This document shows positions 1-64,000 of a stretch of 64,000 bases of DNA, one piece after another. The position numbers and the translations under genes were made by a program. Under the pieces are notes generated by a model, which was not told the origin of the DNA, did no database searches, and saw only the letters and a list, made by a program, of their open reading frames with translations. The DNA is from Bacteroidales bacterium (lineage in GTDB: Bacteria > Bacteroidota > Bacteroidia > Bacteroidales > ML635J-15), in contig JAFZRE010000022.1 of NCBI GenBank assembly GCA_017620015.1, forward strand, positions 137,173 through 201,172, given 5' to 3'. Position 1 is the stretch's first letter. The number at the start of each line of letters is the position of its first letter.

Positions 1-32
1 CGCTCGCGAAAATAATTATAAGTATCCAAATT

Positions 33-680
33 TCAACCAATGTTAGTATTTTGTTGATAAAACGCACAATATACTGATATTCCGCATGATGTACACTTGG
101 GAGAGCGTGCCGTGCATACATAACGACCATGCAGTATCAGATAGTGGTGGGCATCGGGAATATCGGCCTTGGGAATATATTTTACTAGTTGTTTTTCGGT
201 CTGGAGCACATTTTTTGCATTCGTTGTCAACCCTATGCGTGCCGACACCCTAAAAACATGCGTATCGACAGGCATTTCGGGACGGTTGAAAAGGACAGCC
301 TGCACCACATGGGCAGTCTTACGACCAACGCCAGGCAATTTCTGCAAAAGTTTGTCATCATCTGGAACTTCGCCTCCATAGCTTTCGGCAACGATTTTTG
401 CCGTTTCGAGCAAATGTTTAGCCTTTGCATTGGGATATGTCACCGACTTGACATAGGATAGAATGTCCGCCTCGCTCGCCTTGCTCATCGACTGCGCATC
501 AGGATAAGCAGCAAACAAAGCCGGCGTTACCATATTCACGCGCTTGTCGGTACATTGAGCCGACAACATCACTGCCACAAGCAACTGAAACGGATTGCCG
601 TAGTGCAATTCGGTCTCCACTTTGCCCATATTCTGCTTGAACCAAGCAAGAACCTTCTCGTATCTTTCTTTTTTAGTCAT
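33..680 (-). CDS. nth: Endonuclease III (DNA glycosylase/AP lyase)
   Basis: Base-excision repair enzyme that removes oxidised pyrimidines and nicks the abasic site. The protein of about 215 residues has the helix-hairpin-helix LPGVGRKTA, followed by the catalytic Asp region VDTHVFRVSARIGL. The C-terminal cysteines (CTARSPKCTSCG...YC) have the spacing of the 4Fe-4S cluster loop. An upstream TTG at 692 is in frame, but I chose ATG at 680: the stretch at 690-697 reads as a TAnnTTTG-type -7 element on this strand, so the TTG would lie inside the promoter. It is a stand-alone gene, with nothing in the neighbourhood suggesting an operon. Length and motifs are ordinary for the family. Confidence 0.95.
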   Translation of the reverse strand: MTKKERYEKVLAWFKQNMGKVETELHYGNPFQLLVAVMLSAQCTDKRVNMVTPALFAAYPDAQSMSKASEADILSYVKSVTYPNAKAKHLLETAKIVAESYGGEVPDDDKLLQKLPGVGRKTAHVVQAVLFNRPEMPVDTHVFRVSARIGLTTNAKNVLQTEKQLVKYIPKADIPDAHHYLILHGRYVCTARSPKCTSCGISVYCAFYQQNTNIG

Positions 681-833
681 TGTTGAGGGCAAAAATACGA
701 ATTATTTCAATATAACATTCACAACATTTTCAATCTGTTTACTGATACATCTCAAAACCAAAATGCCCATAATTTTTGCTCAAAAAATGCACAAATATCC
801 ATTTAACTAATTCACAACCGCTTACGACAGCTT

Positions 834-913
834 GTTACAAGTTTTACAATAGTTTTATGAGCAAAATTTACAAGTTTTACGGTATTTTGTGGAGCGAATT
901 TTACAAGTTTTGC
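834..913. repeat. 33-bp-period array, three units (3' side of AAA gene)
   Basis: Three copies of a 14-nt unit (TTTACAAGTTTTAC or one-base variants) start at 834, 867 and 900, exactly 33 bp apart, with 19-nt variable spacers. The array lies just beyond the stop codon of the AAA ATPase gene. It matches the array at 2277-2356 in unit, period, orientation and order: the unit nearest the gene here, like the distal unit there, ends in TTTTGC. No cas genes are nearby and the spacers are too short for CRISPR. Confidence 0.85.
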
Positions 914-919
914 AAAGTT

Positions 920-2272
920 TTATTTCATTGGCAACGGTTCGTTTCGTTTTATGTTATCGGCAAAAGCGAATACGGCATATAACGGTATCGTAAAAATGTC
1001 CTGTTCGGCGTTGTAGCCAAAATTTGCCGAGGAAATCTTTATTGCCGTGCTATGCGGATTAAAATTCCTAAAACTTTGCAATGAGTTCATCTTACTATTG
1101 CCTTTCTTAACATCCACTGGCAAAACAAAACCTTGATTCTCTACTACAAATTCAAACTCGTGGGTACCTTTGCCTGTCCAGAAATACAAAGGAACGCCCT
1201 TTGCGGTAAATTCATCGGCGACATAATTTTCGTAGAAAATGCCAGACAAGGTATTGCGCCTATCCTTTACAAAAAAATCGGAACGCGAAATTTTGCTCTG
1301 GTATGCAAACATGCCCTCATCGCAAAGGTAAATACGGAACAAACCTTCAGTATCTTCAATCAGCGGCAGCGTTACCTTACCTGTCAGTCGGCGGCTACGG
1401 TAAATTATGTTTGCAAGTTCAAGCCACTGGAATGCATTGAAATAGTCCCTGTTAGACTTTCCCTTCTCCACCTGCGTTATCTTGAAATTCTTGTTTTCCT
1501 TGTTGAGTTGAGAGAAAATATTTCCGTAAACCTTGCGTGTCTTCAGAATCGTTTCATTCGACACATTATAGGTGTACATATCAGCAAGATAATTTGAATA
1601 AACATTTTCAATCACCTTTGAAGCATCCACATACGAATGTTCACCAACGAATATATCTAACGCTTCCGGAAGACCTCCTATCGTCAAGAATTCATAAAGC
1701 ATATCCATTGCAAGTTCGTGCTCGTACGATTTCAATGGGGTTATAGTAGAATATGCAGTTTTTATCTTTTCAAGCATTGTTGGATTTGTATTCAACAAAT
1801 ACTCATCAAATGTCATAGGATAAACGAAAAGCGAATCAACCTTGCCCAACGGAAAAAGGAAATCATCGGCATCCGACTTGCTTTGCTGGCGGATTGACAA
1901 TCGCACCAACGAGCCAGTTGCAATTATTGGCAGTTCCGGAAAATCCTGACAGAAATACTTTAGCGATGACAGCACCTGATGGCACTGCTGAACTTCATCA
2001 AAAATCAACGGCAAATCGGGCGCTATGCGTTTGGAGTACCTCGTTTCTATATATTGCAGGTACTCCTCGGGATTAGATGTTGTTGAAAAAAAGTCTGCGG
2101 CCTTGTTGTCCTTCTTCAAGTCAATGTAAACGAAATCGCGGAAATGCTTTTTTGCAAACAATTCCTTTGCAAGATATGTCTTACCAATTTGCCTTGCGCC
2201 CCAAATAACAAGCGGCTTTCTTCGCTTGCTCGAATACCACTTTTCCAAGTCGTTTGCAGCTAATCTTTCCAT
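920..2272 (-). CDS. AAA-type ATPase with C-terminal DUF4143 domain
   Basis: Predicted ATP-binding protein of the AAA_14/DUF4143 family, which is common and multicopy in Bacteroidota and of unresolved function. Walker A is WGARQIGKTYLAKEL near the N-terminus and Walker B is LIFDEVQQC. The C-terminal part carries a degenerate PD-(D/E)XK-like strand pair (HEFEFVV ... LPVDVKKGN). The frame is open up to an ATG at 2335, but that extension would simply translate the repeat array (three KLVN-type peptides), so I prefer ATG 2272, which gives the usual short lead to Walker A. The gene is bracketed on both sides by the same 33-bp-period array. Two further members of the family lie at 35609-36925 and 43105-44235. 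Confidence 0.85.
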   Translation of the reverse strand: MERLAANDLEKWYSSKRRKPLVIWGARQIGKTYLAKELFAKKHFRDFVYIDLKKDNKAADFFSTTSNPEEYLQYIETRYSKRIAPDLPLIFDEVQQCHQVLSSLKYFCQDFPELPIIATGSLVRLSIRQQSKSDADDFLFPLGKVDSLFVYPMTFDEYLLNTNPTMLEKIKTAYSTITPLKSYEHELAMDMLYEFLTIGGLPEALDIFVGEHSYVDASKVIENVYSNYLADMYTYNVSNETILKTRKVYGNIFSQLNKENKNFKITQVEKGKSNRDYFNAFQWLELANIIYRSRRLTGKVTLPLIEDTEGLFRIYLCDEGMFAYQSKISRSDFFVKDRRNTLSGIFYENYVADEFTAKGVPLYFWTGKGTHEFEFVVENQGFVLPVDVKKGNSKMNSLQSFRNFNPHSTAIKISSANFGYNAEQDIFTIPLYAVFAFADNIKRNEPLPMK

Positions 2273-2276
2273 CGCA

Positions 2277-2356
2277 TTTACAAGTTTTACCATGTTTTTC
2301 CGCTGCAAATTTACAAGTTTTACGGTATTTTCCAAAGCAAAATTTACAAGTTTTGC
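2277..2356. repeat. 33-bp-period array, three units (5' side of AAA gene)
   Basis: Units of TTTACAAGTTTTAC/GC start at 2277, 2310 and 2343, exactly 33 bp apart, directly before the chosen start of the AAA ATPase gene. The period equals 11 codons and the frame stays open into the gene. The array is a direct-orientation copy of the one at 834-913. Confidence 0.85.
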
Positions 2357-2669
2357 AAAATCACAATTTATTGTATTACAAATTATTAAGTCAGAATTTT
2401 AACAAAAATACATTAATTTTAACATTTTATTAAGTCGCAAAACTTGCATCCATATTTGAATATGGTCAAAATGATGATTTTTAGAATCAGCATTTACCTG
2501 ATTTTTCTGCATTGCAAATGCAAATATTCAACCCTTTCGGATCACAACCTTTAGCACACTGCAGTAAATCCGAAAGAACCCAAACTATGAGATTCGGTTT
2601 CCGTCCCTTCTACAAGCTCAGGGAGTGGCGAGGGACGGAAATTCGAAATTTTTATCTATACCTAATCCA
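2357..2669. other. Intergenic region without recognisable gene
   Basis: AT-rich DNA between the AAA gene and trxB. It holds an imperfect inverted repeat (CTTTCGGAT near 2536 and AATCCGAAAG near 2568) resembling the dispersed palindromes at 44.7 kb. I see no credible short gene. Confidence 0.4.
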
Positions 2670-3602
2670 TTAGTATTCCAACAGGAAATGCTCTGCATCG
2701 ATAGCAGCCTTGCATCCCGAACCAGCAGCAGTAATTGCCTGACGGTAGTTGGGATCCTGAACATCGCCACAAGCGAAAACACCAGGGACATTGGTCTTTG
2801 CAGTACCAGGAATAGTCTTGATGTATCCCTTCTCGTCAAGGTCGATATACTTTGCAAATACCTTTGTATTAGGAGTATGGCCTATTGCTACGAAAAATCC
2901 GCTAATATCGATTGTCTTTTCCTCGTTGGTCTTGTTATTGAGCAGACGAGCGCCAGTCACACCATCCATCTCGTTGCCAAGGACTTCCTTGGTATTGCAG
3001 TTCCAAAGCACTTCGATTTTCGGATTTTCCATTACACGCTTCTGCATAGCCTTCGAAGCACGGAGTTCGTCGCGACGGACAATCATGTAAACCTTGTTGC
3101 AAATGCCTGCGAGATAGGTAGCTTCCTCGGCAGCAGTATCTCCACCGCCAACTACGGCAACATCCTTCTTGCGGTAGAAGAAACCGTCGCAAGTAGCGCA
3201 AGCCGACACGCCAAAACCTTTCAACTTCTGCTCAGACTCAAGTCCGAGATAGTTGGCTGTTGCTCCAGTTGCAATAATCACAACTTCGGCATCAATTTCA
3301 TCACCATTGTCAACAACAACATGGAAAGGACGGTGCGAAAAATCAACTTCGGTAATAATACCGCTACGAACATCAGTACCGAAACGCTTTGCCTGCTCGC
3401 GAAGCTGATTCATCATTTCGGGACCAGTAACGCCATTTGGATAACCTGGGAAATTCTCAATTTCGGTTGTGATTGTCAACTGACCGCCCGGCTGCAAACC
3501 TTCGTAAACAACTGGACTCAAATTTGCTCTCGATGCATAAATTGCAGCAGTAAAACCTGCTGGACCAGAACCTATTATAAGGCATTTAATCTTTTCTGTC
3601 AT
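2670..3602 (-). CDS. trxB: Thioredoxin-disulfide reductase
   Basis: Cytoplasmic FAD enzyme that passes electrons from NADPH to thioredoxin. The 310-residue protein starts with the FAD-binding GSGPAGFTAAIYA loop. It carries the redox-active CATC pair near residue 135 (SACATCDGFF), the NADPH-binding GGGDTAAEEA motif soon after, and the C-terminal FAD motif GVFACGDVQD. All residues expected of the low-molecular-weight enzyme are present. The ATG at 3602 lies about 25 nt downstream of a TATCTTTG element on the minus strand. It is monocistronic as far as the flanks show. Confidence 0.97.
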   Translation of the reverse strand: MTEKIKCLIIGSGPAGFTAAIYASRANLSPVVYEGLQPGGQLTITTEIENFPGYPNGVTGPEMMNQLREQAKRFGTDVRSGIITEVDFSHRPFHVVVDNGDEIDAEVVIIATGATANYLGLESEQKLKGFGVSACATCDGFFYRKKDVAVVGGGDTAAEEATYLAGICNKVYMIVRRDELRASKAMQKRVMENPKIEVLWNCNTKEVLGNEMDGVTGARLLNNKTNEEKTIDISGFFVAIGHTPNTKVFAKYIDLDEKGYIKTIPGTAKTNVPGVFACGDVQDPNYRQAITAAGSGCKAAIDAEHFLLEY

Positions 3603-3628
3603 AACTCTTATTTAAACTCAAATTTCTG

Positions 3629-3636
3629 CAAAGATA
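3629..3636 (-). promoter_or_regulatory. Bacteroidota -7 element of trxB
   Basis: TATCTTTG on the minus strand fits the TAnnTTTG consensus of the primary sigma factor in this phylum, about 26 nt before the trxB start codon. Confidence 0.6.
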
Positions 3637-3683
3637 AGGATAATTTACGATTTATGATTTACGATTTACGATTTAAATTTTAG

Positions 3684-3745
3684 ATTGGCTACGCCGAGCT
3701 AAAGGTTGACTGCGTCGAGCTAAAGGTTGCTACGCCGGGCTAAAT
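3684..3745. repeat. Short dispersed repeat, GGCTACGCCGAGCTAAAGG type
   Basis: Three slightly varied copies of a roughly 22-bp unit, (G)GCTACGCCGAGCTAAAGGTTG, in tandem. Related units occur at 16811-16860, 31978-32020 (inverted), 32300-32325 and 51290-51315. It is preceded by short ATTTACGATTT iterations (3645-3680). No gene is seen. Confidence 0.7.
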
Positions 3746-3834
3746 GTTTACGATTGTAGATGACAATATACAGATTTACGAAAGAGGATTTACGATTATA
3801 TTGTTGCTTTGCGAACCTACGACAAAGAAACAAC

Positions 3835-4647
3835 TTACCTGTAATTTATCATATACACGATTGTAGCGCCATCTTTTTCCCTGCGCTCTATTATTCGGCT
3901 GATGTTGCCAAATCTGTCGTATTCCAGCGATGCACTCGAAATTTCCTCATTATTGCTATTGAAAACAGAAGTTTTCACCACCCTATCGTTCTCGTAAATG
4001 AAAACTTTCTTTTCAGCACAGCCGACTATGTGCTTGCGAGTGACTTCCGATAGTATATCGTAGTCGGAATTCGTCATTTCTGGATTTTGTGCACGCCTGA
4101 AAACCAATTCCTTCTGGTCGGTGGTTATGCTCGAAATTGAACCACAGCTGATAACTTTGCCCAACGAATCAATTTCAGAAACTACTATGCTGTCGGCACT
4201 ATGTTCTATCCGATAATGATTTGTAATAGAACTGCCAACGTATGAAATCTGGCTTACGAGCATATTTTTGTCATTGTATTCGTACAAAGTTCCGCCAACC
4301 ATGACAGAATCGGCGGTAAAATTGACTTCCTCGAAAGGCAGACTGTGTGAATTATACTTTACAATGACAAATGATTTCGGGCGGTTGCCATCTCCGAAAT
4401 ACACTATTCGCGACGGCTGTCCGTTTTCGTTGTAATATGTCTCCGAAAACAAAACCTTAGTCCTTGATATGACATTATCCTTTACTGTAACTTTCCATGT
4501 GACAGACGAATGGAAAGAGTTTTCCTTTATTTTCTGGGAATAGTTCCTGCACGACACCACATCGGAAGATGTAACGGGAATCCACACTTGCGACCATCCC
4601 GCCACCGACAACAACGAAACGAATAATGTCAGCAGTAAACGCTTCAT
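3835..4647 (-). CDS. Secreted protein of unknown function
   Basis: A 270-residue protein with a clear Sec signal peptide (MKRLLLTLFVSLLSVAGWSQ) and no lipobox Cys, so it is probably periplasmic or surface-exposed. The mature part is beta-rich and repeats a pattern of Tyr-x-x-(Asn/Asp)-(Gly/Lys) turns, such as TYYNENGQPSRIVYF, LYEYNDKNMLVSQISY and LEYDRFGNISRI. This resembles RHS/YD-like strand repeats, but I do not recognise a family. Its start codon abuts the ftsY stop (4647/4648), so it is probably transcribed with ftsY, although the functions look unrelated. Confidence 0.7.
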   Translation of the reverse strand: MKRLLLTLFVSLLSVAGWSQVWIPVTSSDVVSCRNYSQKIKENSFHSSVTWKVTVKDNVISRTKVLFSETYYNENGQPSRIVYFGDGNRPKSFVIVKYNSHSLPFEEVNFTADSVMVGGTLYEYNDKNMLVSQISYVGSSITNHYRIEHSADSIVVSEIDSLGKVISCGSISSITTDQKELVFRRAQNPEMTNSDYDILSEVTRKHIVGCAEKKVFIYENDRVVKTSVFNSNNEEISSASLEYDRFGNISRIIERREKDGATIVYMINYR

Positions 4648-5598
4648 TTATTTCTTGAACAATGAATCTACAAACTCGCGCTTGTCGAACATCTGAAGGT
4701 CGTCGATTCCCTCGCCGACACCTATGTACTTGATTGGAATCTTGAACTGGTCGGAAATGCCGATAACAACGCCGCCCTTTGCAGTTCCGTCGAGCTTTGT
4801 TACTGCAAGCGAACTTACTTCGGTAGCCTTTACGAACTGCTTTGCCTGTTCGTAGGCATTCTGTCCAGTTGAGCCGTCAAGAACCAACAGAACCTCGTGC
4901 GGTGCTTCGGGAACGAGTTTTTGCATCACGCGCTTGATTTTCGACAGTTCGTTCATAAGGTTTATCTTGTTGTGCAGACGACCGGCAGTGTCGATAAGGA
5001 CAACGTCGGCACCCGATTTCTTAGCCGAAGCCAGCGTATCGTAAGCCACCGAAGCTGGGTCGGAACCCATATCCTGACGGATCATGTGTACGCCTACCCT
5101 ATCGGCCCACACTTGCAGCTGGTCGATTGCAGCAGCACGGAATGTATCGGCAGCACCAATGTAAACATTTTTGCCTGCCTTCTTGAAATTGTTAGCCAAC
5201 TTGCCGATAGTGGTAGTCTTGCCGACACCGTTAACACCTACGACCATAATTACATACGGAGAACCGTCGGGTGTGGTGAAATCGGGATTCTTCATATCGG
5301 GACCATCTTCCATAAGCGAAGCGATGGTGGAACGGAGAAGTTCGTTCAGTTCGTCAGTTCCGACATATTTTTCGGTCTTTACACGTTCCTTGATTTTGTC
5401 GATAATCTTTAACGTCGTATCAACGCCGACATCGGAAGTTATAAGGATTTCTTCGAGTTCGTCAAGCACGTCATCATCAACTTTCGACTTGCTGAATATT
5501 AACCTGCTGATTTTAGAGAACAAGCCTGTACGGGTCTTTTCCAACCCGCTATCCAACTTTTCCTTTTTTTCCTTACCGAACAACCCGAAGAGTCCCAT
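4648..5598 (-). CDS. ftsY: Signal recognition particle receptor FtsY
   Basis: SRP receptor GTPase that docks SRP-ribosome complexes at the inner membrane for co-translational insertion. The 316-residue protein has a short basic N-terminus (MGLFGLFGKEKKEKL) instead of the long acidic A domain of E. coli, as is usual in this phylum. An NG domain follows, with GVNGVGKTTTIGKLA (G1), DTAGR (G3), TKLDGTAKGG (G4/closing motif) and a C-terminal amphipathic segment. A longer frame opens at 5625, but the ATG at 5598 gives the canonical N-terminus and leaves the terminator hairpin at 5628-5658 outside the coding sequence. It follows the rpmB-rpmG-DUF4295 genes, the typical order in Bacteroidota. Confidence 0.96.
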   Translation of the reverse strand: MGLFGLFGKEKKEKLDSGLEKTRTGLFSKISRLIFSKSKVDDDVLDELEEILITSDVGVDTTLKIIDKIKERVKTEKYVGTDELNELLRSTIASLMEDGPDMKNPDFTTPDGSPYVIMVVGVNGVGKTTTIGKLANNFKKAGKNVYIGAADTFRAAAIDQLQVWADRVGVHMIRQDMGSDPASVAYDTLASAKKSGADVVLIDTAGRLHNKINLMNELSKIKRVMQKLVPEAPHEVLLVLDGSTGQNAYEQAKQFVKATEVSSLAVTKLDGTAKGGVVIGISDQFKIPIKYIGVGEGIDDLQMFDKREFVDSLFKK

Positions 5599-5627
5599 AA
5601 CAAAACGATTAAAATAAAACGACAAAA

Positions 5628-5658
5628 AGCACCTGTCAAAATTTATACGGCAGGTGCT
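5628..5658 (-). terminator. Rho-independent terminator after DUF4295 gene
   Basis: Perfect 8-bp arms AGCACCTG / CAGGTGCT separated by 15 nt, followed on the minus strand by TTTTTGTC. It sits between the ribosomal-protein genes and ftsY and probably attenuates read-through into ftsY. Confidence 0.75.
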
Positions 5659-5680
5659 ATAATTTCAATTGATTAAACAA

Positions 5681-5833
5681 CTATTTCTTAAAAAAATCTT
5701 TTGCAAGATCCTTGTCCATGATAGCCGACTTGAACTGATATGCGCCGGTTTCAGGATTCTTAACCATCTTTATGCACTTAACGAAGACTTGTCCGCCTTC
5801 CTTCTTAAGGGTTGCAACAACTTTCTTTGCCAT
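5681..5833 (-). CDS. DUF4295 small protein
   Basis: A 50-residue basic protein starting MAKKVVATLKKEGGQVFVK and ending LAKDFFKK. DUF4295 proteins of this size are found in Bacteroidota immediately downstream of rpmG, and the context here (L28-L33-DUF4295-FtsY) is exactly that. The function is unknown; size, charge and position suggest a ribosome-associated or ribosome-derived role, which is inference. It starts 8 nt after the rpmG stop and has an in-frame TAG at 5681-5683. Confidence 0.9.
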   Translation of the reverse strand: MAKKVVATLKKEGGQVFVKCIKMVKNPETGAYQFKSAIMDKDLAKDFFKK

Positions 5834-5841
5834 ATCCTAAA

Positions 5842-6030
5842 CTATTTAATTTCTCTGTGAAGAGTAACCTTCTTCAGAATTGGGTTATACTTTCTCATCT
5901 CCAGTCTGTCAGGAGTGTTCTTTCTGTTCTTGGTTGTTATATACCTTGAAGTTCCCGGCAATCCAGATTCCTTATGCTCAGTGCATTCAAGTATCACCTG
6001 TACGCGATTTCCTTTACTTTTCTTTGCCAT
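5842..6030 (-). CDS. rpmG: 50S ribosomal protein L33
   Basis: A 62-residue L33 with the family pattern [15 protein letters not shown] ... [22 protein letters not shown] and a basic C-terminus. It retains a single Cys in the N-terminal half, so it is the zinc-free type (C-). It is translated from the rpmB-rpmG-DUF4295 transcript, 21 nt after the rpmB stop codon. Confidence 0.96.
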
Positions 6031-6051
6031 TTTTAATCCTCCCGACTAAAA

Positions 6052-6288
6052 TTATTTAACAAAACCTTTCTTTTCGGCATCCTTAAGAGCAGCCTTCAAA
6101 CCCTTCTTTGCGATAGTTCTCATTGCCGAAGTGGTAAGTCTCATTTCAACCCACTTTCCTGATTCTTCGTCAAAGATTCTCTTGGACTTCATGTTGATAT
6201 CAAATATCCTTTTTGTTCTGCGTCTTGAGTGAGATACATTGTTTCCCACCATTGCCGTTTTTCCTGTAATTTGACAAACTCGTGCCAT
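6052..6288 (-). CDS. rpmB: 50S ribosomal protein L28
   Basis: A 78-residue L28 beginning MARVCQITGKTAMVGNNVSHSRRRTKR, with the conserved core FDINMKSKRIF and C-terminal LRTIAKKG-type helix (here MRTIAKKGLKAALKDAEKKG). It has only one Cys, so it is zinc-free like the L33 next to it. First gene of the operon, preceded by the conserved ribosomal-gene promoter block at 6319-6343. Confidence 0.96.
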   Translation of the reverse strand: MARVCQITGKTAMVGNNVSHSRRRTKRIFDINMKSKRIFDEESGKWVEMRLTTSAMRTIAKKGLKAALKDAEKKGFVK

Positions 6289-6318
6289 AACTCTTTATAT
6301 TATTTCTCTTTTAAATTT

Positions 6319-6343
6319 CGGACTGCAAAAGTCGTACTTTTTT
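6319..6343 (-). promoter_or_regulatory. Promoter block of the rpmB operon
   Basis: On the minus strand this reads AAAAAAGTA, two variable bases, then ACTTTTGCAGTCCG. Apart from those two bases it is identical to the block at 48071-48095 upstream of rplM, which points to a shared promoter and start region for ribosomal operons. The -7 hexamer itself (GACTTTTG) departs from TAnnTTTG in its first two bases. Confidence 0.65.
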
Positions 6344-6531
6344 ACTAAACCAGCAAATTTTTTTCTGATGTTTTTACTTTTTTTATCAACAAACATTATA
6401 ATATACTGTTTATCAATGATTTATAATTGAAATCTATTATTAAAAACAAGATTTTTGACAAAAATATATTCATTTTTCTTGTCATTTCAACATAAATAGA
6501 GTTAATTTGCACCTTTAAATAATACACGAAA
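6344..6531. promoter_or_regulatory. AT-rich divergent intergenic region
   Basis: Very AT-rich spacer between rpmB and the protease gene. The element TTAATTTG at 6502-6509 is the likely -7 box of the protease gene, about 23 nt before its ATG. Nothing else is recognisable. Confidence 0.45.
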
Positions 6532-9063
6532 ATGAAACAAACGATTGTAACCATTGTAATTCTGCTCGTTACACTTTTGTGTGCAGCGCAGAAAAACGAC
6601 AAGCGGATTTTACTTCCGCCAAGTTTCACAAACGGCACAACAACAGAAGTTGACCACATTTCGGTATATCCACCATCAGCACAACTTATAGCCGAGGAGA
6701 TTGAAGAAACCGAAAAGAATGGCACTTTTTATAAAGTCAGCATACTTGTTCCGGTAAACACGACAGTAAAAAACTCAGGAACATGGGAAACGCTTGACAA
6801 CGGACAGCTCATCTGGCGACTTCGTCTTTCGAGTGACGGAGCAAAGGCTTCGGCATTGTACTTCGACAAGTTCGACATTCCAAACGGAGCTTCCGTGTAT
6901 GTTTATACAAGCGACATGAAAATTGTCGACGGTCCTTATTTCCGTAGCGACAATCCTGATGGTGATGCATATATGATTGGCAACATCATTGGTGACGACA
7001 TTACAATTGAATATGTGGCTCCGATGACAAAATCGTATGATGGAAGCGTTTCGTCAGACAATACCGCACCTATAATTAATATAGGCGAGTTCGGCTATGT
7101 ATTCCGTGGCGAAGGCGGTTTCGAAAGGGGAACTCGGGCAACAGGTTTCGGGTCTTCCGAAAGCTGCGAAGTAAACGTCAACTGCTCGGTTGGCGCCGAC
7201 TGGCGAATCCAGCAACGTGGCGTAGCTAGAATATATGTCGTTGAAGGTTATAATGGCGGATATTGTACTGGTACACTTATAAATAACACCAGCAATGATG
7301 GTACGCCATACATCCTTACTGCAAATCATTGCGGACCAAGTGCCACTGTTCTTAATTTTAGGCAGTGGAAATTCCGGTTCAACTACGAGGCATCCGGATG
7401 TTCAAATCCATCGTCGGAATCATCGATTCAATACACCGACTTCACTGGCTGCACCAAGGTTGCAGAAGGCTCGAACAACGGTGGTTCAGACTTTTACTTA
7501 TTAAAACTTTCTAGTTTTACAACACAAAATGCGATAAACATTGGTGCCATATACAACGGCTGGGACAGAAGCTCAACTGCACCGACAGGTGGCGGAGCGG
7601 GAATTCACCATCCGTCTGGCGACATAAAGAAGATTTCATTCTTCACCTCCACTCCTACTACAACCTCCTACAATGGAGGCAGCGATATGACAGGAGCCTC
7701 AAATGCGCACTGGAAGATAACCTGGGTAAATAGCGGCAGCAAAACCGGTGTTACCGAAGGCGGCTCGTCAGGTTCTCCTATTTTCAATTCCGCAGGTCGA
7801 GTTTTCGGCACATTGAGCGGAGGAGCTTCATCATGTTCAGCGTCCTCGTATTCAAGATACGACCTTTACGGAAAAATGTCGTTCCACTGGGAGAACTCAG
7901 CAAACGGCAGCACAAATGCCTACAAGCTGAAACCATGGCTCGATCCGAACAACACAGGAGCAACAACTTGTAATTACTACGACCCGGCAAATCCAGGCAC
8001 AACTAGTAATCTGTCAGTATCTCCGACATCACTCAGCTACACTGCCAACGGTGGAAGCAAGACCATAACTGTAACTAGCAATACCTCGTGGACGGCAACC
8101 TCATCGGCAAGCTGGTTGACAATAAGCCCAGCATCAGGTTCTAACAACGGTACGATAACAGCAACAGCTTCTGCTAACACATCTGCTTCGCAGCGCAGTG
8201 CAACAATTACAGTTTCCGGAAACGGAGCGACTTCCATAACAATCAGTGTAACACAGACAGGCACCAACAGCAGCGAAAGTATATTTACATACGACTTTGA
8301 GTCGTGTACAGCATGGGCAGTCGATAATTTCGCGCCTTGCCAGACATGGGATGGCGATGGTTTAGCAACAGGCGGAATCCAAAACGTATCATTTACCAAT
8401 AGCGGATACACAGGTTCATACATTGCATTCCAAAACGGAACTGCAAATGGATTTACCGCACATGGTGGCACTAAGTTCGGATGCTGCATGTACGCAACAA
8501 ATGGTGCAAACAACGACTGGTTCATCACTCCTGCTATAAATATAACAAACGGAACAACATTCTCTTTCTGGGCTCGCTCCGCAAATAACACATACGGACT
8601 CGAGCAGTTTAGAGTTGCCGTTTCAACCGACGATGAAAACTACACATACATAGCAGGCAACTCCTCTTCTTCCATAAGTGCCCCAGTAGCATGGACGCAA
8701 TTCTCATACGACTTGTCAAATTATGCAGGACGTTCGCTATACATTGCAATTATATGTGTATCTGAGGATGTTTTCGCATTTTTTATCGACGACATTGTAG
8801 TTAATTCAAATGCTGCCGTAGATGCAAACTATGTAGATAATATCAGCATCTATCCTAACCCTGCAAAGGAAATTGTAAACATAACATTGCCAGAAGATAA
8901 TGCACAAATTGACATTGTAAATGTTCTTGGACAGACTGTAAAATCGGTCAACACCACCTCGGCAAACGAAACAATTTCGCTCGAAGGCATGGAAAAGGGA
9001 ATGTACTTTTTCTGCATAAGGATGCAGGACAAGACCATAACAAAGAAAGTTATTGTAGAATAA
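6532..9063 (+). CDS. Secreted trypsin-like serine protease with BACON, adhesin-like and T9SS sorting domains
   Basis: An 843-residue exported endopeptidase. After the signal peptide (MKQTIVTIVILLVTLLCAAQ) and a propeptide-like region comes an S1-type catalytic domain related to lysyl endopeptidases. The His is in PYILTANHCG, the Asp in GGSDFYLLKL, and the Ser in EGGSSGSPIFNSAGRVFG. Around residues 485-580 there is a BACON-type beta-sandwich (LSVSPTSLSYTANGGSKT ... ATITVSGNG). A cleaved-adhesin/MAM-like domain follows (YDFESCTAWAVDNFAPC ... IDDIVV). The last 75 residues are a type IX sorting domain (ISIYPNPAKEIVNI ... GMYFFCIRMQDKTITKKVIVE). It is probably delivered to the cell surface or medium by a T9SS encoded elsewhere; substrate specificity cannot be read with certainty. 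A terminator follows at 9084. Confidence 0.9.
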   Translation: MKQTIVTIVILLVTLLCAAQKNDKRILLPPSFTNGTTTEVDHISVYPPSAQLIAEEIEETEKNGTFYKVSILVPVNTTVKNSGTWETLDNGQLIWRLRLSSDGAKASALYFDKFDIPNGASVYVYTSDMKIVDGPYFRSDNPDGDAYMIGNIIGDDITIEYVAPMTKSYDGSVSSDNTAPIINIGEFGYVFRGEGGFERGTRATGFGSSESCEVNVNCSVGADWRIQQRGVARIYVVEGYNGGYCTGTLINNTSNDGTPYILTANHCGPSATVLNFRQWKFRFNYEASGCSNPSSESSIQYTDFTGCTKVAEGSNNGGSDFYLLKLSSFTTQNAINIGAIYNGWDRSSTAPTGGGAGIHHPSGDIKKISFFTSTPTTTSYNGGSDMTGASNAHWKITWVNSGSKTGVTEGGSSGSPIFNSAGRVFGTLSGGASSCSASSYSRYDLYGKMSFHWENSANGSTNAYKLKPWLDPNNTGATTCNYYDPANPGTTSNLSVSPTSLSYTANGGSKTITVTSNTSWTATSSASWLTISPASGSNNGTITATASANTSASQRSATITVSGNGATSITISVTQTGTNSSESIFTYDFESCTAWAVDNFAPCQTWDGDGLATGGIQNVSFTNSGYTGSYIAFQNGTANGFTAHGGTKFGCCMYATNGANNDWFITPAINITNGTTFSFWARSANNTYGLEQFRVAVSTDDENYTYIAGNSSSSISAPVAWTQFSYDLSNYAGRSLYIAIICVSEDVFAFFIDDIVVNSNAAVDANYVDNISIYPNPAKEIVNITLPEDNAQIDIVNVLGQTVKSVNTTSANETISLEGMEKGMYFFCIRMQDKTITKKVIVE

Positions 9064-9083
9064 TAATTGCGATAGGGAAATAC

Positions 9084-9119
9084 TGCAGGCATTTTGTCAA
9101 ACTTTGGCATATGCCTGCA
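9084..9119 (+). terminator. Rho-independent terminator after the protease gene
   Basis: Arms TGCAGGCA and TGCCTGCA flank a 20-nt loop and are followed by TATTTTTTAATT on the plus strand. Confidence 0.7.
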
Positions 9120-9185
9120 TATTTTTTAATTGTTAGTTGTTGCCGCAAGGCATTTTGTTAATTTTGTGACGATTAAAAAAGAAAT

Positions 9186-9926
9186 ATGCAATTGAATAAT
9201 TTTGGATATTACTGGTTGGATTCGTGGGTGTTAGCAAATATAATACAACTTGCTACGCAAGAATTTTGCCTTCGCAATCTTAATCGCGACAACGATCCAT
9301 GTGGACGGCTATATGACCAGATGACGCAAGCTGCACGCTCGGTGTCTGCAAATATTGCCGAAGGCAATTCACGTCACTCCACTTCAAAGGAAACAGAAAT
9401 GCGTCTTACTGATGTAGCACGCGCAAGTCTTTCGGAATTGGCAAACGATTATATTAATTGGCTATTGCGACAAGAGCAAATACCATGGTCTGTAAAATCC
9501 GAGGAGCATCATGCTGTTTCGTACATTTCTTTAGATCATCCAACTTACAAAGACGATGTGCAACACCAAAGTGGCATTCACATACTGGCACAAAAGCACA
9601 AATTTGACAAATGGCTATGCTCAAAAGATTCTATTGTCGAAGCAAATTGCTTGATTATTTTGTGCAATCGTCTGATAATGATGCTTGGCAAGCAAATAGA
9701 AAACCAAATTGACAAATTCAAGCAAGAAGGAGGCTTTACCGAAGGTCTAACAGCAGAACGGCTTGCATACCGAACAGAGCAAAGTGCTCAAATGGGAGCA
9801 CCGACCTGTCCCAAATGCGGCAAACCAATGATAAAGCGTATGGCAAAAAAAGGTAATAATTCAGGAAAAGAATTTTGGAGTTGCTGCAATTATCCAGAAT
9901 GTAATGGAACAAGAAATATTCAATAG
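9186..9926 (+). CDS. Four-helix-bundle protein with C-terminal topoisomerase-type zinc ribbon
   Basis: A 246-residue protein. The N-terminal half matches the four-helix-bundle family related to 23S rRNA intervening-sequence proteins: AARSVSANIAEGNSRHS then KETEMRLTDVARASLSELANDY. A longer helical suffix follows. The C-terminal ~40 residues form a zinc ribbon like those at the end of type I topoisomerases (CPKCGKPMIKRMAKKG ... FWSCCNYPECNGTRNI). The family's role is not established; the zinc ribbon suggests nucleic-acid binding. A TTAATTTTG promoter-like element lies just upstream (about 9157-9165). The next gene starts 18 nt downstream, so they may be cotranscribed. Confidence 0.8.
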   Translation: MQLNNFGYYWLDSWVLANIIQLATQEFCLRNLNRDNDPCGRLYDQMTQAARSVSANIAEGNSRHSTSKETEMRLTDVARASLSELANDYINWLLRQEQIPWSVKSEEHHAVSYISLDHPTYKDDVQHQSGIHILAQKHKFDKWLCSKDSIVEANCLIILCNRLIMMLGKQIENQIDKFKQEGGFTEGLTAERLAYRTEQSAQMGAPTCPKCGKPMIKRMAKKGNNSGKEFWSCCNYPECNGTRNIQ

Positions 9927-9944
9927 GTCAAATGCCGTAATTAA

Positions 9945-10685
9945 ATGAAAACTAATATGGAGCGCCAAATATTAAAACATAAAAACTATTGGCAAAATTA
10001 TTTTAAAACAATAGTCTTCATTTCGTCGTTTTTAGTCCTATTCTGTTTTCAATCCTTTTCCCAGCAACCCACCATCTCAATTCTTGGCGACTCGTACAGC
10101 ACTTTCGAAGGCTACACGACGCCGCTGGAAAACGAACAATGGTACTTCAAGACCAAACGCGATCGCACCGACGTGGAAAAAGTCGAGCAGACATGGTGGT
10201 GGATTCTTTGCGAAGAAAACGGAATGCAACTTGAAATCAACAACTCGTACAGCGGTTCAACTATCAGCTACAGCGGATACTACGGTCGCGACTACAAGGA
10301 CCGCTCTTTCATCACTCGTGCACCAAACATCGGCAATCCCGACATAATTCTCGTTTTTGGCGCAACAAACGACGACTGGGCTGGTGCACCACTTGGAACA
10401 CTGAAATACGAAGAATGGACTGAAGAAGACCTTTACTCCTTCCGCCCCGCAATGACCTACCTTGCAAACTTTCTGACCGAAAATCACCCCAAAGCAAGCA
10501 TATACTTCATTGTAAACGACTGCCTTAAATCCGAAATTACAGAAACAATCCGTGAAGTTTGCAAGCATTATGGGATTTCTGTTATCGAACTGCAGAACAT
10601 TGCAAAGAAAACCAGCCATCCGACAGTTGCCGGAATGAGGCAGATTGCCGAGCAAGTCGGGAAAGTATTAAAATCAAAAGAATAA
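9945..10685 (+). CDS. SGNH/GDSL-family hydrolase, exported
   Basis: A 246-residue protein with an N-terminal hydrophobic segment (KTIVFISSFLVLFCFQSFSQ) preceded by a basic stretch, so a signal peptide or anchor. SGNH blocks are visible: GDSYSTFEG with the nucleophilic Ser, NNSYSGSTIS (Gly block), FGATNDDWAG (Asn block) and SHPTVAGMRQIA with the catalytic His. The Asp usually three residues before that His is not present (KTSHPT), which I believe is normal for this Bacteroidota subfamily. Substrate unknown; acyl esters of glycans or lipids are typical for the fold. The stop TAA is directly followed by the ATG of the next gene, so it heads a four-gene overlapping unit. Confidence 0.85.
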   Translation: MKTNMERQILKHKNYWQNYFKTIVFISSFLVLFCFQSFSQQPTISILGDSYSTFEGYTTPLENEQWYFKTKRDRTDVEKVEQTWWWILCEENGMQLEINNSYSGSTISYSGYYGRDYKDRSFITRAPNIGNPDIILVFGATNDDWAGAPLGTLKYEEWTEEDLYSFRPAMTYLANFLTENHPKASIYFIVNDCLKSEITETIREVCKHYGISVIELQNIAKKTSHPTVAGMRQIAEQVGKVLKSKE

Positions 10686-11378
10686 ATGCCAGGAATTGTT
10701 TCAAATACAGACTCTTGGAAGACATACTTTTATGTCCTTGCCGAAGCAATAGCCAAGAATGCCATCGACGAGGCGCAGGCAAGGCACAACTTTATGCAGT
10801 ACAAGCTGTCGACCTTGTTCGACACGACACCGCGAGGCGTTGAAAGTTTCTCGGAGGACAACTTTCTTACCGAACTTAGACGGCTCGGACTTACACCCAC
10901 CGATTTTCCTTACGACAGCACCCATAATTGCTACAAAATCCACTTTGCAAACCATACTTTCTGTCTGTTCTGCACCGAATTCATAACATTTTTCTCGCAG
11001 AACGCCTACCACATTTCAACCGATGCTAACAAGGACGGAAGCGTAAACATTACCAGTTTTCCTACCGAACCCACAGCACGGATACTGCGCCAAGCCGACG
11101 GACTTTACCCCGAATGGGAAAAGCAATGGCCCGACACATACCGCCTGGCAACAAAAGTTGCCAAGCAATTCGCCATCGACAGCCGCACAATCGACGCAAT
11201 AGCGAATTCGTTCCTTGCTAGTTGTGGAAAATACAACATCGAGCACCACATCGGCAAATCAACGCTTAGGGCTGGCGGACAATCGTTCTGCCTTGACCAT
11301 AGCACATTTGCCACCGATTACGCAAAAATTATGGGTGAAATAGCAGTCTTTATGAAAGAAAGGAACCAAAAATGCTGA
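10686..11378 (+). CDS. Uncharacterised protein, first of three tandem paralogs
   Basis: A 230-residue soluble-looking protein without signal peptide or membrane segment. I do not recognise a family. It shares its layout with the two following products: a helical N-terminus around LAEAIA, a small beta region (CYKIHFANHTFCLF), a Trp-centred helix (YPEWEKQW), then a C-terminal unit of the form helix / YNIEHHIGKSTLRAGG / FCLDHSTFATDYAKIM. The start codon follows the SGNH hydrolase stop with no gap, and the end overlaps the next gene by seven bases (ATGCTGA). Such tight coupling suggests products made in fixed ratio, possibly subunits of one complex; this is inference. Confidence 0.75.
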   Translation: MPGIVSNTDSWKTYFYVLAEAIAKNAIDEAQARHNFMQYKLSTLFDTTPRGVESFSEDNFLTELRRLGLTPTDFPYDSTHNCYKIHFANHTFCLFCTEFITFFSQNAYHISTDANKDGSVNITSFPTEPTARILRQADGLYPEWEKQWPDTYRLATKVAKQFAIDSRTIDAIANSFLASCGKYNIEHHIGKSTLRAGGQSFCLDHSTFATDYAKIMGEIAVFMKERNQKC

Positions 11379-12118
11379 AACGCCAGTACTATATAAACAG
11401 ACTTGCCGAAGATATCAGGATTTGCCGTGAAAACGGCACCGATACCGCTGCGGAAATTAGGATTAGCAGACGCAAGTTCATCTGCAACTGCATAAACCTG
11501 CTAATGTACGACAAGCCATACGCCCACGCTGGATTTTCAATAGAACCGATGATTGAACGGCTGAAAAGTCAGGGCATTGCAGATGAAAAAATAACCGTTA
11601 AACCGCGACGCGAATACGAAATCGACCTAGGAGATACCAAAATCGCAATAAAAATGCGCTTTGACAGCCGGTATGGACAGATTTCGAAAATGGTTCTGCA
11701 AGACCAGTTTGACGAAATTGATATTTCGGACAAAAATCCCGATGACATCGCCGACATCATTGTTGCGATAGGCAGCTCGTATGCCGACTGGAACCATGAA
11801 TGGGACAGTATAGCCGACGAAGCCATTCGCCTGTCGAAAAAGCAGGATGTAGAAAGGATTTCGCTCGAAACACTCATAGCATCAAAGCTTAAAGGCAGCG
11901 GAATCGAATATATGCTCGAACACAAGAAAACAAAATCGACGCTTACCGTAAAGGTCGGAAACCGCAAGATAAGCATGGACATAAGCCATCGTAGGCTTGT
12001 CGAAACCTGCGTAAACCTTCTGCCGACATTACGTGATGCTATTGAAAAGCTAAATGCTATTCCCGATGAAATCAGCATCGAACCAGCAAGCACAAAGGAA
12101 ATATGGACAAAATCGTAA
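11372..12118 (+). CDS. Uncharacterised protein, second of three tandem paralogs
   Basis: A 248-residue protein with the same architecture as its neighbours: N-terminal INRLAEDIRICRENG, middle YEIDLGDTKIAIKM, Trp helix YADWNHEWDSIADEA, and C-terminal IEYMLEHKKTKSTLTVKVG followed by a HRRLVETCVNLLPTLRDAI helix. The matches to the flanking genes are weak but run in the same order over the full length, which points to old tandem duplication. No catalytic motif, Cys cluster, signal peptide or transmembrane segment is evident. Translation is probably coupled to both neighbours through start/stop overlaps. Confidence 0.75.
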   Translation: MLKRQYYINRLAEDIRICRENGTDTAAEIRISRRKFICNCINLLMYDKPYAHAGFSIEPMIERLKSQGIADEKITVKPRREYEIDLGDTKIAIKMRFDSRYGQISKMVLQDQFDEIDISDKNPDDIADIIVAIGSSYADWNHEWDSIADEAIRLSKKQDVERISLETLIASKLKGSGIEYMLEHKKTKSTLTVKVGNRKISMDISHRRLVETCVNLLPTLRDAIEKLNAIPDEISIEPASTKEIWTKS

Positions 12119-12828
12119 CCGCAATGCACTCACAGACCGACATAATATCCCAACTCGCCGAGGACCTTGAAATTGCCCGTCTTTGTGGCGATGACGAAAC
12201 CGTAGCAAAAGTACATTTCGTGCAGCACAAGATGTCGGAAACCATATCGCCAGACACAGAAAAAGAGTTCCACCTTGCTGCCGAGCTGCTTGTCAGAAGG
12301 CTGCAAGACAATGGCTTTGCTATTCCGAAACTCACGGCAGGCAACAGCATCATAAACATCGACCTTGGCACAATCGGCATCGAAGTGTATAGGCACGACT
12401 ATCTGGGAAACGGTTATTTCCGCTTCGTGATGAACGGACAGAAATCGGCAGAATACAAGATTAGCATTTCAACAGAGCAACTTGCACAAACAATAACCGA
12501 CTTGCCCGACCTCGTCGCCAACTGGCTCGAAACAGACTATGCCGAAGTTAAGGCAGAAGCGCAAAAACTGACCAAACAACAGAAAATCAGCCGTTTGTCG
12601 GCACAAACCTTGCTTGAAAACATACTAAAAAAATTGGATGTTTCGTATAGCATAGAGCACCTCACCGACAGAAGTGAAATAAGCATTGCACTTGCAAACG
12701 ACAAGCAACTGCATTTCTTCATAAATTATAGCGATTTTGCCACCGAAATAGGCAAAATTCCAGAATTGATACGCTCGGCACGAGAATTTTCGGAAAGGTT
12801 TAAAGGTGCAGAAATAAAAGACAAATAA
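12103..12828 (+). CDS. Uncharacterised protein, third of three tandem paralogs
   Basis: A 241-residue product, again of the same layout: ISQLAEDLEIARLCGDD, IINIDLGTIGIEVY, VANWLETDYAEVKAEA, then VSYSIEHLTDRSEISIAL and a closing helix EIGKIPELIRSAREFSERF. The ATG at 12103 overlaps the previous gene by 16 nt; an in-frame ATG at 12124, 6 nt after that stop, is an equally good start. Function unknown. It ends the operon; the hairpin at 12869 belongs to the convergent LOG gene but could stop both. Confidence 0.75.
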   Translation: MDKIVTAMHSQTDIISQLAEDLEIARLCGDDETVAKVHFVQHKMSETISPDTEKEFHLAAELLVRRLQDNGFAIPKLTAGNSIINIDLGTIGIEVYRHDYLGNGYFRFVMNGQKSAEYKISISTEQLAQTITDLPDLVANWLETDYAEVKAEAQKLTKQQKISRLSAQTLLENILKKLDVSYSIEHLTDRSEISIALANDKQLHFFINYSDFATEIGKIPELIRSAREFSERFKGAEIKDK

Positions 12829-12868
12829 CTCAGAAAGATAAAGTGGACATTGGTCACTATAATTAAAA

Positions 12869-12904
12869 ATGGCTATCTGCAATATTTGAATCACAGATAG
12901 CCAT
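12869..12904 (-). terminator. Terminator hairpin between convergent genes
   Basis: Arms ATGGCTATCTG and CAGATAGCCAT (11 bp, perfect) with a 14-nt loop. The minus-strand 3' flank is T-rich (ATTTTTAATT), so it best fits the end of the LOG-family gene. Confidence 0.75.
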
Positions 12905-12923
12905 ACTTGTGTTTGAGGCTGAA

Positions 12924-13625
12924 TTAGAAATTCGGCTTGTGTTCGTAGTTACGATAGAAGTCTTCGATAATCTTAACGGCTTCTTCCGGAGTGTCAACGA
13001 TGTTGTATATTTCGAGGTCTTTTTCTGAAATGTTGTGTGCTTCGAGAAGAACACTTTCCTTAACCCATTCGAAAAGTCCGTTCCAGAACTTCGAGCCGAA
13101 GAGGATAATCGGGAACTTGGCAATCTTCTTGGTCTGTATCAAGGTAATTGCTTCGAAAAGTTCGTCGAAAGTTCCGAAACCGCCCGGGAAAACGATGAAT
13201 CCCTGTGCATAACGCATGAACATTGTCTTGCGGGTAAAGAAGTAGTCGAAAGTAACTAGCTTGTCGGTGTCGATGTACTTGTTTGCGGCCTGTTCGAATT
13301 CAAGTACGATGTTGCAACCTGCCGAGATTCCACCGCCACGCTGTGCGCCACGGTTACCTGCTTCCATGATGCCAGGACCGCCACCTGTTATTACACCATA
13401 GCCCTTCTTAACGAGCTGAAAAGCAGTTTCTTCTGCGCCGATGTAGTATGGATTGTCTTCCTTTGTACGTGCCGAACCGAATATTGCAACGCACGGTCCT
13501 AATTTTGCATAGTGGTCGAAACCATTTACGAGTTCGCCCATTACCTTGAACATGCTCCATGAGTCGAGGGACTTTATTTCAGTATCCCATTTCTTCTGCA
13601 TTCTGTTTTTTTCGTCTGCTGTCAT
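12924..13625 (-). CDS. LOG-family protein (TIGR00730, Lonely Guy type)
   Basis: A 233-residue cytosolic Rossmann-fold protein. It has the two family signatures, GGGPGIMEAGNRGA and the active-site motif PGGFGTFDELFE, plus the FGSART nucleotide-binding start. Characterised LOG proteins hydrolyse nucleoside 5'-monophosphates at the N-glycosidic bond (cytokinin riboside monophosphates in plants; AMP in several bacterial members). The Arg and Glu of the PGGxGTxxE motif region are intact, so it is probably active. Start ATG at 13625. It stands alone between a hairpin and a repeat-rich gap. Confidence 0.88.
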   Translation of the reverse strand: MTADEKNRMQKKWDTEIKSLDSWSMFKVMGELVNGFDHYAKLGPCVAIFGSARTKEDNPYYIGAEETAFQLVKKGYGVITGGGPGIMEAGNRGAQRGGGISAGCNIVLEFEQAANKYIDTDKLVTFDYFFTRKTMFMRYAQGFIVFPGGFGTFDELFEAITLIQTKKIAKFPIILFGSKFWNGLFEWVKESVLLEAHNISEKDLEIYNIVDTPEEAVKIIEDFYRNYEHKPNF

Positions 13626-13742
13626 AAGTTTTTAGATTTAGTTATTTAATTAGTTTCTATGTTTCACGTTTCTGGTTTAAAGTTCAATGTTCAATTGTTT
13701 AACGTTCAAAGTTTCAAGTTTCTAGTTGTTTTTAAGGTTTAA

Positions 13743-13815
13743 AGTAGAGTCGTGGCACGCCGCGACTGTACTTTTTTAGTTTCTGTTGATACGCAAAATT
13801 TTGCGTTTGTACAGA
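13743..13815. repeat. Two dispersed palindromic elements side by side
   Basis: The first palindrome (about 13743-13776) is built on GAGTCGTGGCACGCCGCGAC with outer AAGTA/TACTT arms. The second (about 13786-13815) has TACGCAAAATTTTGCGT at its core. The same two scaffolds recur at 47352-47403 and 32470-32491 (GTCG/CGAC type) and at 19744-19776 (GACGCAA/TTGCGTC type). They look like REP-type intergenic elements. Confidence 0.7.
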
Positions 13816-13819
13816 TTTG

Positions 13820-14044
13820 CTATTGTTCTTTGTTTTCTTTATTCTTTTGCTTTTGGCTGATAGCGAATGTTACAACAAGTCCGAGAGATATTACAAAAGA
13901 CATTATTAACGACATAACAACATCGCCTTTAAGCCTTTCAATTGTATAAATACCATTCTCAAAATGGATTAAAATATAGCCATATCCCAAAAATGGGAAT
14001 GTAATAATCCACAAAATAATGAAATATAAAAATTTCTTTGCCAT
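13820..14044 (-). CDS. Small membrane protein of unknown function
   Basis: A 74-residue product with two predicted membrane helices, FLYFIILWIITFPFLGYGYIL near the N-terminus and VMSLIMSFVISLGLVVTFAI, and a charged tail (SQKQKNKENKEQ). I know no family for it. The MAKK start, hydrophobic pattern and lysine-rich tail look like a real small gene rather than chance, but it sits in a repeat-rich spacer with only a weak promoter candidate. Confidence 0.5.
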   Translation of the reverse strand: MAKKFLYFIILWIITFPFLGYGYILIHFENGIYTIERLKGDVVMSLIMSFVISLGLVVTFAISQKQKNKENKEQ

Positions 14045-14206
14045 AGTCCTTAATTTTAAGTTATTATCCGTTTTAATAATTCTTTCCTTTGCCTTTTAGC
14101 CTTCAATCCTTTTCGTCTGTTAGCCTGTCAGCCTTCAAGCCTTTTAGTCCATTATTAATTATCCATTGTTCATTGTCAATTATCCATTATCAATTGTCAA
14201 TTCGTT
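14045..14206. repeat. Low-complexity intergenic repeats
   Basis: Iterations of TTAGCCT(G/T)TCAGCCTT-like words (14090-14150) and of ATTGTCAATTATCCATT-like words (14150-14205). The same two kinds of words occur at 33660-33770 and 47395-47430. No gene is seen. Confidence 0.55.
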
Positions 14207-15124
14207 TTATAAGTTTCCAATTAGTTCATCCAAATCCTTCTTGAAGGCTTCGGCATTCTGGTATCTTTCGTTGAGTGATTTCAAGACAATAAGTTTCTGT
14301 GCATCTTCGCTTATTGAACCAGGGATGTACGAGAACGGTTTTACTGTTGCCTTTTCAATGAGTGCATAAACCTCATCGCTGATGCGATAGTGCTGAGCAA
14401 TCTTGCTAAATACCTGCTGACGTTTCACTAGTGGCTTGTCTGGCGAAAATACTGGTTCGCGGGCAATTGCCTCGTACAATATAAGTCCCATGCTGTAGAT
14501 ATCACTGTAGTCGCCAACAAGGTCTTCGAAACCAAGTATTTGCTCTGGGCTTTGGTACAAACTGTCAACTTTGCGTATAAGCGGCATATTCTTGAAGCCA
14601 AGCTTTATGCTTTCGACGCTCAGGATTTTTGCTGTCGGATGCAGGAAGTCGAATTCCTCGCATTCGTCCCATTGTACGATTATGTTCTCGGGACGCAAGT
14701 TGCCATGGCAAAGTTTCAGTTTGTGTATTAACGACAAGGTTTCGAGGCAATTGGATATTATGCGCAGGAAAAATATGTCGTTGCGGTAGTCCATGAACTT
14801 CGGGTCGTATATAAGTTCCTTCAAGGTGCGTCCCGAAACGTATTCGCAGACAAGGTAAATATCGCCTTCGTCGAATATCATGTCGCTGATGCCGACAAGA
14901 CCATCGAGTTTTACTTCGGTGCAAACGGTTGCGAAAAACTTGAACCGTTGCGAATCGTTGCCGAAAAGTACCGGAGAAATTTTCTTGAGGATCACCTTTT
15001 CCTTGGTGTCTGCATTGGCACCTACATACACGGTCGCGTAACCATTTCTGTTAAGTATGGTATCGGCTTCTTCGGGGAAAAATATGTATTTTGCGTTATC
15101 GCCTTCTAATAATCTAGGTGTCAT
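14207..15124 (-). CDS. Protein kinase-like protein, probable pseudokinase
   Basis: A 305-residue protein with the Ser/Thr kinase fold. Visible elements are a glycine-loop position (NRNGYATVYVG), a beta-3 lysine (KVILKKI), the hinge region LVCEYVSGRTLKELI, the catalytic-loop equivalent LCHGNLRPENIIV and the APE/F-helix area YQSPEQILG ... YSDIYSMGLILYEAI. The HRD Asp is replaced by Asn (HGN), and no DFG triplet is found where it belongs (AKILSVESIKLGF). Phosphotransfer is therefore doubtful and a scaffold or nucleotide-sensing role is more likely. It lies 4 nt downstream of the GWxTD gene and is surely cotranscribed with it. Confidence 0.8.
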   Translation of the reverse strand: MTPRLLEGDNAKYIFFPEEADTILNRNGYATVYVGANADTKEKVILKKISPVLFGNDSQRFKFFATVCTEVKLDGLVGISDMIFDEGDIYLVCEYVSGRTLKELIYDPKFMDYRNDIFFLRIISNCLETLSLIHKLKLCHGNLRPENIIVQWDECEEFDFLHPTAKILSVESIKLGFKNMPLIRKVDSLYQSPEQILGFEDLVGDYSDIYSMGLILYEAIAREPVFSPDKPLVKRQQVFSKIAQHYRISDEVYALIEKATVKPFSYIPGSISEDAQKLIVLKSLNERYQNAEAFKKDLDELIGNL

Positions 15125-15128
15125 GTTG

Positions 15129-16622
15129 TTACTTGTTAAATTCTTCTATGGCGCGACGTTCCCAGTCGTTGTCAAAAGTGTTATGTCCGTAACCAGTTGA
15201 GGAGAAGTCAACCGAATTGTAGGTGTCTGATGTTCCGTACGATGACGATTTGCTTCGCGACAAGTAGCGTGTCCAGTTGAAAGTGTGGATTTCACCCTGC
15301 TTGTTGGAATGCAGCAGTTCAAATTCGCGCCCTTCCATGCTCGGGTTGTAGAACACGAACTTGCAGTTGTTGTCTTCGCCAAGACGGTAGTACTGCCATA
15401 TTTCGTAAGGATAGGCTCCTGCTTCGAGTGGAGACTGGTAAATGTGGTTCGGAATGCCGTATTGCAGATAAATTACACCTCTGTCGGTCTCGAAGCCGTG
15501 GCGGATGGTAGTAGCATAGTTTCGTTCAACCATTTCGACCTGCTTCTTGTATTGGTACCATTCGTTTTCAGGGTTAAGGTAATTGCGCTTTACCCAGAAC
15601 TCGACAAAATACTTTTGCAAAGTTGCAAGTTCGGCCTTGCGCAACTGGTTGTCGATGAACGGACGTTCGTACACACTAGCAATCGGTCGCATCGACTTAA
15701 TGTAGTAAATCAGCGAATCGCGTGAGTTCATGTCGCCAGCAAAAGTGTTGTTGAGGTCGAACTGCCTTGCCCGTTCCGAATATTCCTCGTTGCTGAAATC
15801 AGTCTTGTTCTGACGCTGGAAGAAATATTTGCTACTTGCGACTATTTCGTTGTTACGGTTGGCAATTTCAACCACGAGGTCGTAGTTGCCACTAGGAAGT
15901 TTCTCTATGCTAAGTTCTCCAATAAAGGGTACAACATTGTTTGGTTTCATCTTCTTGAAACGGCTGCAAGTCGGGACTTCCTTGCCAGTGGAATGTTCGT
16001 CGATATGGTATTTCAGCATGAAATCGTCGTTCAGAGCCTTGTCTGTATTGTAAGCTTCGATGTAAAATTTCAGTGTGGTCATATTGTCGGGGAAGAAATT
16101 GGCGACGTATGGCACAAGGTCGTATCCGCTCTTTGTAATCGAGGATTCGCCAGACGACTTAGTATAGCTTTCTACAAGTTCTATGTCGCTGAAAGCAAGC
16201 GCATCGGTGAAATTGATGTCAATTTTGTCGCTGAAACAATAAGGTGGCTTCTCGCTGTTTATGTCGCGAATGCTGATGTCGAAAGTATAAGAGCCATTTG
16301 GCAAAGTAATACGCTGTACGTCAATAAAATTGGGGATTGCGCCAGTAGTGTCGGATATTTCGGGACTACGAAGCACATACTTGTCAAAGTTCACAATCGA
16401 GTCGCCAGCCTTGAAGACCATCACAACTTCTATTTCCGACTGGAATTTGCCATTTGCGTTCCTGTTTAACACAGTTGAACTGCCAATTGTACTCATGTAT
16501 GTTTCAATATACTGACCTTGCGGAGAGTTGAACTTTGAGTACATGAAATACACTTCAAGCCCTGCAAAGGATTGTGTTACAATGGTTAGGCATAATAATG
16601 CGAAGCAAAGTATCTTTCTCAT
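15129..16622 (-). CDS. GWxTD-domain secreted protein
   Basis: A 497-residue exported protein beginning MRKILCFALLCLTIVTQSFA. The frame opens at 16652, but the ATG at 16622 puts the signal peptide at the N-terminus. The middle is beta-rich, resembling tandem Ig-like folds. The C-terminal third carries the GWxTD-type motif, here as HGFETDRGVIYLQYGIPNHI with Phe replacing Trp, followed by PYEIWQYYRLGEDNNCKFVFYNP. GWxTD proteins are widespread in Bacteroidota and of unknown function. The directly downstream pseudokinase gene suggests a two-protein module linking an exported and a cytoplasmic component. Confidence 0.85.
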   Translation of the reverse strand: MRKILCFALLCLTIVTQSFAGLEVYFMYSKFNSPQGQYIETYMSTIGSSTVLNRNANGKFQSEIEVVMVFKAGDSIVNFDKYVLRSPEISDTTGAIPNFIDVQRITLPNGSYTFDISIRDINSEKPPYCFSDKIDINFTDALAFSDIELVESYTKSSGESSITKSGYDLVPYVANFFPDNMTTLKFYIEAYNTDKALNDDFMLKYHIDEHSTGKEVPTCSRFKKMKPNNVVPFIGELSIEKLPSGNYDLVVEIANRNNEIVASSKYFFQRQNKTDFSNEEYSERARQFDLNNTFAGDMNSRDSLIYYIKSMRPIASVYERPFIDNQLRKAELATLQKYFVEFWVKRNYLNPENEWYQYKKQVEMVERNYATTIRHGFETDRGVIYLQYGIPNHIYQSPLEAGAYPYEIWQYYRLGEDNNCKFVFYNPSMEGREFELLHSNKQGEIHTFNWTRYLSRSKSSSYGTSDTYNSVDFSSTGYGHNTFDNDWERRAIEEFNK

Positions 16623-16679
16623 ATCAAAATTGTATGCAAAATAAAAACGCAAGATAATAAAAAATATGATACGAGGAAG

Positions 16680-17026
16680 AAAAAAGTTTTGGAGTTTCTA
16701 TGGCTTCGCCATTTAATGTGCTATGCACGTTTCTATGGCTGACGCCGTTTAATGGGCTACGCACGTTTCTATGGCTGCGCCGTTTGATGGGCTAAAGCCC
16801 GTTTCTATGTTTGGCTTACGCCGAGCTAAAGGTTAACTTCGTTGAGGGCTGCGCCGTTCACGTTTCTATGGCTTCACCGTTTCTGGGTTTGATGGGCAAA
16901 AGCCCGTTTCTAGGTTTGAAAGGCTTCGCCGTCCACGTTTATGACAACAAATATCAAACCATTTCAAACCACCTCAAACTATTTGAAACAACTTGAAACA
17001 ATCTCAGACTATTATAACCACATCAT
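16680..17026. repeat. Repeat-filled spacer: TTTCTATGGCTnCGCCGTTT units
   Basis: At least six variants of a roughly 38-bp unit, TTTCTATGGCT(T/G/A)CGCCGTTT followed by (A/G)ATGGGCTA(C/A)(G/A)C, between 16690 and 16950. After these come short CAAACCA(T/C)(T/C)TCAAAC words. Similar units reappear at 19548-19680. There are stop codons in all frames and no promoter, so I see no gene. Confidence 0.75.
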
Positions 17027-18262
17027 TTACTCCGTCAAACACATATCCAGATCCTTGCAGATCTGCTCCTTGTCCATGTTCTGACCAATAAATACTAGTT
17101 TCTGCATGCGGTCGCCGTAGGTTTCGTCCCAGTCGCGGAGGATGGCAGGATTGCGAAGAATCAAGTCCTCGAGCTCGTCAGCGGGCATAGTAGCAAACCA
17201 TTGTCCAGCATCGCGGAGCGAAATTTGCTTTCCAGCCTGTTCGAACACGTAGCATGTATCTTCCTCGTTCTTGAAATAGCACATACCCTTGCAGCGAATT
17301 ACGCTTTTGGGCATCTTACGTGCAACGAACTCGTCGAAACGACCAAGATTGAATGGACGACGCGACTTATACACAAATGTTCCGATATTATATTCTTCGG
17401 TTTCGCCGCCATCGTGGTGATGATCGTGGTCGTGGTGATGATGGTGCTCATGTTCTTGATGATGTTCGTGTTCATGCTCGTGATGGTGTTCGTGTTCTTC
17501 ACGGTCATCATCGTCGTCGTCATCATCGTGAATATCCTCCACTTCGCGAATCCAAGTTGCAGCCGTCACGGTCTTATCGAAGTCGAAAAGCCCAGTTTCC
17601 AATATCATGTCGAAATCGACTTTGCCGTAGTCGCATTCGATTATTTCTGCCTTCGACTGCAAGGCGCGTATAATATCCTTCAGACGATTTCGCTCGCTTT
17701 CGCTAATTTCCGAAGCCTTGTTAAGCAATACGATGTTGCAGAACTCAATCTGCTGAATTACAAGATTTTCAAGGTCGTCTTCACCTATATTTTTCTTAGT
17801 TAAACTTTCTCCACAACCAAATTCATCTTTCATACGAAGCGCATCAACCACAGTAACAATGCAGTCGAGGTAAGGAATACCGTGACGCGTGTATTTTTCT
17901 TCGAGGGTCGGAATGGAACAGATTGTCTGCGCAATTGGCAGCGGTTCGCAGATTCCACTTGCTTCGATAACAATGTAGTCGAACTTGTGCTGGCTTACAA
18001 TGTCGTTTAGCTGTTCCACCAAGTCCATTTTCAGAGTGCAGCATATACATCCGTTTTGCAAAGCAACAAGACTTTCGTCCTTTTGCCCCACTACCCCACC
18101 TTTTTCAATCAGGTCGGCATCAATATTCACCTCGCCGATGTCGTTGACGATTACGGCAAACTTAATGCCTTCCTGGTTGCTCAATATGTTGTTTACCAAT
18201 GTGGTTTTTCCGCTTCCGAGATATCCGGTAAGCAATAGTACGGGTATGTTGTGCTTCTGCAT
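17027..18262 (-). CDS. CobW/COG0523-family GTPase, His-rich metal chaperone
   Basis: A 411-residue G3E-family P-loop GTPase. Walker A is GYLGSGKTTLVNNIL and the metal-exchange motif CICC is in NGCICCTLK. A conserved ASGICEP (switch) segment and a base-recognition LNKASE motif are also seen. Between the G domain and the C-terminal CobW_C-like domain is a linker (roughly residues 245-290) made almost only of His, Glu and Asp, with some twenty His. This family inserts or moves Zn, Co or Ni; the CxCC motif and His tract favour zinc handling. No zinc-responsive operator could be recognised upstream. It is monocistronic. Confidence 0.9.
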   Translation of the reverse strand: MQKHNIPVLLLTGYLGSGKTTLVNNILSNQEGIKFAVIVNDIGEVNIDADLIEKGGVVGQKDESLVALQNGCICCTLKMDLVEQLNDIVSQHKFDYIVIEASGICEPLPIAQTICSIPTLEEKYTRHGIPYLDCIVTVVDALRMKDEFGCGESLTKKNIGEDDLENLVIQQIEFCNIVLLNKASEISESERNRLKDIIRALQSKAEIIECDYGKVDFDMILETGLFDFDKTVTAATWIREVEDIHDDDDDDDDREEHEHHHEHEHEHHQEHEHHHHHDHDHHHDGGETEEYNIGTFVYKSRRPFNLGRFDEFVARKMPKSVIRCKGMCYFKNEEDTCYVFEQAGKQISLRDAGQWFATMPADELEDLILRNPAILRDWDETYGDRMQKLVFIGQNMDKEQICKDLDMCLTE

Positions 18263-18655
18263 AGTCTTTTTTTTGCAAAATTAATTAACAATGGACAAAT
18301 GGCAATGGATAATGAACGTAAACTGTCATGCTGAATTTATTTCAGCATCTGTTATTAAGATCCTGAAACAAGTTCAGGATGACTATTGGATGAAGTTCAG
18401 GATGACTATTCGCCCCCTTCGGTTTTAAGCATCTGTTACTATTATTATTCTATTTATTACGCCTTGCAGTCCCTTTTTAGATCTTGAAACAAGTTCAGGA
18501 TGACAAAAGGGACTGCTGTTTATCGTCTTGTTTCTCTACACTGTCATGCTGATCCCGAACTAAATTCGGGATGACCCCTTCGGGTTTCAGCATCTGTTAC
18601 AACCTTTATGTAAACATTATTATTAATTTCGCGCCCGAAAACAACAAACGACAAC
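18263..18655. repeat. Spacer with dispersed GTCATGCTGA / TTCAGCATCTGTTA repeats
   Basis: Contains palindromic units such as GCTGAATTTATTTCAGC (about 18333-18349) and CCCGAACTAAATTCGGG (about 18553-18569), each followed by CATCTGTTA, plus several TGAAACAAGTTCAGGATGAC words. The same block occurs at 32085-32145 and 32410-32440. A TTAATTTCG element near 18628 may be the promoter of the transporter gene. Confidence 0.7.
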
Positions 18656-19546
18656 ATGGACAGATTTCGCAGTTTTGTACTACCCATTGCAATAGTCCTC
18701 GGACTGTTGCTGCACAAGTACTGCGCAATGTTCACACCATACGTACCAATTCTGATATTCGCCATGCTTCTGCTGAATTTTGCCGCAGTGGACGTCAGAA
18801 AACTCAAAGTTACGATGCTCGACGTGTGGCTAATGCTTTTCCAGATTGTCGTAAGCATGGGAAGCTACTGGCTTGTAATGCTACTTGGAGGTGGCGATGC
18901 CATAGCCGAAGGAATACTGGCAGGTGTGCTTTGTCCTGTGGCTGCATCGGTGGTTGTTATATCGTGCATGCTTGGTGCCAACCGCGAAACAGTGACAACC
19001 TACACTATCCTAGGCAACCTTATGGTGGCAGTTGTGGCTCCGATATACTTTTCGTTCATAGGACAACAGCAGGAAATGCCATTCCTCGATTCATTCTGGC
19101 TGATATTAAAGCGAGTAAGCCCGATAATTGCATTGCCGTTTATTCTTGCATTATGTATGCAGCACTGGCTTCCAAAAGTCAACGGATTTCTTTGCAAGAT
19201 TAAAGGCATATCGTTCTACCTGTGGGCACTGGCTCTGCTGTTTACACTTGGACAGACAATCGACTTCATGTTCCTATACGGCAAAGAAAACCTCGGCAGC
19301 ATAATCGCCTTGGGAATTGCCTCGCTGATATTCTGCGTAATCCAGTTTGGCGTCGGAAAGTGGCTTGGCAAAAAGTACGACGACAAGATGGCTGGAGGTC
19401 AACTGCTAGGACAAAAGAATACCGCTATGGGAATATGGATGGCAAACACCTACCTGAATCCGCTAGCATCTGTCTTCCCCGCCCTATATTCAATCTGGCA
19501 GAACCTTTTCAATAGCTGGCAGATGTGGAAGTATGGGAAGAAATAG
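18656..19546 (+). CDS. BASS-type (bile acid:sodium symporter family) transporter
   Basis: A 296-residue inner-membrane protein with about eight to nine hydrophobic helices, starting MDRFRSFVLPIAIVLGLLLHKY. The segments LAGVLCPVAASVVVISCMLGAN and YTILGNLMVAVVAPIYFSFIG, and the C-terminal QKNTAMGIWMANTYL, follow the crossover-helix pattern of BASS/SBF-fold carriers (GxxxP(V/A)A and NTA). The substrate cannot be predicted; known members carry bile acids, pantoate, pyruvate or other organic anions with sodium. Single gene with repeats on both sides. Confidence 0.75.
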   Translation: MDRFRSFVLPIAIVLGLLLHKYCAMFTPYVPILIFAMLLLNFAAVDVRKLKVTMLDVWLMLFQIVVSMGSYWLVMLLGGGDAIAEGILAGVLCPVAASVVVISCMLGANRETVTTYTILGNLMVAVVAPIYFSFIGQQQEMPFLDSFWLILKRVSPIIALPFILALCMQHWLPKVNGFLCKIKGISFYLWALALLFTLGQTIDFMFLYGKENLGSIIALGIASLIFCVIQFGVGKWLGKKYDDKMAGGQLLGQKNTAMGIWMANTYLNPLASVFPALYSIWQNLFNSWQMWKYGKK

Positions 19547-19547
19547 A

Positions 19548-19780
19548 TGGCTGACGCCGTTTGAATGCCTGCGGCGTTTAACTTCGTTGAGGGCTTCGCC
19601 GTTCTATGGCTACGCCGTTTCAAAGTTTCTAAGTTTGATGGGCTGACGCCCGTTTCTATGGCTGCGCCGTTTCTGAGTTCAAGGTTCAACAGTTCAATGT
19701 TCAAGGGTTCGATGATTTGAGGATTTGCGTATTTGCGCACGTTTATGTAGAGACGCAAAATCTTGCGTCTGTACAATCGA
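19548..19780. repeat. Repeat-filled spacer with one palindromic element
   Basis: Carries TATGGCT(G/A)CGCCGTTT units like those at 16.7 kb, AAGGTTCAACAGTTCAATGTTCAA-type words, and near 19744-19776 the palindrome GTAGAGACGCAAAATCTTGC ending GTCTGTAC. No gene is seen. Confidence 0.65.
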
Positions 19781-19803
19781 ATAATATATTATTAATAAAA
19801 CAG

Positions 19804-19829
19804 AAAAGGCTGCCCTCGGGCAGCCTTTT
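19804..19829 (-). terminator. Terminator of the giant adhesin gene
   Basis: Perfect 11-bp arms AAAAGGCTGCC / GGCAGCCTTTT with a CTCG tetraloop, 20 nt past the stop codon of the giant gene. T-rich flanks on both strands make it potentially bidirectional. Confidence 0.85.
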
Positions 19830-19848
19830 CTATTTTTGATTGCATTGA

Positions 19849-22800
19849 TTATTCAACAACAATCTGTTCAACATAAACCTTGTCGGCAGTAACTATTCTT
19901 ACGAAGTAAGTGCCAGGACGGAGGTCGTGGTTGAAGTTCATGGTGTCACCGTCCATCACGTTGATGTCGCGAGTTTCAACAACTGCGCCACGAGCGTCGA
20001 TGAGCTGGTAGGTTGCATCACCTTCGATTCTGCTGAAGTCGATGCTGAACATACCGTTGTTCGGGTTCGGGTAAACCGACATCGAAGCGGTAGTGTATTC
20101 GTCAACAGCATTACCATCGGTGAAGGTAACGTTGATAGTGTGGTTTGCAGTAACATTGTAGAATACGTATTCATTATCCACAACATCCATTATTGCCTCT
20201 TCGTTGTCAACCATTACGCTTGCGATTCTGTAACCTTCGCTAGGAGTAATCCTGAAGGTCTGGTTTGCACCTTCGGCAACAGTTACCACGCCGTTAGGAG
20301 TGATTGTACCGTTCGAACCTGCGGTTGCAATGATTGTGTAGGTAGTTGAGGATGCAGCTTCAAATGTTGCTGCAATAGTGTGGTTAGCTGTAACGTTTGT
20401 GAATGCGTAAACATTGTTTGCGAGTTCGCTGATAGCTTCTACGCCGTCAACCAATACGCTTGCAATGCGGTAACCAGCATTAGCAGTGATTGTGAATGGC
20501 TGGTCAGCACCTTCGTTTACAGTTACAGTTCCATTAGGAGTGATAGTACCACCGTTTCCAGCAGTTGCTACGATTGTGTAGGTAGTAGCAGCATTAGCAG
20601 TGTATCTAACAGTTACTTCGACATTCTGTGCCGGCATAGTACCTGCTACAGTAGCCTGGTCTGCTGTGTAACCGTCGATTACTGGAGATGTTACTGAGTA
20701 AGCAGCACCTTCTGCAAGAGTTTCGGTGTGGTCGGCAGCAGCCTGAGCGTTGGTTTCTGCATATACATAATGTATTGTCAAAGTGTAAGTCGGAACAGTG
20801 TTAGAAGTGTATCTAACGGTTACTTCAATATCCGAAGTTCCCATTGTGCCTTCAACAACAAGCTGGCTAGCTGTGTAACCATCGATTTCTGGAGATGCAA
20901 CTGAGTAAGCAGCACCTTCTGCAAGAGTTTCTACATGGTCATCAGCAGCAGGGGTATTGTCTGCAGCATATACATAATGTATTGTCAAAGTGTGAGTGTT
21001 AGCAGTGTATCTTACAGTTACTTCAACATCAGCAGTTCCCATTGTGCCTTCAACAACAGTCTGGTCTGCTGTATAACCTGCAATTACTGGAGATTGAACT
21101 GAGTAAGCAGCACCTTCTTCAAGAGCTTCTACATGGTCTTCAGCTGCAGCAGTATTGTCGGCTGCATATACATAATGTATTGTCAAGTTATGAGTTACAA
21201 TTTCGTTGTATGTAACAGTAACTTCATGGTTTTCTGCTGGCATTGTACCTTCAACAACAGCCGGATCGGCAGTGTAGCCGTCGATTACAGGCGATTCAAC
21301 CGAGAAAGTATCACCGCAAGCAACCTGTGCAGTGTAATCTTCACGAGCTTCAGTGTTGTCAGCATATACATAATGTATTGTCAAAGTGTAAGTGTCAACA
21401 TTGTAGATAACAGTTACGTCAACATCCTGTGCAGGCATTGTACCTTCAACTACAAGCGTGTTAGCTGTGTAGCATTCGATAACTGGAGATTCAACCGAGT
21501 ATGTTGCGTTGTAAGCAACTTGAGCAGTGTAATCCGGACGAGCTTCAGTATTGTCTGCATATACATAATGTATTGTCAAGTTGTAGTTGTTAACGTTGTA
21601 TGTAACAGTTACTTCAACATCCTGAGCTGGCATTGTGCCTGCAACTGTCAACTGGTCAGCAGTGTAACCTGCGATTTCCGGAGATGCTACCGAGTATGCT
21701 GTGTTGTAAACAACGGTTTCGGTATGATCAGGAGCAGCTGTTGTGTTGTCGGCATATACATAATGTATAGTCAAGTTGTAGCTGCTAACTGAGAAGTTAG
21801 CATTGATTGTATGGTCTGCAATAACATTTGTGAATGTGTAGGAGTTGTTTGCTACAGTAACAGGAACGTTATCAACAGTTACATTAGCCAATGAGTAACC
21901 TTCCTCAGCAGTAAATTCGAATGTCTGCGATCCGTTGTAAGGAACAGAAACCTGACCACTCGGTGATATAGAACCACCTGCGCTTGCAGTTGCCGTAATA
22001 ACGTGTGGCAGAGCAGATACAAACGATGCTGCGATTGTATGGCTTGTTGTTACATTTTCGAATGTGTAGTTGTAAGTTGTACGAACAACCGCATCAGTAA
22101 TTTGTTCTGTACCATCAACGAGTACGCTCGAGATGGTGTAGCCTTCATCAGCAGTAACTGTGAAAGTAGCGTTTGCACCAGCGCCAACAGAAACCTGACC
22201 AGCCGGGTCGATGCTTCCGCCGTTTCCAGCAGTAGCCGTGATGATAATTGCAGCGTCGAATGTAGCAACGATAGTGTGGTCTGCAGTTACATTTTCGAAT
22301 GTGTAAGTGTTGTTAACTACCTGCGACAACTGTTCAACACCATCAACCAAGAGGCTTGAAAGTGCGAATCCGTCCATCGGTGTCATTGTGAAAGTTTGTG
22401 ATTCACCTTCATTAACCACAACAGTGCCAGTCGGGTCAATTGATCCGAAACCTTCAGCAGAAGCTGTAATTGTGAACACATTACATTGAGGAGTAAATCT
22501 TTCTGCTACCAGCGACGATGTGTTGAAGCTACCCGGTTCGGTGCTACCAGCAACCTGAACGCCATTGTAGAGGATTTCAACATAAGCATCACCAGTCATG
22601 CCTCCATCTTCATCATTAACAACAATCCTATAGCACTGACTTGCATCAACGCAAACATACTCGTTAACCTCAACATACCACTGCCAACCAGTTGTAGTTC
22701 CAGCAACAACCTCATTGGTTATGGTATTGGTAACAGACCACGATTGACCGCTACCACTATCAGTAAGAGCATGTATTCTGATAGTTGCATCACCACTTGT

Positions 22801-25800
22801 AATAGTCATGCTTGCAGAGTTGTTATCAGCAGTTTCATCACCAGTAAGGTTAACACTAGCATTAATTGTGTAATCACCAACTGCTGAAAGATCTGCTGTC
22901 TGTACGAATGTGTATTCATAAGTCTGAGCAGGAGCGATCGAAGCAGTAACAGTTTCAGTTACAGCAGCACCACCATTTACAGAGTAAGATACTTCGAAGT
23001 TGCTTATAGCAGCACCACCATTGTTCTGAATATTGATCTTAATCTGTTCTGCATCAGTCAATGCGCAAGACGAGTAATCACCATGTGTAGGTGCAGTTAT
23101 CTCTGTTATTGCAGCATCGGTACTATTGTCAACATAAACAGATATATCATCAAGGTCAAGTCTAAACATATCGGTGCAGTCATAATGAACAAATGCAATA
23201 TAAATCATCTGTCCAACATAAGCAGACAAGTCAACATAACGTTCAAGCCAGCCTGAGGTTGGTATAGTTTCTTCGAACAAAATAGTTGTGAAACTTGCAG
23301 TATCAATACTTGTTGATACGCAAACCTTATAATGTTCAGATGGCCATTCTGTCTGATGACCTCCAACGAAGTACGACAGTTTAATTGTACCGCTCAGTGC
23401 TGTGAGATCGAGTGCAGGCGAAATAAGCCAGTTGTTTGGAGTCAATGGAGAAGAAGCCCATGATGCAGATGTCATCATGTAAGAACCACCATGAGTAGAA
23501 AGTAGATTGGATTGGCTTGCTTGTGGCAAATTAATTTCATACCATTCATAACCATCAGCATCTCCATCAACCAAAGTCCAGCAGTCAATTCCGTTTTCGA
23601 AACCTTCGTTCCATGGGAATTCAGTTATTGCACCGCAAGGAGTTGTGAAACTGAATACTGTAGAATATGCGCTTTCTACATCTACGTCGCAAACAGCCTT
23701 AACCCTTACATTGTAAGTTGATGAAGGTGTTGTCGTAATAGTGTAGGTAGCAGCATCCACGTTTTCAACAACCGTCCAGTCGCCTGTTGTTCCAAGCCTG
23801 TATTCAAAAGTCCAGTTGCTTGCTGTGTATCCGTTCCATGTGATTGTAGTCAAATTATTGATACTTGTCGATGTTGCAAAACCATCTGGTGCAGGACAAG
23901 CAGCAACGGTTGTGAATGTTGCATGTGCCCACTGGCTGTTGTCATCAACATCGCAGTTTGCACGAACATATACATGATAGGTTGTTTCTGCATCAAGACC
24001 AGTTGCTGAGTACGAAGCATCACTTACAGGAGCTGCAGTAACAGCATCGAAGTCGGTTACTTCTGTTGCCGATACAACAACTTCCCAAGCTTCTGCAGTA
24101 CCACGCTCTGTCCAAGTAATTACAGCCGAGTTGCTTGTAATATTTGCAGGTGCAGCAGCAAGGTCACCAACTGTCGGGCAGGTAAGAGCATGAATGTCGA
24201 TGTTGTCGATTGCTGCAGGAGTATCAGAACCACTACCGCCATCGTTTGCCCACATAAATACCAAGTTGTAGTTACCTGCAGGGATGTCAATAGTCTGGTT
24301 CTTGGTCTGCCATGATGTTACCAGATTCAACTTGCTACCGCCATCCAGCGAAATCCAACCTGTTGGAGTTGTTGATGTGTAGTTATATGGATAAGTCGTA
24401 CCATCAGGAAGCTGACCTGCGGTCAATGTTGCAGTAGTTGGAGCAAGCCATGCACGGAGATAATCGTAATTGCTTTCTCCGTTTGCCTTCCAGTCGTATG
24501 AAACAACATATTCCGAAGTTGCAGGAATATTTATAGGTCTATAGGCATATACAAATGTAATTGAACTTGTATTGTACGTATTGCCTGTACCATTGTTGCT
24601 TGAAATGTACATACCGTTTGTACCGCTATTGTGCGCTGCAGTACCGAAATACCACTTGTTGGTTTGATCGCCGTTTTCGCGTATCCAGTTAGCATTTTCT
24701 GATGCTTCTTCGAAACCACATACATACGGCAAGGTTGCTGGAGTGCGTTCAGTTGTGAACTCAACACTAGCCCAGTTCTGACCCAATGTACCATCGCAGT
24801 TCGACTGGATTGCAACAGTGTAAGTAGTATTTTGTTCAAGACCTGTAAGAGCGTAAGAAATAACATCTCCATTAACAGTTACACCTTCGGTGGTAAGAGC
24901 AACAGGAGTGCCATCGTTTAACTTCAAGTTCCACGAAGTTTCGGTACCGCGTGTCCAGCTTATTACAGCCGAATTGTCGGTAAGGCTACCAGCCGAAACA
25001 TTGGTAACTGCAAGACAGTCGTTGATGTCCTGGCAAACAGGAGCCGAAAGTTCCGATTCGCTACCTTCGCGGCATAAAGTCTTAATGGTGTAGCAGTAGT
25101 GACCTGCAGCAAGACCTTCATCGGTATAAGATGTCTGGGTTGCTGGAACAGTAGCAAGTTCTGAACCATCCCTATAGATAACTACGCTAGAATTTCCACC
25201 AGGAACATTAGTATCAAGTGAAATGTCATCAATCCAAGCACAGTCGCTACCACTTGATGCAGAACCATCCTTTGTATATTTCCAAGCCAAAGTGTGAGTT
25301 CCGGCTGCCAATGTAGTCGAGTATTGTGTCCATGACACTTCGCCAGATACATCTGATATGACATCAGTACCATCAATAGCAAATGAGAACTCATCCCAAC
25401 CGCTTTCCGATGAAACCTTGTACCAGAATGAGAAAGGTGATGCATCTACGAGATCCAGTGTCATAGAAATCTGTGATGTTGAAGAATGTGTACCACTTGC
25501 ACTCTTGAGACACTTGTTTCCGCCATGTGCTCCAGACGAAACAATCGACCAAGCAAGGCCAGATGCCGAGTTTGTGTAACTAAAATCGCCACCATTAATA
25601 TCCGTTCTTTCGAAACCATCATTAATAGTCATTTCAACAACTGGCAAGTTATCCTGAACATCCCAAGTAATCATTACATCGTTGTCACCAATTAGAGATG
25701 TTGCAAGGTTTGTAGGAGCAACGCAGTTTTCCCAAGTTGAGAACGAACCGCTCATCCATTCGCTGTAGTTACCACCGCAGTCTGCACGTACATACCAATA

Positions 25801-28800
25801 GTAGGTAGTTTCTCCAACAACAGTAACGCTTGCCGAAGTTGTAGTAACGGTTGTATAGTCACTTGATGTAAGAGCAGCAAGGTCGCTAACCGACAACTGG
25901 GTTGTCGAGCAGTAGAAATTCCATGCTGATGTACCTTCTGCAGGAGTCCACGAGCAGTTGACATTTGTCAACGAAGTCTGTTCTGCAACCAAAGCCGACG
26001 GAGCACCGCAAGCTTCAACAGAAACATTTGCCAAGTAGAGCTGTTCTGCACCGTTTTCAGCAGTTACCTTGTAGGTAACGGTAGTATCGGCCGAAGTCAT
26101 ATACCAGAAGAATCTTGGAGTTGCAGGAAGGTCGTAGTATGTGTTGTTTGCATGAATCTGAACAGTTGCATGTTCGTCGTTAGGTACGATAGTATAATTA
26201 ATAGCAGTAGCATCATAACCTGTACGAAGAACAACCGAAATAGTGTGGGCATCGTTATCGACATTGCAGATAGCATCGCCCTGTGCAGTAGTAGCAGAGT
26301 ACGACAAGAGAGTGTTGTCCGTCGAAACTTCGCGAACTGTAACATTGTCGATTCCGTAGTAAACTGTTGAAGAAGCAGAAGCCAATACCGAGAAATTCAG
26401 AGCAAGCTTTGCACTTTCAGGAACAGTATTAGGTACTACATAGGAGAATGATATTGCTGAAGTATTAAATACGACATCAGTCAGATTTACGAAATTGTCA
26501 CCGTTCATATAGCCAAGTTTCACAGCTGCATTGGTCGAACTGCTTGTCTTAGCATCAAACGATACGTTTCTGTTTGCATAACCACCTTCAACAGGAGGCA
26601 ACATGATAATATTATTATTGCCGTATGCTTCTGTTGAAGACGTTGAAGCAATCGCACACAGATAATTTACATCGTCACCGCTCATAGGAGAGTACGAAGT
26701 AGAATTGCTAACATGTGGTGCGTATGCCGTGTTAGTACCATTATATATATAAGACCAGCAATCCGACATTACACCTGCTGTAGAATATGCTGTTGCAGTG
26801 TAGTCGGTGAATGTTTCAGTAAAAGGAACAGCCATATCACCGCATTCGGTTCTGAACTGGAATGCAACCCAATCGGACTGGTCTTCATCTGAACAATTTG
26901 CACGGACATATACATAATAAGGTGTATTCGGAGTAAGACCAGTTGCCTGATAGCTTGCAGCAGTTACATTTTCTGGAGTTGCCGAAGCAAGCTGGACATC
27001 GCTTAGTGCAGTTGTAGAGAATACAACACCCCATGCAGTTGCCGTACCGCGTTCAGTCCAAGTAATATCAGCAGAACTGGTTGTAACATTGTTAGCTGCG
27101 ATATCTGCAACTACAGGACAAGTAATCTGTATAACGCTGATATTGTCGATAGATGCAGGAGGCTGTGATCCATCGCTACCATCGTTAGCCCACATGAATA
27201 CCAGATTGTAGGTACCTGCCGAAACACTAGCTGTCAAACTCTGGCTTTGCCATGATGAAGATTGATTCAAACCATGACTTTCGTCCAGAGAAATCCATCC
27301 GCTTGGATTATTACCAGAATTATAATTATATACAGATGTTCCACCGGCTGGTGCCTGTCCCGGAGTAAATGCAAATGATGCCGGGGCTAACCATACACGA
27401 ATAAAGTCATAATATTGACTTTCACCTTGTGCTTTCCAGTCGTAAGAAATAACATAGTCACCAGTTCCCATACTTATAGTCCTATAAGCATAAGCAAATG
27501 CAAGCGAACCTGTGGTATATGCATTGGTTGTTCCATTGTCGTTAGAAATGTACAAACCATTACCGCTATTGCTTGATACAGTACCTATATACCACTTGTT
27601 GGTCTGCTCGCCATTGATAAGAACCCAGTTGTTATTTTCCGTAGCATCTTCAAAAGCATATACATAAGGTATTGTTGCAGGTGAAACAATTGTTCTGAAC
27701 GAATAGCTTATCCAAGTTTCGATTCCGCAAGCCGACTGAACATACATATAATATTGTGTATTTTCAGCAAGACCGGTCAATGCTATGGTCGTATCGTTTA
27801 CAACGCCGTCATATACATCTGCGGTTGCAGTCATGTCTGTCATAGTGGTTGTCGAAACCTTAACATTGTATGAAGTTTCGAGGTAACGATGCCACCAAGT
27901 AATAGTTGCAGAAGTCGGAGCAATCTCAGGTGCCGTGAATGTGCTTGCCAATGGGTTTACACAAGCATACGGGTCGTTGATTATTGTAACCGTCCAATCC
28001 TGAGTGCTTTCGTCCTCAGCTGTAACCGTATATGTAACAGGTGTTGCAAAATTTATTGACGAATCGCTTACAGGATAAATTGTTGCCTGTGGCGAAACTG
28101 TGATAGTCGGAGTTATGTTATTTGCGAAGTCGTAGTTCCATGCTGCGTATGCAGTAACTGTATGGTTTTCTGCATCAATATCAGCTTCTCTTGACTGTCC
28201 CGAGAAGGTAAAAGTAAGGATGTCCTTAGCCGATGAAGCGGTAGCAACCTTGCTTACATTTACTGTCCATTCCTTAGTTGTTGTTCCGTCTTCAGCAGTT
28301 ACTGTATAAGTAACAGGTCCAGTGAAATCCTGAGCAACACCGCTTGCTGGAGCTATTGTTGCATAGTCGGAAATTGCAATTGTTGGAACAAGGCCGTTTA
28401 AGCTTTCTGTCTGATAAGAAACCAAGCTGGTAACTGTTGCATCTGCGCTATTGATAACAGCAACCTCAGCATCTTCTGCGAATGAGAAGGCTGTGATTTC
28501 TGCAGCTGTAGAAGCAGTACGAACAAGAACATCATCCATATAAGTTGATAGACCGTAATTATTTCTTCCTTCGAATATCACATAATAAACACCATCAGAA
28601 GAAATATCAAATGGAATGTTGTAGGTGTACCAACCTGTTCCAGATTCAGCACCAATTATTTCAGAATTAACGCCTGATGCCACAGTATAGTTACGGGAAA
28701 TAAAACCTAAATCAACTGCGTCGTTACCAGCAGAAACCAGATCAGACGTTTTGCTAAGGTACAAGTTAATACCTTCAACTGTATGATTTGTTCCTGTTGC

Positions 28801-31596
28801 ACTTCTATAAACCCTTACAGAAACAATATAACGTCCTGTAGCCATTGACAATGGAGCAGTAACAAGATTATGTCTTGCACCTGCCCTGGAATCTCTCAAC
28901 TGAGCCATCGGCGGATTAGAGCCGGTTCCTTGAGTTGAAGTATAGCAAGTCCATGCTCCATTGGGATAATCAGTTCCGCTTGATCCTGTACCGACTGCCG
29001 TTCTTTCCTGAGACCAGCATTGCGGAGGGAAAGTAGAAGAAGTCAAATCTGCAAAATCTTCACTAAACGGATTAGCCGCATCTACAACTATAGCATTACA
29101 GCTAGTTGTAAATGTAGCATCAGTTGACCAATCGCTATAATCGCCACCACAAGCAGAGCGAACCTTTATTGTATATTCGGTGTTTGCATTAAGGCCAGTA
29201 AGTTCAATCGGTTTTGCATCGATATCTGTGATATCACCATCACCGAGCTGGTACTGCCATGCAGTCGTAGGCAATACATCCGTCCACGAAACAGAAGCAG
29301 TTGTTGCTGTAATATTAGAAACAACAATATTATCAGGAGCTACGCATGATGGTATTTCACTAACTTCAATGTCGTCAATATGGACATAAGAAGATGAACT
29401 TGCATGATACGAACGGAAAGCTATTGCATCTGCATCAGCGGGAACTTCACTCATATATACAGTAAACTGCTGATATGTTGCAGTAAGACCAGGAATAGTT
29501 TGTATAGCTGTAAATTCACCATTCTTTACATAACCAACCTGGAACGACTGCGGATTCGTGCTGTAGTACCTTGCCCAGAACGATATCTGCAAAGTATTTA
29601 TGTCGTCCATTGGTGGCATTGCAATAATATTTTCAGGAGCATTATAATAATAATAGGTGTACATCCTAAGGGACTTGGATGAACTATTATGTGCGTAGGT
29701 TGTACTGTTATTTACACACGGATATGTATAATTACCAGATGTATATGTAGCAACCTGAGTCCAACAATTTGGAACTGCGTAATTATCAAAGCTCTCGAAA
29801 TCCACTGTATATGGTATGGCTTGCGCATTACAATAAGTAGTGAATGTCGCACGCGTCCATCTGCTTTCTTCGGTAGCACCACAAACAGCCTTTACATATA
29901 CATCGTATGCTGTATTTGCGCTCAAACCACTCAATGAATATGAAGGCGTTGTTTCAACAGAAACTTCTGTACCAGCAGTTTCAACATTGAATCCAGCAGC
30001 ACCATACTTCAATACCCATGCAGTTTCTTCATTACCTGCTGTCCAGCCTATGACAGCAGAAGATGCTGTGAGATTAGTTGCGACAACATCAGAAACCCTA
30101 AAGCATACATTACCATTAGGAGCAATTCCCAATTGAATATTGTTGTGGTATTTGTTATAAGTCTTGGAGCCAGAGAAAGAGCTTACATTATTAATGTCTG
30201 GTGTATAGGAATCACTATAGTACATAATCGAAGTGTAATTATCGCCTGTACCTGTATATCTAAACTTATACGAAGAACCAGGATAACCACTTGTCTGGTC
30301 GAACATACAAATCAATAGATTGTCGGTGCCATTGTATTCGAATGGAGTCGAAAGCTGTAAAGTGATCCAACCAGCACCAGAAGCGCCAAAAGTACCTTCA
30401 TAAACCAAAGTTGCATCAGCAAGAGAAACCATATCGGTATTACTTGCAAATGACGATTTTGTCGTGTGCTTCATATACAACCTTATTCCATCCATAGAGA
30501 ATGACGATGAATAATCGTGATAAAATGCGACAGAGGAAATTGTTCCTGCCATCTCAATATCGTCTGGTGTATAAATCTGCTGAGAAAGCGAGTAATTGTA
30601 GTACGTATTTACTGGGACATAATAACCAGTTCCAGTACCATCACCAATAGTTATCACATGGACAACAGGTTCTGGAGTCGTGAAAGTCATATCGTCAGTC
30701 CAGATGCTGTTGTCGTCGCCACCGCAATTAGCACGCAGATACACATGATAGGTTGTATTACCATTAAGTCCAGTAAGTGTATAAGGACTAGTTGCATTAG
30801 TTATCACATGAGCATCAGAAGTGTTCACTAAAGTATTCAATGCTGTAGTTGACAATTGGGATGTATAATATACTAAGGTATATGACTCTTCGTTTGTACC
30901 CTGCGGATCCCACGAAATAACAGCCGAATGAGGGTCGTTAGCTACTGCTGTAACATTTATAGGCTTCAAGCAGGTCATAGGCGAACCTGTGAAAACAACG
31001 TTATCAATTGCAGTAACTGCGTTATCAACAGTAGCACCGCTTACGGTCAACTTAAACCATACGGATGACATACCATTCAACGCAGAAACCGACGAAAAAT
31101 CAACCAGCTCGGTTGCATAAGTGGTAGTTGCACCAGTAATGGATGTCATTTCTGTAAAACTAACACCGTTGGTACTGTACGACCAAGTTTCGGTTTCGTA
31201 ACCACCAGTAGCGCCAATCCTATGGTCGTAGTTCAACCTTATGCTTCCATAAGGAGCGGTTGAAATCTTGAAGATAATGCTTGCCTCGGTAAAATTACCA
31301 TTGGAGTTAGTCAGTCGCAGACCTTTGGAAGTGGTAGCGTTAGTCTCATCGCCACACAATACCGTATTGGTATTGTTGTAGTCGGTAGCCCTAAACGTCC
31401 ACCCATCGGTAGCCACAGTTAATTCACAATCCGTACTTTGAATCAAGTCGGACACACAGCTCGGAGCTACAGGGTCTGAAGTCTCCTGCATAAGCGGGAA
31501 CTGCCACACCGCAATATTCTCCTGAGCCACAAGCCTACCGCCTAAGCCGGTAAGCAACCACAAAAAGGCCAATGTAGCCAATAGAATTTTCTTCAT
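19849..31596 (-). CDS. Giant secreted multidomain adhesin with T9SS sorting domain
   Basis: About 3,915 residues. The frame opens at 31671, but ATG 31596 starts the signal peptide MKKILLATLAFLWLLTGLGG and is preceded by a -7 element at 31722. From N to C: many fibronectin-III-like units (pattern NVTATSAVISWT ... YxVYVRAxC) alternate with cleaved-adhesin/MAM-like beta-sandwiches (typically WxxNDWxx and DNI). Two DUF5018/cadherin-like units contain TYTVTAEDGTT and WTVNVS. A duplicated block of about 250 residues is marked by NKWYIGT/NKWYFGT and YNLVFMWANDG. Near the C-terminus are three InlB-B-like repeats, six MucBP-like repeats and two more InlB-B-like repeats. The last ~75 residues are a type IX sorting domain (MSVYPNPNNGMFSIDF ... 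YVEQIVVE). No protease motif was found. It probably acts as a surface adhesin or matrix-binding protein. Confidence 0.9.
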   Translation of the reverse strand: MKKILLATLAFLWLLTGLGGRLVAQENIAVWQFPLMQETSDPVAPSCVSDLIQSTDCELTVATDGWTFRATDYNNTNTVLCGDETNATTSKGLRLTNSNGNFTEASIIFKISTAPYGSIRLNYDHRIGATGGYETETWSYSTNGVSFTEMTSITGATTTYATELVDFSSVSALNGMSSVWFKLTVSGATVDNAVTAIDNVVFTGSPMTCLKPINVTAVANDPHSAVISWDPQGTNEESYTLVYYTSQLSTTALNTLVNTSDAHVITNATSPYTLTGLNGNTTYHVYLRANCGGDDNSIWTDDMTFTTPEPVVHVITIGDGTGTGYYVPVNTYYNYSLSQQIYTPDDIEMAGTISSVAFYHDYSSSFSMDGIRLYMKHTTKSSFASNTDMVSLADATLVYEGTFGASGAGWITLQLSTPFEYNGTDNLLICMFDQTSGYPGSSYKFRYTGTGDNYTSIMYYSDSYTPDINNVSSFSGSKTYNKYHNNIQLGIAPNGNVCFRVSDVVATNLTASSAVIGWTAGNEETAWVLKYGAAGFNVETAGTEVSVETTPSYSLSGLSANTAYDVYVKAVCGATEESRWTRATFTTYCNAQAIPYTVDFESFDNYAVPNCWTQVATYTSGNYTYPCVNNSTTYAHNSSSKSLRMYTYYYYNAPENIIAMPPMDDINTLQISFWARYYSTNPQSFQVGYVKNGEFTAIQTIPGLTATYQQFTVYMSEVPADADAIAFRSYHASSSSYVHIDDIEVSEIPSCVAPDNIVVSNITATTASVSWTDVLPTTAWQYQLGDGDITDIDAKPIELTGLNANTEYTIKVRSACGGDYSDWSTDATFTTSCNAIVVDAANPFSEDFADLTSSTFPPQCWSQERTAVGTGSSGTDYPNGAWTCYTSTQGTGSNPPMAQLRDSRAGARHNLVTAPLSMATGRYIVSVRVYRSATGTNHTVEGINLYLSKTSDLVSAGNDAVDLGFISRNYTVASGVNSEIIGAESGTGWYTYNIPFDISSDGVYYVIFEGRNNYGLSTYMDDVLVRTASTAAEITAFSFAEDAEVAVINSADATVTSLVSYQTESLNGLVPTIAISDYATIAPASGVAQDFTGPVTYTVTAEDGTTTKEWTVNVSKVATASSAKDILTFTFSGQSREADIDAENHTVTAYAAWNYDFANNITPTITVSPQATIYPVSDSSINFATPVTYTVTAEDESTQDWTVTIINDPYACVNPLASTFTAPEIAPTSATITWWHRYLETSYNVKVSTTTMTDMTATADVYDGVVNDTTIALTGLAENTQYYMYVQSACGIETWISYSFRTIVSPATIPYVYAFEDATENNNWVLINGEQTNKWYIGTVSSNSGNGLYISNDNGTTNAYTTGSLAFAYAYRTISMGTGDYVISYDWKAQGESQYYDFIRVWLAPASFAFTPGQAPAGGTSVYNYNSGNNPSGWISLDESHGLNQSSSWQSQSLTASVSAGTYNLVFMWANDGSDGSQPPASIDNISVIQITCPVVADIAANNVTTSSADITWTERGTATAWGVVFSTTALSDVQLASATPENVTAASYQATGLTPNTPYYVYVRANCSDEDQSDWVAFQFRTECGDMAVPFTETFTDYTATAYSTAGVMSDCWSYIYNGTNTAYAPHVSNSTSYSPMSGDDVNYLCAIASTSSTEAYGNNNIIMLPPVEGGYANRNVSFDAKTSSSTNAAVKLGYMNGDNFVNLTDVVFNTSAISFSYVVPNTVPESAKLALNFSVLASASSTVYYGIDNVTVREVSTDNTLLSYSATTAQGDAICNVDNDAHTISVVLRTGYDATAINYTIVPNDEHATVQIHANNTYYDLPATPRFFWYMTSADTTVTYKVTAENGAEQLYLANVSVEACGAPSALVAEQTSLTNVNCSWTPAEGTSAWNFYCSTTQLSVSDLAALTSSDYTTVTTTSASVTVVGETTYYWYVRADCGGNYSEWMSGSFSTWENCVAPTNLATSLIGDNDVMITWDVQDNLPVVEMTINDGFERTDINGGDFSYTNSASGLAWSIVSSGAHGGNKCLKSASGTHSSTSQISMTLDLVDASPFSFWYKVSSESGWDEFSFAIDGTDVISDVSGEVSWTQYSTTLAAGTHTLAWKYTKDGSASSGSDCAWIDDISLDTNVPGGNSSVVIYRDGSELATVPATQTSYTDEGLAAGHYCYTIKTLCREGSESELSAPVCQDINDCLAVTNVSAGSLTDNSAVISWTRGTETSWNLKLNDGTPVALTTEGVTVNGDVISYALTGLEQNTTYTVAIQSNCDGTLGQNWASVEFTTERTPATLPYVCGFEEASENANWIRENGDQTNKWYFGTAAHNSGTNGMYISSNNGTGNTYNTSSITFVYAYRPINIPATSEYVVSYDWKANGESNYDYLRAWLAPTTATLTAGQLPDGTTYPYNYTSTTPTGWISLDGGSKLNLVTSWQTKNQTIDIPAGNYNLVFMWANDGGSGSDTPAAIDNIDIHALTCPTVGDLAAAPANITSNSAVITWTERGTAEAWEVVVSATEVTDFDAVTAAPVSDASYSATGLDAETTYHVYVRANCDVDDNSQWAHATFTTVAACPAPDGFATSTSINNLTTITWNGYTASNWTFEYRLGTTGDWTVVENVDAATYTITTTPSSTYNVRVKAVCDVDVESAYSTVFSFTTPCGAITEFPWNEGFENGIDCWTLVDGDADGYEWYEINLPQASQSNLLSTHGGSYMMTSASWASSPLTPNNWLISPALDLTALSGTIKLSYFVGGHQTEWPSEHYKVCVSTSIDTASFTTILFEETIPTSGWLERYVDLSAYVGQMIYIAFVHYDCTDMFRLDLDDISVYVDNSTDAAITEITAPTHGDYSSCALTDAEQIKINIQNNGGAAISNFEVSYSVNGGAAVTETVTASIAPAQTYEYTFVQTADLSAVGDYTINASVNLTGDETADNNSASMTITSGDATIRIHALTDSGSGQSWSVTNTITNEVVAGTTTGWQWYVEVNEYVCVDASQCYRIVVNDEDGGMTGDAYVEILYNGVQVAGSTEPGSFNTSSLVAERFTPQCNVFTITASAEGFGSIDPTGTVVVNEGESQTFTMTPMDGFALSSLLVDGVEQLSQVVNNTYTFENVTADHTIVATFDAAIIITATAGNGGSIDPAGQVSVGAGANATFTVTADEGYTISSVLVDGTEQITDAVVRTTYNYTFENVTTSHTIAASFVSALPHVITATASAGGSISPSGQVSVPYNGSQTFEFTAEEGYSLANVTVDNVPVTVANNSYTFTNVIADHTINANFSVSSYNLTIHYVYADNTTAAPDHTETVVYNTAYSVASPEIAGYTADQLTVAGTMPAQDVEVTVTYNVNNYNLTIHYVYADNTEARPDYTAQVAYNATYSVESPVIECYTANTLVVEGTMPAQDVDVTVIYNVDTYTLTIHYVYADNTEAREDYTAQVACGDTFSVESPVIDGYTADPAVVEGTMPAENHEVTVTYNEIVTHNLTIHYVYAADNTAAAEDHVEALEEGAAYSVQSPVIAGYTADQTVVEGTMGTADVEVTVRYTANTHTLTIHYVYAADNTPAADDHVETLAEGAAYSVASPEIDGYTASQLVVEGTMGTSDIEVTVRYTSNTVPTYTLTIHYVYAETNAQAAADHTETLAEGAAYSVTSPVIDGYTADQATVAGTMPAQNVEVTVRYTANAATTYTIVATAGNGGTITPNGTVTVNEGADQPFTITANAGYRIASVLVDGVEAISELANNVYAFTNVTANHTIAATFEAASSTTYTIIATAGSNGTITPNGVVTVAEGANQTFRITPSEGYRIASVMVDNEEAIMDVVDNEYVFYNVTANHTINVTFTDGNAVDEYTTASMSVYPNPNNGMFSIDFSRIEGDATYQLIDARGAVVETRDINVMDGDTMNFNHDLRPGTYFVRIVTADKVYVEQIVVE
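20600..21795 (-). repeat. Six MucBP-like tandem repeats within the giant adhesin
   Basis: Each repeat encodes about 65-69 residues opening with LTIHYVYA and closing with VEGTMPAxxVEVTVxY. The nucleotide anchor CATATACATAATGTAT recurs at about 20760, 20967, 21165, 21363, 21558 and 21753, with spacings of 207, 198, 198, 195 and 195 bp. The block is flanked by InlB-B-like repeats on both sides. Confidence 0.85.
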
Positions 31597-31721
31597 ATAC
31601 AAAAAATTTAAAAATACATTTTCATCAAAATAAGGTTCGGATTTCCAAATACTTAGCGGATTGCTCAGCACTTCTCAAACCCGTACCTGCAGTATATACA
31701 CAATTACACAAATTCAAGTGC

Positions 31722-31729
31722 CAAAGGTA
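31722..31729 (-). promoter_or_regulatory. -7 element of the giant adhesin gene
   Basis: TACCTTTG on the minus strand, matching TAnnTTTG. It implies a 5' leader of roughly 120 nt before ATG 31596. Confidence 0.5.
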
Positions 31730-31739
31730 TGAACGTTTT

Positions 31740-32528
31740 TTGAAAGGGAGTTGAGAAGAAGAAACGATTATATCACATCACAGGAATTTCAGACGTAATA
31801 AGATAAATTTAATACTAAAAACAAGTGATAACACAAAAACGGTGAATGATATTCATCGCGAGATTGGATGGTTTTTCGCAAGCTCAATACGGGAAAAGGC
31901 AACCACGAATCACACGAATAGACACGAATATAATTCCTCGTAGGCTCGGAATGTTTTTTTACCACGAATGACACGAACCTTTAGTTCGGCGTAGCCAACC
32001 TTTAGCTCGACGCAGTCAATTGACACAAATGCAATTCTTCGCTACGCTCAGAACAAAAACGAACAATGAATAATAAACGTAAACTGTCATGCTGATCCCA
32101 AACTAAATTCGGGATGACCCCTTCGGGTTTTCTGCATCTGTTACGATGGATAAAAAGGGTTTTCGCAACGCTCAAAACGAATAAAGTAACCACGAATAGC
32201 ACGAATCTACACGAATAACATTCCTCGCAGGCTCGGAATAAATGGAGTCGCTGCACTATATGGATGAGAGTCGCTGCGCGAGAAATTTAACAAATCCATA
32301 CAAACCTTTAGCTCACGCAGCGAAGCAAGTAATCTAACAAATTTGATTGCTGAACTGGGAAATTTGAATAATATTTGTCATATTTCTGCCCTTTAGGGCA
32401 CTTAATATTAGCAGATGCTGAAATAAATTCAGCATGACATGACTGTTCTGCCCTTTAGGGCACTAAAAAAAACATGGTGGTCGCGGCACGACACCACAAC
32501 ACATCCCCCCACCCTACAGACAAAAAAA
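31740..32528. repeat. Long non-coding spacer rich in dispersed repeats
   Basis: Holds ACCACGAAT(N)nCACGAAT words (31900-31980, 32190-32220), an inverted copy of the GGCTACGCCGAGCTAAAGG unit (31978-32020), the TGTCATGCTGATCCC...CATCTGTTA block (32085-32145 and 32405-32440), two copies of TGCCCTTTAGGGCACT (32388-32403 and 32449-32464), and the palindrome GTGGTCGCGGCACGACACCAC (about 32471-32491). No credible gene was found. Confidence 0.65.
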
Positions 32529-32557
32529 TAGCAACCCCATACACTATGGAGTTGCTA
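32529..32557 (-). terminator. Terminator of pfkA
   Basis: Arms around TAGCAAC / GTTGCTA, extended by CCAT/ATGG with one mismatch, followed on the minus strand by a run of seven T. Confidence 0.75.
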
Positions 32558-32583
32558 CCCTATCAAAAATTATGTTGCTAATC

Positions 32584-33564
32584 TTAGCTGTTCAGAACAT
32601 CAACGATGTCGAGCATCTTCTGGTCGATGGTCTTGTGGTGCTTAATGGTCTTGTTGAACGGAACAAGGACAATCTCGTTGTGAACCATACCACACATTAC
32701 ACTGCGCTGGTCATCGAGCAATGCGTCAATTGCAGCAACACCAAGACGGCTTGCAAGATACCTGTCGTATGCCGACGGAGAACCACCACGCTGGATGTGA
32801 CCAAGAACAATAACTCTCATATCGAACTCCTCGCCGTACTTTGCCATGGCATTCCTGATGTCGTATGCGCCACCAGCATCGTCGCCCTCGGCAACAAGGA
32901 TTATGCTCGAAGTCTTCTTTTCGGTCATGTACTTGACAAGTTTGTCGTGTACCTCATCGAGATAAGTCACTGTTTCCGGGATAAGTACATCCTCAGCTCC
33001 ACAAGCAATACCGCTACGCAATGCGATAAAACCAGCATCACGACCCATTACCTCAACGAAGAACATTCTTTCGTGGCTGGCTGCAGTGTCGCGAATCTTG
33101 TCAACTGCCTCAACAACTGTATTCAATGCCGTGTCGTATCCGATTGTCATGTCGGTACCATAAAGGTCGTTGTCGATTGTTCCAGGAAGACCAACTACTG
33201 GGAACGGGAAATTTTCGGTGAATTCCCTTGCGCCCCTGAAGGTACCATCACCGCCGATAACTACAAGAGCATCAACTTCGTGCTTCTTGAGGTTGTCGTA
33301 TGCAATCTGCTGACCTTCGCGAGTTCTAAACCTTTCGCTACGAGCTGTCTTGAGGATTGTTCCACCACGCTGAATTATATTGCCAACGCTTTTTGATTCC
33401 ATCGGGATAAAATCATCTGCGATTAGACCTTCGTAACCCCTCATTACGCCCATAACTTCAAGACCTTCGTGCAAAGCCTTTCTAACAACGGCTCTGATTG
33501 CCGCATTCATTCCCGGAGCATCACCACCAGATGTAAGTACTGCTACTTTCTTTATATTTGCCAT
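32584..33564 (-). CDS. pfkA: ATP-dependent 6-phosphofructokinase
   Basis: Phosphorylates fructose 6-phosphate in glycolysis. The 326-residue protein begins MANIKKVAVLTSGGDAPGMNAAIRAVV. It contains GGDGTFRGA (ATP/PPi discrimination; the Gly after GGD is consistent with ATP use), PGTIDNDLYGTD with the catalytic Asp, VMGRDAGFIAL (substrate loop) and LGHIQRGGSPSAYDR. Length equals the bacterial homotetrameric enzyme. A TACATTTG element lies about 27 nt before the ATG and a terminator follows, so it is a single-gene unit. Confidence 0.97.
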   Translation of the reverse strand: MANIKKVAVLTSGGDAPGMNAAIRAVVRKALHEGLEVMGVMRGYEGLIADDFIPMESKSVGNIIQRGGTILKTARSERFRTREGQQIAYDNLKKHEVDALVVIGGDGTFRGAREFTENFPFPVVGLPGTIDNDLYGTDMTIGYDTALNTVVEAVDKIRDTAASHERMFFVEVMGRDAGFIALRSGIACGAEDVLIPETVTYLDEVHDKLVKYMTEKKTSSIILVAEGDDAGGAYDIRNAMAKYGEEFDMRVIVLGHIQRGGSPSAYDRYLASRLGVAAIDALLDDQRSVMCGMVHNEIVLVPFNKTIKHHKTIDQKMLDIVDVLNS

Positions 33565-33590
33565 ATCTATACTTTATTAAAAAACGATTG

Positions 33591-33598
33591 CAAATGTA
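33591..33598 (-). promoter_or_regulatory. -7 element of pfkA
   Basis: TACATTTG on the minus strand, 27 nt before the pfkA start codon. Confidence 0.6.
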
Positions 33599-33654
33599 TG
33601 CTTTTTTTGATTTCCACAAAGAGAAAGTGAATATTTTTTTTGAACTTTTTTATG

Positions 33655-33775
33655 GAGATCGAAGGCTGACAGGCTAACGGGCTAACGGGCTTGCAGGCTG
33701 ACAGACCGACTGGTCTTCTGTCTGACTGCTCAACTGCTCTTCCGTTCGACAGGTCTTCTGTTAACCTTTTAGCCA
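33655..33775. repeat. GGCTnACAGGCTAACGGG-type repeats
   Basis: Short iterated words (GGCTGACAGGCTAACGGGCT, GACTGGTCTTCTGTC) in the spacer between pfkA and the TerB-like gene. Their complement appears at 14090-14150. No gene is seen. Confidence 0.5.
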
Positions 33776-33817
33776 AAAAAAATCTTGCATCATCGTTGTC
33801 CGCGTTATTATTAGTTG

Positions 33818-33825
33818 TATATTTG
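33818..33825 (+). promoter_or_regulatory. -7 element of the TerB/peptide/ATP-grasp operon
   Basis: TATATTTG, a good TAnnTTTG match, 37 nt before the ATG of the TerB-like gene. It also argues against the longer frame opening at 33815. Confidence 0.6.
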
Positions 33826-33862
33826 CATTTGCAATTTTGCGCAGAATTTAAAAACATATTTT

Positions 33863-34321
33863 ATGGATAACACCAAATTTACGAAACAATTTGTTGCCTT
33901 GACAATGGCTACATTGAGAGCCGATGGCATCATCGAGCAGGTTGAACTCGACACTATCAAGGAACAGGCTGCCGACTTGGAGCTTGACATGGTAGAAGTT
34001 GAAAAGTTTATCGCTGAGGAAAACAACCTCCAGCAGAATGTAAACATCGAAAACTACATCAAGGAAATCGGTGCTACCGTTGAAAACCTTGGTGACAAGC
34101 ACTGCATCATGGACGGCTGTATCCTTGTTGCTTTGTCGGACAAGATTCTCAAGGAGTCGGAAATTAAAGTGCTTAAATTCGTATGCGAAGCCCTTGGTTT
34201 CTCGCTCGAACGCATGGTTCTCGACATTGCTATCATTGCACAGAACGACCGCAGCATAAAGATTGAAGGAAGCGACAGCAACTTCGACGAGGTTATTGAA
34301 GATGAGGATTACAAAAATTAA
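33863..34321 (+). CDS. TerB-like helical protein
   Basis: A 152-residue acidic, all-helical protein of the TerB/tellurite-resistance-like type: FVALTMATLRADGIIEQVELDTI corresponds to the family's first metal-site segment (DG..E...I) and ALSDKILKESEIKVLKFVCEALG to the second. The C-terminus is an acidic tail (DEVIEDEDYKN). The ATG at 33863 was preferred over the upstream frame because the promoter lies between. It precedes, by 12 nt, a short peptide gene and then an ATP-grasp ligase. TerB-fold proteins often bind partner proteins or membranes. Here it could act as an accessory or carrier of the peptide-modifying ligase, which is inference from position only. Confidence 0.75.
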   Translation: MDNTKFTKQFVALTMATLRADGIIEQVELDTIKEQAADLELDMVEVEKFIAEENNLQQNVNIENYIKEIGATVENLGDKHCIMDGCILVALSDKILKESEIKVLKFVCEALGFSLERMVLDIAIIAQNDRSIKIEGSDSNFDEVIEDEDYKN

Positions 34322-34333
34322 AAAGTTATTGGT

Positions 34334-34582
34334 ATGAAAGCATATAATCAGAATAGTCAGATAATGCCATTGTTGATGAATTTCGTGGTTCCTACCGACA
34401 TTATGGAGTATGTTCCAACCGAATTCTCATACGACGATGCAAATCAGGTAACATACGAAATGACAATCACCAGCACTCGCAGCCTTCGTCACCCGAGCAC
34501 ACACAAGGGTGGTGAATATGTAGGCGTTGATGCTAAGAACGAAATCGACGACACCAAGAACAATCGTCACATGTGGTTCTAA
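34334..34582 (+). CDS. 82-residue peptide, candidate substrate of the adjacent ATP-grasp ligase
   Basis: No signal peptide or membrane segment. The N-terminal half is leader-like (MKAYNQNSQIMPLLMNFVVP ... DIMEYVPTEF). The C-terminal half is rich in Ser/Thr/Lys and Asp/Glu (ITSTRSLRHPSTHKGGEYVG then DAKNEIDDTKNN) and ends RHMWF. That composition offers hydroxyl or amine donors and carboxyl acceptors for ester or amide macrocycles as in graspetides. It lies 12 nt after the TerB-like gene and 9 nt before the ATP-grasp gene. There is no repeated core and no Gly-Gly cleavage site other than HKGGEY. It may be a RiPP precursor or simply a small conserved protein. Confidence 0.65.
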   Translation: MKAYNQNSQIMPLLMNFVVPTDIMEYVPTEFSYDDANQVTYEMTITSTRSLRHPSTHKGGEYVGVDAKNEIDDTKNNRHMWF

Positions 34583-34591
34583 TCGCGTGCG

Positions 34592-35581
34592 ATGATTCTT
34601 ATTTACACAAATAAGGAGGACACTCATCCTACCAATGTCATCAAGTACCTGAACGAGTGGAATGTCCCGGTATTCAGGCTCAACACCGAGTGTATTCTTA
34701 CCGACTACGAGTTTGAATGGTGGTGCGATGACAGGAGGGTCGATTTCCTCATAAGAAACATAAAGAACGACCTGCAACTTTTCGGACATGAGATTACGGC
34801 GGTATGGGATCGTCGCGCCCTGGTTCCGTCGGAGTTGCCGGTGGTTAACGAACATGACGAGATAAACCGCCATAACCTCGACGAGGCTCGCGGTTTTCTC
34901 GCTTTTTTGCGCTACTACACAAAAGACATTTTTTCGATTGGTAGCATTGTCGAAGACCGTCCTGCCGACTCAAAGATGCTGCAGTTGCAGGTTGCGCGTT
35001 CGCTCGGAATGCCTACACCAGATACGAGCTTTGCAAATACAAAGGAAGCCGTACTCAAGTTTGCAAGAAACTACGAGTACATTTCGCTTAAGTCGATTGT
35101 CGATAGCGGACTTTTCCTCGGTGGCGACAAGGAATATGTGTTCTTTTCGCAGCGAATCAAAAGCAGCGACCTCGAAAGTCAGCCCGATGAGGCTTTTTCG
35201 CAGACGGTAAGTTTTGTCCAGAACTATATTGACAAGAAGTACGAACTGCGCATTACTGCCGTATGCGACGATGTGATTGCCTGCAAGATAGATTCGCAGT
35301 TGCAGTCGGAAACTACAGGAAAAATCGACTGGCGACAGGGCTATGAGCACGACCTGAAGCACGAAATTGTGGAAATTCCAGACTTTGTTTCGGATTTCTG
35401 CCGCAAGTTTTTGAAGCGGATGAAACTCAATTTCGGATGCTTCGACTTTATTGTCACCCCCGACGACAAATATGTTTTCCTCGAGTGCAATCCCAACGGG
35501 CAGTGGCTGTGGATTGAGATTGTGACGGAATATGACATTTCAAAGGTTATTGCCAAGAATCTGGCAAAGATGGAGCAATAA
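34592..35581 (+). CDS. ATP-grasp ligase of the graspetide (GwsG/MvdD-like) type
   Basis: A 329-residue ligase. The N-terminus MILIYTNKEDTHPTNVIKYL and the region FRLNTE resemble the pre-ATP-grasp domain of RiPP ester/amide ligases. The ATP-grasp core has YISLKSIVDSG (first Lys), VSFVQNYIDKKYELRITAV (R/K and E ligands), KIDWRQGYEHD, and the Mg-binding FLECNPNGQWLWIEI. The E-x-N-P-x-G-Q-W string is typical of graspetide synthetases as opposed to D-Ala ligases or RimK. It is third in a tight operon after the TerB-like and 82-residue peptide genes. No SPASM partner, protease or transporter is adjacent, unlike grasp-with-spasm loci. The predicted reaction is side-chain acyl phosphate formation and lactone or lactam closure. 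Confidence 0.82.
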   Translation: MILIYTNKEDTHPTNVIKYLNEWNVPVFRLNTECILTDYEFEWWCDDRRVDFLIRNIKNDLQLFGHEITAVWDRRALVPSELPVVNEHDEINRHNLDEARGFLAFLRYYTKDIFSIGSIVEDRPADSKMLQLQVARSLGMPTPDTSFANTKEAVLKFARNYEYISLKSIVDSGLFLGGDKEYVFFSQRIKSSDLESQPDEAFSQTVSFVQNYIDKKYELRITAVCDDVIACKIDSQLQSETTGKIDWRQGYEHDLKHEIVEIPDFVSDFCRKFLKRMKLNFGCFDFIVTPDDKYVFLECNPNGQWLWIEIVTEYDISKVIAKNLAKMEQ

Positions 35582-35608
35582 AAGAGAGGGTAATATCCAT
35601 TTTTGTTT

Positions 35609-36925
35609 CTACAAGAACATCACATAGTATATAGGCATATATGTGATTCCATTTTCTTGTTCAACAGTGGCATTATTGCAAAATACTATGGCACTCTTTA
35701 CTGAATAATCCTTGTTTTTAAGAAAACTACTCAGCGCACTATGCACATAATAATCTTTTCCCGACTTGATTTCGAGAGGCAATACCGAAAGACTGTCGTA
35801 GTCATCAATAAGGAAATCAACTTCTCCTTTTTGTTTGTTGTCGTAATAAAACAAATTAAAGCCATGTGCTTTCAGTTCCTGCGCCACAACAGATTCATAT
35901 ACTGTCCCAAGATTTATGCTACGCTCATCATTTAGGATTGCATTTATATTGTTTTTGTATAGAATTCCCGTAAGAATGCCAACATCGTTGAGATATAATT
36001 TCAACAAATTCTTGCTCATTGTCTCAACAAGCGGAAATACAGGTGTTGAGATTGCTTTTACATCAAGCGCAATTCCCGATGCAATAAGATAATCAAACTC
36101 ATCTTGATAATCTTTGAAACGCTTACTTTCCATACCTTCTATATCACGCACGACAATACGCTTTTTCTTGTTTTCGAGCACAGAAGGAATCATGTCGTAG
36201 ATACGACGAATCTTCAACCTGTTTTCCAAATCATATCTTGATGCATCCACACCATAATAATTATGAATCTGCTTCTGAATCTTGCGCACTGTAGCTATAT
36301 TGGTATTGTCAACAAACGACTGCACTGCTTCTGGCAATCCTCCAACCAGCAAATATTTCTGAAACAAATCTAGCATTCGCTTGTGGAAATTGGGCTGTAA
36401 ACCTTTTCTTGCAAGAAACATTTCTCTACAATGCGCAATGAAATCCTTTCCAACACCATTCGCCCACAGAAATTCCTCGAAATCCAACGGATACAAATGC
36501 TTTACATCAATGCTTCCCATCGGAATAGACAATGTATTGAAAAGCGTGATGCCCAATTCTGAACCACTTGCGATATATGTAAATCGATTGTCCTGATTAA
36601 GAAATTTTAGCAGTGTTAGCAGATGCGGATATGCCTGAATTTCATCAAGAAAAATCAAGGTATCTTCTTTCTGTCCTAACTTACTACCATACAGAGAACT
36701 CAATTGCAGATAAAAATCAGAAACGGAACGAACATCTTCAAAATAGTGGTCATTCAAACGGTCGTCAAGCATGTTTATTTCAATGAAATTCTTAAACATA
36801 GACTTTCCTATTTTGCGAATTATGAATGTCTTGCCAGTTTGCCTTGCCCCATCAACAATCAGAATCTTCTGCTCGTTTGATACAAAAAAATCCTTTATGT
36901 AATTCTCTATTTTTCGTTCTAACAT
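35609..36925 (-). CDS. AAA-type ATPase with DUF4143 domain
   Basis: A 438-residue member of the same family as the genes at 920 and 43105. Walker A is VDGARQTGKTFIIRKIG and Walker B is LIFLDEIQAYP. A sensor/arginine region precedes the winged-helix-like middle. The C-terminal nuclease-like core has QKGEVDFLIDDYD then LPLEIKSGKDYY, so the D...ExK residues of a PD-(D/E)XK fold are intact here. The minus-strand sequence before the ATG has TATCTTTG (about 36950-36957) as the likely -7 box. A 33-bp-period array lies just upstream of that promoter (36981-37098). Function of the family unknown. Convergent with the ATP-grasp operon. Confidence 0.85.
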   Translation of the reverse strand: MLERKIENYIKDFFVSNEQKILIVDGARQTGKTFIIRKIGKSMFKNFIEINMLDDRLNDHYFEDVRSVSDFYLQLSSLYGSKLGQKEDTLIFLDEIQAYPHLLTLLKFLNQDNRFTYIASGSELGITLFNTLSIPMGSIDVKHLYPLDFEEFLWANGVGKDFIAHCREMFLARKGLQPNFHKRMLDLFQKYLLVGGLPEAVQSFVDNTNIATVRKIQKQIHNYYGVDASRYDLENRLKIRRIYDMIPSVLENKKKRIVVRDIEGMESKRFKDYQDEFDYLIASGIALDVKAISTPVFPLVETMSKNLLKLYLNDVGILTGILYKNNINAILNDERSINLGTVYESVVAQELKAHGFNLFYYDNKQKGEVDFLIDDYDSLSVLPLEIKSGKDYYVHSALSSFLKNKDYSVKSAIVFCNNATVEQENGITYMPIYYVMFL

Positions 36926-36980
36926 TGTACAAATATTTTATTCGCCACAAAGATACATATTCTCAATGAATTAACAAAAC

Positions 36981-37098
36981 AAAAACTGCGTTTTCCTATA
37001 AAATCACCATTCTAAAAACTGCGTTTTCCTATATTTTCAAGGTGTAAAAAACTGCGTTTTCCCATAAAAATCGCTCTCAAAAAACTGCATTTTCCTAT
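36981..37098. repeat. 33-bp-period array, four units, upstream of AAA gene
   Basis: AAAAACTGCGTTTTCCTAT and near-identical copies start at 36981, 37014, 37047 and 37080, exactly 33 bp apart, with 14-nt variable spacers. The sequence differs from the array at the first AAA gene but the period is identical (11 codons). Read on the minus strand, one frame gives GKRSF every 11 residues. Not CRISPR: the spacers are too short and there are no cas genes. Confidence 0.85.
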
Positions 37099-37251
37099 TG
37101 TTGAGTATAACCTCGGAGAGGTTACATATATATAGAAAACAACGTTTTCGTTTTGGAGCGCTGGCGCATGTTTTTGTCTGGTTGGTGAGCCTGTCGAACC
37201 ACAAAAACTATGACAGCGCATAATTCGCGGACAAATAAAAAGACAAAAAAA

Positions 37252-37272
37252 GGACGACATTTTCTGCCGTCC
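37252..37272 (-). terminator. Terminator beyond the mmdB 3' remnant
   Basis: Arms GGACGACA / TGCCGTCC (one mismatch) with a five-base loop, followed on the minus strand by TTTTTTT. It occupies the same position relative to the remnant as the terminator at 38290 relative to intact mmdB. Confidence 0.7.
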
Positions 37273-37300
37273 CTATGTAAAAATGTTAAAAATAGAATCC

Positions 37301-37454
37301 TTATCCCAGGAAGCTCAACAGCAGACCAGCTGCGATTGCCGAGCCTAATACGCCTGCAACATTCGGACCCATTGCGTGCATGAGGAGGAAGTTGCTCGGG
37401 TTTTCCTTCTGACCTACGGTCTGCGAAACGCGGGCTGCCATTGGCACTGCCGAC
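37301..37454 (-). pseudogene. Duplicated 3' end of mmdB (51 codons)
   Basis: This stretch repeats the last ~154 bp of intact mmdB (38335-38488) with about nine substitutions, every one of them synonymous, and keeps the stop codon. It has no start and breaks off abruptly at 37454 next to the stop of the lipoprotein gene (37473). The silent-only divergence means this copy descends from a functional gene, such as a diverged allele, rather than having decayed in place. Confidence 0.85.
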
Positions 37455-37472
37455 AATTTGTATTATTGTTCG

Positions 37473-38156
37473 TCACTGTCTCTTAAGCACAAGATTTTCA
37501 AATCCGTATTCGTTTCCGCTTACAAAAGTTCCAGATAGTTTAAGAGAACCTTTTAATTTCACAAAATCTGAAACTTCGTAAGTCCATCCACCTCCTCCCA
37601 AAGAGCGATTGTGAATTACTGTGTCTTCAACAAATCCGTTTGATGTATATTTTGCATAGCATGTGTCAATGGTCGTGTGGTTTATCGTAAACACTATCTT
37701 GGTATTATCATGGCGATTTTCCTTTTTGTATATCTGCCAGTCTCCTTCATATTTCTTCTTTACTATTGTTAGTATTGCTGTATCTGTGTTCTCAATAGTA
37801 TCTACGTGTTTGTATATAATCATTTTATTCATAGTATTTTCGTCATAGAAATTCAACCAACATTCCTTGGTGTAGAAACTTCTTCCATCTCCATTTTCAC
37901 TGCTATCAGCATTGATAGTCCATGTTTTATCGCTCAATAGATTGCTGTTGATGTCGGCTATTACTTCATGATAATCCAAGTCATTTATCGATGTTGTAAT
38001 CTTCAAATGACCATCCTTTACTATTTCTGAGTTAGATTCCATTATTGCCCATACTCCAAAATAGGTTAGTTTATCATGTTCTGTACGGCGACAATTAGGA
38101 AATATTACCAATGCGATTATTAATGATACGACTATTGTTGAAATGCGCTTTTTCAT
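37473..38156 (-). CDS. Lipoprotein of unknown function
   Basis: A 227-residue protein with a lipoprotein signal (MKKRISTIVVSLIIALVIFPNC), so it is probably anchored at the periplasmic or outer face by its Cys. The mature part alternates short beta strands with polar turns (such as KMIIYKHVDTIENTDTAILTI and LKGSLKLSGTFVSGNEYGF), like a small beta-barrel or lipocalin-type domain; no family is recognised. A TACTTTTG element at 38182 provides its own promoter. The gene sits between intact mmdB with its terminator and a duplicated mmdB 3' end, so it appears to be an inserted cargo gene. Confidence 0.7.
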   Translation of the reverse strand: MKKRISTIVVSLIIALVIFPNCRRTEHDKLTYFGVWAIMESNSEIVKDGHLKITTSINDLDYHEVIADINSNLLSDKTWTINADSSENGDGRSFYTKECWLNFYDENTMNKMIIYKHVDTIENTDTAILTIVKKKYEGDWQIYKKENRHDNTKIVFTINHTTIDTCYAKYTSNGFVEDTVIHNRSLGGGGWTYEVSDFVKLKGSLKLSGTFVSGNEYGFENLVLKRQ

Positions 38157-38181
38157 AGTATTTTAAATTATTAAGTTTTGG

Positions 38182-38189
38182 CAAAAGTA
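38182..38189 (-). promoter_or_regulatory. -7 element of the inserted lipoprotein gene
   Basis: TACTTTTG on the minus strand, 25 nt before the ATG at 38156. Confidence 0.55.
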
Positions 38190-38287
38190 ACAAATTATTT
38201 TTATCCTCCAAAATTAATATATTTTCTCCGTTTTAAATCTCGGTGCAAATACAGGATGACTGGATGTTTTAGCGTGTGACACAAAAA

Positions 38288-38318
38288 AAAATAGGGGCAT
38301 CGAAATGTCCCTATTTTT
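38288..38318 (-). terminator. Terminator of the mmd operon
   Basis: Arms AATAGGGGCA / TGTCCCTATT with one G-T pair, flanked by A and T runs, about 20 nt after the mmdB stop. Confidence 0.8.
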
Positions 38319-38334
38319 TTATCGTCAAATTTCA

Positions 38335-39765
38335 TTATCCTAGGAAGCTCAAGAGCAGACCTGCTGCGATTGCTGAGCCTAATACACCGGCAACATTCGG
38401 ACCCATTGCGTGCATGAGCAAGAAGTTGCTTGGGTTTTCCTTCTGACCTACGGTCTGCGAAACGCGGGCTGCCATTGGCACTGCCGAAACGCCTGCCGAT
38501 CCGATAAGCGGATTGATCTTTTCCTTGAGGAAGAGGTTCATGAACTTCGCCATCAATACGCCACCTGCAGTACTGAAGCTGAATGCAACAACACCGATGA
38601 TAACGATTTCGATGGTCTTGAGAGTAAGGAACGAACCTGCTACTGCAGTTGCACCAACCGAAATTCCGAGGAATACGGTTACTATGTTCATAAGTTCGTT
38701 CTGTACGGTCTTGCTAAGTCTTTCGGTTACACCGCATTCCTTAAGCAAGTTTCCGAACATCAAGCAGCCGATAAGCGATGCTGCCGACGGAACTATAAGA
38801 ACTGCAATCATGGTAATCACAATCGGGAAAACGATTTTTTCCTTCTTGCTTACATCCCTGAGCTGCTTCATTGTAATCTGGCGTTCCTTCTTTGTGGTGA
38901 GAGCCTTCATGATAGGCGGCTGAATTACAGGAATCAAAGCCATGTAGGAGTAGGCTGCGATTGCGATAGGACCTAGCAAATCCGGAGCAAGTTTCGAGGT
39001 CAGGAAGATAGCGGTAGGACCGTCGGCACCACCGATAATACCTATTGAACCAGCCTCGTTTGGTGCGAAACCTATTGCTACTGCGCAGAGGAAGGTAATG
39101 AAAATACCAAACTGTGCGGCAGCACCGAGCAAAAGGCTCTTCGGGTTTGCAATCAGCGGACCGAAATCGGTCATTGCACCTATACCTATAAATATTAAGC
39201 ACGGGTAAAGACCTAACTTAACACCCATATAGATGATGTCAAGCATACCGCCTTCCTTCAGGATTGTGCCGTAGCTGTGGTAAGCTGGGCTATTCTCATC
39301 GAGGAAATTCGACCAAAGTTCGCTGTGGTACATTTCGGCACCAGGCAAGTTCGATAGCAACATACCGAAAGCAATAGGGAGGAGTAACAATGGTTCGTAC
39401 TGCTTTGCTATTGCAAGGTAAATGAGCAGACAGCTTATGAGTAGCATTATGATGGCTTTCCAGTTTTCGCCCAGACCTGCAATACCGCTGGTCTTGCAGA
39501 ACTTTACGATTTTGCCCCATGCGGAGTTGTCTTCTGCTTCGGCTATGGTTTCCTCTGTTTCGCCATTTTCTTCTATTTGTTTATTGTCGGTGCAGGTTGT
39601 TGCTGCAACCGAATCTGCACTCTGGGTTGCTCCCGTGGTTGCCGATACTTCTTCCTTTGCTATGCTGTCGTTGGTTTCAACAGCAAAGATCTTCGGAGAA
39701 GTCAGCATCGACAGTAGGAATACGAACCCGACAAGCAGACTTTTCTTTAAAATATCCATAATCAT
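38335..39765 (-). CDS. mmdB: Methylmalonyl-CoA decarboxylase beta subunit (sodium pump)
   Basis: Integral membrane subunit that decarboxylates carboxybiotin and exports Na+. The 476-residue protein has an extra ~90-residue N-terminus (signal-like helix [20 protein letters not shown], then an acidic Ser/Thr/Glu-rich stretch) before the conserved core. The core contains [20 protein letters not shown], the ion-site region, then [10 protein letters not shown] and [22 protein letters not shown] at the C-terminus, as in OadB/MmdB/GcdB. Another ATG two codons in (39759) is equally likely as start. Last gene of the mce-mmdA-oadG-biotin carrier-mmdB operon. Its final 154 bp occur again at 37301-37454. 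Confidence 0.93.
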
Positions 39766-39780
39766 ACTTTTTTAGGTTCG

Positions 39781-40206
39781 TTATTCGATTTCAACAAGTG
39801 CATCGCCGAGGGCAACAGTTCTGCCGACCTCAACATAAACAGCCTTTACAGTACCGTCCTTTTCTGCCATAATGTTGTTTTCCATCTTCATGGCTTCCAT
39901 TACGAGCAGAGTGTCGCCACGCTTAACAGCCTGACCTGCCGATACCAAAATCTTAACTACATTGCCTGGCAATGGAGCCTTGATTGCTGATGCGGATGCT
40001 GCCGATGCAGGTGCTGCTGCCTTCTGAGCGGGAGCTGCGGCTGGCTTTGGAGTTGGCTTAGCAACCTTTGCTATCTGCGGTTCCTTTTCCTTTTCAATTT
40101 CTACTGTGTACGACTTGTCGTTGACCTTTACATTTGCAATGTTGTCGTTTACATCAACTTCTACAGCGTACTTTTTACCTTCTATTGTAAGATTGTACTT
40201 TTTCAT
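39781..40206 (-). CDS. Biotin carrier subunit of methylmalonyl-CoA decarboxylase
   Basis: A 141-residue biotin/lipoyl-attachment protein. An N-terminal ~50 residues (MKKYNLTIEGKKYAVEVDV) are followed by an Ala/Pro/Lys-rich flexible linker (about residues 50-75). The biotinyl domain carries the modified Lys in VMEAMKMENNI. The flexible linker lets the biotin swing between the carboxyltransferase (mmdA product) and the membrane subunit (mmdB product). It lies between the oadG-type gene (5-nt gap) and mmdB (15-nt gap). Often annotated mmdC or as an acetyl/propionyl-CoA carboxylase biotin carrier; I leave the symbol open. Confidence 0.93.
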   Translation of the reverse strand: MKKYNLTIEGKKYAVEVDVNDNIANVKVNDKSYTVEIEKEKEPQIAKVAKPTPKPAAAPAQKAAAPASAASASAIKAPLPGNVVKILVSAGQAVKRGDTLLVMEAMKMENNIMAEKDGTVKAVYVEVGRTVALGDALVEIE

Positions 40207-40210
40207 TTCC

Positions 40211-40555
40211 TTAATTATTTAACCACGGGGAATAAACCTGTGAAACATTCTTGATTGTTAATACATTGGATTCTTTGTCGTGTTCGCCGCCGAAGTATAG
40301 GTGAAGAGCGACAGCGATTGCTGCATAGTCGGCATCGTCAGCCTTACCGCTAACTTTTGCTTCGGCAGCAGGCTTAGGTGCTTCCACCTTGGCTTCCTGC
40401 TTTTTGCCCTTCTTGGCTACAACGCCGAAGAGAGTCATGACTATCACGAAGAAAGCCATGATAAGCAAAACTATGCAGAAACATATTCCTACCAATGCCC
40501 AAGTGTCGTTCCAGCCCCAGTTTTCTGCGTTGACTGCTAATAACATATTACTCAT
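40211..40555 (-). CDS. OadG-family gamma/delta subunit
   Basis: A 114-residue protein with one membrane helix (WALVGICFCIVLLIMAFFVIVMTLFGVVA), a Lys/Ala-rich linker and a C-terminal cytosolic tail ending SQVYSPWLNN. The layout of N-terminal single helix, KKGKKQE charge cluster and Pro/Ala linker is that of OadG/MmdD subunits that hold the decarboxylase complex together at the membrane. Its place between mmdA and the biotin carrier gene supports this. Sequence conservation in this family is low, so the assignment rests on topology and context. Confidence 0.85.
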   Translation of the reverse strand: MSNMLLAVNAENWGWNDTWALVGICFCIVLLIMAFFVIVMTLFGVVAKKGKKQEAKVEAPKPAAEAKVSGKADDADYAAIAVALHLYFGGEHDKESNVLTIKNVSQVYSPWLNN

Positions 40556-40566
40556 GACAATATGGT

Positions 40567-42126
40567 TTATAGAGGAATATTATTATGTTTCTTGTTTGGA
40601 CGGGTATCCTTCTTGGTTGCCAAAGCTGCAAGTGCGCGGATGATTCTGAAACGTGTGTTACGCGGTTCAATTACATCGTCAATGTATCCGTACTTGGCTG
40701 CCTGATAAGGATTTGCAAATGCTTCCTTGTATTCGGCTTCCTTTTCGGCTGCATATTTGGCTTTTTCTTCAGGATTTTCGATTTCCTTCATGCCCTTTGC
40801 GTAAAGAACTTCGATAGCACCCGATGCTCCCATAACAGCGATTTCTGCTGACGGCCAAGCGTAGTTGAAGTCGCCCTTCAACTGCTTCGAACTCATAACA
40901 TCGTGAGCACCACCGTACGACTTGCGCAATGTAACGGTTACCTTCGGAACTGTAGCTTCGCCGTATGCGTACATCAGTTTAGCGCCGTTGGTGATGATTC
41001 CACCGTATTCCTGATTGCTACCTGGCATGAATCCTGGAACGTCAACCAATGTTACCAATGGAATATTGAAGCAGTCGCAGAACCTGATGAAACGAGCGCC
41101 CTTGCGCGACGATTCGATGTCGAGGCAACCTGCGAGGAACGACGGCTGGTTGGCAACAATACCTACCGACTGTCCGTTGAAACGGGCAAAACCAACAACG
41201 ATGTTCTTTGCATAGTCCTTGTGAACTTCCTCGAACTCGCCATTATCGACGATGAGCTTTATGATGTCCTTAACATCGTAAGGCTTGTTGGGGTTGTCGG
41301 GAAGAATTGTATTCAATGCATCTTCCATTCTGTCGATCGGGTCGGTGCATTCAACGCGCGGAGTCTGCTCCTTGAAGTTCTGAGGCATATAAGAGATTAG
41401 TCTCTTCAAGGTGTTGATTGCGTCTTCTTCGTCGTGAGCTACGAAGTGAGCAACACCCGACTTAGATGCGTGAACCATTGCGCCGCCGAGGTCGTTTTCG
41501 GTGATAGTTTCACCGGTAACGGTCTTTGTTACCTTTGGACCAGTTACGAACATATAGCTATTCGATTCCGACATGATAATGTAGTCGGTGAGAGCTGGTG
41601 AGTAAACTGCTCCACCTGCGCAAGGACCGAGAATTGCCGACAACTGCGGAACAACGCCCGATGCTTCGATGTTGCGCTGGAAGATTTCAGCGTAGCCCGA
41701 AAGGCTAGTAACGCCTTCCTGGATACGAGCGCCACCGCTATCGTTCAAGCCGATGATAGGAACGCCGGCCTTCATTGCCATATCCATAACCTTGCAGATT
41801 TTCTTGGCGTTGGTTTCCGACAGCGAGCCACCCATTACGGTGAAGTCCTGCGAGAAAACATAAACCATTCTGCCGTCGATAGTTCCGTAGCCGGTAACGA
41901 CACCGTCGCCGAGGTACGATTCCTTCTCGATGCCGAAGTTGTGGCATCTGTGGGTTACAAACATGTCGATTTCTTCGAAGCTGCCTTCGTCGAGGAGCAT
42001 GTTGATTCTTTCGCGGGCAGTGTATTTGCCCTTCTTATGCTGTGATTCGATGCGCTTTTCGCCACCGCCCAGACGGGCTTCGGCACGCATGTCAACCAAT
42101 TTTTTAATTTTTTCTTCTAAAGCCAT
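40567..42126 (-). CDS. mmdA: Methylmalonyl-CoA decarboxylase alpha subunit (carboxyltransferase)
   Basis: Cytosolic carboxyltransferase that moves the carboxyl group of methylmalonyl-CoA to biotin. The frame opens at 42159, but ATG 42126 gives the family's [17 protein letters not shown] start, a normal 519 residues, and no overlap with mce. Carboxyltransferase signatures: [45 protein letters not shown] (N-domain), then [17 protein letters not shown] and [18 protein letters not shown] (C-domain). Part of the operon that converts succinate-derived methylmalonyl-CoA to propionyl-CoA with Na+ export. Confidence 0.96.
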
Positions 42127-42137
42127 CTTGTGATTAT

Positions 42138-42548
42138 TTACTTGTTTTTGTTTTCGCACATTTCAGTAAGTACGCCGAAAGTTGACTTCGGGTGGAGGAA
42201 AGCGATGCTAAGGCCTTCGGCACCCTTGCGAGGAGCCTTGTCGATGAGACGCAGACCTGCGAGTTCTACTTCCGAGAGGCACTTTTCGATGCCGTTTACG
42301 CAGAAAGCGATGTGGTGTATGCCTTCGCCCCTGTTCTCGATGAACTTTGCAACAGTGCTGTCTTCTGCTGTCGGTTCAAGAAGTTCGATTTTTGTCTGTC
42401 CAACCTTGAAGAAAGCAGTCTTTACCTTCTGGTCTGCAACTTCTTCGATAGCATAGCACTTGAGACCCAATACACCTTCGTAGTATTTGCTAGTCTCTTC
42501 GATCGACTTAACGGCGATGCCAATGTGTTCAATATGAGATATATCCAT
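42138..42548 (-). CDS. mce: Methylmalonyl-CoA epimerase
   Basis: A 136-residue vicinal-oxygen-chelate enzyme that interconverts (R)- and (S)-methylmalonyl-CoA, feeding the mutase product to the decarboxylase. It begins [29 protein letters not shown]. Candidate metal ligands are the His in EHIGIAV, the His pair in [11 protein letters not shown] and the Glu in GVLTEMCE. First gene of the operon; TAAATTTG at 42576-42583 is its likely -7 box. The methylmalonyl-CoA mutase genes themselves are not in this window. Confidence 0.95.
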
Positions 42549-42575
42549 TTTGTTAAAATTTTAAAAATTTTTGCG

Positions 42576-42583
42576 CAAATTTA
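42576..42583 (-). promoter_or_regulatory. -7 element of the mce-mmd operon
   Basis: TAAATTTG on the minus strand, 27 nt before the mce start codon. Confidence 0.6.
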
Positions 42584-42717
42584 CGAAAGAATTTTGGGAA
42601 AAGAAATAAAAAGTTGGGGGATTTTTAGGTGAAAATATGTGTTATAAAACACAAGGGGATGAGAAGGAAAAATGAGAGGAGAAAATAATTATTGTTGTCC
42701 GCAAAACACCTATCAGG

Positions 42718-42905
42718 TCATTCCGTAAGACAAAGCGAACAGCATAAGGAACGTTGCTTGTGAGCCTGTCTGTACGGAATCTGTTCCACAACAATACGTT
42801 AGCAGATTACTTCGTGAGGTTGCAAGCAACGTTCCGGACAACCGATTTCACACTGCTCCCCGTTCCGTATCGCAGGTTCAATCTGGTTTTCGGAATGACA
42901 AGCCC
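42718..42905. repeat. Dispersed ~190-bp intergenic element, copy 1
   Basis: Left part CATTCCGTAAGACAAAGCGA, then ...GAACGTTGCTTGTGAGCCTG; right part CACTGCTCCCCGTTCCGTAT, then CGCAGGTTC...CGGAATGAC. Both parts recur in the same order at 51021-51218, and the left part once more at 51231-51280. The ends CATTCCG / CGGAATG form inverted termini. No coding frame is seen. Within 42549-43104 nothing else is recognisable apart from the promoter region of the AAA gene. Confidence 0.7.
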
Positions 42906-43025
42906 TATAATCAGCATGCGTATATAAGAGTATGTCAACAACTGACCTATAACGTAAGCACATTTTTTTGCGGACAACAAAAGAAAACAATTTATTGTAA
43001 AATTAAAAATTATAAATTTTTTTAG

Positions 43026-43085
43026 TGCATTGAAGAAATTAGTACAAAATCTTTCATTCGGTTGAAGATTTTAATTATTTTTGCA
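43026..43085. repeat. Direct repeat, 5' copy, at third AAA gene (contains its promoter)
   Basis: TGCATTGAAGAAATTAGTAC, then AAAATCTTTCATTCGGTTGA and AGATTTTAATTATTTTTGCA. The TATTTTTG near 43076 is the probable -7 box of the AAA gene, so the repeat includes the promoter. AAAATCTT/AAGATTTT can pair as a hairpin. The same 55-60 bp recurs past the gene's stop at 44251-44310. Confidence 0.75.
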
Positions 43086-43104
43086 TTGACAAAAAGAATG
43101 AATT

Positions 43105-44235
43105 ATGATTGAAAGAAGATTGGCAAATGTTATTTCAAGTTTGTTGACAAACCAAAAGGTTATGCTTGTATATGGAGCAAGACGAGTTGGTAAAACCGTA
43201 TTAATCAGGCAGGTGTCGGAAAAGTATGCGGGAAAGACTTTGTTCCTGAACGGAGAAGATGCTTCTACGGAAGTAATGTTTCGGGAAAGAACTGCAGCGC
43301 ACTATAGGCAATTGCTTAGCGGAGTTGACCTTTTAATAATTGATGAGGCACAAAATATTCCTGAAATTGGCAAAATATTGAAGCTGATAGTTGATGATGT
43401 TGAAAACATTCAGGTCATTGCATCTGGTTCTTCCTCATTTGATTTGCGAAATCAAACTGGCGAGCCATTGGTCGGAAGGTCATACACTTTCCACTTATCG
43501 CCATTGTCTGCTGAGGAATGGCTGACTCAAATTCCTGCCGCACAATTATATATGGATCTTGAAGAACGTCTTGTATATGGCAACTACCCTGAGCTTCTTT
43601 CTATTAAAAGTTTTGAGCAAAAGCAAATGTACTTAAGCGAGCTTGCGCAATCGTACCTGCTTAAAGATATTCTGACATTGGACGGCATAAAAAACTCAAG
43701 CAAAATGTATAATCTATTGCGCTTGGTTGCTTTTCAAATGGGGAGCGAAGTTTCGTATGACGAACTCGGCAAACATCTGTCGTTGAGTAGGAACACTGTG
43801 GAAAAATACCTTGATTTGTTAGCAAAAACTTTCGTAATCTATCGGCTTCCGGCGTATTCGCGTAATCCGCGCAAGGAGGTCAGTAAAGCTGGCAAATGGT
43901 ATTTCTACGACAATGGCATTCGAAATGCTGTAATTGGAGATTTCCGTCCGCTTGCAATACGGCAGGATGTTGGGGCATTGTGGGAAAGTTATATGATATC
44001 GGAGCGTATGAAACTCAACGACAACAGACACGGCACTTCTATGTACTATTTCTGGCGAACATACAATGGACAGGAAGTTGACTTGATAGAAGAGCGCAAC
44101 GGAGAATTGATGGCTTTTGAGTTCAAGTGGGGAGATAAAAAGCCGAAGTGTCCCAGTTCGTTCAAGTACAACTATCCCGATGTGCCATTTACATCAGTAA
44201 ATAAATCCAACTTCATTGATTTTGTAACGAAATAA
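43105..44235 (+). CDS. AAA-type ATPase with DUF4143 domain (third copy)
   Basis: A 376-residue ATPase with Walker A VYGARRVGKTVLIRQVS and Walker B LLIIDEAQNIPEIG, an arginine-rich sensor area, a winged-helix-like segment (SYDELGKHLSLSRNTVEKYLDLL) and a C-terminal PD-(D/E)XK-like core (NGQEVDLIEERNGELMAFEFKWGDK). It is shorter than the copies at 920 and 35609 and belongs to a different branch of the family, judging by the lead sequence MIERRLANVISSLLTNQKVMLVYGARR. It is flanked on both sides by a 55-60 bp direct repeat that includes its promoter. Confidence 0.87.
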   Translation: MIERRLANVISSLLTNQKVMLVYGARRVGKTVLIRQVSEKYAGKTLFLNGEDASTEVMFRERTAAHYRQLLSGVDLLIIDEAQNIPEIGKILKLIVDDVENIQVIASGSSSFDLRNQTGEPLVGRSYTFHLSPLSAEEWLTQIPAAQLYMDLEERLVYGNYPELLSIKSFEQKQMYLSELAQSYLLKDILTLDGIKNSSKMYNLLRLVAFQMGSEVSYDELGKHLSLSRNTVEKYLDLLAKTFVIYRLPAYSRNPRKEVSKAGKWYFYDNGIRNAVIGDFRPLAIRQDVGALWESYMISERMKLNDNRHGTSMYYFWRTYNGQEVDLIEERNGELMAFEFKWGDKKPKCPSSFKYNYPDVPFTSVNKSNFIDFVTK

Positions 44236-44250
44236 TTATTAAATTTTTCA

Positions 44251-44310
44251 TTGCATTGAATAAATTAGTACAAAAATCTTCAATCAGTTGAAGATTTTCA
44301 TTATTTCGCA
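44251..44310. repeat. Direct repeat, 3' copy, with perfect hairpin
   Basis: Second copy of the 43026 repeat, 15 nt after the AAA stop codon. Within it AAAATCTTCAA (44273-44283), loop TCAG and TTGAAGATTTT (44288-44298) form an 11-bp perfect hairpin that could double as the gene's terminator. The promoter-like TATTTTTG of the 5' copy has become TATTTCG here. Confidence 0.75.
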
Positions 44311-44375
44311 TAGCTCACAAGTGTGATTACTTTGTGTACGAAAGATTATTGCTGGGGCTTTTTACGAGAATATCA

Positions 44376-44529
44376 CTACATATCCTCCATCGACAGCAGT
44401 CTATATTCAATATCGTAGCCGTCAAGATTTGGCTTCAGCACTTCCGACTTGGACATTAGCGTCTCACCATTCAGTTTTCGGGGATTGCGTTTCACTTCGG
44501 CAATAATGGCTTTTTTGTCACAATTTTTA
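44376..44529 (-). pseudogene. C-terminal remnant of an ATP-binding/PD-(D/E)XK protein
   Basis: On the minus strand a frame of about 50 codons ends KAIIAEVKRNPRKLNG ... YDIEYRLLSMEDM-stop. This matches, from memory of the family, the C-terminal nuclease-like tail (AEVKRNP; (E/D)YRGLSMEDM) of Bacteroidota AAA proteins of the DUF234 type. The frame is closed upstream by a TGA and there is no start or ATPase part, so it is a truncated leftover next to an intact AAA gene. Confidence 0.6.
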
Positions 44530-44657
44530 AATTGTCATTTTTATAATAGACTGTTTATTAAAGAAATAATGTAAAGTTAACTTAACCGTCATTAAGTTAA
44601 TGGTGGTTAAATTAAATATAATGAGGTATTATATGTTCGAAATTTATCTTATGTTGT

Positions 44658-44775
44658 CCTTTCGGATTTGCAATCCGAAAGGCTTGAATATCAGCATTTG
44701 TAATGCGAAAACAGAACAGCATTAATCGGATTATAAATCCTTATATTCATGCTGTCTGGATTGCAAATCCAGACA
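44658..44775. repeat. Two palindromes in AT-rich spacer
   Basis: CCTTTCGGATT-TGC-AATCCGAAAGG (44658-44682) and TGTCTGGATT-GCA-AATCCAGACA (44753-44775), separated by GCATTTGTAATGC-like and GGATTATAAATCC palindromic words. They resemble dispersed palindromic repeats of this phylum. The second lies 17 nt from the 3' end of the rhamnosidase gene and may act as its terminator. The remainder of 44530-44657 is AT-rich with no gene. Confidence 0.6.
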
Positions 44776-44791
44776 ACGGGTGTGCCGAAAT

Positions 44792-47323
44792 TTACCTTAT
44801 CACCCACTTTCCAGCACCAACAATTTGCTCTTTCGCTGTGCCTGGGTAAATTGTAGCTGATGCGCCTACTGGAACCGTAATGTCCAGTTCTGTTGCATTT
44901 ATTTCAACGCAAATGTCGCCAAAATGTGTCGGTTTTGTTGCTTTTACCCAACTGACACCGTCTGCGGTTTGCGGGTCGATGAAGAAATGCTTGTATCCGG
45001 GCTGCGATTCGTCGGGACGGATGCCCGCCAAAGCTTGGTAGAACCAAGTTCCGATGCCGTTGTAGCAGTTGTGTACGCGGCTGCGCTCATGTCCCCACGA
45101 TTCCCAAGTCGCTGTTGCTCCGTTGGCAATCATATATAGGTAGCCAGGATAGTCGGGCTGACGCAAGATGGTAGCCATCAGGTCGGTATGCTTGGTAGAA
45201 GTTGCCCATTCGGTGAAGATCGGCACACCGAACAATCCGACGGCAATGTGCGACTTGTATTTTCCGTACGAATCGGCTAAAAGTTGCTTGGTAACTTCTT
45301 GTGCCACATTGTTTTCGGTCGCAATGCCAGTCAGCAGTGCGTATGCATTGTCGAATGGTGTTCCGTTGGCGTAGCTGTGAGTTTCGTGGTGGTAAAATTG
45401 CTTGTGGATGGCGGAATTCAGCCGTTTGCGCTTGTCGGCGAACTTTTGTGCATCGTCGGGGCGACCAAGGAGGTTTGCCATCTTTACCATATCGGCAAGG
45501 CATTCGCTTATGAAGCAGTTGTTGGCGTGTATCACCGACTCGTCGCCCCTATCAACACCTTCGGGAGCAAGCCAGTCCCCGAGGAACCACATCCGCTTCT
45601 TGGTGTCGGGCCAAGGCAGCAGAAGTTCGTCCTTGCTGTGCTTCTCGACGAATCCGAGCCAAAGTTTCATCTTTTCGTAAAGTTTGTCAATCATGCAGCG
45701 GTCTCCATAATTAAGATAAGTCCTCCACGGAGCCTTTATTATGAATCCGCACCAATACGGACCGCCACCAGTTGGAAACGATGGTGCCACATAGGCCAGC
45801 GAGCCGTCGCTGTCGATTGACTCGCCCCAGGCTGTAAGCCAGTTGAAGTAGGTCGGAAGCACATCGTACATAGTCTGCAAGGTCATTGTCGAGGAATTGC
45901 CGTCGCCTCCGTAACCCATCCGCTCAAGATGCGGACAATCGACCATATAGCCGCTGAAAGTGAGGCATTGCAGAGTGTATTTTACAAGGTCGTGAACGGC
46001 ATTCAATTTTTCGTCGGAGCAGGAGAAAGTTGCCGATTTGTCAACATCCAACGCGCTAATTTGCAACGCTTTGATTTCTTGTATTTCGGCATTGCTGATT
46101 TTTACATATCGGAATGCGTGATGATGGAATTTGTTGGAGAAACTTTCGCCCGATTTGCCGTTTGCAATGTAAATGTCGCTTTCTCCCTGACTTTCAAATT
46201 TTCCACCGGCAGGTATATAGTCGGTGTATTCCATTGTAACTTCCTGACCTTTTTGCAACTGACCGAACGAAATTTGCAGCCATCCCGTAATTGCCCGTCC
46301 AAAATCGATGACGACAGAGCCGTCAGTTTGCTTTTCGATAGATTTTGGCGTCAAAGTGTCGATAATGCGGTTGCCTTCGAAAAGTTGTGGCGAGGTGTGC
46401 ATTCCTGTTACATTGCAGACGGTTGCGGCCTGCCATTGCGTTTGAAAGTTGGCATCTAATCGTTCTCCACCGAACTGAAGTGGTAACCACGAACCAGTGT
46501 AACTATATCCGCTTGGCGAAGCCTGCCAAGATGTGTCGGTTTGGGCTATGGTTTGGCATTTGCCGTCAGACAGCAGACAAATTTCTGCTTTTACCAACGG
46601 ACCATCATTCTGCACTCCGAAAATATTGTTGCGATACCAGCCTTGTCCGATCCAAATTTTGATTTCGTTTACTCCGTTGCGTAGGTATGGGGTGATGTCG
46701 TAGGAGACAATCAGCGAGTGCTTGTCAAGTTGGGAGACGGCAGGTTGTAGGATTTTGTCGCCGACTTTTGTGCCGTTTACATAAAGTTCGTGGTATCCGA
46801 GCGAGTTTATGTGAGCGAGGACTTTTGCCTTGCTTTTTTGCAAATTCAAAGTGATGTTTTTCACGAGCATTGGTGTTGGCGCAAGTCCGTCTCCTTGTTT
46901 GCAACCAATGTATTGTCCATTCATTTCGCCGAGAATGCTGACAGCGAAGCGTTCAATTTTGCTCCATCCAGAACAAGTTCCTTTTTCGTCCCAAGTGCGT
47001 ACACGCCAGTAGTATAGATGTCGTTCTTGCAAAGGATTGCCAGTGTATGCAACCATAATTTGTTCGTCCGACTCCATGCGACCGCTTTTCCAAATGTCGG
47101 CACGACCTTTGACGAGTGCGGTACTGTCGGAAGCGATTTGTATTTCGTAAGCTTTTTGCTTTTGGTTGTTATGAGTGAGCGTGTTCTTCCAACTGAAATG
47201 AGGAGTAGTGGTTTCGATGCCTAGAGGTGCTTGCAAACCTTCGCAGCGCAGATCGAAGACTTGTGCGAAAGCTGTTGCTGATAGCAGGCAGAGGGATAGT
47301 AATATGGGAAAAATGTTTTTCAA
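44792..47323 (-). CDS. Alpha-L-rhamnosidase, glycoside hydrolase family 78
   Basis: An 843-residue exported enzyme (signal MKNIFPILLSLCLLSATAFA) that removes terminal alpha-L-rhamnose from plant or bacterial glycans. Domains in order: N-terminal fibronectin-like (FDLRCEGLQAPLGIET), a Bac_rhamnosid_N sandwich (HINSLGYHELYVNGTKVGD ... WYRNNIFG), a concanavalin-like domain (VVIDFGRAITGWLQI), the (alpha/alpha)6 catalytic barrel with DCPHLERMGYGGDGN carrying the expected acidic residues, WESWGHERSRVHNCYNGIGTWFYQALAGIRPDE, and a C-terminal beta-sandwich. No SusC/SusD genes or sugar regulator are adjacent, so it is not part of a visible polysaccharide utilisation locus here. Confidence 0.93.
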   Translation of the reverse strand: MKNIFPILLSLCLLSATAFAQVFDLRCEGLQAPLGIETTTPHFSWKNTLTHNNQKQKAYEIQIASDSTALVKGRADIWKSGRMESDEQIMVAYTGNPLQERHLYYWRVRTWDEKGTCSGWSKIERFAVSILGEMNGQYIGCKQGDGLAPTPMLVKNITLNLQKSKAKVLAHINSLGYHELYVNGTKVGDKILQPAVSQLDKHSLIVSYDITPYLRNGVNEIKIWIGQGWYRNNIFGVQNDGPLVKAEICLLSDGKCQTIAQTDTSWQASPSGYSYTGSWLPLQFGGERLDANFQTQWQAATVCNVTGMHTSPQLFEGNRIIDTLTPKSIEKQTDGSVVIDFGRAITGWLQISFGQLQKGQEVTMEYTDYIPAGGKFESQGESDIYIANGKSGESFSNKFHHHAFRYVKISNAEIQEIKALQISALDVDKSATFSCSDEKLNAVHDLVKYTLQCLTFSGYMVDCPHLERMGYGGDGNSSTMTLQTMYDVLPTYFNWLTAWGESIDSDGSLAYVAPSFPTGGGPYWCGFIIKAPWRTYLNYGDRCMIDKLYEKMKLWLGFVEKHSKDELLLPWPDTKKRMWFLGDWLAPEGVDRGDESVIHANNCFISECLADMVKMANLLGRPDDAQKFADKRKRLNSAIHKQFYHHETHSYANGTPFDNAYALLTGIATENNVAQEVTKQLLADSYGKYKSHIAVGLFGVPIFTEWATSTKHTDLMATILRQPDYPGYLYMIANGATATWESWGHERSRVHNCYNGIGTWFYQALAGIRPDESQPGYKHFFIDPQTADGVSWVKATKPTHFGDICVEINATELDITVPVGASATIYPGTAKEQIVGAGKWVIR

Positions 47324-47351
47324 TTTTGCTGAGTTTGAAAAATTGTTATGG

Positions 47352-47403
47352 ATTTATAATTCTGTGGAGTCGTGGCGCGCCGCGACCCCACAGATTATAA
47401 ATT
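47352..47403. repeat. Near-perfect palindrome, GAGTCGTGGCGCGCCGCGAC type
   Basis: Arms of about 25 bp with almost no loop: TTTATAATTCTGTGGAGTCG then TGGCG on the left, mirrored by CGCGACCCCACAGATTATAA on the right. The core is the same as at 13743-13776 and 32471-32491. It is followed by ATTGTCCATTGTTAATTATC words. Confidence 0.75.
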
Positions 47404-47426
47404 GTCCATTGTTAATTATCAATTAT

Positions 47427-47924
47427 TCATTTCCTTACCGCCTTTGGCGTCCAGCACTCAAAGAATCTTATCACCTTTTCCTTGTTGTAGCTTTTGCCTT
47501 CTTCGAGGAAGCCAGAATCCTGGGTGTGGATTACCTTGCCGTTCTCGTCGAGCACAACAAACACAGGAAAACCAAACCTTGCCGGATTTCCGAGCCTTTT
47601 CATCATTTTTGCAGATATTTCCTTTTGAGCTTCGTCCGACTGGCGGGGATTGTAGTTGACATGAATATACACAAAATTATCATTAACCAACTTGTTGATA
47701 GTGCTATCGTTGGTGATAAATTCTGCGAACCGCAGGCACCACGGGCACCAGTTGCCGCCAACCTGGCAAACTACGAATTTTCCTTCCGACTTTGCCTGTT
47801 TTACGGCCTTGTCGATTTGTGCCATCTGATTGATGGTTTCATCGTAAACTTTCTTTGGAGCGGTCTGTGCGATTGCCGCCAACGAGAAAACCGTCAATAA
47901 CGCAATGAGTAAAATCTTTTTCAT
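47427..47924 (-). CDS. Exported thioredoxin-fold protein
   Basis: A 165-residue protein with a signal peptide (MKKILLIALLTVFSLAAIAQ) and a thioredoxin-like domain of the thioredoxin_7/DUF255-like type. The redox pair is in GGNWCPWCLRFAEF and the cis-Pro region in NPARFGFPVFVVLDENGK. It is probably a periplasmic thiol-disulfide oxidoreductase; the CPWC pair is unusual compared with CGPC of thioredoxin. TACCTTTG at 47959-47966 on the minus strand is a good -7 box. It stands alone; the divergent neighbour is rplM. Confidence 0.85.
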   Translation of the reverse strand: MKKILLIALLTVFSLAAIAQTAPKKVYDETINQMAQIDKAVKQAKSEGKFVVCQVGGNWCPWCLRFAEFITNDSTINKLVNDNFVYIHVNYNPRQSDEAQKEISAKMMKRLGNPARFGFPVFVVLDENGKVIHTQDSGFLEEGKSYNKEKVIRFFECWTPKAVRK

Positions 47925-48070
47925 ACCTATATAATATATGGTTGAGTTTTTTATTAAGCAAAGGTAATAAAATTTAATGAAAATGTGCCCCGAAATATAT
48001 TTAATTCTGCAGCAGAAAGTTCTGTTGAAATATTTTTTTCAGAAACAATAAAAAAGTTTTTTGGTTAATT

Positions 48071-48095
48071 AAAAAAGTATTACTTTTGCAGTCCG
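48071..48095 (+). promoter_or_regulatory. Promoter block of the rplM-rpsI operon
   Basis: AAAAAAGTATTACTTTTGCA then GTCCG. It contains TACTTTTG (TAnnTTTG) at 48081-48088 and matches the rpmB promoter block at 6319-6343 in all but two bases. It predicts a leader of about 60 nt before the GTG of rplM. Confidence 0.7.
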
Positions 48096-48152
48096 TTTGG
48101 TCATCCAGCCTAAGGAACTTAATTTATTAATTTTAAAGAAAGATTTTTTAAA

Positions 48153-48608
48153 GTGAAAACATTGGTTTACAGAACAATATCGGCAAACAAGGAGACTGTT
48201 AACAAGCAGTGGTATGTTGTCGATGCTGAAGGCGAAATTCTTGGTCGCTTGGCTTCAAAAGTAGCCTACGTGCTGAGAGGAAAGCACAAACCCGAATACA
48301 CACCTCACGTTGACTGCGGTGACAATGTCATCATCATCAATGCTGAAAAGGTTGTTCTTACAGGAAAGAAACTCACCGACAAGGAATACATCAGACACTC
48401 TGGTTATCCTGGTGGACAGAAGGTTGAAACTCCTGTTGAAATGCTCGAGAAGCATCCGGAACGCATCATTGAACACGCTATCAAGGGAATGTTGCCAAAG
48501 AACCGTCTCGGAAGCGAATTGTTCAGAAATTTGAAAGTTTACGTTGGTAGCGAGCACAAGCATGAAGCTCAGAACCCGACAAAGTTGGATTTAAACACAA
48601 TTAAATAA
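48153..48608 (+). CDS. rplM: 50S ribosomal protein L13
   Basis: A 151-residue L13 that uses a GTG start. It contains [16 protein letters not shown] near the N-terminus, [21 protein letters not shown], the [17 protein letters not shown] motif and the signature [12 protein letters not shown]. First gene of the operon, 2 nt from rpsI, the usual L13-S9 pairing. Confidence 0.97.
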
Positions 48609-48610
48609 GC

Positions 48611-48997
48611 ATGGACGTATTTAATGCATTAGGTCGCAGAAAAGCTGCTGTCGCAAGAGTTTACCTTAGCGAAGGAAAAGGAAACATCACGGTTAACAAC
48701 CGCAAAATGGAAGAATACTTCCCGATTATGCAGTACCAGTATATCGTAAAGCAACCGTTCTTGACATTGGACAAGATGGACTGCTACGATGTAAAGGCCA
48801 ACATCGACGGAGGTGGTGTAAGAGGTCAGGCTGAAGCTTTGCGCCTTGGTATCTCAAGGGCATTGTTGAAGGTAGATCCGGAATACAGGGCTAGCTTGAA
48901 GCCTTGCGGTTTCCTCTCACGCGACTCGAGGGTTGTTGAAAGAAAGAAACCCGGACAGAAGAAGGCTCGTAAGAGATTCCAGTTCAGCAAGCGTTAG
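48611..48997 (+). CDS. rpsI: 30S ribosomal protein S9
   Basis: A 128-residue S9 with ALGRRKAAVARVYLSEGKG at the start, the conserved GGGVRGQAEALRLGISRAL helix and the basic C-terminal tail RVVERKKPGQKKARKRFQFSKR that reaches the P-site. The order L13-S9-S2-EF-Ts is standard. Confidence 0.97.
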   Translation: MDVFNALGRRKAAVARVYLSEGKGNITVNNRKMEEYFPIMQYQYIVKQPFLTLDKMDCYDVKANIDGGGVRGQAEALRLGISRALLKVDPEYRASLKPCGFLSRDSRVVERKKPGQKKARKRFQFSKR

Positions 48998-49038
48998 TAT
49001 TTTATTTTCAGAGAATTATAAACAGAGTTTAGTATCTA

Positions 49039-49077
49039 AATCGTGGAGATGGTCCTTCGGGATTCTACTTCACGATT
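49039..49077 (+). ncRNA. Candidate rpsB leader hairpin
   Basis: In the 113-nt gap between rpsI and rpsB, AATCGTG (49039-49045) pairs with CACGATT (49071-49077). An inner TCC-TTCG-GGA stem carries a stable UUCG-type loop. It has no T-run, so it is more likely a regulatory or processing structure than a terminator. Autoregulation of rpsB-tsf by S2 is known in other bacteria; here it is only a possibility. Confidence 0.4.
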
Positions 49078-49110
49078 GTTACTACAGAATGTAAACTTAA
49101 ATTTTTAAAA

Positions 49111-49935
49111 ATGTCAAGATTAACATTTGATCAATTGTTAGAGGCTGGCGTACATTTCGGTCACCTCAGACGCAAATGGAATCCCGCAATGGCTCCTTAC
49201 ATCTTCATGGAGCGCAACGGTATCCACATCATCGACTTGCACAAGACAGCCGTAAAGGTTGACGAAGCTGCAGAAGCAATGAAGAACATTGTAAAGTCAG
49301 GTAGAAAAGTTTTGTTCGTAGCTACCAAGAAGCAGGCTAAGGACATCGTAGCAGAAGAAGTAACAAAGGTTGGAATGCCATTCGTTACTGAACGCTGGCC
49401 CGGTGGTATGCTTACCAACTTCCCGACTATCCGCAAGGCTGTTAAGAAGATGTCGTCAATCGACAAGATGATTAGCGACGGAACTTTCTCTTCGCTTTCA
49501 AAGCGTGAACAGCTCCAGATTAGCCGTCAGAGAGCAAAATTGGAAAAGAACCTCGGTTCTATCGCCGACCTTTCAAGACTTCCGGCAGCTCTTTTCGTAG
49601 TTGATATCCTCAAGGAAAAGATCGCAGTTCACGAAGCTCAGAGATTGGGTATTCCTGTATTCGCAATGGTTGATACCAATTCGGATCCTAAGAACGCTGA
49701 TTTCCCAATTCCAGCAAACGACGACGCTTCAAAGTCAATTCAGCTTATCGTTGCTACTATGTGCCAGGCTATTAAAGAAGGTTTGGACGAAAGAGCAGTT
49801 GAAAAGGAAAACACTGCAAAGGAAGCTGGCGAAGAGACTGAAGAACAGGCTCCAGTAGAAAGAAAGAGACAGAGAAGAACTTCGGCTAAGAAGGAACACG
49901 TTGAAGAAGCTCCTGCTGAAACCGAAGAAAACTAG
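49111..49935 (+). CDS. rpsB: 30S ribosomal protein S2
   Basis: A 274-residue S2. Conserved parts are LLEAGVHFGHLRRKWNPAMAPYIF, the TERWPGGMLTNFPTIRKAV loop and PALFVVDILKEKIAVHEA...GIPVFAMVDTNSDP. After about residue 230 comes a low-complexity charged extension (Glu-rich, then RKRQRRTSAKK, then Glu-rich), a feature common in Bacteroidota S2. Spaced 24 nt from tsf. Confidence 0.97.
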   Translation: MSRLTFDQLLEAGVHFGHLRRKWNPAMAPYIFMERNGIHIIDLHKTAVKVDEAAEAMKNIVKSGRKVLFVATKKQAKDIVAEEVTKVGMPFVTERWPGGMLTNFPTIRKAVKKMSSIDKMISDGTFSSLSKREQLQISRQRAKLEKNLGSIADLSRLPAALFVVDILKEKIAVHEAQRLGIPVFAMVDTNSDPKNADFPIPANDDASKSIQLIVATMCQAIKEGLDERAVEKENTAKEAGEETEEQAPVERKRQRRTSAKKEHVEEAPAETEEN

Positions 49936-49959
49936 TATTAACGTTAAAACCGAAAGACA

Positions 49960-50955
49960 ATGGCAAATATAAGTGCTGCTGACGTAAAGAAATTGAGAGA
50001 TTTGACCGGTGCAGGTATGATGGACTGCAAGAAGGCTTTGACCGAAGCTGACGGTGATTTCGAAAAGGCAAAGGATCTTATCAGAGAAAGAGGTCTTGCT
50101 ATCGCTAACAAGCGTGCTGACCGCGAAGCTACCGAAGGTGCTGTTCTCGCTGGTACTGCAAAGAACAATACCGTTGGTGTTGTTATCGCATTGAGCTGCG
50201 AAACCGACTTTGTTGCTAAGAACGACGATTTCGTAAACCTCGCAAAGGACATCCTTAAGGTTGCTTGTGACAATCTTCCAGCCGACCTTGAGGCTCTCAA
50301 GGCTTTGACAGTAAACGGAAAGACTATCGTTGACGCAGTTGCTGAAAGAAGCGGTGTTACTGGCGAAAAGATGGAACTTGCATACTACAACAAAATGGAA
50401 GCTCCTTACGTTGTTGAATACATCCACAATGGTAACAAGCTCGCTACAGTAATCGGTCTTAACAAGGTTGTTGACCGTCAGGTTGGCCGCAACGTTGCAA
50501 TGCAGGTTACTGCTATGAATCCTGTCGCAGTTGACGAAGCTAGCGTTCCTCAGAAGGTTAAGGACGAAGAATTCTCGATTGCAATCAACAAGACCAAGCT
50601 CGAACTCAGCGCAAAGGCTGTTGACGCTGCTTTGAAGAAAGCTGGCATCAACCCGAACCTCGTTGACAGCGACGACCATATCGAAAGCAACATGGCAAAG
50701 GGATGGATAACTAAGGAACAAGCTGACGAAGCTCGCAAGATTAGAACCGAAGTTACCGAAGCAACTGTTGCTACTATGCCGGAAGCTAAGATAAATGCTA
50801 TCGCAAACGGTCGTTTGCAGAAGTTCTTCAAGGAATCAACTCTTATGAACCAGGCTTACATCTCCGATTCAAAGGTTTCAATCGCTCAGTATTTGGAATC
50901 TGTTGAAAAGGGTCTCGTTGCAACTGGCTTCGTAAGATTCGGTTTGAAAAACTAA
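49960..50955 (+). CDS. tsf: Elongation factor Ts
   Basis: A 331-residue nucleotide exchange factor for EF-Tu. The N-terminal UBA-like domain has VKKLRDLTGAGMMDCKKALTEA, followed by VGVVIALSCETDFVAKNDDF (core, with the TDFV residues that displace Mg from EF-Tu), a coiled-coil insertion and a C-terminal segment ending SKVSIAQYLESVEKGLVATGFVRFGL. Longer than the E. coli protein, as usual in this phylum. Followed by a terminator. Confidence 0.97.
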   Translation: MANISAADVKKLRDLTGAGMMDCKKALTEADGDFEKAKDLIRERGLAIANKRADREATEGAVLAGTAKNNTVGVVIALSCETDFVAKNDDFVNLAKDILKVACDNLPADLEALKALTVNGKTIVDAVAERSGVTGEKMELAYYNKMEAPYVVEYIHNGNKLATVIGLNKVVDRQVGRNVAMQVTAMNPVAVDEASVPQKVKDEEFSIAINKTKLELSAKAVDAALKKAGINPNLVDSDDHIESNMAKGWITKEQADEARKIRTEVTEATVATMPEAKINAIANGRLQKFFKESTLMNQAYISDSKVSIAQYLESVEKGLVATGFVRFGLKN

Positions 50956-50979
50956 CGATTTTCATAATTCTATCATTCA

Positions 50980-51010
50980 AAGGGCATTCGAAAGGATGCC
51001 TTTTGTTTTT
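50980..51010 (+). terminator. Terminator of rplM-rpsI-rpsB-tsf
   Basis: AAAGGGCAT / ATGCCTTTT stem (one G-T pair) with loop TCGAAAGG, then TGTTTTTT on the plus strand, 25 nt after the tsf stop. Confidence 0.8.
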
Positions 51011-51020
51011 TCCATACCGT

Positions 51021-51285
51021 CATTTCTCATGGCAAAGCGAACAGGCATAGGAACGAGCCTTGTGAGCCTGCCAGTGCGAAATCTCATTTATACAATACAT
51101 TATGTAAAATGATTATCCGCAATCATCACATAACAATGAACCGAAGGAGATTTCGGATAGTTTGATTCACACAGCTCCCCGTTCCGTATCGCTGGTTCAT
51201 CATAACTTCCGAAATGACGACTCTATAGTTCATTCCGCAAAGCTGAACGAACAGGCGCAGGAACGAGCCTTGTGAGTTCGCTTAT
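51021..51285. repeat. Dispersed ~190-bp intergenic element, copy 2 plus partial copy 3
   Basis: 51021-51070 matches the left part of the 42718 element (GGCAAAGCGAACAGGCATAG then GAACGAGCCTTGTGAGCCTG). 51157-51218 matches its right part (CACAGCTCCCCGTTCCGTAT then CGCTGGTTC...CCGAAATGAC). 51231-51280 is another left part. No coding potential. It makes up most of the 460-bp gap between tsf and the flavodoxin gene. Confidence 0.7.
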
Positions 51286-51384
51286 GCGGTACCTTCAGCT
51301 CGGCGTAGCCAATCTCCTTTTTTGTGCATATTGCAGATAGTCATATTATGTAATTTTTAGTGACCATTAATTGAAATTTTGTCT

Positions 51385-51392
51385 TAAATTTG
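51385..51392 (+). promoter_or_regulatory. -7 element of the flavodoxin lipoprotein gene
   Basis: TAAATTTG, 22 nt before the ATG at 51415. Confidence 0.55.
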
Positions 51393-51414
51393 TCTCCAAT
51401 AAATTTTCAATACA

Positions 51415-51996
51415 ATGAAAAAATTCAGTCTAATAATTATTGCCGCTTCATTGATAGTGGCAGCTTGTGCAAATAGCGAAAGTAAAACAGAAAATCAAAG
51501 TGAAAATCAAAACGAAACAAAGGAAATGAAAACATTAGTAGCTTATTTTTCAGCATCGGGAGTGACAAGACAAGTAGCAACACAACTTGCGGAAGTTGCA
51601 AACGCCGACCTTTACGAAATTGTACCCGAACAACTTTATACTGACGCCGACCTCAACTGGAGGGATTCATTGTCGCGCTCGTCGGTGGAAATGAAGGACA
51701 AGACCTCGCGCCCTGCAATTAAGAAAACAGACCTCAAAATCGATGACTACGATACAATCTATGTAGGCTTCCCGATTTGGTGGTACACCTGCCCTACTAT
51801 AATCAATACCTTTATGGAAGCATACGATTTCAGTGGCAAGACTGTAATTCCGTTTGCAACATCGGGTAGCAGCCCAATAGAACAGGCTTGCAGTGACTTG
51901 AAGTCTGCATATCCAAAGGCCAACTGGAAGGAAGGCCGTCTGCTCAACGATGCAAGCAAAGAAGACCTTGAAGAATGGGTAAAAAATTTGAAATAA
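51415..51996 (+). CDS. Flavodoxin-fold lipoprotein
   Basis: A 193-residue protein with a lipoprotein signal (KKFSLIIIAASLIVAACANS; the Cys at ~19 would be acylated) and a Ser/Asn/Glu-rich spacer. The flavodoxin domain has the FMN-phosphate loop in AYFSASGVTRQVATQLAEV. DTIYVGFPIWWYTCPTIINTFME is the conserved isoalloxazine-side segment, and FATSGSSPIEQACSDLKSAYP closes it. It resembles the Flavodoxin_4 family. An exported flavodoxin suggests quinone or flavin reduction at the periplasmic face; partners are unknown. 18 nt upstream of the BadF-type kinase, possibly one transcript. Confidence 0.85.
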   Translation: MKKFSLIIIAASLIVAACANSESKTENQSENQNETKEMKTLVAYFSASGVTRQVATQLAEVANADLYEIVPEQLYTDADLNWRDSLSRSSVEMKDKTSRPAIKKTDLKIDDYDTIYVGFPIWWYTCPTIINTFMEAYDFSGKTVIPFATSGSSPIEQACSDLKSAYPKANWKEGRLLNDASKEDLEEWVKNLK

Positions 51997-52014
51997 CTTT
52001 TTAATAAACAAGTT

Positions 52015-52860
52015 ATGATAGCAATTGCAGATAGCGGTTCAACAAAGACATTGTGGCTTTTGTCGGATGGCAAAGGTCAGGAATACAGTTTCAAAACCAT
52101 CGGTTTCAACCCTTATTTTGTCACTAAGGAAGAAGTTGAGCATTGCATCTCAGAAGCATTCCCCCCAAAAGTCAATGCAAAAGAAATTACAGATGTTTAT
52201 TTTTATGGTTCAGGATGCTCAAACTGTGACAATTTTGCCCATCTGCAGGAAGCCTTGTCAACTTTTTTCAGCAAGGCATGCGTAAACATTTACTCCGATA
52301 TGCTGGGAACTGCAAGGGCACTGCTTAAGCACGAGAAAGGTGTTGCGGCAATTTTAGGCACAGGCTCCAATTCGTGTTTCTACGATGGCACTGAGATAAC
52401 AAAGTGCCCTGTTTCGCTTGGCTATATCCTTGGGGACGAAGGTAGTGGCGCGACAATCGGAAAAACTTTCATCAAACGCTACTTGGAAGGACGTTTCGAT
52501 GCGGAGCTTACGAAGCAGATTTTTGATGAGACTGGTGAAACTGTGTCAACCGTGTTGAAGTCCGTTTACAAGGGCGAACATCCTAACCGTTACCTTGCTA
52601 ACTTTACCAAGATTATCAGCAAGCACATCGAGCATCCGCAGATGCAGGAGCTTATGCGTCAGTCGTTTAGAGACTTCTTTGGCAACTACCTGCTTATTTA
52701 TCCCGACTATCTGAAGTACAGGATTGGTTTTTGCGGAAGCATAGCCTACTATTTCAGCGGCATTTTGGTCGAAGAACTTGAAAAGTTAGGGTATTCCAGA
52801 GATAATGTGTTTATTATTAACGAGGTTACAACCGAGTTGCTGAAGTACCATTTAGGATAG
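52015..52860 (+). CDS. BadF/BadG-type sugar kinase (N-acetylglucosamine kinase-like)
   Basis: A 281-residue ASKHA-fold protein. PHOSPHATE-1 motif is IAIADSGSTKTLWLL at the N-terminus, an acidic segment GCSNCDNFAHLQEAL follows, and ILGTGSNSCFYDG and LGYILGDEGSGATIGK are the PHOSPHATE-2/adenosine region. Homologs in Bacteroidota are annotated as N-acetylglucosamine kinase, so a role in amino-sugar or cell-wall recycling is likely but not proven. Its last nine bases overlap the end of the convergent AraC gene. Confidence 0.85.
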   Translation: MIAIADSGSTKTLWLLSDGKGQEYSFKTIGFNPYFVTKEEVEHCISEAFPPKVNAKEITDVYFYGSGCSNCDNFAHLQEALSTFFSKACVNIYSDMLGTARALLKHEKGVAAILGTGSNSCFYDGTEITKCPVSLGYILGDEGSGATIGKTFIKRYLEGRFDAELTKQIFDETGETVSTVLKSVYKGEHPNRYLANFTKIISKHIEHPQMQELMRQSFRDFFGNYLLIYPDYLKYRIGFCGSIAYYFSGILVEELEKLGYSRDNVFIINEVTTELLKYHLG

Positions 52861-53727
52861 CACGCCTTTCTGTCCTGTTTCCGAATCGTAGGCTTTGTTT
52901 CGGAAGTCGCGGGGCGAGCAGCCGAGGCGAATACGGACAAACTTTGAGAATGCGCTTATGCTTGAGAATTCGAAAGCATGAGCGATTTCTTTTATGGAAC
53001 GGTCCGAGTAGTGCAGTTCGTGGGCAATAGCATCGGTAGCGTATTCGAGAATCCATGTCTGGGCGTTCTTGCCACTTAACGACTGTACTGCATGCGATAG
53101 ATATTTGGGCGATACACACAGCATTTTGGCATAGTCGGCAACAGTTCGCGAGTGAATGCTTTCGGTCGAAAGCAAGTCGATGAACTTGCGGAAAACCAAG
53201 TCTTTCTGCTTGGCGATTACGGTGAGCACATTTGTATCGATATGCCTGTTTATGATTACACATATTTCATAAAAAACGGTTTCCATCAGCAGAAGCATGA
53301 TTTCCTTGTAGTAGAAGTCGCGTGGCGAAGCAATTTTCTCGCGCACTATGGAAAAATAGTCAAGTGCAAGCTTCATTTCCTGCTTATTCATGTGGATAAT
53401 CGGGTGCGTGCGCGTGTACATCATCAGAGGCCACAGACCGCGTCCAGACATTATCGTCTTTTCAAACTTCACATACGACAGAGCAAAGAACAATCCGTCG
53501 AAATCGTCGTCGAGAACAACGTCATCAATCGACAGGTTTGGCGGAAGTATTACAATGTCGTTCGCCATAGCGGTGTATGTCGTGCCGCCGAGCGAGAAAC
53601 TTACTTGTCCTGCCGTGCATATTACAGCCGATACCATGGTTGTGCGTATGGTTCCTGCTAGAAAAATGTCACCGAAACTATCCTTTATCAGAATGTCGCC
53701 ATCGTTGTAGTTAATGTTGCGTTCCAT
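52852..53727 (-). CDS. AraC-family transcriptional regulator
   Basis: A 291-residue regulator: an N-terminal cupin-like sensing domain (GTIRTTMVSAVICTAGQVSF ... MANDIVILPPNLSID) and a C-terminal double helix-turn-helix (RTVADYAKMLCVSPKYLSHAVQ and SIKEIAHAFEFSSISAFSKFVRIRLGCSPRDFR). A long frame opens at 53847, but ATG 53727 gives the normal length, and TATCTTTG at 53732-53739 lies immediately before it. That leaves a leader of at most a few nucleotides, so the mRNA may be leaderless. It is divergent from the acyl-CoA synthetase gene, a plausible target. Confidence 0.88.
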   Translation of the reverse strand: MERNINYNDGDILIKDSFGDIFLAGTIRTTMVSAVICTAGQVSFSLGGTTYTAMANDIVILPPNLSIDDVVLDDDFDGLFFALSYVKFEKTIMSGRGLWPLMMYTRTHPIIHMNKQEMKLALDYFSIVREKIASPRDFYYKEIMLLLMETVFYEICVIINRHIDTNVLTVIAKQKDLVFRKFIDLLSTESIHSRTVADYAKMLCVSPKYLSHAVQSLSGKNAQTWILEYATDAIAHELHYSDRSIKEIAHAFEFSSISAFSKFVRIRLGCSPRDFRNKAYDSETGQKGVLS

Positions 53728-53731
53728 AATG

Positions 53732-53739
53732 CAAAGATA
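53732..53739 (-). promoter_or_regulatory. -7 element abutting the AraC start codon
   Basis: TATCTTTG on the minus strand ends 4 nt before the ATG at 53727, so initiation is predicted at or next to the start codon. Confidence 0.5.
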
Positions 53740-53831
53740 TAAATTTATCACTAAAAGTTGTCCATTTTTCCTAATAATTTTTTCAGTCGGTTTATTATGT
53801 ATTATTTCGCGCCGATTTTTAAAAGACGAAT

Positions 53832-55484
53832 ATGGATAATTTATCATTCAACAAAAGACTGGAAGAAAGCTTCCGCTTAAACTGGGGAAGGCCAGCACTT
53901 TCTAATTATCAAGGTATTACACTTACCTATTCGGATATAGCAAGACGCATATCAAAATTACATATAGCATTTGAGCAGTTCGGTCTGCAAACTGGCGACA
54001 AAGTTGCTTTCTGTTCACGCAGCCAAGCCAACTGGGGAGTCTGCATGTTGTCGGCACTTACCTACGGAGCCGTACCTGTTCCTATTCAGCACGAGTTCAA
54101 GCCAGTTGTCATCCAGCAACTTGTAAACCATTCGGAAGCTCGTGTGCTATTTGTTGACGATGCAGTATGGAAAGGCCTTGACATTGCCGAAATGACTGGT
54201 CTGTCGGTAGTTGTAAACATTTCCGACCTGAATTTCCTGTATGCTGCAAGCGACGAAATAATGCAGATACGCGAACATCTCAACGAATTGTACGGCAAGC
54301 GTTATCCCAAGCGTTTCGAGAAGGAAGACATTAAGTATTACGAAGATACACCCGACGAACTGGCAATCATCAACTACACTTCGGGAACTTCGGGACAATC
54401 GAAAGGCGTTATGATTCCCTACCGTGCCCTATCGAGCAATGTAGATTTTGCACATTACGACGCATTGCCACGCTTCGGACAGGGTTCGAAAGTTGTGTCG
54501 ATGCTGCCGATGGCTCACATGTACGGATTTATGTTCGAATTCCTATTCCAGATGACAATGGGCGCACATGTTCATTTCATCACACGAATGCCAACGCCAA
54601 ATCTCATAATGCAGGCTTTTGCCGATATCCGTCCCGACATTATCATTTCGGTGCCTCTGATAATCGAAAAAATATACAAGAACAAGCTGAAACCTATACT
54701 CGACAAAAACAAGCTTTTGTTCCGCATTCCTATTGTTGACCAGATGCTAGAGAAGAAAATTTGCACCGAACTGACCAACACATTCGGCAATGCATTCGAG
54801 GAAGTAATCATCGGTGGTGCTGCATTCAACAACGAGGTTGAACGCTTCTTCCGCAAGATAGGCTTCCGTTTCACCGTCGGTTACGGCATGACAGAGTGCG
54901 CACCTATAATATGTTATGCACATTGGAACAACACAAAACTTTTTTCGTGCGGCAAGGTGGTGCGGAACATGCAGTTGAGGATAGATTCTCCCGACCCAGA
55001 GAAGATTGCTGGCGAAGTTCAGGTGAAGGGAGCAAATGTATTCCTCGGCTATTACAAGAACGAAGAGGCTACTAAGCAAGTCTTTACCGACGACGGATGG
55101 TTCCGCACCGGTGATATGGGTGTTATCGACAGCGACGGTTATCTCTACTTGAAAGGCCGTTGCAAGTGCATGATTCTTGGTCCGTCGGGACAGAATATTT
55201 ATCCAGAAGAACTTGAAAATGTTCTCAACAACCTATCTTATGTTACCGAATCGCTGGTAATAGACGACCACGGAGCTCTTACCGCACTTATCTATCCCGA
55301 CTACCAGCAGGCAGAACATGACGGAATAAGTGGCGAAGCATTGGAAAGAATGATAAGGGACTGGCTGCCTTCGGTAAACAAGGAACTGCCATCGTACGCC
55401 TCGATACACAAGATAGAATTTATGCACGAGGACTTCGAACGCACGCCAAAACGAAGCATAAAAAGGTATTTGTACCAAAGATAA
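53832..55484 (+). CDS. AMP-forming acyl-CoA synthetase (long-chain fatty acid-CoA ligase type)
   Basis: A 550-residue adenylate-forming enzyme. It has the P-loop signature IINYTSGTSGQSKGVMIPYRAL, the A5 motif VGYGMTECAPI, A7 GWFRTGDMG, A8 YLYLKGRCKCMI and the C-terminal catalytic Lys in RTPKRSIKRYL. It activates a carboxylic acid, probably a fatty acid, to the acyl-CoA via acyl-AMP. The substrate pocket cannot be read reliably. Divergent from an AraC gene; convergent with the DEAD-box helicase. Confidence 0.92.
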   Translation: MDNLSFNKRLEESFRLNWGRPALSNYQGITLTYSDIARRISKLHIAFEQFGLQTGDKVAFCSRSQANWGVCMLSALTYGAVPVPIQHEFKPVVIQQLVNHSEARVLFVDDAVWKGLDIAEMTGLSVVVNISDLNFLYAASDEIMQIREHLNELYGKRYPKRFEKEDIKYYEDTPDELAIINYTSGTSGQSKGVMIPYRALSSNVDFAHYDALPRFGQGSKVVSMLPMAHMYGFMFEFLFQMTMGAHVHFITRMPTPNLIMQAFADIRPDIIISVPLIIEKIYKNKLKPILDKNKLLFRIPIVDQMLEKKICTELTNTFGNAFEEVIIGGAAFNNEVERFFRKIGFRFTVGYGMTECAPIICYAHWNNTKLFSCGKVVRNMQLRIDSPDPEKIAGEVQVKGANVFLGYYKNEEATKQVFTDDGWFRTGDMGVIDSDGYLYLKGRCKCMILGPSGQNIYPEELENVLNNLSYVTESLVIDDHGALTALIYPDYQQAEHDGISGEALERMIRDWLPSVNKELPSYASIHKIEFMHEDFERTPKRSIKRYLYQR

Positions 55485-55494
55485 TAAATCAGGT

Positions 55495-55522
55495 CAAGCG
55501 CGGGAACTACTTTCCGCGCTTG
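55495..55522. terminator. Hairpin spanning the end of the helicase gene
   Basis: CAAGCGCGGGAA pairs with TTCCGCGCTTG around a 5-nt loop. The helicase stop codon (55507-55509) lies in the loop, so the minus-strand stem includes the last codons. No clear T-run; it may act for the convergent acyl-CoA synthetase transcript. Confidence 0.45.
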
Positions 55523-56808
55523 CGTTTTGCCTTCGCCTTCAATCCGCCAGAGTTAACCTTCTTGCGCTTGTCACTCCTTTCGTGGAATGCACCTCCAGAA
55601 TTTTTCAACGACGGTGCTTTCAAGTATATCTTATGCGAAACGGTAGGCTTTTCCTCTTCAAGTAGCAATGAAGATACCTCTACTCCATCTGGGATTTCAC
55701 ATTCTGAAATATTTTCTCCTGCCACCGTGCGGACTTCGCTATACAGATTTTCCTCGTACGGAGCAACCAACAGCAAAGAAACACCATCCTTGTCGGCACG
55801 ACCAGTACGACCTATCCTATGAATGTAGTCAATCGGATTTTCTGGAGGCGACATATTAATTACATGCGAAACCTCGGTAAAGTCAATGCCACGTGCAACA
55901 ACATCAGTAGCAATCAATATGTTGTACTTACCTTCCTCAAAATTTTTCACTGCATTGAACCTGTAGTTCTGCGACTTGTTGGAATGTGTCACCCCTACCC
56001 TTTCCGGAAACTTTGCATCAAGCATATCGAACAGCCGATCTGCCTGCTTCTTGTTCTCGGCAAAAATCAGAACCTTTGGATATTCGTCAGCATCAGAAAG
56101 AATTTTGCTTAGGAAATTCACCTTTGTATTGAAGTTAGGCAACATATACACACGCTGCTCAATCTTTTCCACTGGCGTACAACGTCTTGTCACCTCGATT
56201 GTCTCTGGATTGCGGAAATGCTTCTGTATAAACGCACTAACCTCATCGGTCAAGGTTGACGAAAACATCATCGATTGGCGTTTCTGCGGCAACATCTCAA
56301 GAATCTGCTCCAACTGCGGACGGAAACCCAAATCCAGCATCTCGTCAACCTCATCGATCACAAGACGTTTCACCGAAGCAAAACGCAAAACACCTGTCAC
56401 CGCTATATCATAAATTCTACCAGGAGTGCCAATAAGCACATCGCAGCCATCGGTATAAATATTATCCTTCTGTGTATTGATGTTCGCACCGCCATAAACA
56501 CATTTTATTCTATAACTCTTGTATTTGGCAAGTTTTTCTGCTTCGTCACGAACCTGCACGGCAAGTTCTCGTGTAGGCACAAGCACAAGTACACGCGGAT
56601 TCTTCTGCTCCGAAAACTCAAGTGCATTGAATATCGGCAGAAGGTATGCAAACGTCTTTCCCGTACCAGTCTGCGCCACACCAATCACATCGGCGCCAGA
56701 TGAAATTCGTGGGAAACACTTCTCCTGAATGGGCGTAGGCTCAACAATATCAATGTCTTCTAAAGCATTTATCAGCTGTTTTGAAATCCGTAGTTCGTCA
56801 AAATTCAT
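55507..56808 (-). CDS. DEAD-box ATP-dependent RNA helicase
   Basis: A 433-residue helicase with Q motif (PTPIQEKCF), motif I AQTGTGKT, Ia PTRELAVQ, Ib TPGRI, motif II as DEVD rather than DEAD, motif III as SST rather than SAT, and motif VI HRIGRTGRADKDG. The C-terminal extension is basic (KAPSLKNSGG ... KRKKVNSGGLKAKAKRKRGK), typical of RNA-binding tails. It likely unwinds structured RNA in ribosome assembly or mRNA turnover. The II and III variants are tolerated in active members. The minus-strand region near 56840 has TATTATTTTTG as a possible promoter. Confidence 0.93.
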   Translation of the reverse strand: MNFDELRISKQLINALEDIDIVEPTPIQEKCFPRISSGADVIGVAQTGTGKTFAYLLPIFNALEFSEQKNPRVLVLVPTRELAVQVRDEAEKLAKYKSYRIKCVYGGANINTQKDNIYTDGCDVLIGTPGRIYDIAVTGVLRFASVKRLVIDEVDEMLDLGFRPQLEQILEMLPQKRQSMMFSSTLTDEVSAFIQKHFRNPETIEVTRRCTPVEKIEQRVYMLPNFNTKVNFLSKILSDADEYPKVLIFAENKKQADRLFDMLDAKFPERVGVTHSNKSQNYRFNAVKNFEEGKYNILIATDVVARGIDFTEVSHVINMSPPENPIDYIHRIGRTGRADKDGVSLLLVAPYEENLYSEVRTVAGENISECEIPDGVEVSSLLLEEEKPTVSHKIYLKAPSLKNSGGAFHERSDKRKKVNSGGLKAKAKRKRGK

Positions 56809-56898
56809 ATTGGAAAATCTTTATCACAAAAATAATATCTTTTTGCAAAATAACACCAGACATCTTATAAATACATTGCCAGTTAAATGAAAAAAGAC

Positions 56899-56906
56899 TA
56901 CTTTTG
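56899..56906 (+). promoter_or_regulatory. -7 element of the esterase lipoprotein gene
   Basis: TACTTTTG, 17 nt before ATG 56923. It lies inside the longer frame that opens at 56887, which is the reason for rejecting that earlier start. Confidence 0.6.
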
Positions 56907-56922
56907 CAAAAAAATACCGAAT

Positions 56923-58599
56923 ATGGTTTCTATCGCAAAAAGTTTCTACCACATATTTATCATCGCCATCCTAATCGCAATTGCACTCATCTTTTCCGGA
57001 TGCGAGAAAATCAACCTTTCGGAAATCAGAACCGACTGCTACTACCTAGGACAATGCGAAAACGATACCTACATTGTGAAATTTGACACCGTAGCCAGCG
57101 ACAAGGCAGACGGCAAGTGCTACAAGGTAGAGAATGAACCAGTTGCAAAGGAACAGCAGTTTTCAATTGAAGCTGGACATAAGAAATGCTCCGTCAAGTT
57201 AAATGATGCAGAAATTACTGTAAAAGTTATCCCATCAGCAATAAGCAGCGACAGCATAATCGGCGAATACACTACGGATAAGGAAATGCATAATTTTCGT
57301 CTGTACAAGTACGAATGCCCTGCCTACAAGGAATTTGAAGCCCAGTTTGAAAAGGAGAAATACAAAGTCACCGTAACAAAGGACATCGTTTACGGCAACG
57401 CCAAGGGCTTTTGGAGCTACAATCCCGAAAAGAAAGAGACTTTTGCAAAGACATACACAGACAAACTTGGCGAACTGCTGAAATACAACCTTTCACCACG
57501 CGACATCGACCTGAAAATGGACATCTACGTTCCGCAGGACGACACCAGCAAGTTGAGACCGCTCATAATGTTTATACACGGAGGAGCGTTTTTCAATGGA
57601 GACAAGGCATCGGAAGCTTACACGAAATGGAGTACGCACTTTGCCAAGATGGGTTTCGTCGTCGCCTCAATCAACTACCGCATGGGCTACTTGCCTAGTG
57701 CCGACCAGATTGACTGTGCAGGCTACCGCGCCGTGCAGGACGCAAACGCAGCAATGCGTTACCTTGTACACAATGCAGCAAAATACCGCATAAATACAGA
57801 ATGGATTTTTGCAGGTGGAACAAGTGCAGGAGCAATCACCGCGCTTAATCTTGCCTTTATGCGCAACAAAAACAGACCGGAATCAACACGTGGAAGCCTA
57901 TTCAAAAGCGACCTTGGCGACATTGAATCAGTTTCGCCACAATACAAAGAAAAATTTACCATAAAAGCTGTGGCTAACATGTGGGGCGCAGTGCACGACA
58001 TCAATATGATCTCGAACGCCAAGACCTCTATAATCTCGTTCCACGGCGATGCCGACAACATTGTCCCCTACGGCTACGACCACCCGTTTAACGATGTGCT
58101 CGACCCGGTAAAAATTGCACTACGGAACGACAACAGCGCAGAGGCAAAGTCGGTTAAAAGCATATTCTCGTTGCCGCTTAACAAGGCTCTCACTAACAAG
58201 ATGTACGGTTCGTCGCTAATTGACAAGATGGCAAAGGTAAAAGGCAACCGTAGCAAGCTATTCACCTACCCTGGCGGCGGTCATAGTCTGCATGTCGACA
58301 AGAACAACAATCTAGTGCCGTATTTCTATTTCATACAGGATTCGGTGACAGCATTTTTCGTAGAGGAGCTAATTCCCAAACCTATAAAAATTGAGCAAGA
58401 CTCTAACAACAGACTTGTTTACAAACTAAATGGCGGAGAGATAAAGTCACTGTACTGGAAAGCAGAAAACGGCATAATCCTCAGCACCAGCGGACGGCAG
58501 GCTCAAATAATATTTCTGCCGGACGGAGGCAAAAAACGTATTATTGTGTCGGGAATCTATAAAAATGGCATAGGCTTTAAAACCGAGATTGTATTATAG
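56923..58599 (+). CDS. Alpha/beta-hydrolase esterase, lipoprotein
   Basis: About 558 residues. ATG 56923 yields a clean lipoprotein signal (MVSIAKSFYHIFIIAILIAI ... IFSGC). A beta-rich N-terminal region of about 150 residues precedes an alpha/beta-hydrolase of the carboxylesterase/BD-FAE type. The oxyanion motif is MFIHGGAFFNGDKA, the nucleophile elbow is AGGTSAGAITAL, the Asp is in SFHGDADNIVPYG and the His in YPGGGHSLHVD. A C-terminal ~70-residue Ig-like tail follows. Substrate unknown; the family includes acetyl- and feruloyl-esterases. It is surface or periplasmic. Single gene. Confidence 0.85.
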   Translation: MVSIAKSFYHIFIIAILIAIALIFSGCEKINLSEIRTDCYYLGQCENDTYIVKFDTVASDKADGKCYKVENEPVAKEQQFSIEAGHKKCSVKLNDAEITVKVIPSAISSDSIIGEYTTDKEMHNFRLYKYECPAYKEFEAQFEKEKYKVTVTKDIVYGNAKGFWSYNPEKKETFAKTYTDKLGELLKYNLSPRDIDLKMDIYVPQDDTSKLRPLIMFIHGGAFFNGDKASEAYTKWSTHFAKMGFVVASINYRMGYLPSADQIDCAGYRAVQDANAAMRYLVHNAAKYRINTEWIFAGGTSAGAITALNLAFMRNKNRPESTRGSLFKSDLGDIESVSPQYKEKFTIKAVANMWGAVHDINMISNAKTSIISFHGDADNIVPYGYDHPFNDVLDPVKIALRNDNSAEAKSVKSIFSLPLNKALTNKMYGSSLIDKMAKVKGNRSKLFTYPGGGHSLHVDKNNNLVPYFYFIQDSVTAFFVEELIPKPIKIEQDSNNRLVYKLNGGEIKSLYWKAENGIILSTSGRQAQIIFLPDGGKKRIIVSGIYKNGIGFKTEIVL

Positions 58600-58645
58600 C
58601 TTGGATTTTTGCAAAAAAGTTGCACAACCTAATTACAATAATATG

Positions 58646-58653
58646 TACCTTTG
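58646..58653 (+). promoter_or_regulatory. -7 element of the first small lipoprotein gene
   Basis: TACCTTTG, 27 nt before ATG 58681. Confidence 0.6.
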
Positions 58654-58680
58654 CGTCACGAACAAAAAATTGATATCGAT

Positions 58681-59079
58681 ATGAGAAAGACATTAGTATT
58701 ATTGGCAAGCATAGCATTTGCATTAGCAATGCTCTCATCTTGCAACAGTGGAACAACGACAAATACCGAATCGGGCAGCAAGAGCAATGCCAAGACATTA
58801 ACCGATGGACAGTGGAGCCTGGACTTCCTTGGCGACCATACCACCTACCAGTTCAACGACGACAAAACTGGGAAGTACATATCTTCCAACGAAGAAGATA
58901 GCTACGACTTCACTTACGACATTGTAGGCGATTCAATATTTATCAGCCAAGTCTCGGATGCTATCTTAGACTTAGGTCCAGACAAGTACGCATACAAGAT
59001 TAGCGGCAACCAGCTGAACCTTAAGGGCGGCTACTTTGGTATGAGCGACATGACCTACAAATGGGAAAAACGCAAATAA
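58681..59079 (+). CDS. Small lipoprotein, lipocalin-like (1 of 4)
   Basis: A 132-residue lipoprotein (MRKTLVLLASIAFALAMLSS then CNSG; a TTG 30 nt upstream was rejected because it overlaps the promoter). After a Ser/Thr-rich linker, a domain starts TLTDGQWSLDFLGDHTTYQF and ends NQLNLKGGY...YKWEKRK, a small beta-barrel pattern as in DUF5640/lipocalin-like proteins. The next product has the same TLTDG-type domain. Function unknown. 23 nt upstream of the next gene, probably one transcript. Confidence 0.8.
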   Translation: MRKTLVLLASIAFALAMLSSCNSGTTTNTESGSKSNAKTLTDGQWSLDFLGDHTTYQFNDDKTGKYISSNEEDSYDFTYDIVGDSIFISQVSDAILDLGPDKYAYKISGNQLNLKGGYFGMSDMTYKWEKRK

Positions 59080-59102
59080 TAAAATTTTTAAAATTCAATA
59101 AG

Positions 59103-59534
59103 ATGAAAAAAACATTAGTATTTTTGGCAAGTGCTTTATTTGTAGCACTTTTTGCAGCATCATGCAACAACAATTCAACACCGTCAGAAACAGACGGAAT
59201 CGATGGACTTATCGAGGAAGCAGTATTTGAAGAAGGACCGGTTGAAGACAAGGCTCTTACCGATGGCATGTGGGTTGACAACGAAATAGGAAGCCCCTAC
59301 ATCTACATTTTCAACGAAGATGGAACTTGCCTACATATAAGACCTAATGTTATCGACGATGGAATAGACACCACCAAATGGAACTACACCATTGATGGAG
59401 AAACAATGAAGCTCGAATCAAAGGGAGAAGACTTCAGCGTGTCAAAAGAAGTTGGGTTCAAGATTAATGGCAACAAGCTTACAATAACTGAAGCAGGGTT
59501 CCCATCTTACTATGAATGGCAGGCAGCTAAATAA
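59103..59534 (+). CDS. Small lipoprotein, lipocalin-like (2 of 4)
   Basis: A 143-residue protein with signal KKTLVFLASALFVALFAASC, an acidic linker and a domain ALTDGMWVDNEIGSPYIYIF ... INGNKLTITEAGFPSYYEW that parallels the preceding gene. Its first ~50 bases are almost identical to those of the third lipoprotein gene (59701), although the mature parts are unrelated. A strong terminator follows at 59554. Confidence 0.8.
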   Translation: MKKTLVFLASALFVALFAASCNNNSTPSETDGIDGLIEEAVFEEGPVEDKALTDGMWVDNEIGSPYIYIFNEDGTCLHIRPNVIDDGIDTTKWNYTIDGETMKLESKGEDFSVSKEVGFKINGNKLTITEAGFPSYYEWQAAK

Positions 59535-59553
59535 AAGATACAAACTATCAAAC

Positions 59554-59584
59554 AAAAAAGCCTCGTTATGCGAGGCTTTTTTCA
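59554..59584 (+). terminator. Terminator after lipoprotein 2
   Basis: AAAAAAGCCTCG / CGAGGCTTTTTT with a 5-nt loop, 20 nt past the stop. Confidence 0.88.
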
Positions 59585-59662
59585 TTAATACTATGATTAT
59601 CCAATGTGTATAAATAATTTGAAAAAACAGAAAAAAAACGATACACGTTTAAAAATAAGCAC

Positions 59663-59670
59663 TATATTTG
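59663..59670 (+). promoter_or_regulatory. -7 element of lipoprotein gene 3
   Basis: TATATTTG, 30 nt before ATG 59701. Confidence 0.6.
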
Positions 59671-59700
59671 CGATAGTTAAATTTTAAATTATTCAATAAA

Positions 59701-60174
59701 ATGAAAAAGACATTAGTATTTTTGGCAAGTGCTTTATTCGTAGCACTTATGGCTGTTTCATGCAACGACAAGCCAGCAGAAGCAACCGAAGAAGATCAGA
59801 ACGCAGAAGCAACAGTTGAAGAAGTTGCAGAAGAAGCTCCAGCAGCAGAAGCAGCAGCTCCAGCAACTAGCAATGTTGTTAATTTTGACGAATACCTCGA
59901 CGAATACGAAAAGTTCGTAAAGAGCTATGAAGAATTCGTTGACAATGGTGGTATCGACAAGGCAAAGGAAGTAAAGACCAATGCAGAAGCTGCAAAGGCT
60001 AAGATTAAGGAAGACAATCTTAACGATGCTCAGTTGGCTCGTTTCAAAGCTTTGAACAAGAGAATGGAAGATGCTTCTGTAAAACTTGCTAAGAAAACTG
60101 CTGAAGGAACAAAGGACGCAGTAAACGCTGGCAAGGAAGCTGCAGGTAAATTAGGAATCGGCAAGAAGAACTAA
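59701..60174 (+). CDS. Small lipoprotein, helical (3 of 4)
   Basis: A 157-residue lipoprotein (signal KKTLVFLASALFVALMAVSC). A long Glu/Ala-rich linker precedes a helical domain with DEYLDEYEKFVKSYEEFVD and KARI-like pairs (AKAKIKEDNLNDAQLARFKALNKRMED), resembling DUF6591-type helical domains. The C-terminus is Lys/Ala-rich. The signal region is nearly identical in DNA to lipoprotein 2. Function unknown. It has its own promoter and terminator. Confidence 0.8.
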   Translation: MKKTLVFLASALFVALMAVSCNDKPAEATEEDQNAEATVEEVAEEAPAAEAAAPATSNVVNFDEYLDEYEKFVKSYEEFVDNGGIDKAKEVKTNAEAAKAKIKEDNLNDAQLARFKALNKRMEDASVKLAKKTAEGTKDAVNAGKEAAGKLGIGKKN

Positions 60175-60179
60175 TAATT

Positions 60180-60209
60180 AAAAAAAGAGGCTTTTGCCTC
60201 TTTTTTTTT
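60180..60209 (+). terminator. Terminator after lipoprotein 3
   Basis: AAAAAAGAGGC, loop TTTT, GCCTCTTTTTTTTT, directly behind the stop codon. Confidence 0.88.
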
Positions 60210-60243
60210 GCCTTATTTTAAGTAAAATCTAAATTTAAAACAA

Positions 60244-60645
60244 ATGAAAAGAACATTATTAATTATTGCAAGTGCCTTATTTCTAACACTTATGGGCGCT
60301 TCTTGCTGCGATTGTGACTGTGGTGACAAAGGAAATGGAGAAAATTCGAACGCTACAACAGAAACGGTAAATGAAACTAAGGGTACGGATGCTGGCCAAA
60401 ATGCAGAAGCACCAAAAACTCAGTCGCAAGAGAAAAATTTACTTATTAAAAGAGCAGACATCGATAAGGTAAATAAATTCATTGATGAAGGAAAATGTGA
60501 CGATGCTGTAGCCATAATAAATAGCTGGACAGATAAAAGACCTGACGATGGTATAAAGCTTTTAAGAGACATCAATATTGGCGGTGCTTGCACCAAGGAA
60601 GTTGGTGATGCTATCAACGCACTGAATGCTAGCATAAATAAGTAA
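60244..60645 (+). CDS. Small lipoprotein (4 of 4)
   Basis: A 133-residue lipoprotein with signal KRTLLIIASALFLTLMGASC followed by an unusual Cys-rich start of the mature protein (CCDCDCGDKGNG), then an Asn/Thr/Glu linker and a helical domain (LIKRADIDKVNKFIDEGKCD ... INALNASINK). The CCDCDCGD cluster could bind metal, or the extra Cys could simply crowd the lipidation site. I know no family. A terminator follows at 60671. Confidence 0.75.
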   Translation: MKRTLLIIASALFLTLMGASCCDCDCGDKGNGENSNATTETVNETKGTDAGQNAEAPKTQSQEKNLLIKRADIDKVNKFIDEGKCDDAVAIINSWTDKRPDDGIKLLRDINIGGACTKEVGDAINALNASINK

Positions 60646-60670
60646 AACAATTCATTTTAGCAGATAATTA

Positions 60671-60693
60671 GCCACCGATAAGGTGGCTTTTTT
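60671..60693 (+). terminator. Terminator after lipoprotein 4
   Basis: GCCACC / GGTGGC stem with a 5-nt loop and TTTTTTG tail. Confidence 0.8.
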
Positions 60694-60760
60694 GTTATGT
60701 CTCAAATTAGGCGATGCAAGAAAAACCGCGGCCAAGTAATATTGATTGAATACACAAAAA

Positions 60761-60784
60761 AAGTCGGAGTTTTAGCTCCGACTT
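60761..60784 (-). terminator. Terminator of the DUF5011-like lipoprotein gene
   Basis: AAGTCGGAG / CTCCGACTT with a 6-nt loop; the minus-strand side runs into TTTTTTGTG. Confidence 0.8.
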
Positions 60785-60807
60785 CTTATTTCTGCATAAT
60801 TATTACT

Positions 60808-61749
60808 TTATTCTGCCTTATATGTTTCTATATAATTCTGGATAGCCTGATTATTAACTGTGATGCTAAGTTCGAGAACAATGTACAGCATAACGCCCCT
60901 TTCATTGTAAACAATCTTCGATTTTGGCAGACCACCTTCCAGACGACCTTGAATCCTTACAGTATAATCACTAACAGCCGCATCGCTTTCTGTATATGCT
61001 GTATATTCCTGAGTTGGAATTTGCAAATAAACATAGTTCAAACGAACAGAATCTACTGCTGCTTCATACGACATTCCATTATAGAAAGCCACTTCCTTGT
61101 CGGCTGCAGTGCCGAGGAAACCAACTTGATCGGAGCGTGTACGTGGTGAAAGTTCAGGCGAATAAAGGTCTGCATCAACCTTGAACGATACCTTCTGTCC
61201 ATTGTATTCGTGCAAAGCCACCTTTGAGAATCTAATACGACCTGCTACGGATGGCGAAGCTGTTATATTGGAATAGTATCTTGCCGGATTACAAATATCA
61301 CTAACACCACCGCCAATAGCTTCTTCACGTTCTGTCCAATACCTTCCCGCATACATATCACTGACATTCCTGCATGATATTATCTTCGATTTGGTTCCTG
61401 GATTTCCAGCCTCATCAGTAGCTGTATAAGTTATCTTATAGTCTCCGGTCTTCTTTATTTCACCAATATGAGAAGCCACTTTCCTTTCGATTGGCAATAC
61501 TGTTTCCAAATCTGAAGTAACTTCAATATTTTCAGAAGCACTTGCATTGTCTTCAACATAGCATCCCGGATCAACATACTTTGTATATAACAAAACCGTT
61601 GTGTCACCTTTTCTGTCAATGTTTACTCCGTCCTTTGCAAGGAAGTAGATTGAAGGTGCTATGGTATCCTTATGACAGTTTACGCACACAACAGATAATG
61701 TCGCCAGTATAGCGAGCACAATCATTGAACTAAGAACTCTTCTATTCAT
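60808..61749 (-). CDS. Surface lipoprotein with Ig-like DUF5011-type domain
   Basis: A 313-residue protein with a lipoprotein-type signal (RRVLSSMIVLAILATLSVVC; lipobox CVNC). The N-terminal Ig-like unit opens IAPSIYFLAKDGVN and closes with GDYKITYTATDEAGNPGTKSK, the hallmark of DUF5011/HYR-like domains. It is followed by a domain with YSNITASPSVAGRIRFSKVAL ... VYLQIPTQEYTAYTESDAAV as in DUF5012-type surface proteins. Such proteins often sit beside SusD-like genes, but none is seen here. Separated by about 63 nt from the subtilase gene upstream, it may be cotranscribed with it. Confidence 0.8.
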   Translation of the reverse strand: MNRRVLSSMIVLAILATLSVVCVNCHKDTIAPSIYFLAKDGVNIDRKGDTTVLLYTKYVDPGCYVEDNASASENIEVTSDLETVLPIERKVASHIGEIKKTGDYKITYTATDEAGNPGTKSKIISCRNVSDMYAGRYWTEREEAIGGGVSDICNPARYYSNITASPSVAGRIRFSKVALHEYNGQKVSFKVDADLYSPELSPRTRSDQVGFLGTAADKEVAFYNGMSYEAAVDSVRLNYVYLQIPTQEYTAYTESDAAVSDYTVRIQGRLEGGLPKSKIVYNERGVMLYIVLELSITVNNQAIQNYIETYKAE

Positions 61750-61812
61750 AATTTATGCAATTAAATCAAGCCGTAAAATTATTAACAATATTTTAATCCT
61801 CAAAATTTTTTG

Positions 61813-64000
61813 CTATTTTTTTAACAGCACTATTTTTTCATGTACATCAGAGCATTCTATCTTCAAGAAAAAGACGCCATCCGTACAACCAGACATATCC
61901 AGCATAATATTCTGATTATCAATAGACATTTCTTTCACAAGTTTTCCGCAGACATCATAAACACATGCTCTTGAACCAACATACTCCGAAGGAATTAAAA
62001 CATTGGCAATTCCATCTGTTGGATTAGGATATACATCAATTCTAGGTGCTGAACTAATGACAGAATATTCACGTTCTCCGCTAAGACACAAGTTATCCAA
62101 CATAATTTGACTTATATACAAGTCTGAATTTCTAGCATTCTTCGCGGTCAACCTAATCATCACGTTCTGTCCACGGAAATCGGCAAGCGAAACCGAAACA
62201 GTATCAAATTCGGCATAATCTTCGGGCACATAATACGAGTCGGAAAAACCATTCACCGTATATAATTCAGGACCACCTTTTGCCCATACACGATATGGGA
62301 AAGTTGCTCCACAATCGGTGCTAACTTCTACAAACAAAGAGTCTTTCATCGAATCCGAAACACGATTCTTATAGGCATATATGAAATTAATGAAAATTGA
62401 ATCTACATCAGGCAAATCAGTCTGCGGTAAATATGCATAGTCAATATCCTTGTTCTTAGCATTCTTACTAAACCTATATGCCAACGCATGATGTTCTGAA
62501 TTTTCGCCCCACGGAAGCATCTCCCAAGTCTTCAATCCGTTGGGATTGCCAATTACAACTCCATATTTTGAAAAGAAACCGCCTTCTTCAAAATCTATTG
62601 TATATGGGAACTCCGATTCGTAATACTTGTTGAACCTCAGCATGGCACTATTATTATAGGTATCATACTCGAGGCCATTGCTTCCCGAATAAACTACTGC
62701 ATACAACTCGTTAAGTCCACTATGAACAGGCACATTCGGCAGTTCATATTCATAAGGCACTTCCGCCATATGAGAAACATCTTCAAACTCATGAGTTGCA
62801 ATAAGACTGTCGCCCGAATAAACGCGAAGCGTTGTATGACCAGAATCGTAATCTCCACTATTGAACACTTGCGCATACACAGTTGGAACACTTTCGACAC
62901 AAGTCACCGTATCGTAGTCAACAATGCCATCGCCATACGACATGCGAAGCTTCACACTTATGTCAAAATTATCGTTCTCAGGTGCCGATGCAGTGTATAT
63001 ATTTGACAAATAATTGTATGCAGCAAGCACATCAATCATACCCATGCCGTAGGTATTGTCCTCTCCCTCTTCGCCAAGGTCGATAGCCGAGTAATACAAA
63101 GCCTCCTTGAGTTCCATTGCCGATGCCATCGGGAAAGCCTCTGCCAGCAACAACAATGCTCCCGACACATGCGGACAAGCCATTGATGTACCCTGCAGTG
63201 CATTGTAACTATCTGTACCTACACACGAACGAACATTTACGCCCGGAGCCGAAACTTCAGGCTTTATCTTCAACGACGATTCCTCGTCAACACAAGGCGT
63301 TGGTCCTCGGCTCGAAAAATCCGCAGCCACACTGCTCGAATTTACAGCAGCTACCGACATTGGATTAACAATATTATATGCCAACATTGCAGGGTAGCCA
63401 GTTGTTGCATCATTTGGGCCTTCGTTGCCTGCCGAAAACGGCGAACAAATTCCAGCTGCTTCCAAAGTCTCAACAATCGAATTTTCAGGAAGCGAACAAG
63501 CACCAAACTCCTCAGCCATCTCGTAGTCGTAGCCCCACGAGTTGTTAATTACACGCGGAACATCGTTAGTTGTGTTTTCATCACCATCGGGATTGAGAAC
63601 CCACTGATAAACCGAAAAGAACTGGCTTACCGTCAGCAGTTCCGACGAAGTGCTTGCAACGGGGTCGCAAGCTATCCACTTGGCATTAAATGCGATACCG
63701 ATAGTATCGTGAGTCGATCTGTCAAGTCCCATTGTAGTTCCCGTAGTGTGAGTTCCGTGGCACGACGAAGCATTGTCGCGCGGAATATCGTGACGCATTC
63801 CGTACCAACACTGCGACTGCGGGAAATGATTACCAGCATAGTTGGTGCTTATGGCAGGATGTTCGGGATTTACACCAGTATCAATGCTAAGCATCAGCAT
63901 ATTGCGACCAGTATAACCCAAAGCCCACATTGCAGGTGCGTTTACAGCACGTACGCCCCACTCCACTCCGTTTACCGAACGCGGAGCATTTTCCTCAACC
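61813..64000 (-). CDS. Subtilisin-like (S8) serine protease with T9SS sorting domain, 5' end beyond window
   Basis: The frame remains open to the window's right edge, so the signal peptide and propeptide lie outside; about 729 residues are visible. Catalytic Asp is in MLSIDTGVNPEHPAIS, His in SSCHGTHTTGTTMG, oxyanion Asn in PFSAGNEGPND and Ser in LQGTSMACPHVSGA. Beta-sandwich segments follow (roughly residues 320-640 of the visible part), then a type IX sorting domain (RIDVYPNPTDGIANVLIPSE ... GVFFLKIECSDVHEKIVLLKK). It is probably a secreted or surface protease; the third sorting-domain protein in this window. Confidence 0.92.
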   Translation of the reverse strand, partial: VEENAPRSVNGVEWGVRAVNAPAMWALGYTGRNMLMLSIDTGVNPEHPAISTNYAGNHFPQSQCWYGMRHDIPRDNASSCHGTHTTGTTMGLDRSTHDTIGIAFNAKWIACDPVASTSSELLTVSQFFSVYQWVLNPDGDENTTNDVPRVINNSWGYDYEMAEEFGACSLPENSIVETLEAAGICSPFSAGNEGPNDATTGYPAMLAYNIVNPMSVAAVNSSSVAADFSSRGPTPCVDEESSLKIKPEVSAPGVNVRSCVGTDSYNALQGTSMACPHVSGALLLLAEAFPMASAMELKEALYYSAIDLGEEGEDNTYGMGMIDVLAAYNYLSNIYTASAPENDNFDISVKLRMSYGDGIVDYDTVTCVESVPTVYAQVFNSGDYDSGHTTLRVYSGDSLIATHEFEDVSHMAEVPYEYELPNVPVHSGLNELYAVVYSGSNGLEYDTYNNSAMLRFNKYYESEFPYTIDFEEGGFFSKYGVVIGNPNGLKTWEMLPWGENSEHHALAYRFSKNAKNKDIDYAYLPQTDLPDVDSIFINFIYAYKNRVSDSMKDSLFVEVSTDCGATFPYRVWAKGGPELYTVNGFSDSYYVPEDYAEFDTVSVSLADFRGQNVMIRLTAKNARNSDLYISQIMLDNLCLSGEREYSVISSAPRIDVYPNPTDGIANVLIPSEYVGSRACVYDVCGKLVKEMSIDNQNIMLDMSGCTDGVFFLKIECSDVHEKIVLLKK

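Follow-up and report, generated by a model that had tools for sequence, protein, structure and literature searches.

A probable graspetide cassette of the Bacteroidales with a recurrent TerB partner

Introduction

Does a short operon that joins a TerB-like gene to an 82-residue peptide gene and an ATP-grasp ligase gene encode a graspetide pathway, and what would a TerB protein be doing in it? The question arises from a 64,000-nucleotide stretch of the genome of a rumen member of the Bacteroidales (contig JAFZRE010000022.1, assembly GCA_017620015.1), hereafter the window, in which the initial annotation had described such an operon and had proposed that it might represent an unreported graspetide subclass with a TerB accessory and a product acting inside the cell. 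Our study finds that this graspetide-type subfamily is real and new, with a new core and TerB as a recurrent partner. From the sequence comparisons described below, we consider it reasonably probable that the locus encodes, as a self-contained cassette, the biosynthesis of a graspetide (RiPP) belonging to a new subfamily in the Bacteroidales, for which the ring chemistry is proposed.

Regarding its novelty, our search of the literature on graspetides found no earlier report of this subclass and no paper naming both 'graspetide' and 'TerB'. Nor does TerB appear in the body text of PMC8939145 or PMC13097080. Both the family of peptides and its association with TerB look new.

Results

Organization and recurrence of the cassette

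The three open reading frames were confirmed where the initial annotation had placed them, separated by intergenic gaps of 12 and 9 nt (Table 1).

Table 1. Features of the cassette (positions in the window).
Feature	Position	Strand	Description
Bacteroidota-type -7 promoter element TATATTTGC	33818..33826	+	Assigned by conservation; 5' block extends to the TerB start codon
TerB gene	33863..34321	+	152 aa; Pfam PF05099 match
Precursor peptide gene	34334..34582	+	82 aa; homologous short ORF 5' of every subfamily ligase
Leader recognition motif PLLMNF (residues 12-17)	34367..34384	+	Fits Phhx(1,2)h
Donor motif T48-R-S50-L-R-x3-T56	34475..34501	+	Proposed ring hydroxyls; cross-lineage conservation
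Acceptor motif D66-AK-N69-E70-I-D72-D73-T-K75	34529..34558	+	Proposed ring carboxylates; cross-lineage conservation
ATP-grasp ligase gene	34592..35581	+	329 aa; MvdC/MvdD/SAV_5884-type, graspetide-type
Ligase DWR motif, corresponding to DFR in graspetide synthetases	35327..35335	+	D and R invariant in the subfamily
Ligase Mg/ATP site ECNPNGQW	35483..35506	+	Invariant in the subfamily

The TerB, peptide and ligase genes occur with their order kept in seven genomes of the genus, counted at species level; the named ones include assemblies from the rumen and from other ruminant foregut sources. Since the gene order is identical in these seven genomes and the three genes are found together again in two further lineages (G317 and G199), the arrangement is not a product of chance. 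In all seven cassettes of the genus, the conserved block runs from near the -7 box to the stop codon of the ligase. The usual neighbour of the cassette is an oad-type decarboxylase operon; in L036 the cassette lies on the opposite side of that operon, and within the genus the three genes shift jointly between flanks. This combination of a conserved block and differing flanks indicates that the cassette is a discrete unit made up of a promoter and three genes. A phage- or plasmid-borne system was considered and rejected, as the ligases of phages and plasmids are only distant relatives, below about 32% identity.

The promoter-like element noticed in the initial annotation is borne out by conservation: TATATTTGC, which fits TAnnTTTG, the -7 consensus of Bacteroidota, does not vary among the seven orthologous cassettes while the sequence further 5' diverges, and it is also unchanged in the relocated copy with its different flank (L036). 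A generic scan for sigma-70 promoters and terminators gave nothing above chance. An RNA element was considered and rejected, since an Rfam search returned no match. Directly 5' of the promoter, positions 33660-33770 hold imperfect short repeats (gctgacaggctaacgggct...), and similar repeats precede the cassette in L031, L034 and L035.

Two other genes of the window deserve mention. A 438-aa open reading frame on the reverse strand (35609-36925), judged by eye to be probably a DUF4143-type ATPase, separates the cassette from the oad genes in this genome and is not found at that place in the six related cassettes. On the same strand, positions 19849-31671 encode a protein of 3940 aa that, judged by eye, carries numerous fibronectin-like and InlB-like repeats and has a T9SS-type sorting end at its C-terminus.

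The ligase

As expected of a graspetide system, the ligase belongs to the macrocyclase group of ATP-grasp enzymes and possesses both the ATP site and the DFR/DWR motif, whose importance for graspetide synthetases is stated in PMC13097080. The Mg-site motif ECNPNGQWLWIE that the initial annotation had pointed out is indeed present, accompanied by ELRIT and DWR. The best profile matches were TIGR04187 (SAV_5884/tgmB; E 1.5e-50, 172.1 bits, below the cut-off of 350), TIGR04184 (E 4.9e-49, 167.2 bits, below the curated cut-off of 475), TIGR04185 (E 1.9e-41, 142.2 bits, below the curated cut-off of 425) and TIGR04192 (E 1.5e-38, 132.9 bits, below the cut-off of 230). Because the ligase falls below these curated cut-offs, membership in the microviridin, grasp-with-spasm and tgmB groups was rejected. 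The closest solved structures are those of microviridin-type ligases, with 5ig9 as the best match (E 8.7e-33).

In our phylogenetic tree, the subfamily ligases form their own well-supported clade (support 100/99). Relatives with 46-55% identity were identified in other Bacteroidales families (G117, G317 and G199), and additional members are G442, G443 and a fragment at a contig end, L037; a class-wide ligase search at E 1e-80 gave no match beyond the order. The next nearest ligases are accompanied by peptides with repeated cores, TKTxxxREQDD or TETFTxTxEPSDSD (L042:118-441; L043, reverse strand, 214-561), and these multivalent graspetides occur without TerB.

The precursor peptide

Searches of Pfam and NCBIfam with the 82-aa peptide returned no match. 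In each of the seven lineages, a homologous short open reading frame stands directly 5' of the ligase, and the claim that the peptide is a graspetide-type precursor has held up, as both the leader motif and the donor/acceptor core are kept across these lineages with the ligase always alongside. The leader, PLL or PLM, has P12 and L13 invariant in all lineages and follows the Phhx(1,2)h signature of graspetides described by Makarova et al. (PMC8939145); I23, Y33 and Q38 are also invariant. The core consensus is T-x-[S/C]-L-[RK]-x3-T, a variable linker, and D-x(2,3)-N-[E/T]-I-D-D-x-K, in which T48, L51, D66, N69, I71, D72, D73 and K75 are invariant in the seven lineages. S50, T56 and E70 are each found in six of the seven, the exceptions being G199 for S50 (Cys) and E70 (Thr) and L037 for T56. 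Lineages differ in how far T48 lies from the first D of IDD, with values between 24 and 33 residues. The joint change of S50 to Cys and E70 to Thr in G199 is as expected if these two residues form a bonded pair, but it is a single event. The locus thus has what characterizes a graspetide precursor gene: a short gene beside the ligase with a leader motif and a conserved core of Ser/Thr/Lys and Asp/Glu residues.

Within the genus, the dN/dS of the peptide is 0.024 overall, 0.037 in its N-terminal half and 0.008 in its C-terminal half, compared with values of 0.050 (ligase) and 0.070 (TerB), so that the C-terminal half of the peptide is under the strongest purifying selection in the cassette. It is important to consider that the whole of this half is strongly conserved in the genus, which a folded or binding peptide would also fit. 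According to the initial annotation, the idea would be refuted by peptide homologs found apart from the ligase and conserved over the full length as a folded protein. Among approximately 420 genomes searched with both queries, no peptide homolog occurs without a ligase: in the family, 7 of 31 genomes have both peptide and ligase and none has only one of the two, and in 393 genomes of the order they share genomes, save for one chance peptide match with five internal stops. Conservation of the peptide between lineages is not that of a folded domain, and its AlphaFold model has no fold (pLDDT 54, pTM 0.13), which is weak evidence given the shallow alignment. An ordinary folded small protein was rejected on these grounds, conservation being limited to the motifs and no fold being predicted. 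Based on its constant association with the ligase, the C-terminal dN/dS and the shared motifs, we accept the peptide as the putative precursor of a new graspetide subfamily.

The TerB partner

The TerB protein of the window matches Pfam PF05099 with E 1.2e-8 and 35.7 bits, exceeding the gathering score of 24.4. TerB adjoins the precursor in three lineages at a spacing of 6-13 nt, and the ligases of these lineages are 46-53% identical to that of the window. The G317 protein (122 aa; E 3.2e-5, 24.6 bits) is encoded 13 nt 5' of its precursor, and the G199 protein (150 aa; E 4.8e-4, 20.8 bits, slightly below the 24.4 cut-off) 6 nt 5'. These two are only about 21% identical to the window TerB, and the ligase tree leaves the grouping of TerB-bearing members unsettled; the TerB proteins of the lineages may have been recruited independently. 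An alignment of five TerB proteins including those of G317 and G199 retains D21-G22-x5-E28 and D93-x6-E100, paired acidic positions that are equally spaced in the two halves of the protein. The TerB model is all-helical and of low confidence (pLDDT 57); a Foldseek search with it gave nothing at E < 0.001, PG1108 (2h5n) being the top match by TM-score, and a profile search of the PDB listed the TerB structure 2jxu at E 0.24.

The view of TerB as the accessory of the subclass stands in part: it is present in three lineages, but it does not define the subfamily, because four members (L037, G117, G442 and G443) have no TerB beside the cassette and TerB is consequently not obligate. In its place we identified a DnaJ-type zinc-finger protein in G117, a MORN protein in G442, a 245-aa protein in L037 and nothing adjacent in G443. 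The CXXCXGXG zinc-finger protein of G117 (L046:5967-7199) overlaps the precursor start. In the genomes checked, TerB is rare, with 0-3 matches per genome and mostly one or two genes, one of which is usually DjlA-like; the second TerB of the window genome is of this kind, with a TerB and a J domain. With so few TerB genes per genome, the adjacency of TerB to the cassette is not background. We take TerB to be a recurrent and exchangeable partner, and by analogy with MirC of rosaritide the best model is that it would act as a partner or chaperone of the ligase or precursor, with the recurrent gene order as the support for such a partnership.

Export or retention of the product

The suggestion that the product acts inside the cell is upheld in part by the lack of a C39 peptidase and of a GG before the core, but is weakened by other possible export routes and by membrane proteins near the cassette in some lineages. 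None of the seven cassette genomes of the genus yielded a C39 peptidase in a search whose positive controls gave matches in 8 of 14 genomes, a Bacteroides among them; in contrast, a grasp-with-spasm-like locus in the same genus (L028) does carry one. GG occurs once in the window peptide, at residues 59-60; this position falls between the donors and the acceptors, and cleavage there would part them. The locus accordingly has neither of the hallmarks of exported RiPPs, a C39 peptidase transporter and a GG ahead of the core, and the usual processing and export route is missing. As export genes were not found, the product is probably intracellular; a retained product is plausible from gene content.

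In G117, G317 and G443, a membrane protein is encoded immediately or 1.5 kb 3' of the ligase and could be a transporter in those lineages. In G317, G442 and G443, three genomes of a single bacterial family, a group of related ~175-aa membrane proteins is encoded no more than about 5 kb from the ligase; its members have no Pfam match and are 24-34% identical (L047:8470-9003, L055:2669-3193, L056:10311-10853). PDDEXK_4 nucleases, the PADLOC candidate PDC-S26, are found directly or almost directly 3' of the ligase in G117 and G443 (L046:8921-10084 and L056:9041-10309), perhaps in a defence-island context. About 5 kb 5' of the G442 cassette, a dynamin-like GTPase resembling LeoA/LeoBC (L055:573-2621) is preceded by an EF-Tu domain-2 protein.

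Discussion

In the mechanism that we propose, the ligase would bind the PLLM leader of the precursor and phosphorylate carboxylates of the C-terminal D..NEIDD block (E70, D72, D73 and perhaps D66), and the activated carboxylates would be joined to T48, S50 and T56, with K75 as a further candidate. Up to three nested or interlocked rings might thereby close a loop of 24-33 residues in the manner of stapled stem-loop ends. TerB, as a metal-binding or chaperone-like protein, could stabilise the ligase or present the long precursor, as MirC suggests by analogy, and the product would bypass the usual C39 route to act or be stored in the cell. Taken in its full detail, with TerB as a dedicated metal-binding ligase partner and a triply cross-linked, unsecreted cytoplasmic peptide in a housekeeping or stress role, this reading of the new subfamily is tentative, and we regard it as possible rather than probable.

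Several alternatives must be weighed against it. The cassette may be a genuine graspetide system in which TerB stands outside biosynthesis, as the target, as a sensor of stress or metals, or as an immunity factor making use of the modified peptide or responding to it, comparable to the TerB that senses ligands in Ter stress systems. For Ter conflict systems, PMC7824862 describes TerB as possibly sensing a signal, other proteins replace it in four lineages, and the near-frozen peptide core fits a fixed cellular target; however, the close TerB-precursor spacing in three lineages suggests co-synthesis in a fixed order, the cassette has no other Ter genes, and the DnaJ-type replacement in G117 better suits a chaperone-like role, so that we hold a sensor or target function possible but doubtful. 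That TerB stands there by coincidence, as the variable 5' gene of an otherwise ordinary new graspetide group, would agree with the four of seven sampled lineages that have no TerB, yet so rare a gene recurs next to the precursor in lineages whose ligases are this divergent, and the three genes relocate together in the genus; coincidence is therefore improbable.

Other alternatives concern the product. Most of the graspetides studied so far are regarded as secreted, and the related membrane proteins near three of the ligases would likewise suit a graspetide that leaves the cell through an unlinked or unusual transporter and acts extracellularly, with protease inhibition and antimicrobial activity as examples. 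Against this stand the result of the C39 search, set beside the peptidase of the other-type locus L028, the position of the GG pair, and a core that is almost invariant, unlike that of diversifying weapons; we judge export rather unlikely. The peptide could also be a small folded or binding protein to which the ATP-grasp enzyme adds, for instance, C-terminal amino acids in a RimK-like manner without forming macrocycles, since the ligase also matches the RimK-type profile TIGR00768 (E 7.9e-9), conservation within the genus spans the entire peptide, and NEIDDxK lies close to its C-terminus. The macrocyclase families are far closer to the ligase (1e-38 to 1e-50) and DWR/DFR is present, though, while between lineages only two short core motifs with a linker of variable length are kept, the predicted structure shows no fold (from a shallow alignment) and the peptide never occurs without its ligase, which leaves this option little credit.

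If confirmed, the preferred reading of a graspetide cassette would add a new core topology in which two fixed motifs are stapled around a variable loop, would give a stand-alone TerB protein a biochemical job beside a peptide ligase, and would provide a case of an extremely conserved graspetide with no known export route. The dependence of graspetide ligases on a partner protein was first reported in 2026 (PMC13097080), and a second, unrelated partner fold would therefore show its generality. The cassette is small and self-contained and can be rebuilt in E. coli, which makes it suited to probing whether graspetides have intracellular roles.

Comparison with known systems

Rosaritide (Mir, group 21), whose synthetase is inactive without the chaperone-like partner MirC (PMC13097080), resembles our cassette in combining a precursor, a TIGR04187-type ligase and a separate partner protein, and in its pattern of a cluster of three hydroxyl donors that a linker joins to a cluster of three acids. 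It differs in that MirC is SurA/PPIase-like rather than a TerB, in its PCAT exporter and actinobacterial host, and in an unrelated core sequence. The stem-loop graspetides fuscimiditide and OEP6-1 (PMC12291112) share the nested cross-links at the ends of a variable-length loop, which are predicted here, whereas our cassette has no aspartimide-forming methyltransferase and has a longer loop and other motifs. The microviridin ligases MdnC and MdnB (PDB 5ig9, 5ig8) share the ligase fold, the catalytic motifs and a P-h-h leader motif, but the ligase is distant (117 bits) and PFFARFL, the TxKYPSDxE core, the acetyltransferase and the transporter are missing from the cassette. Grasp-with-spasm systems (TIGR04192/TIGR04193) likewise pair an ATP-grasp enzyme with a small 5' peptide in Bacteroidales, even in the same genus, although the cassette has no SPASM protein, C39 transporter or MKKL...GG leader and its ligase is below the TIGR04192 cut-off. 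With Ter stress-response systems and DjlA it shares the TerB domain but not the TerC, TerD, TerZ, PRTase and HAD genes; a Ter operon was rejected because the three-gene unit contains no other Ter genes and its flanks differ among genomes.
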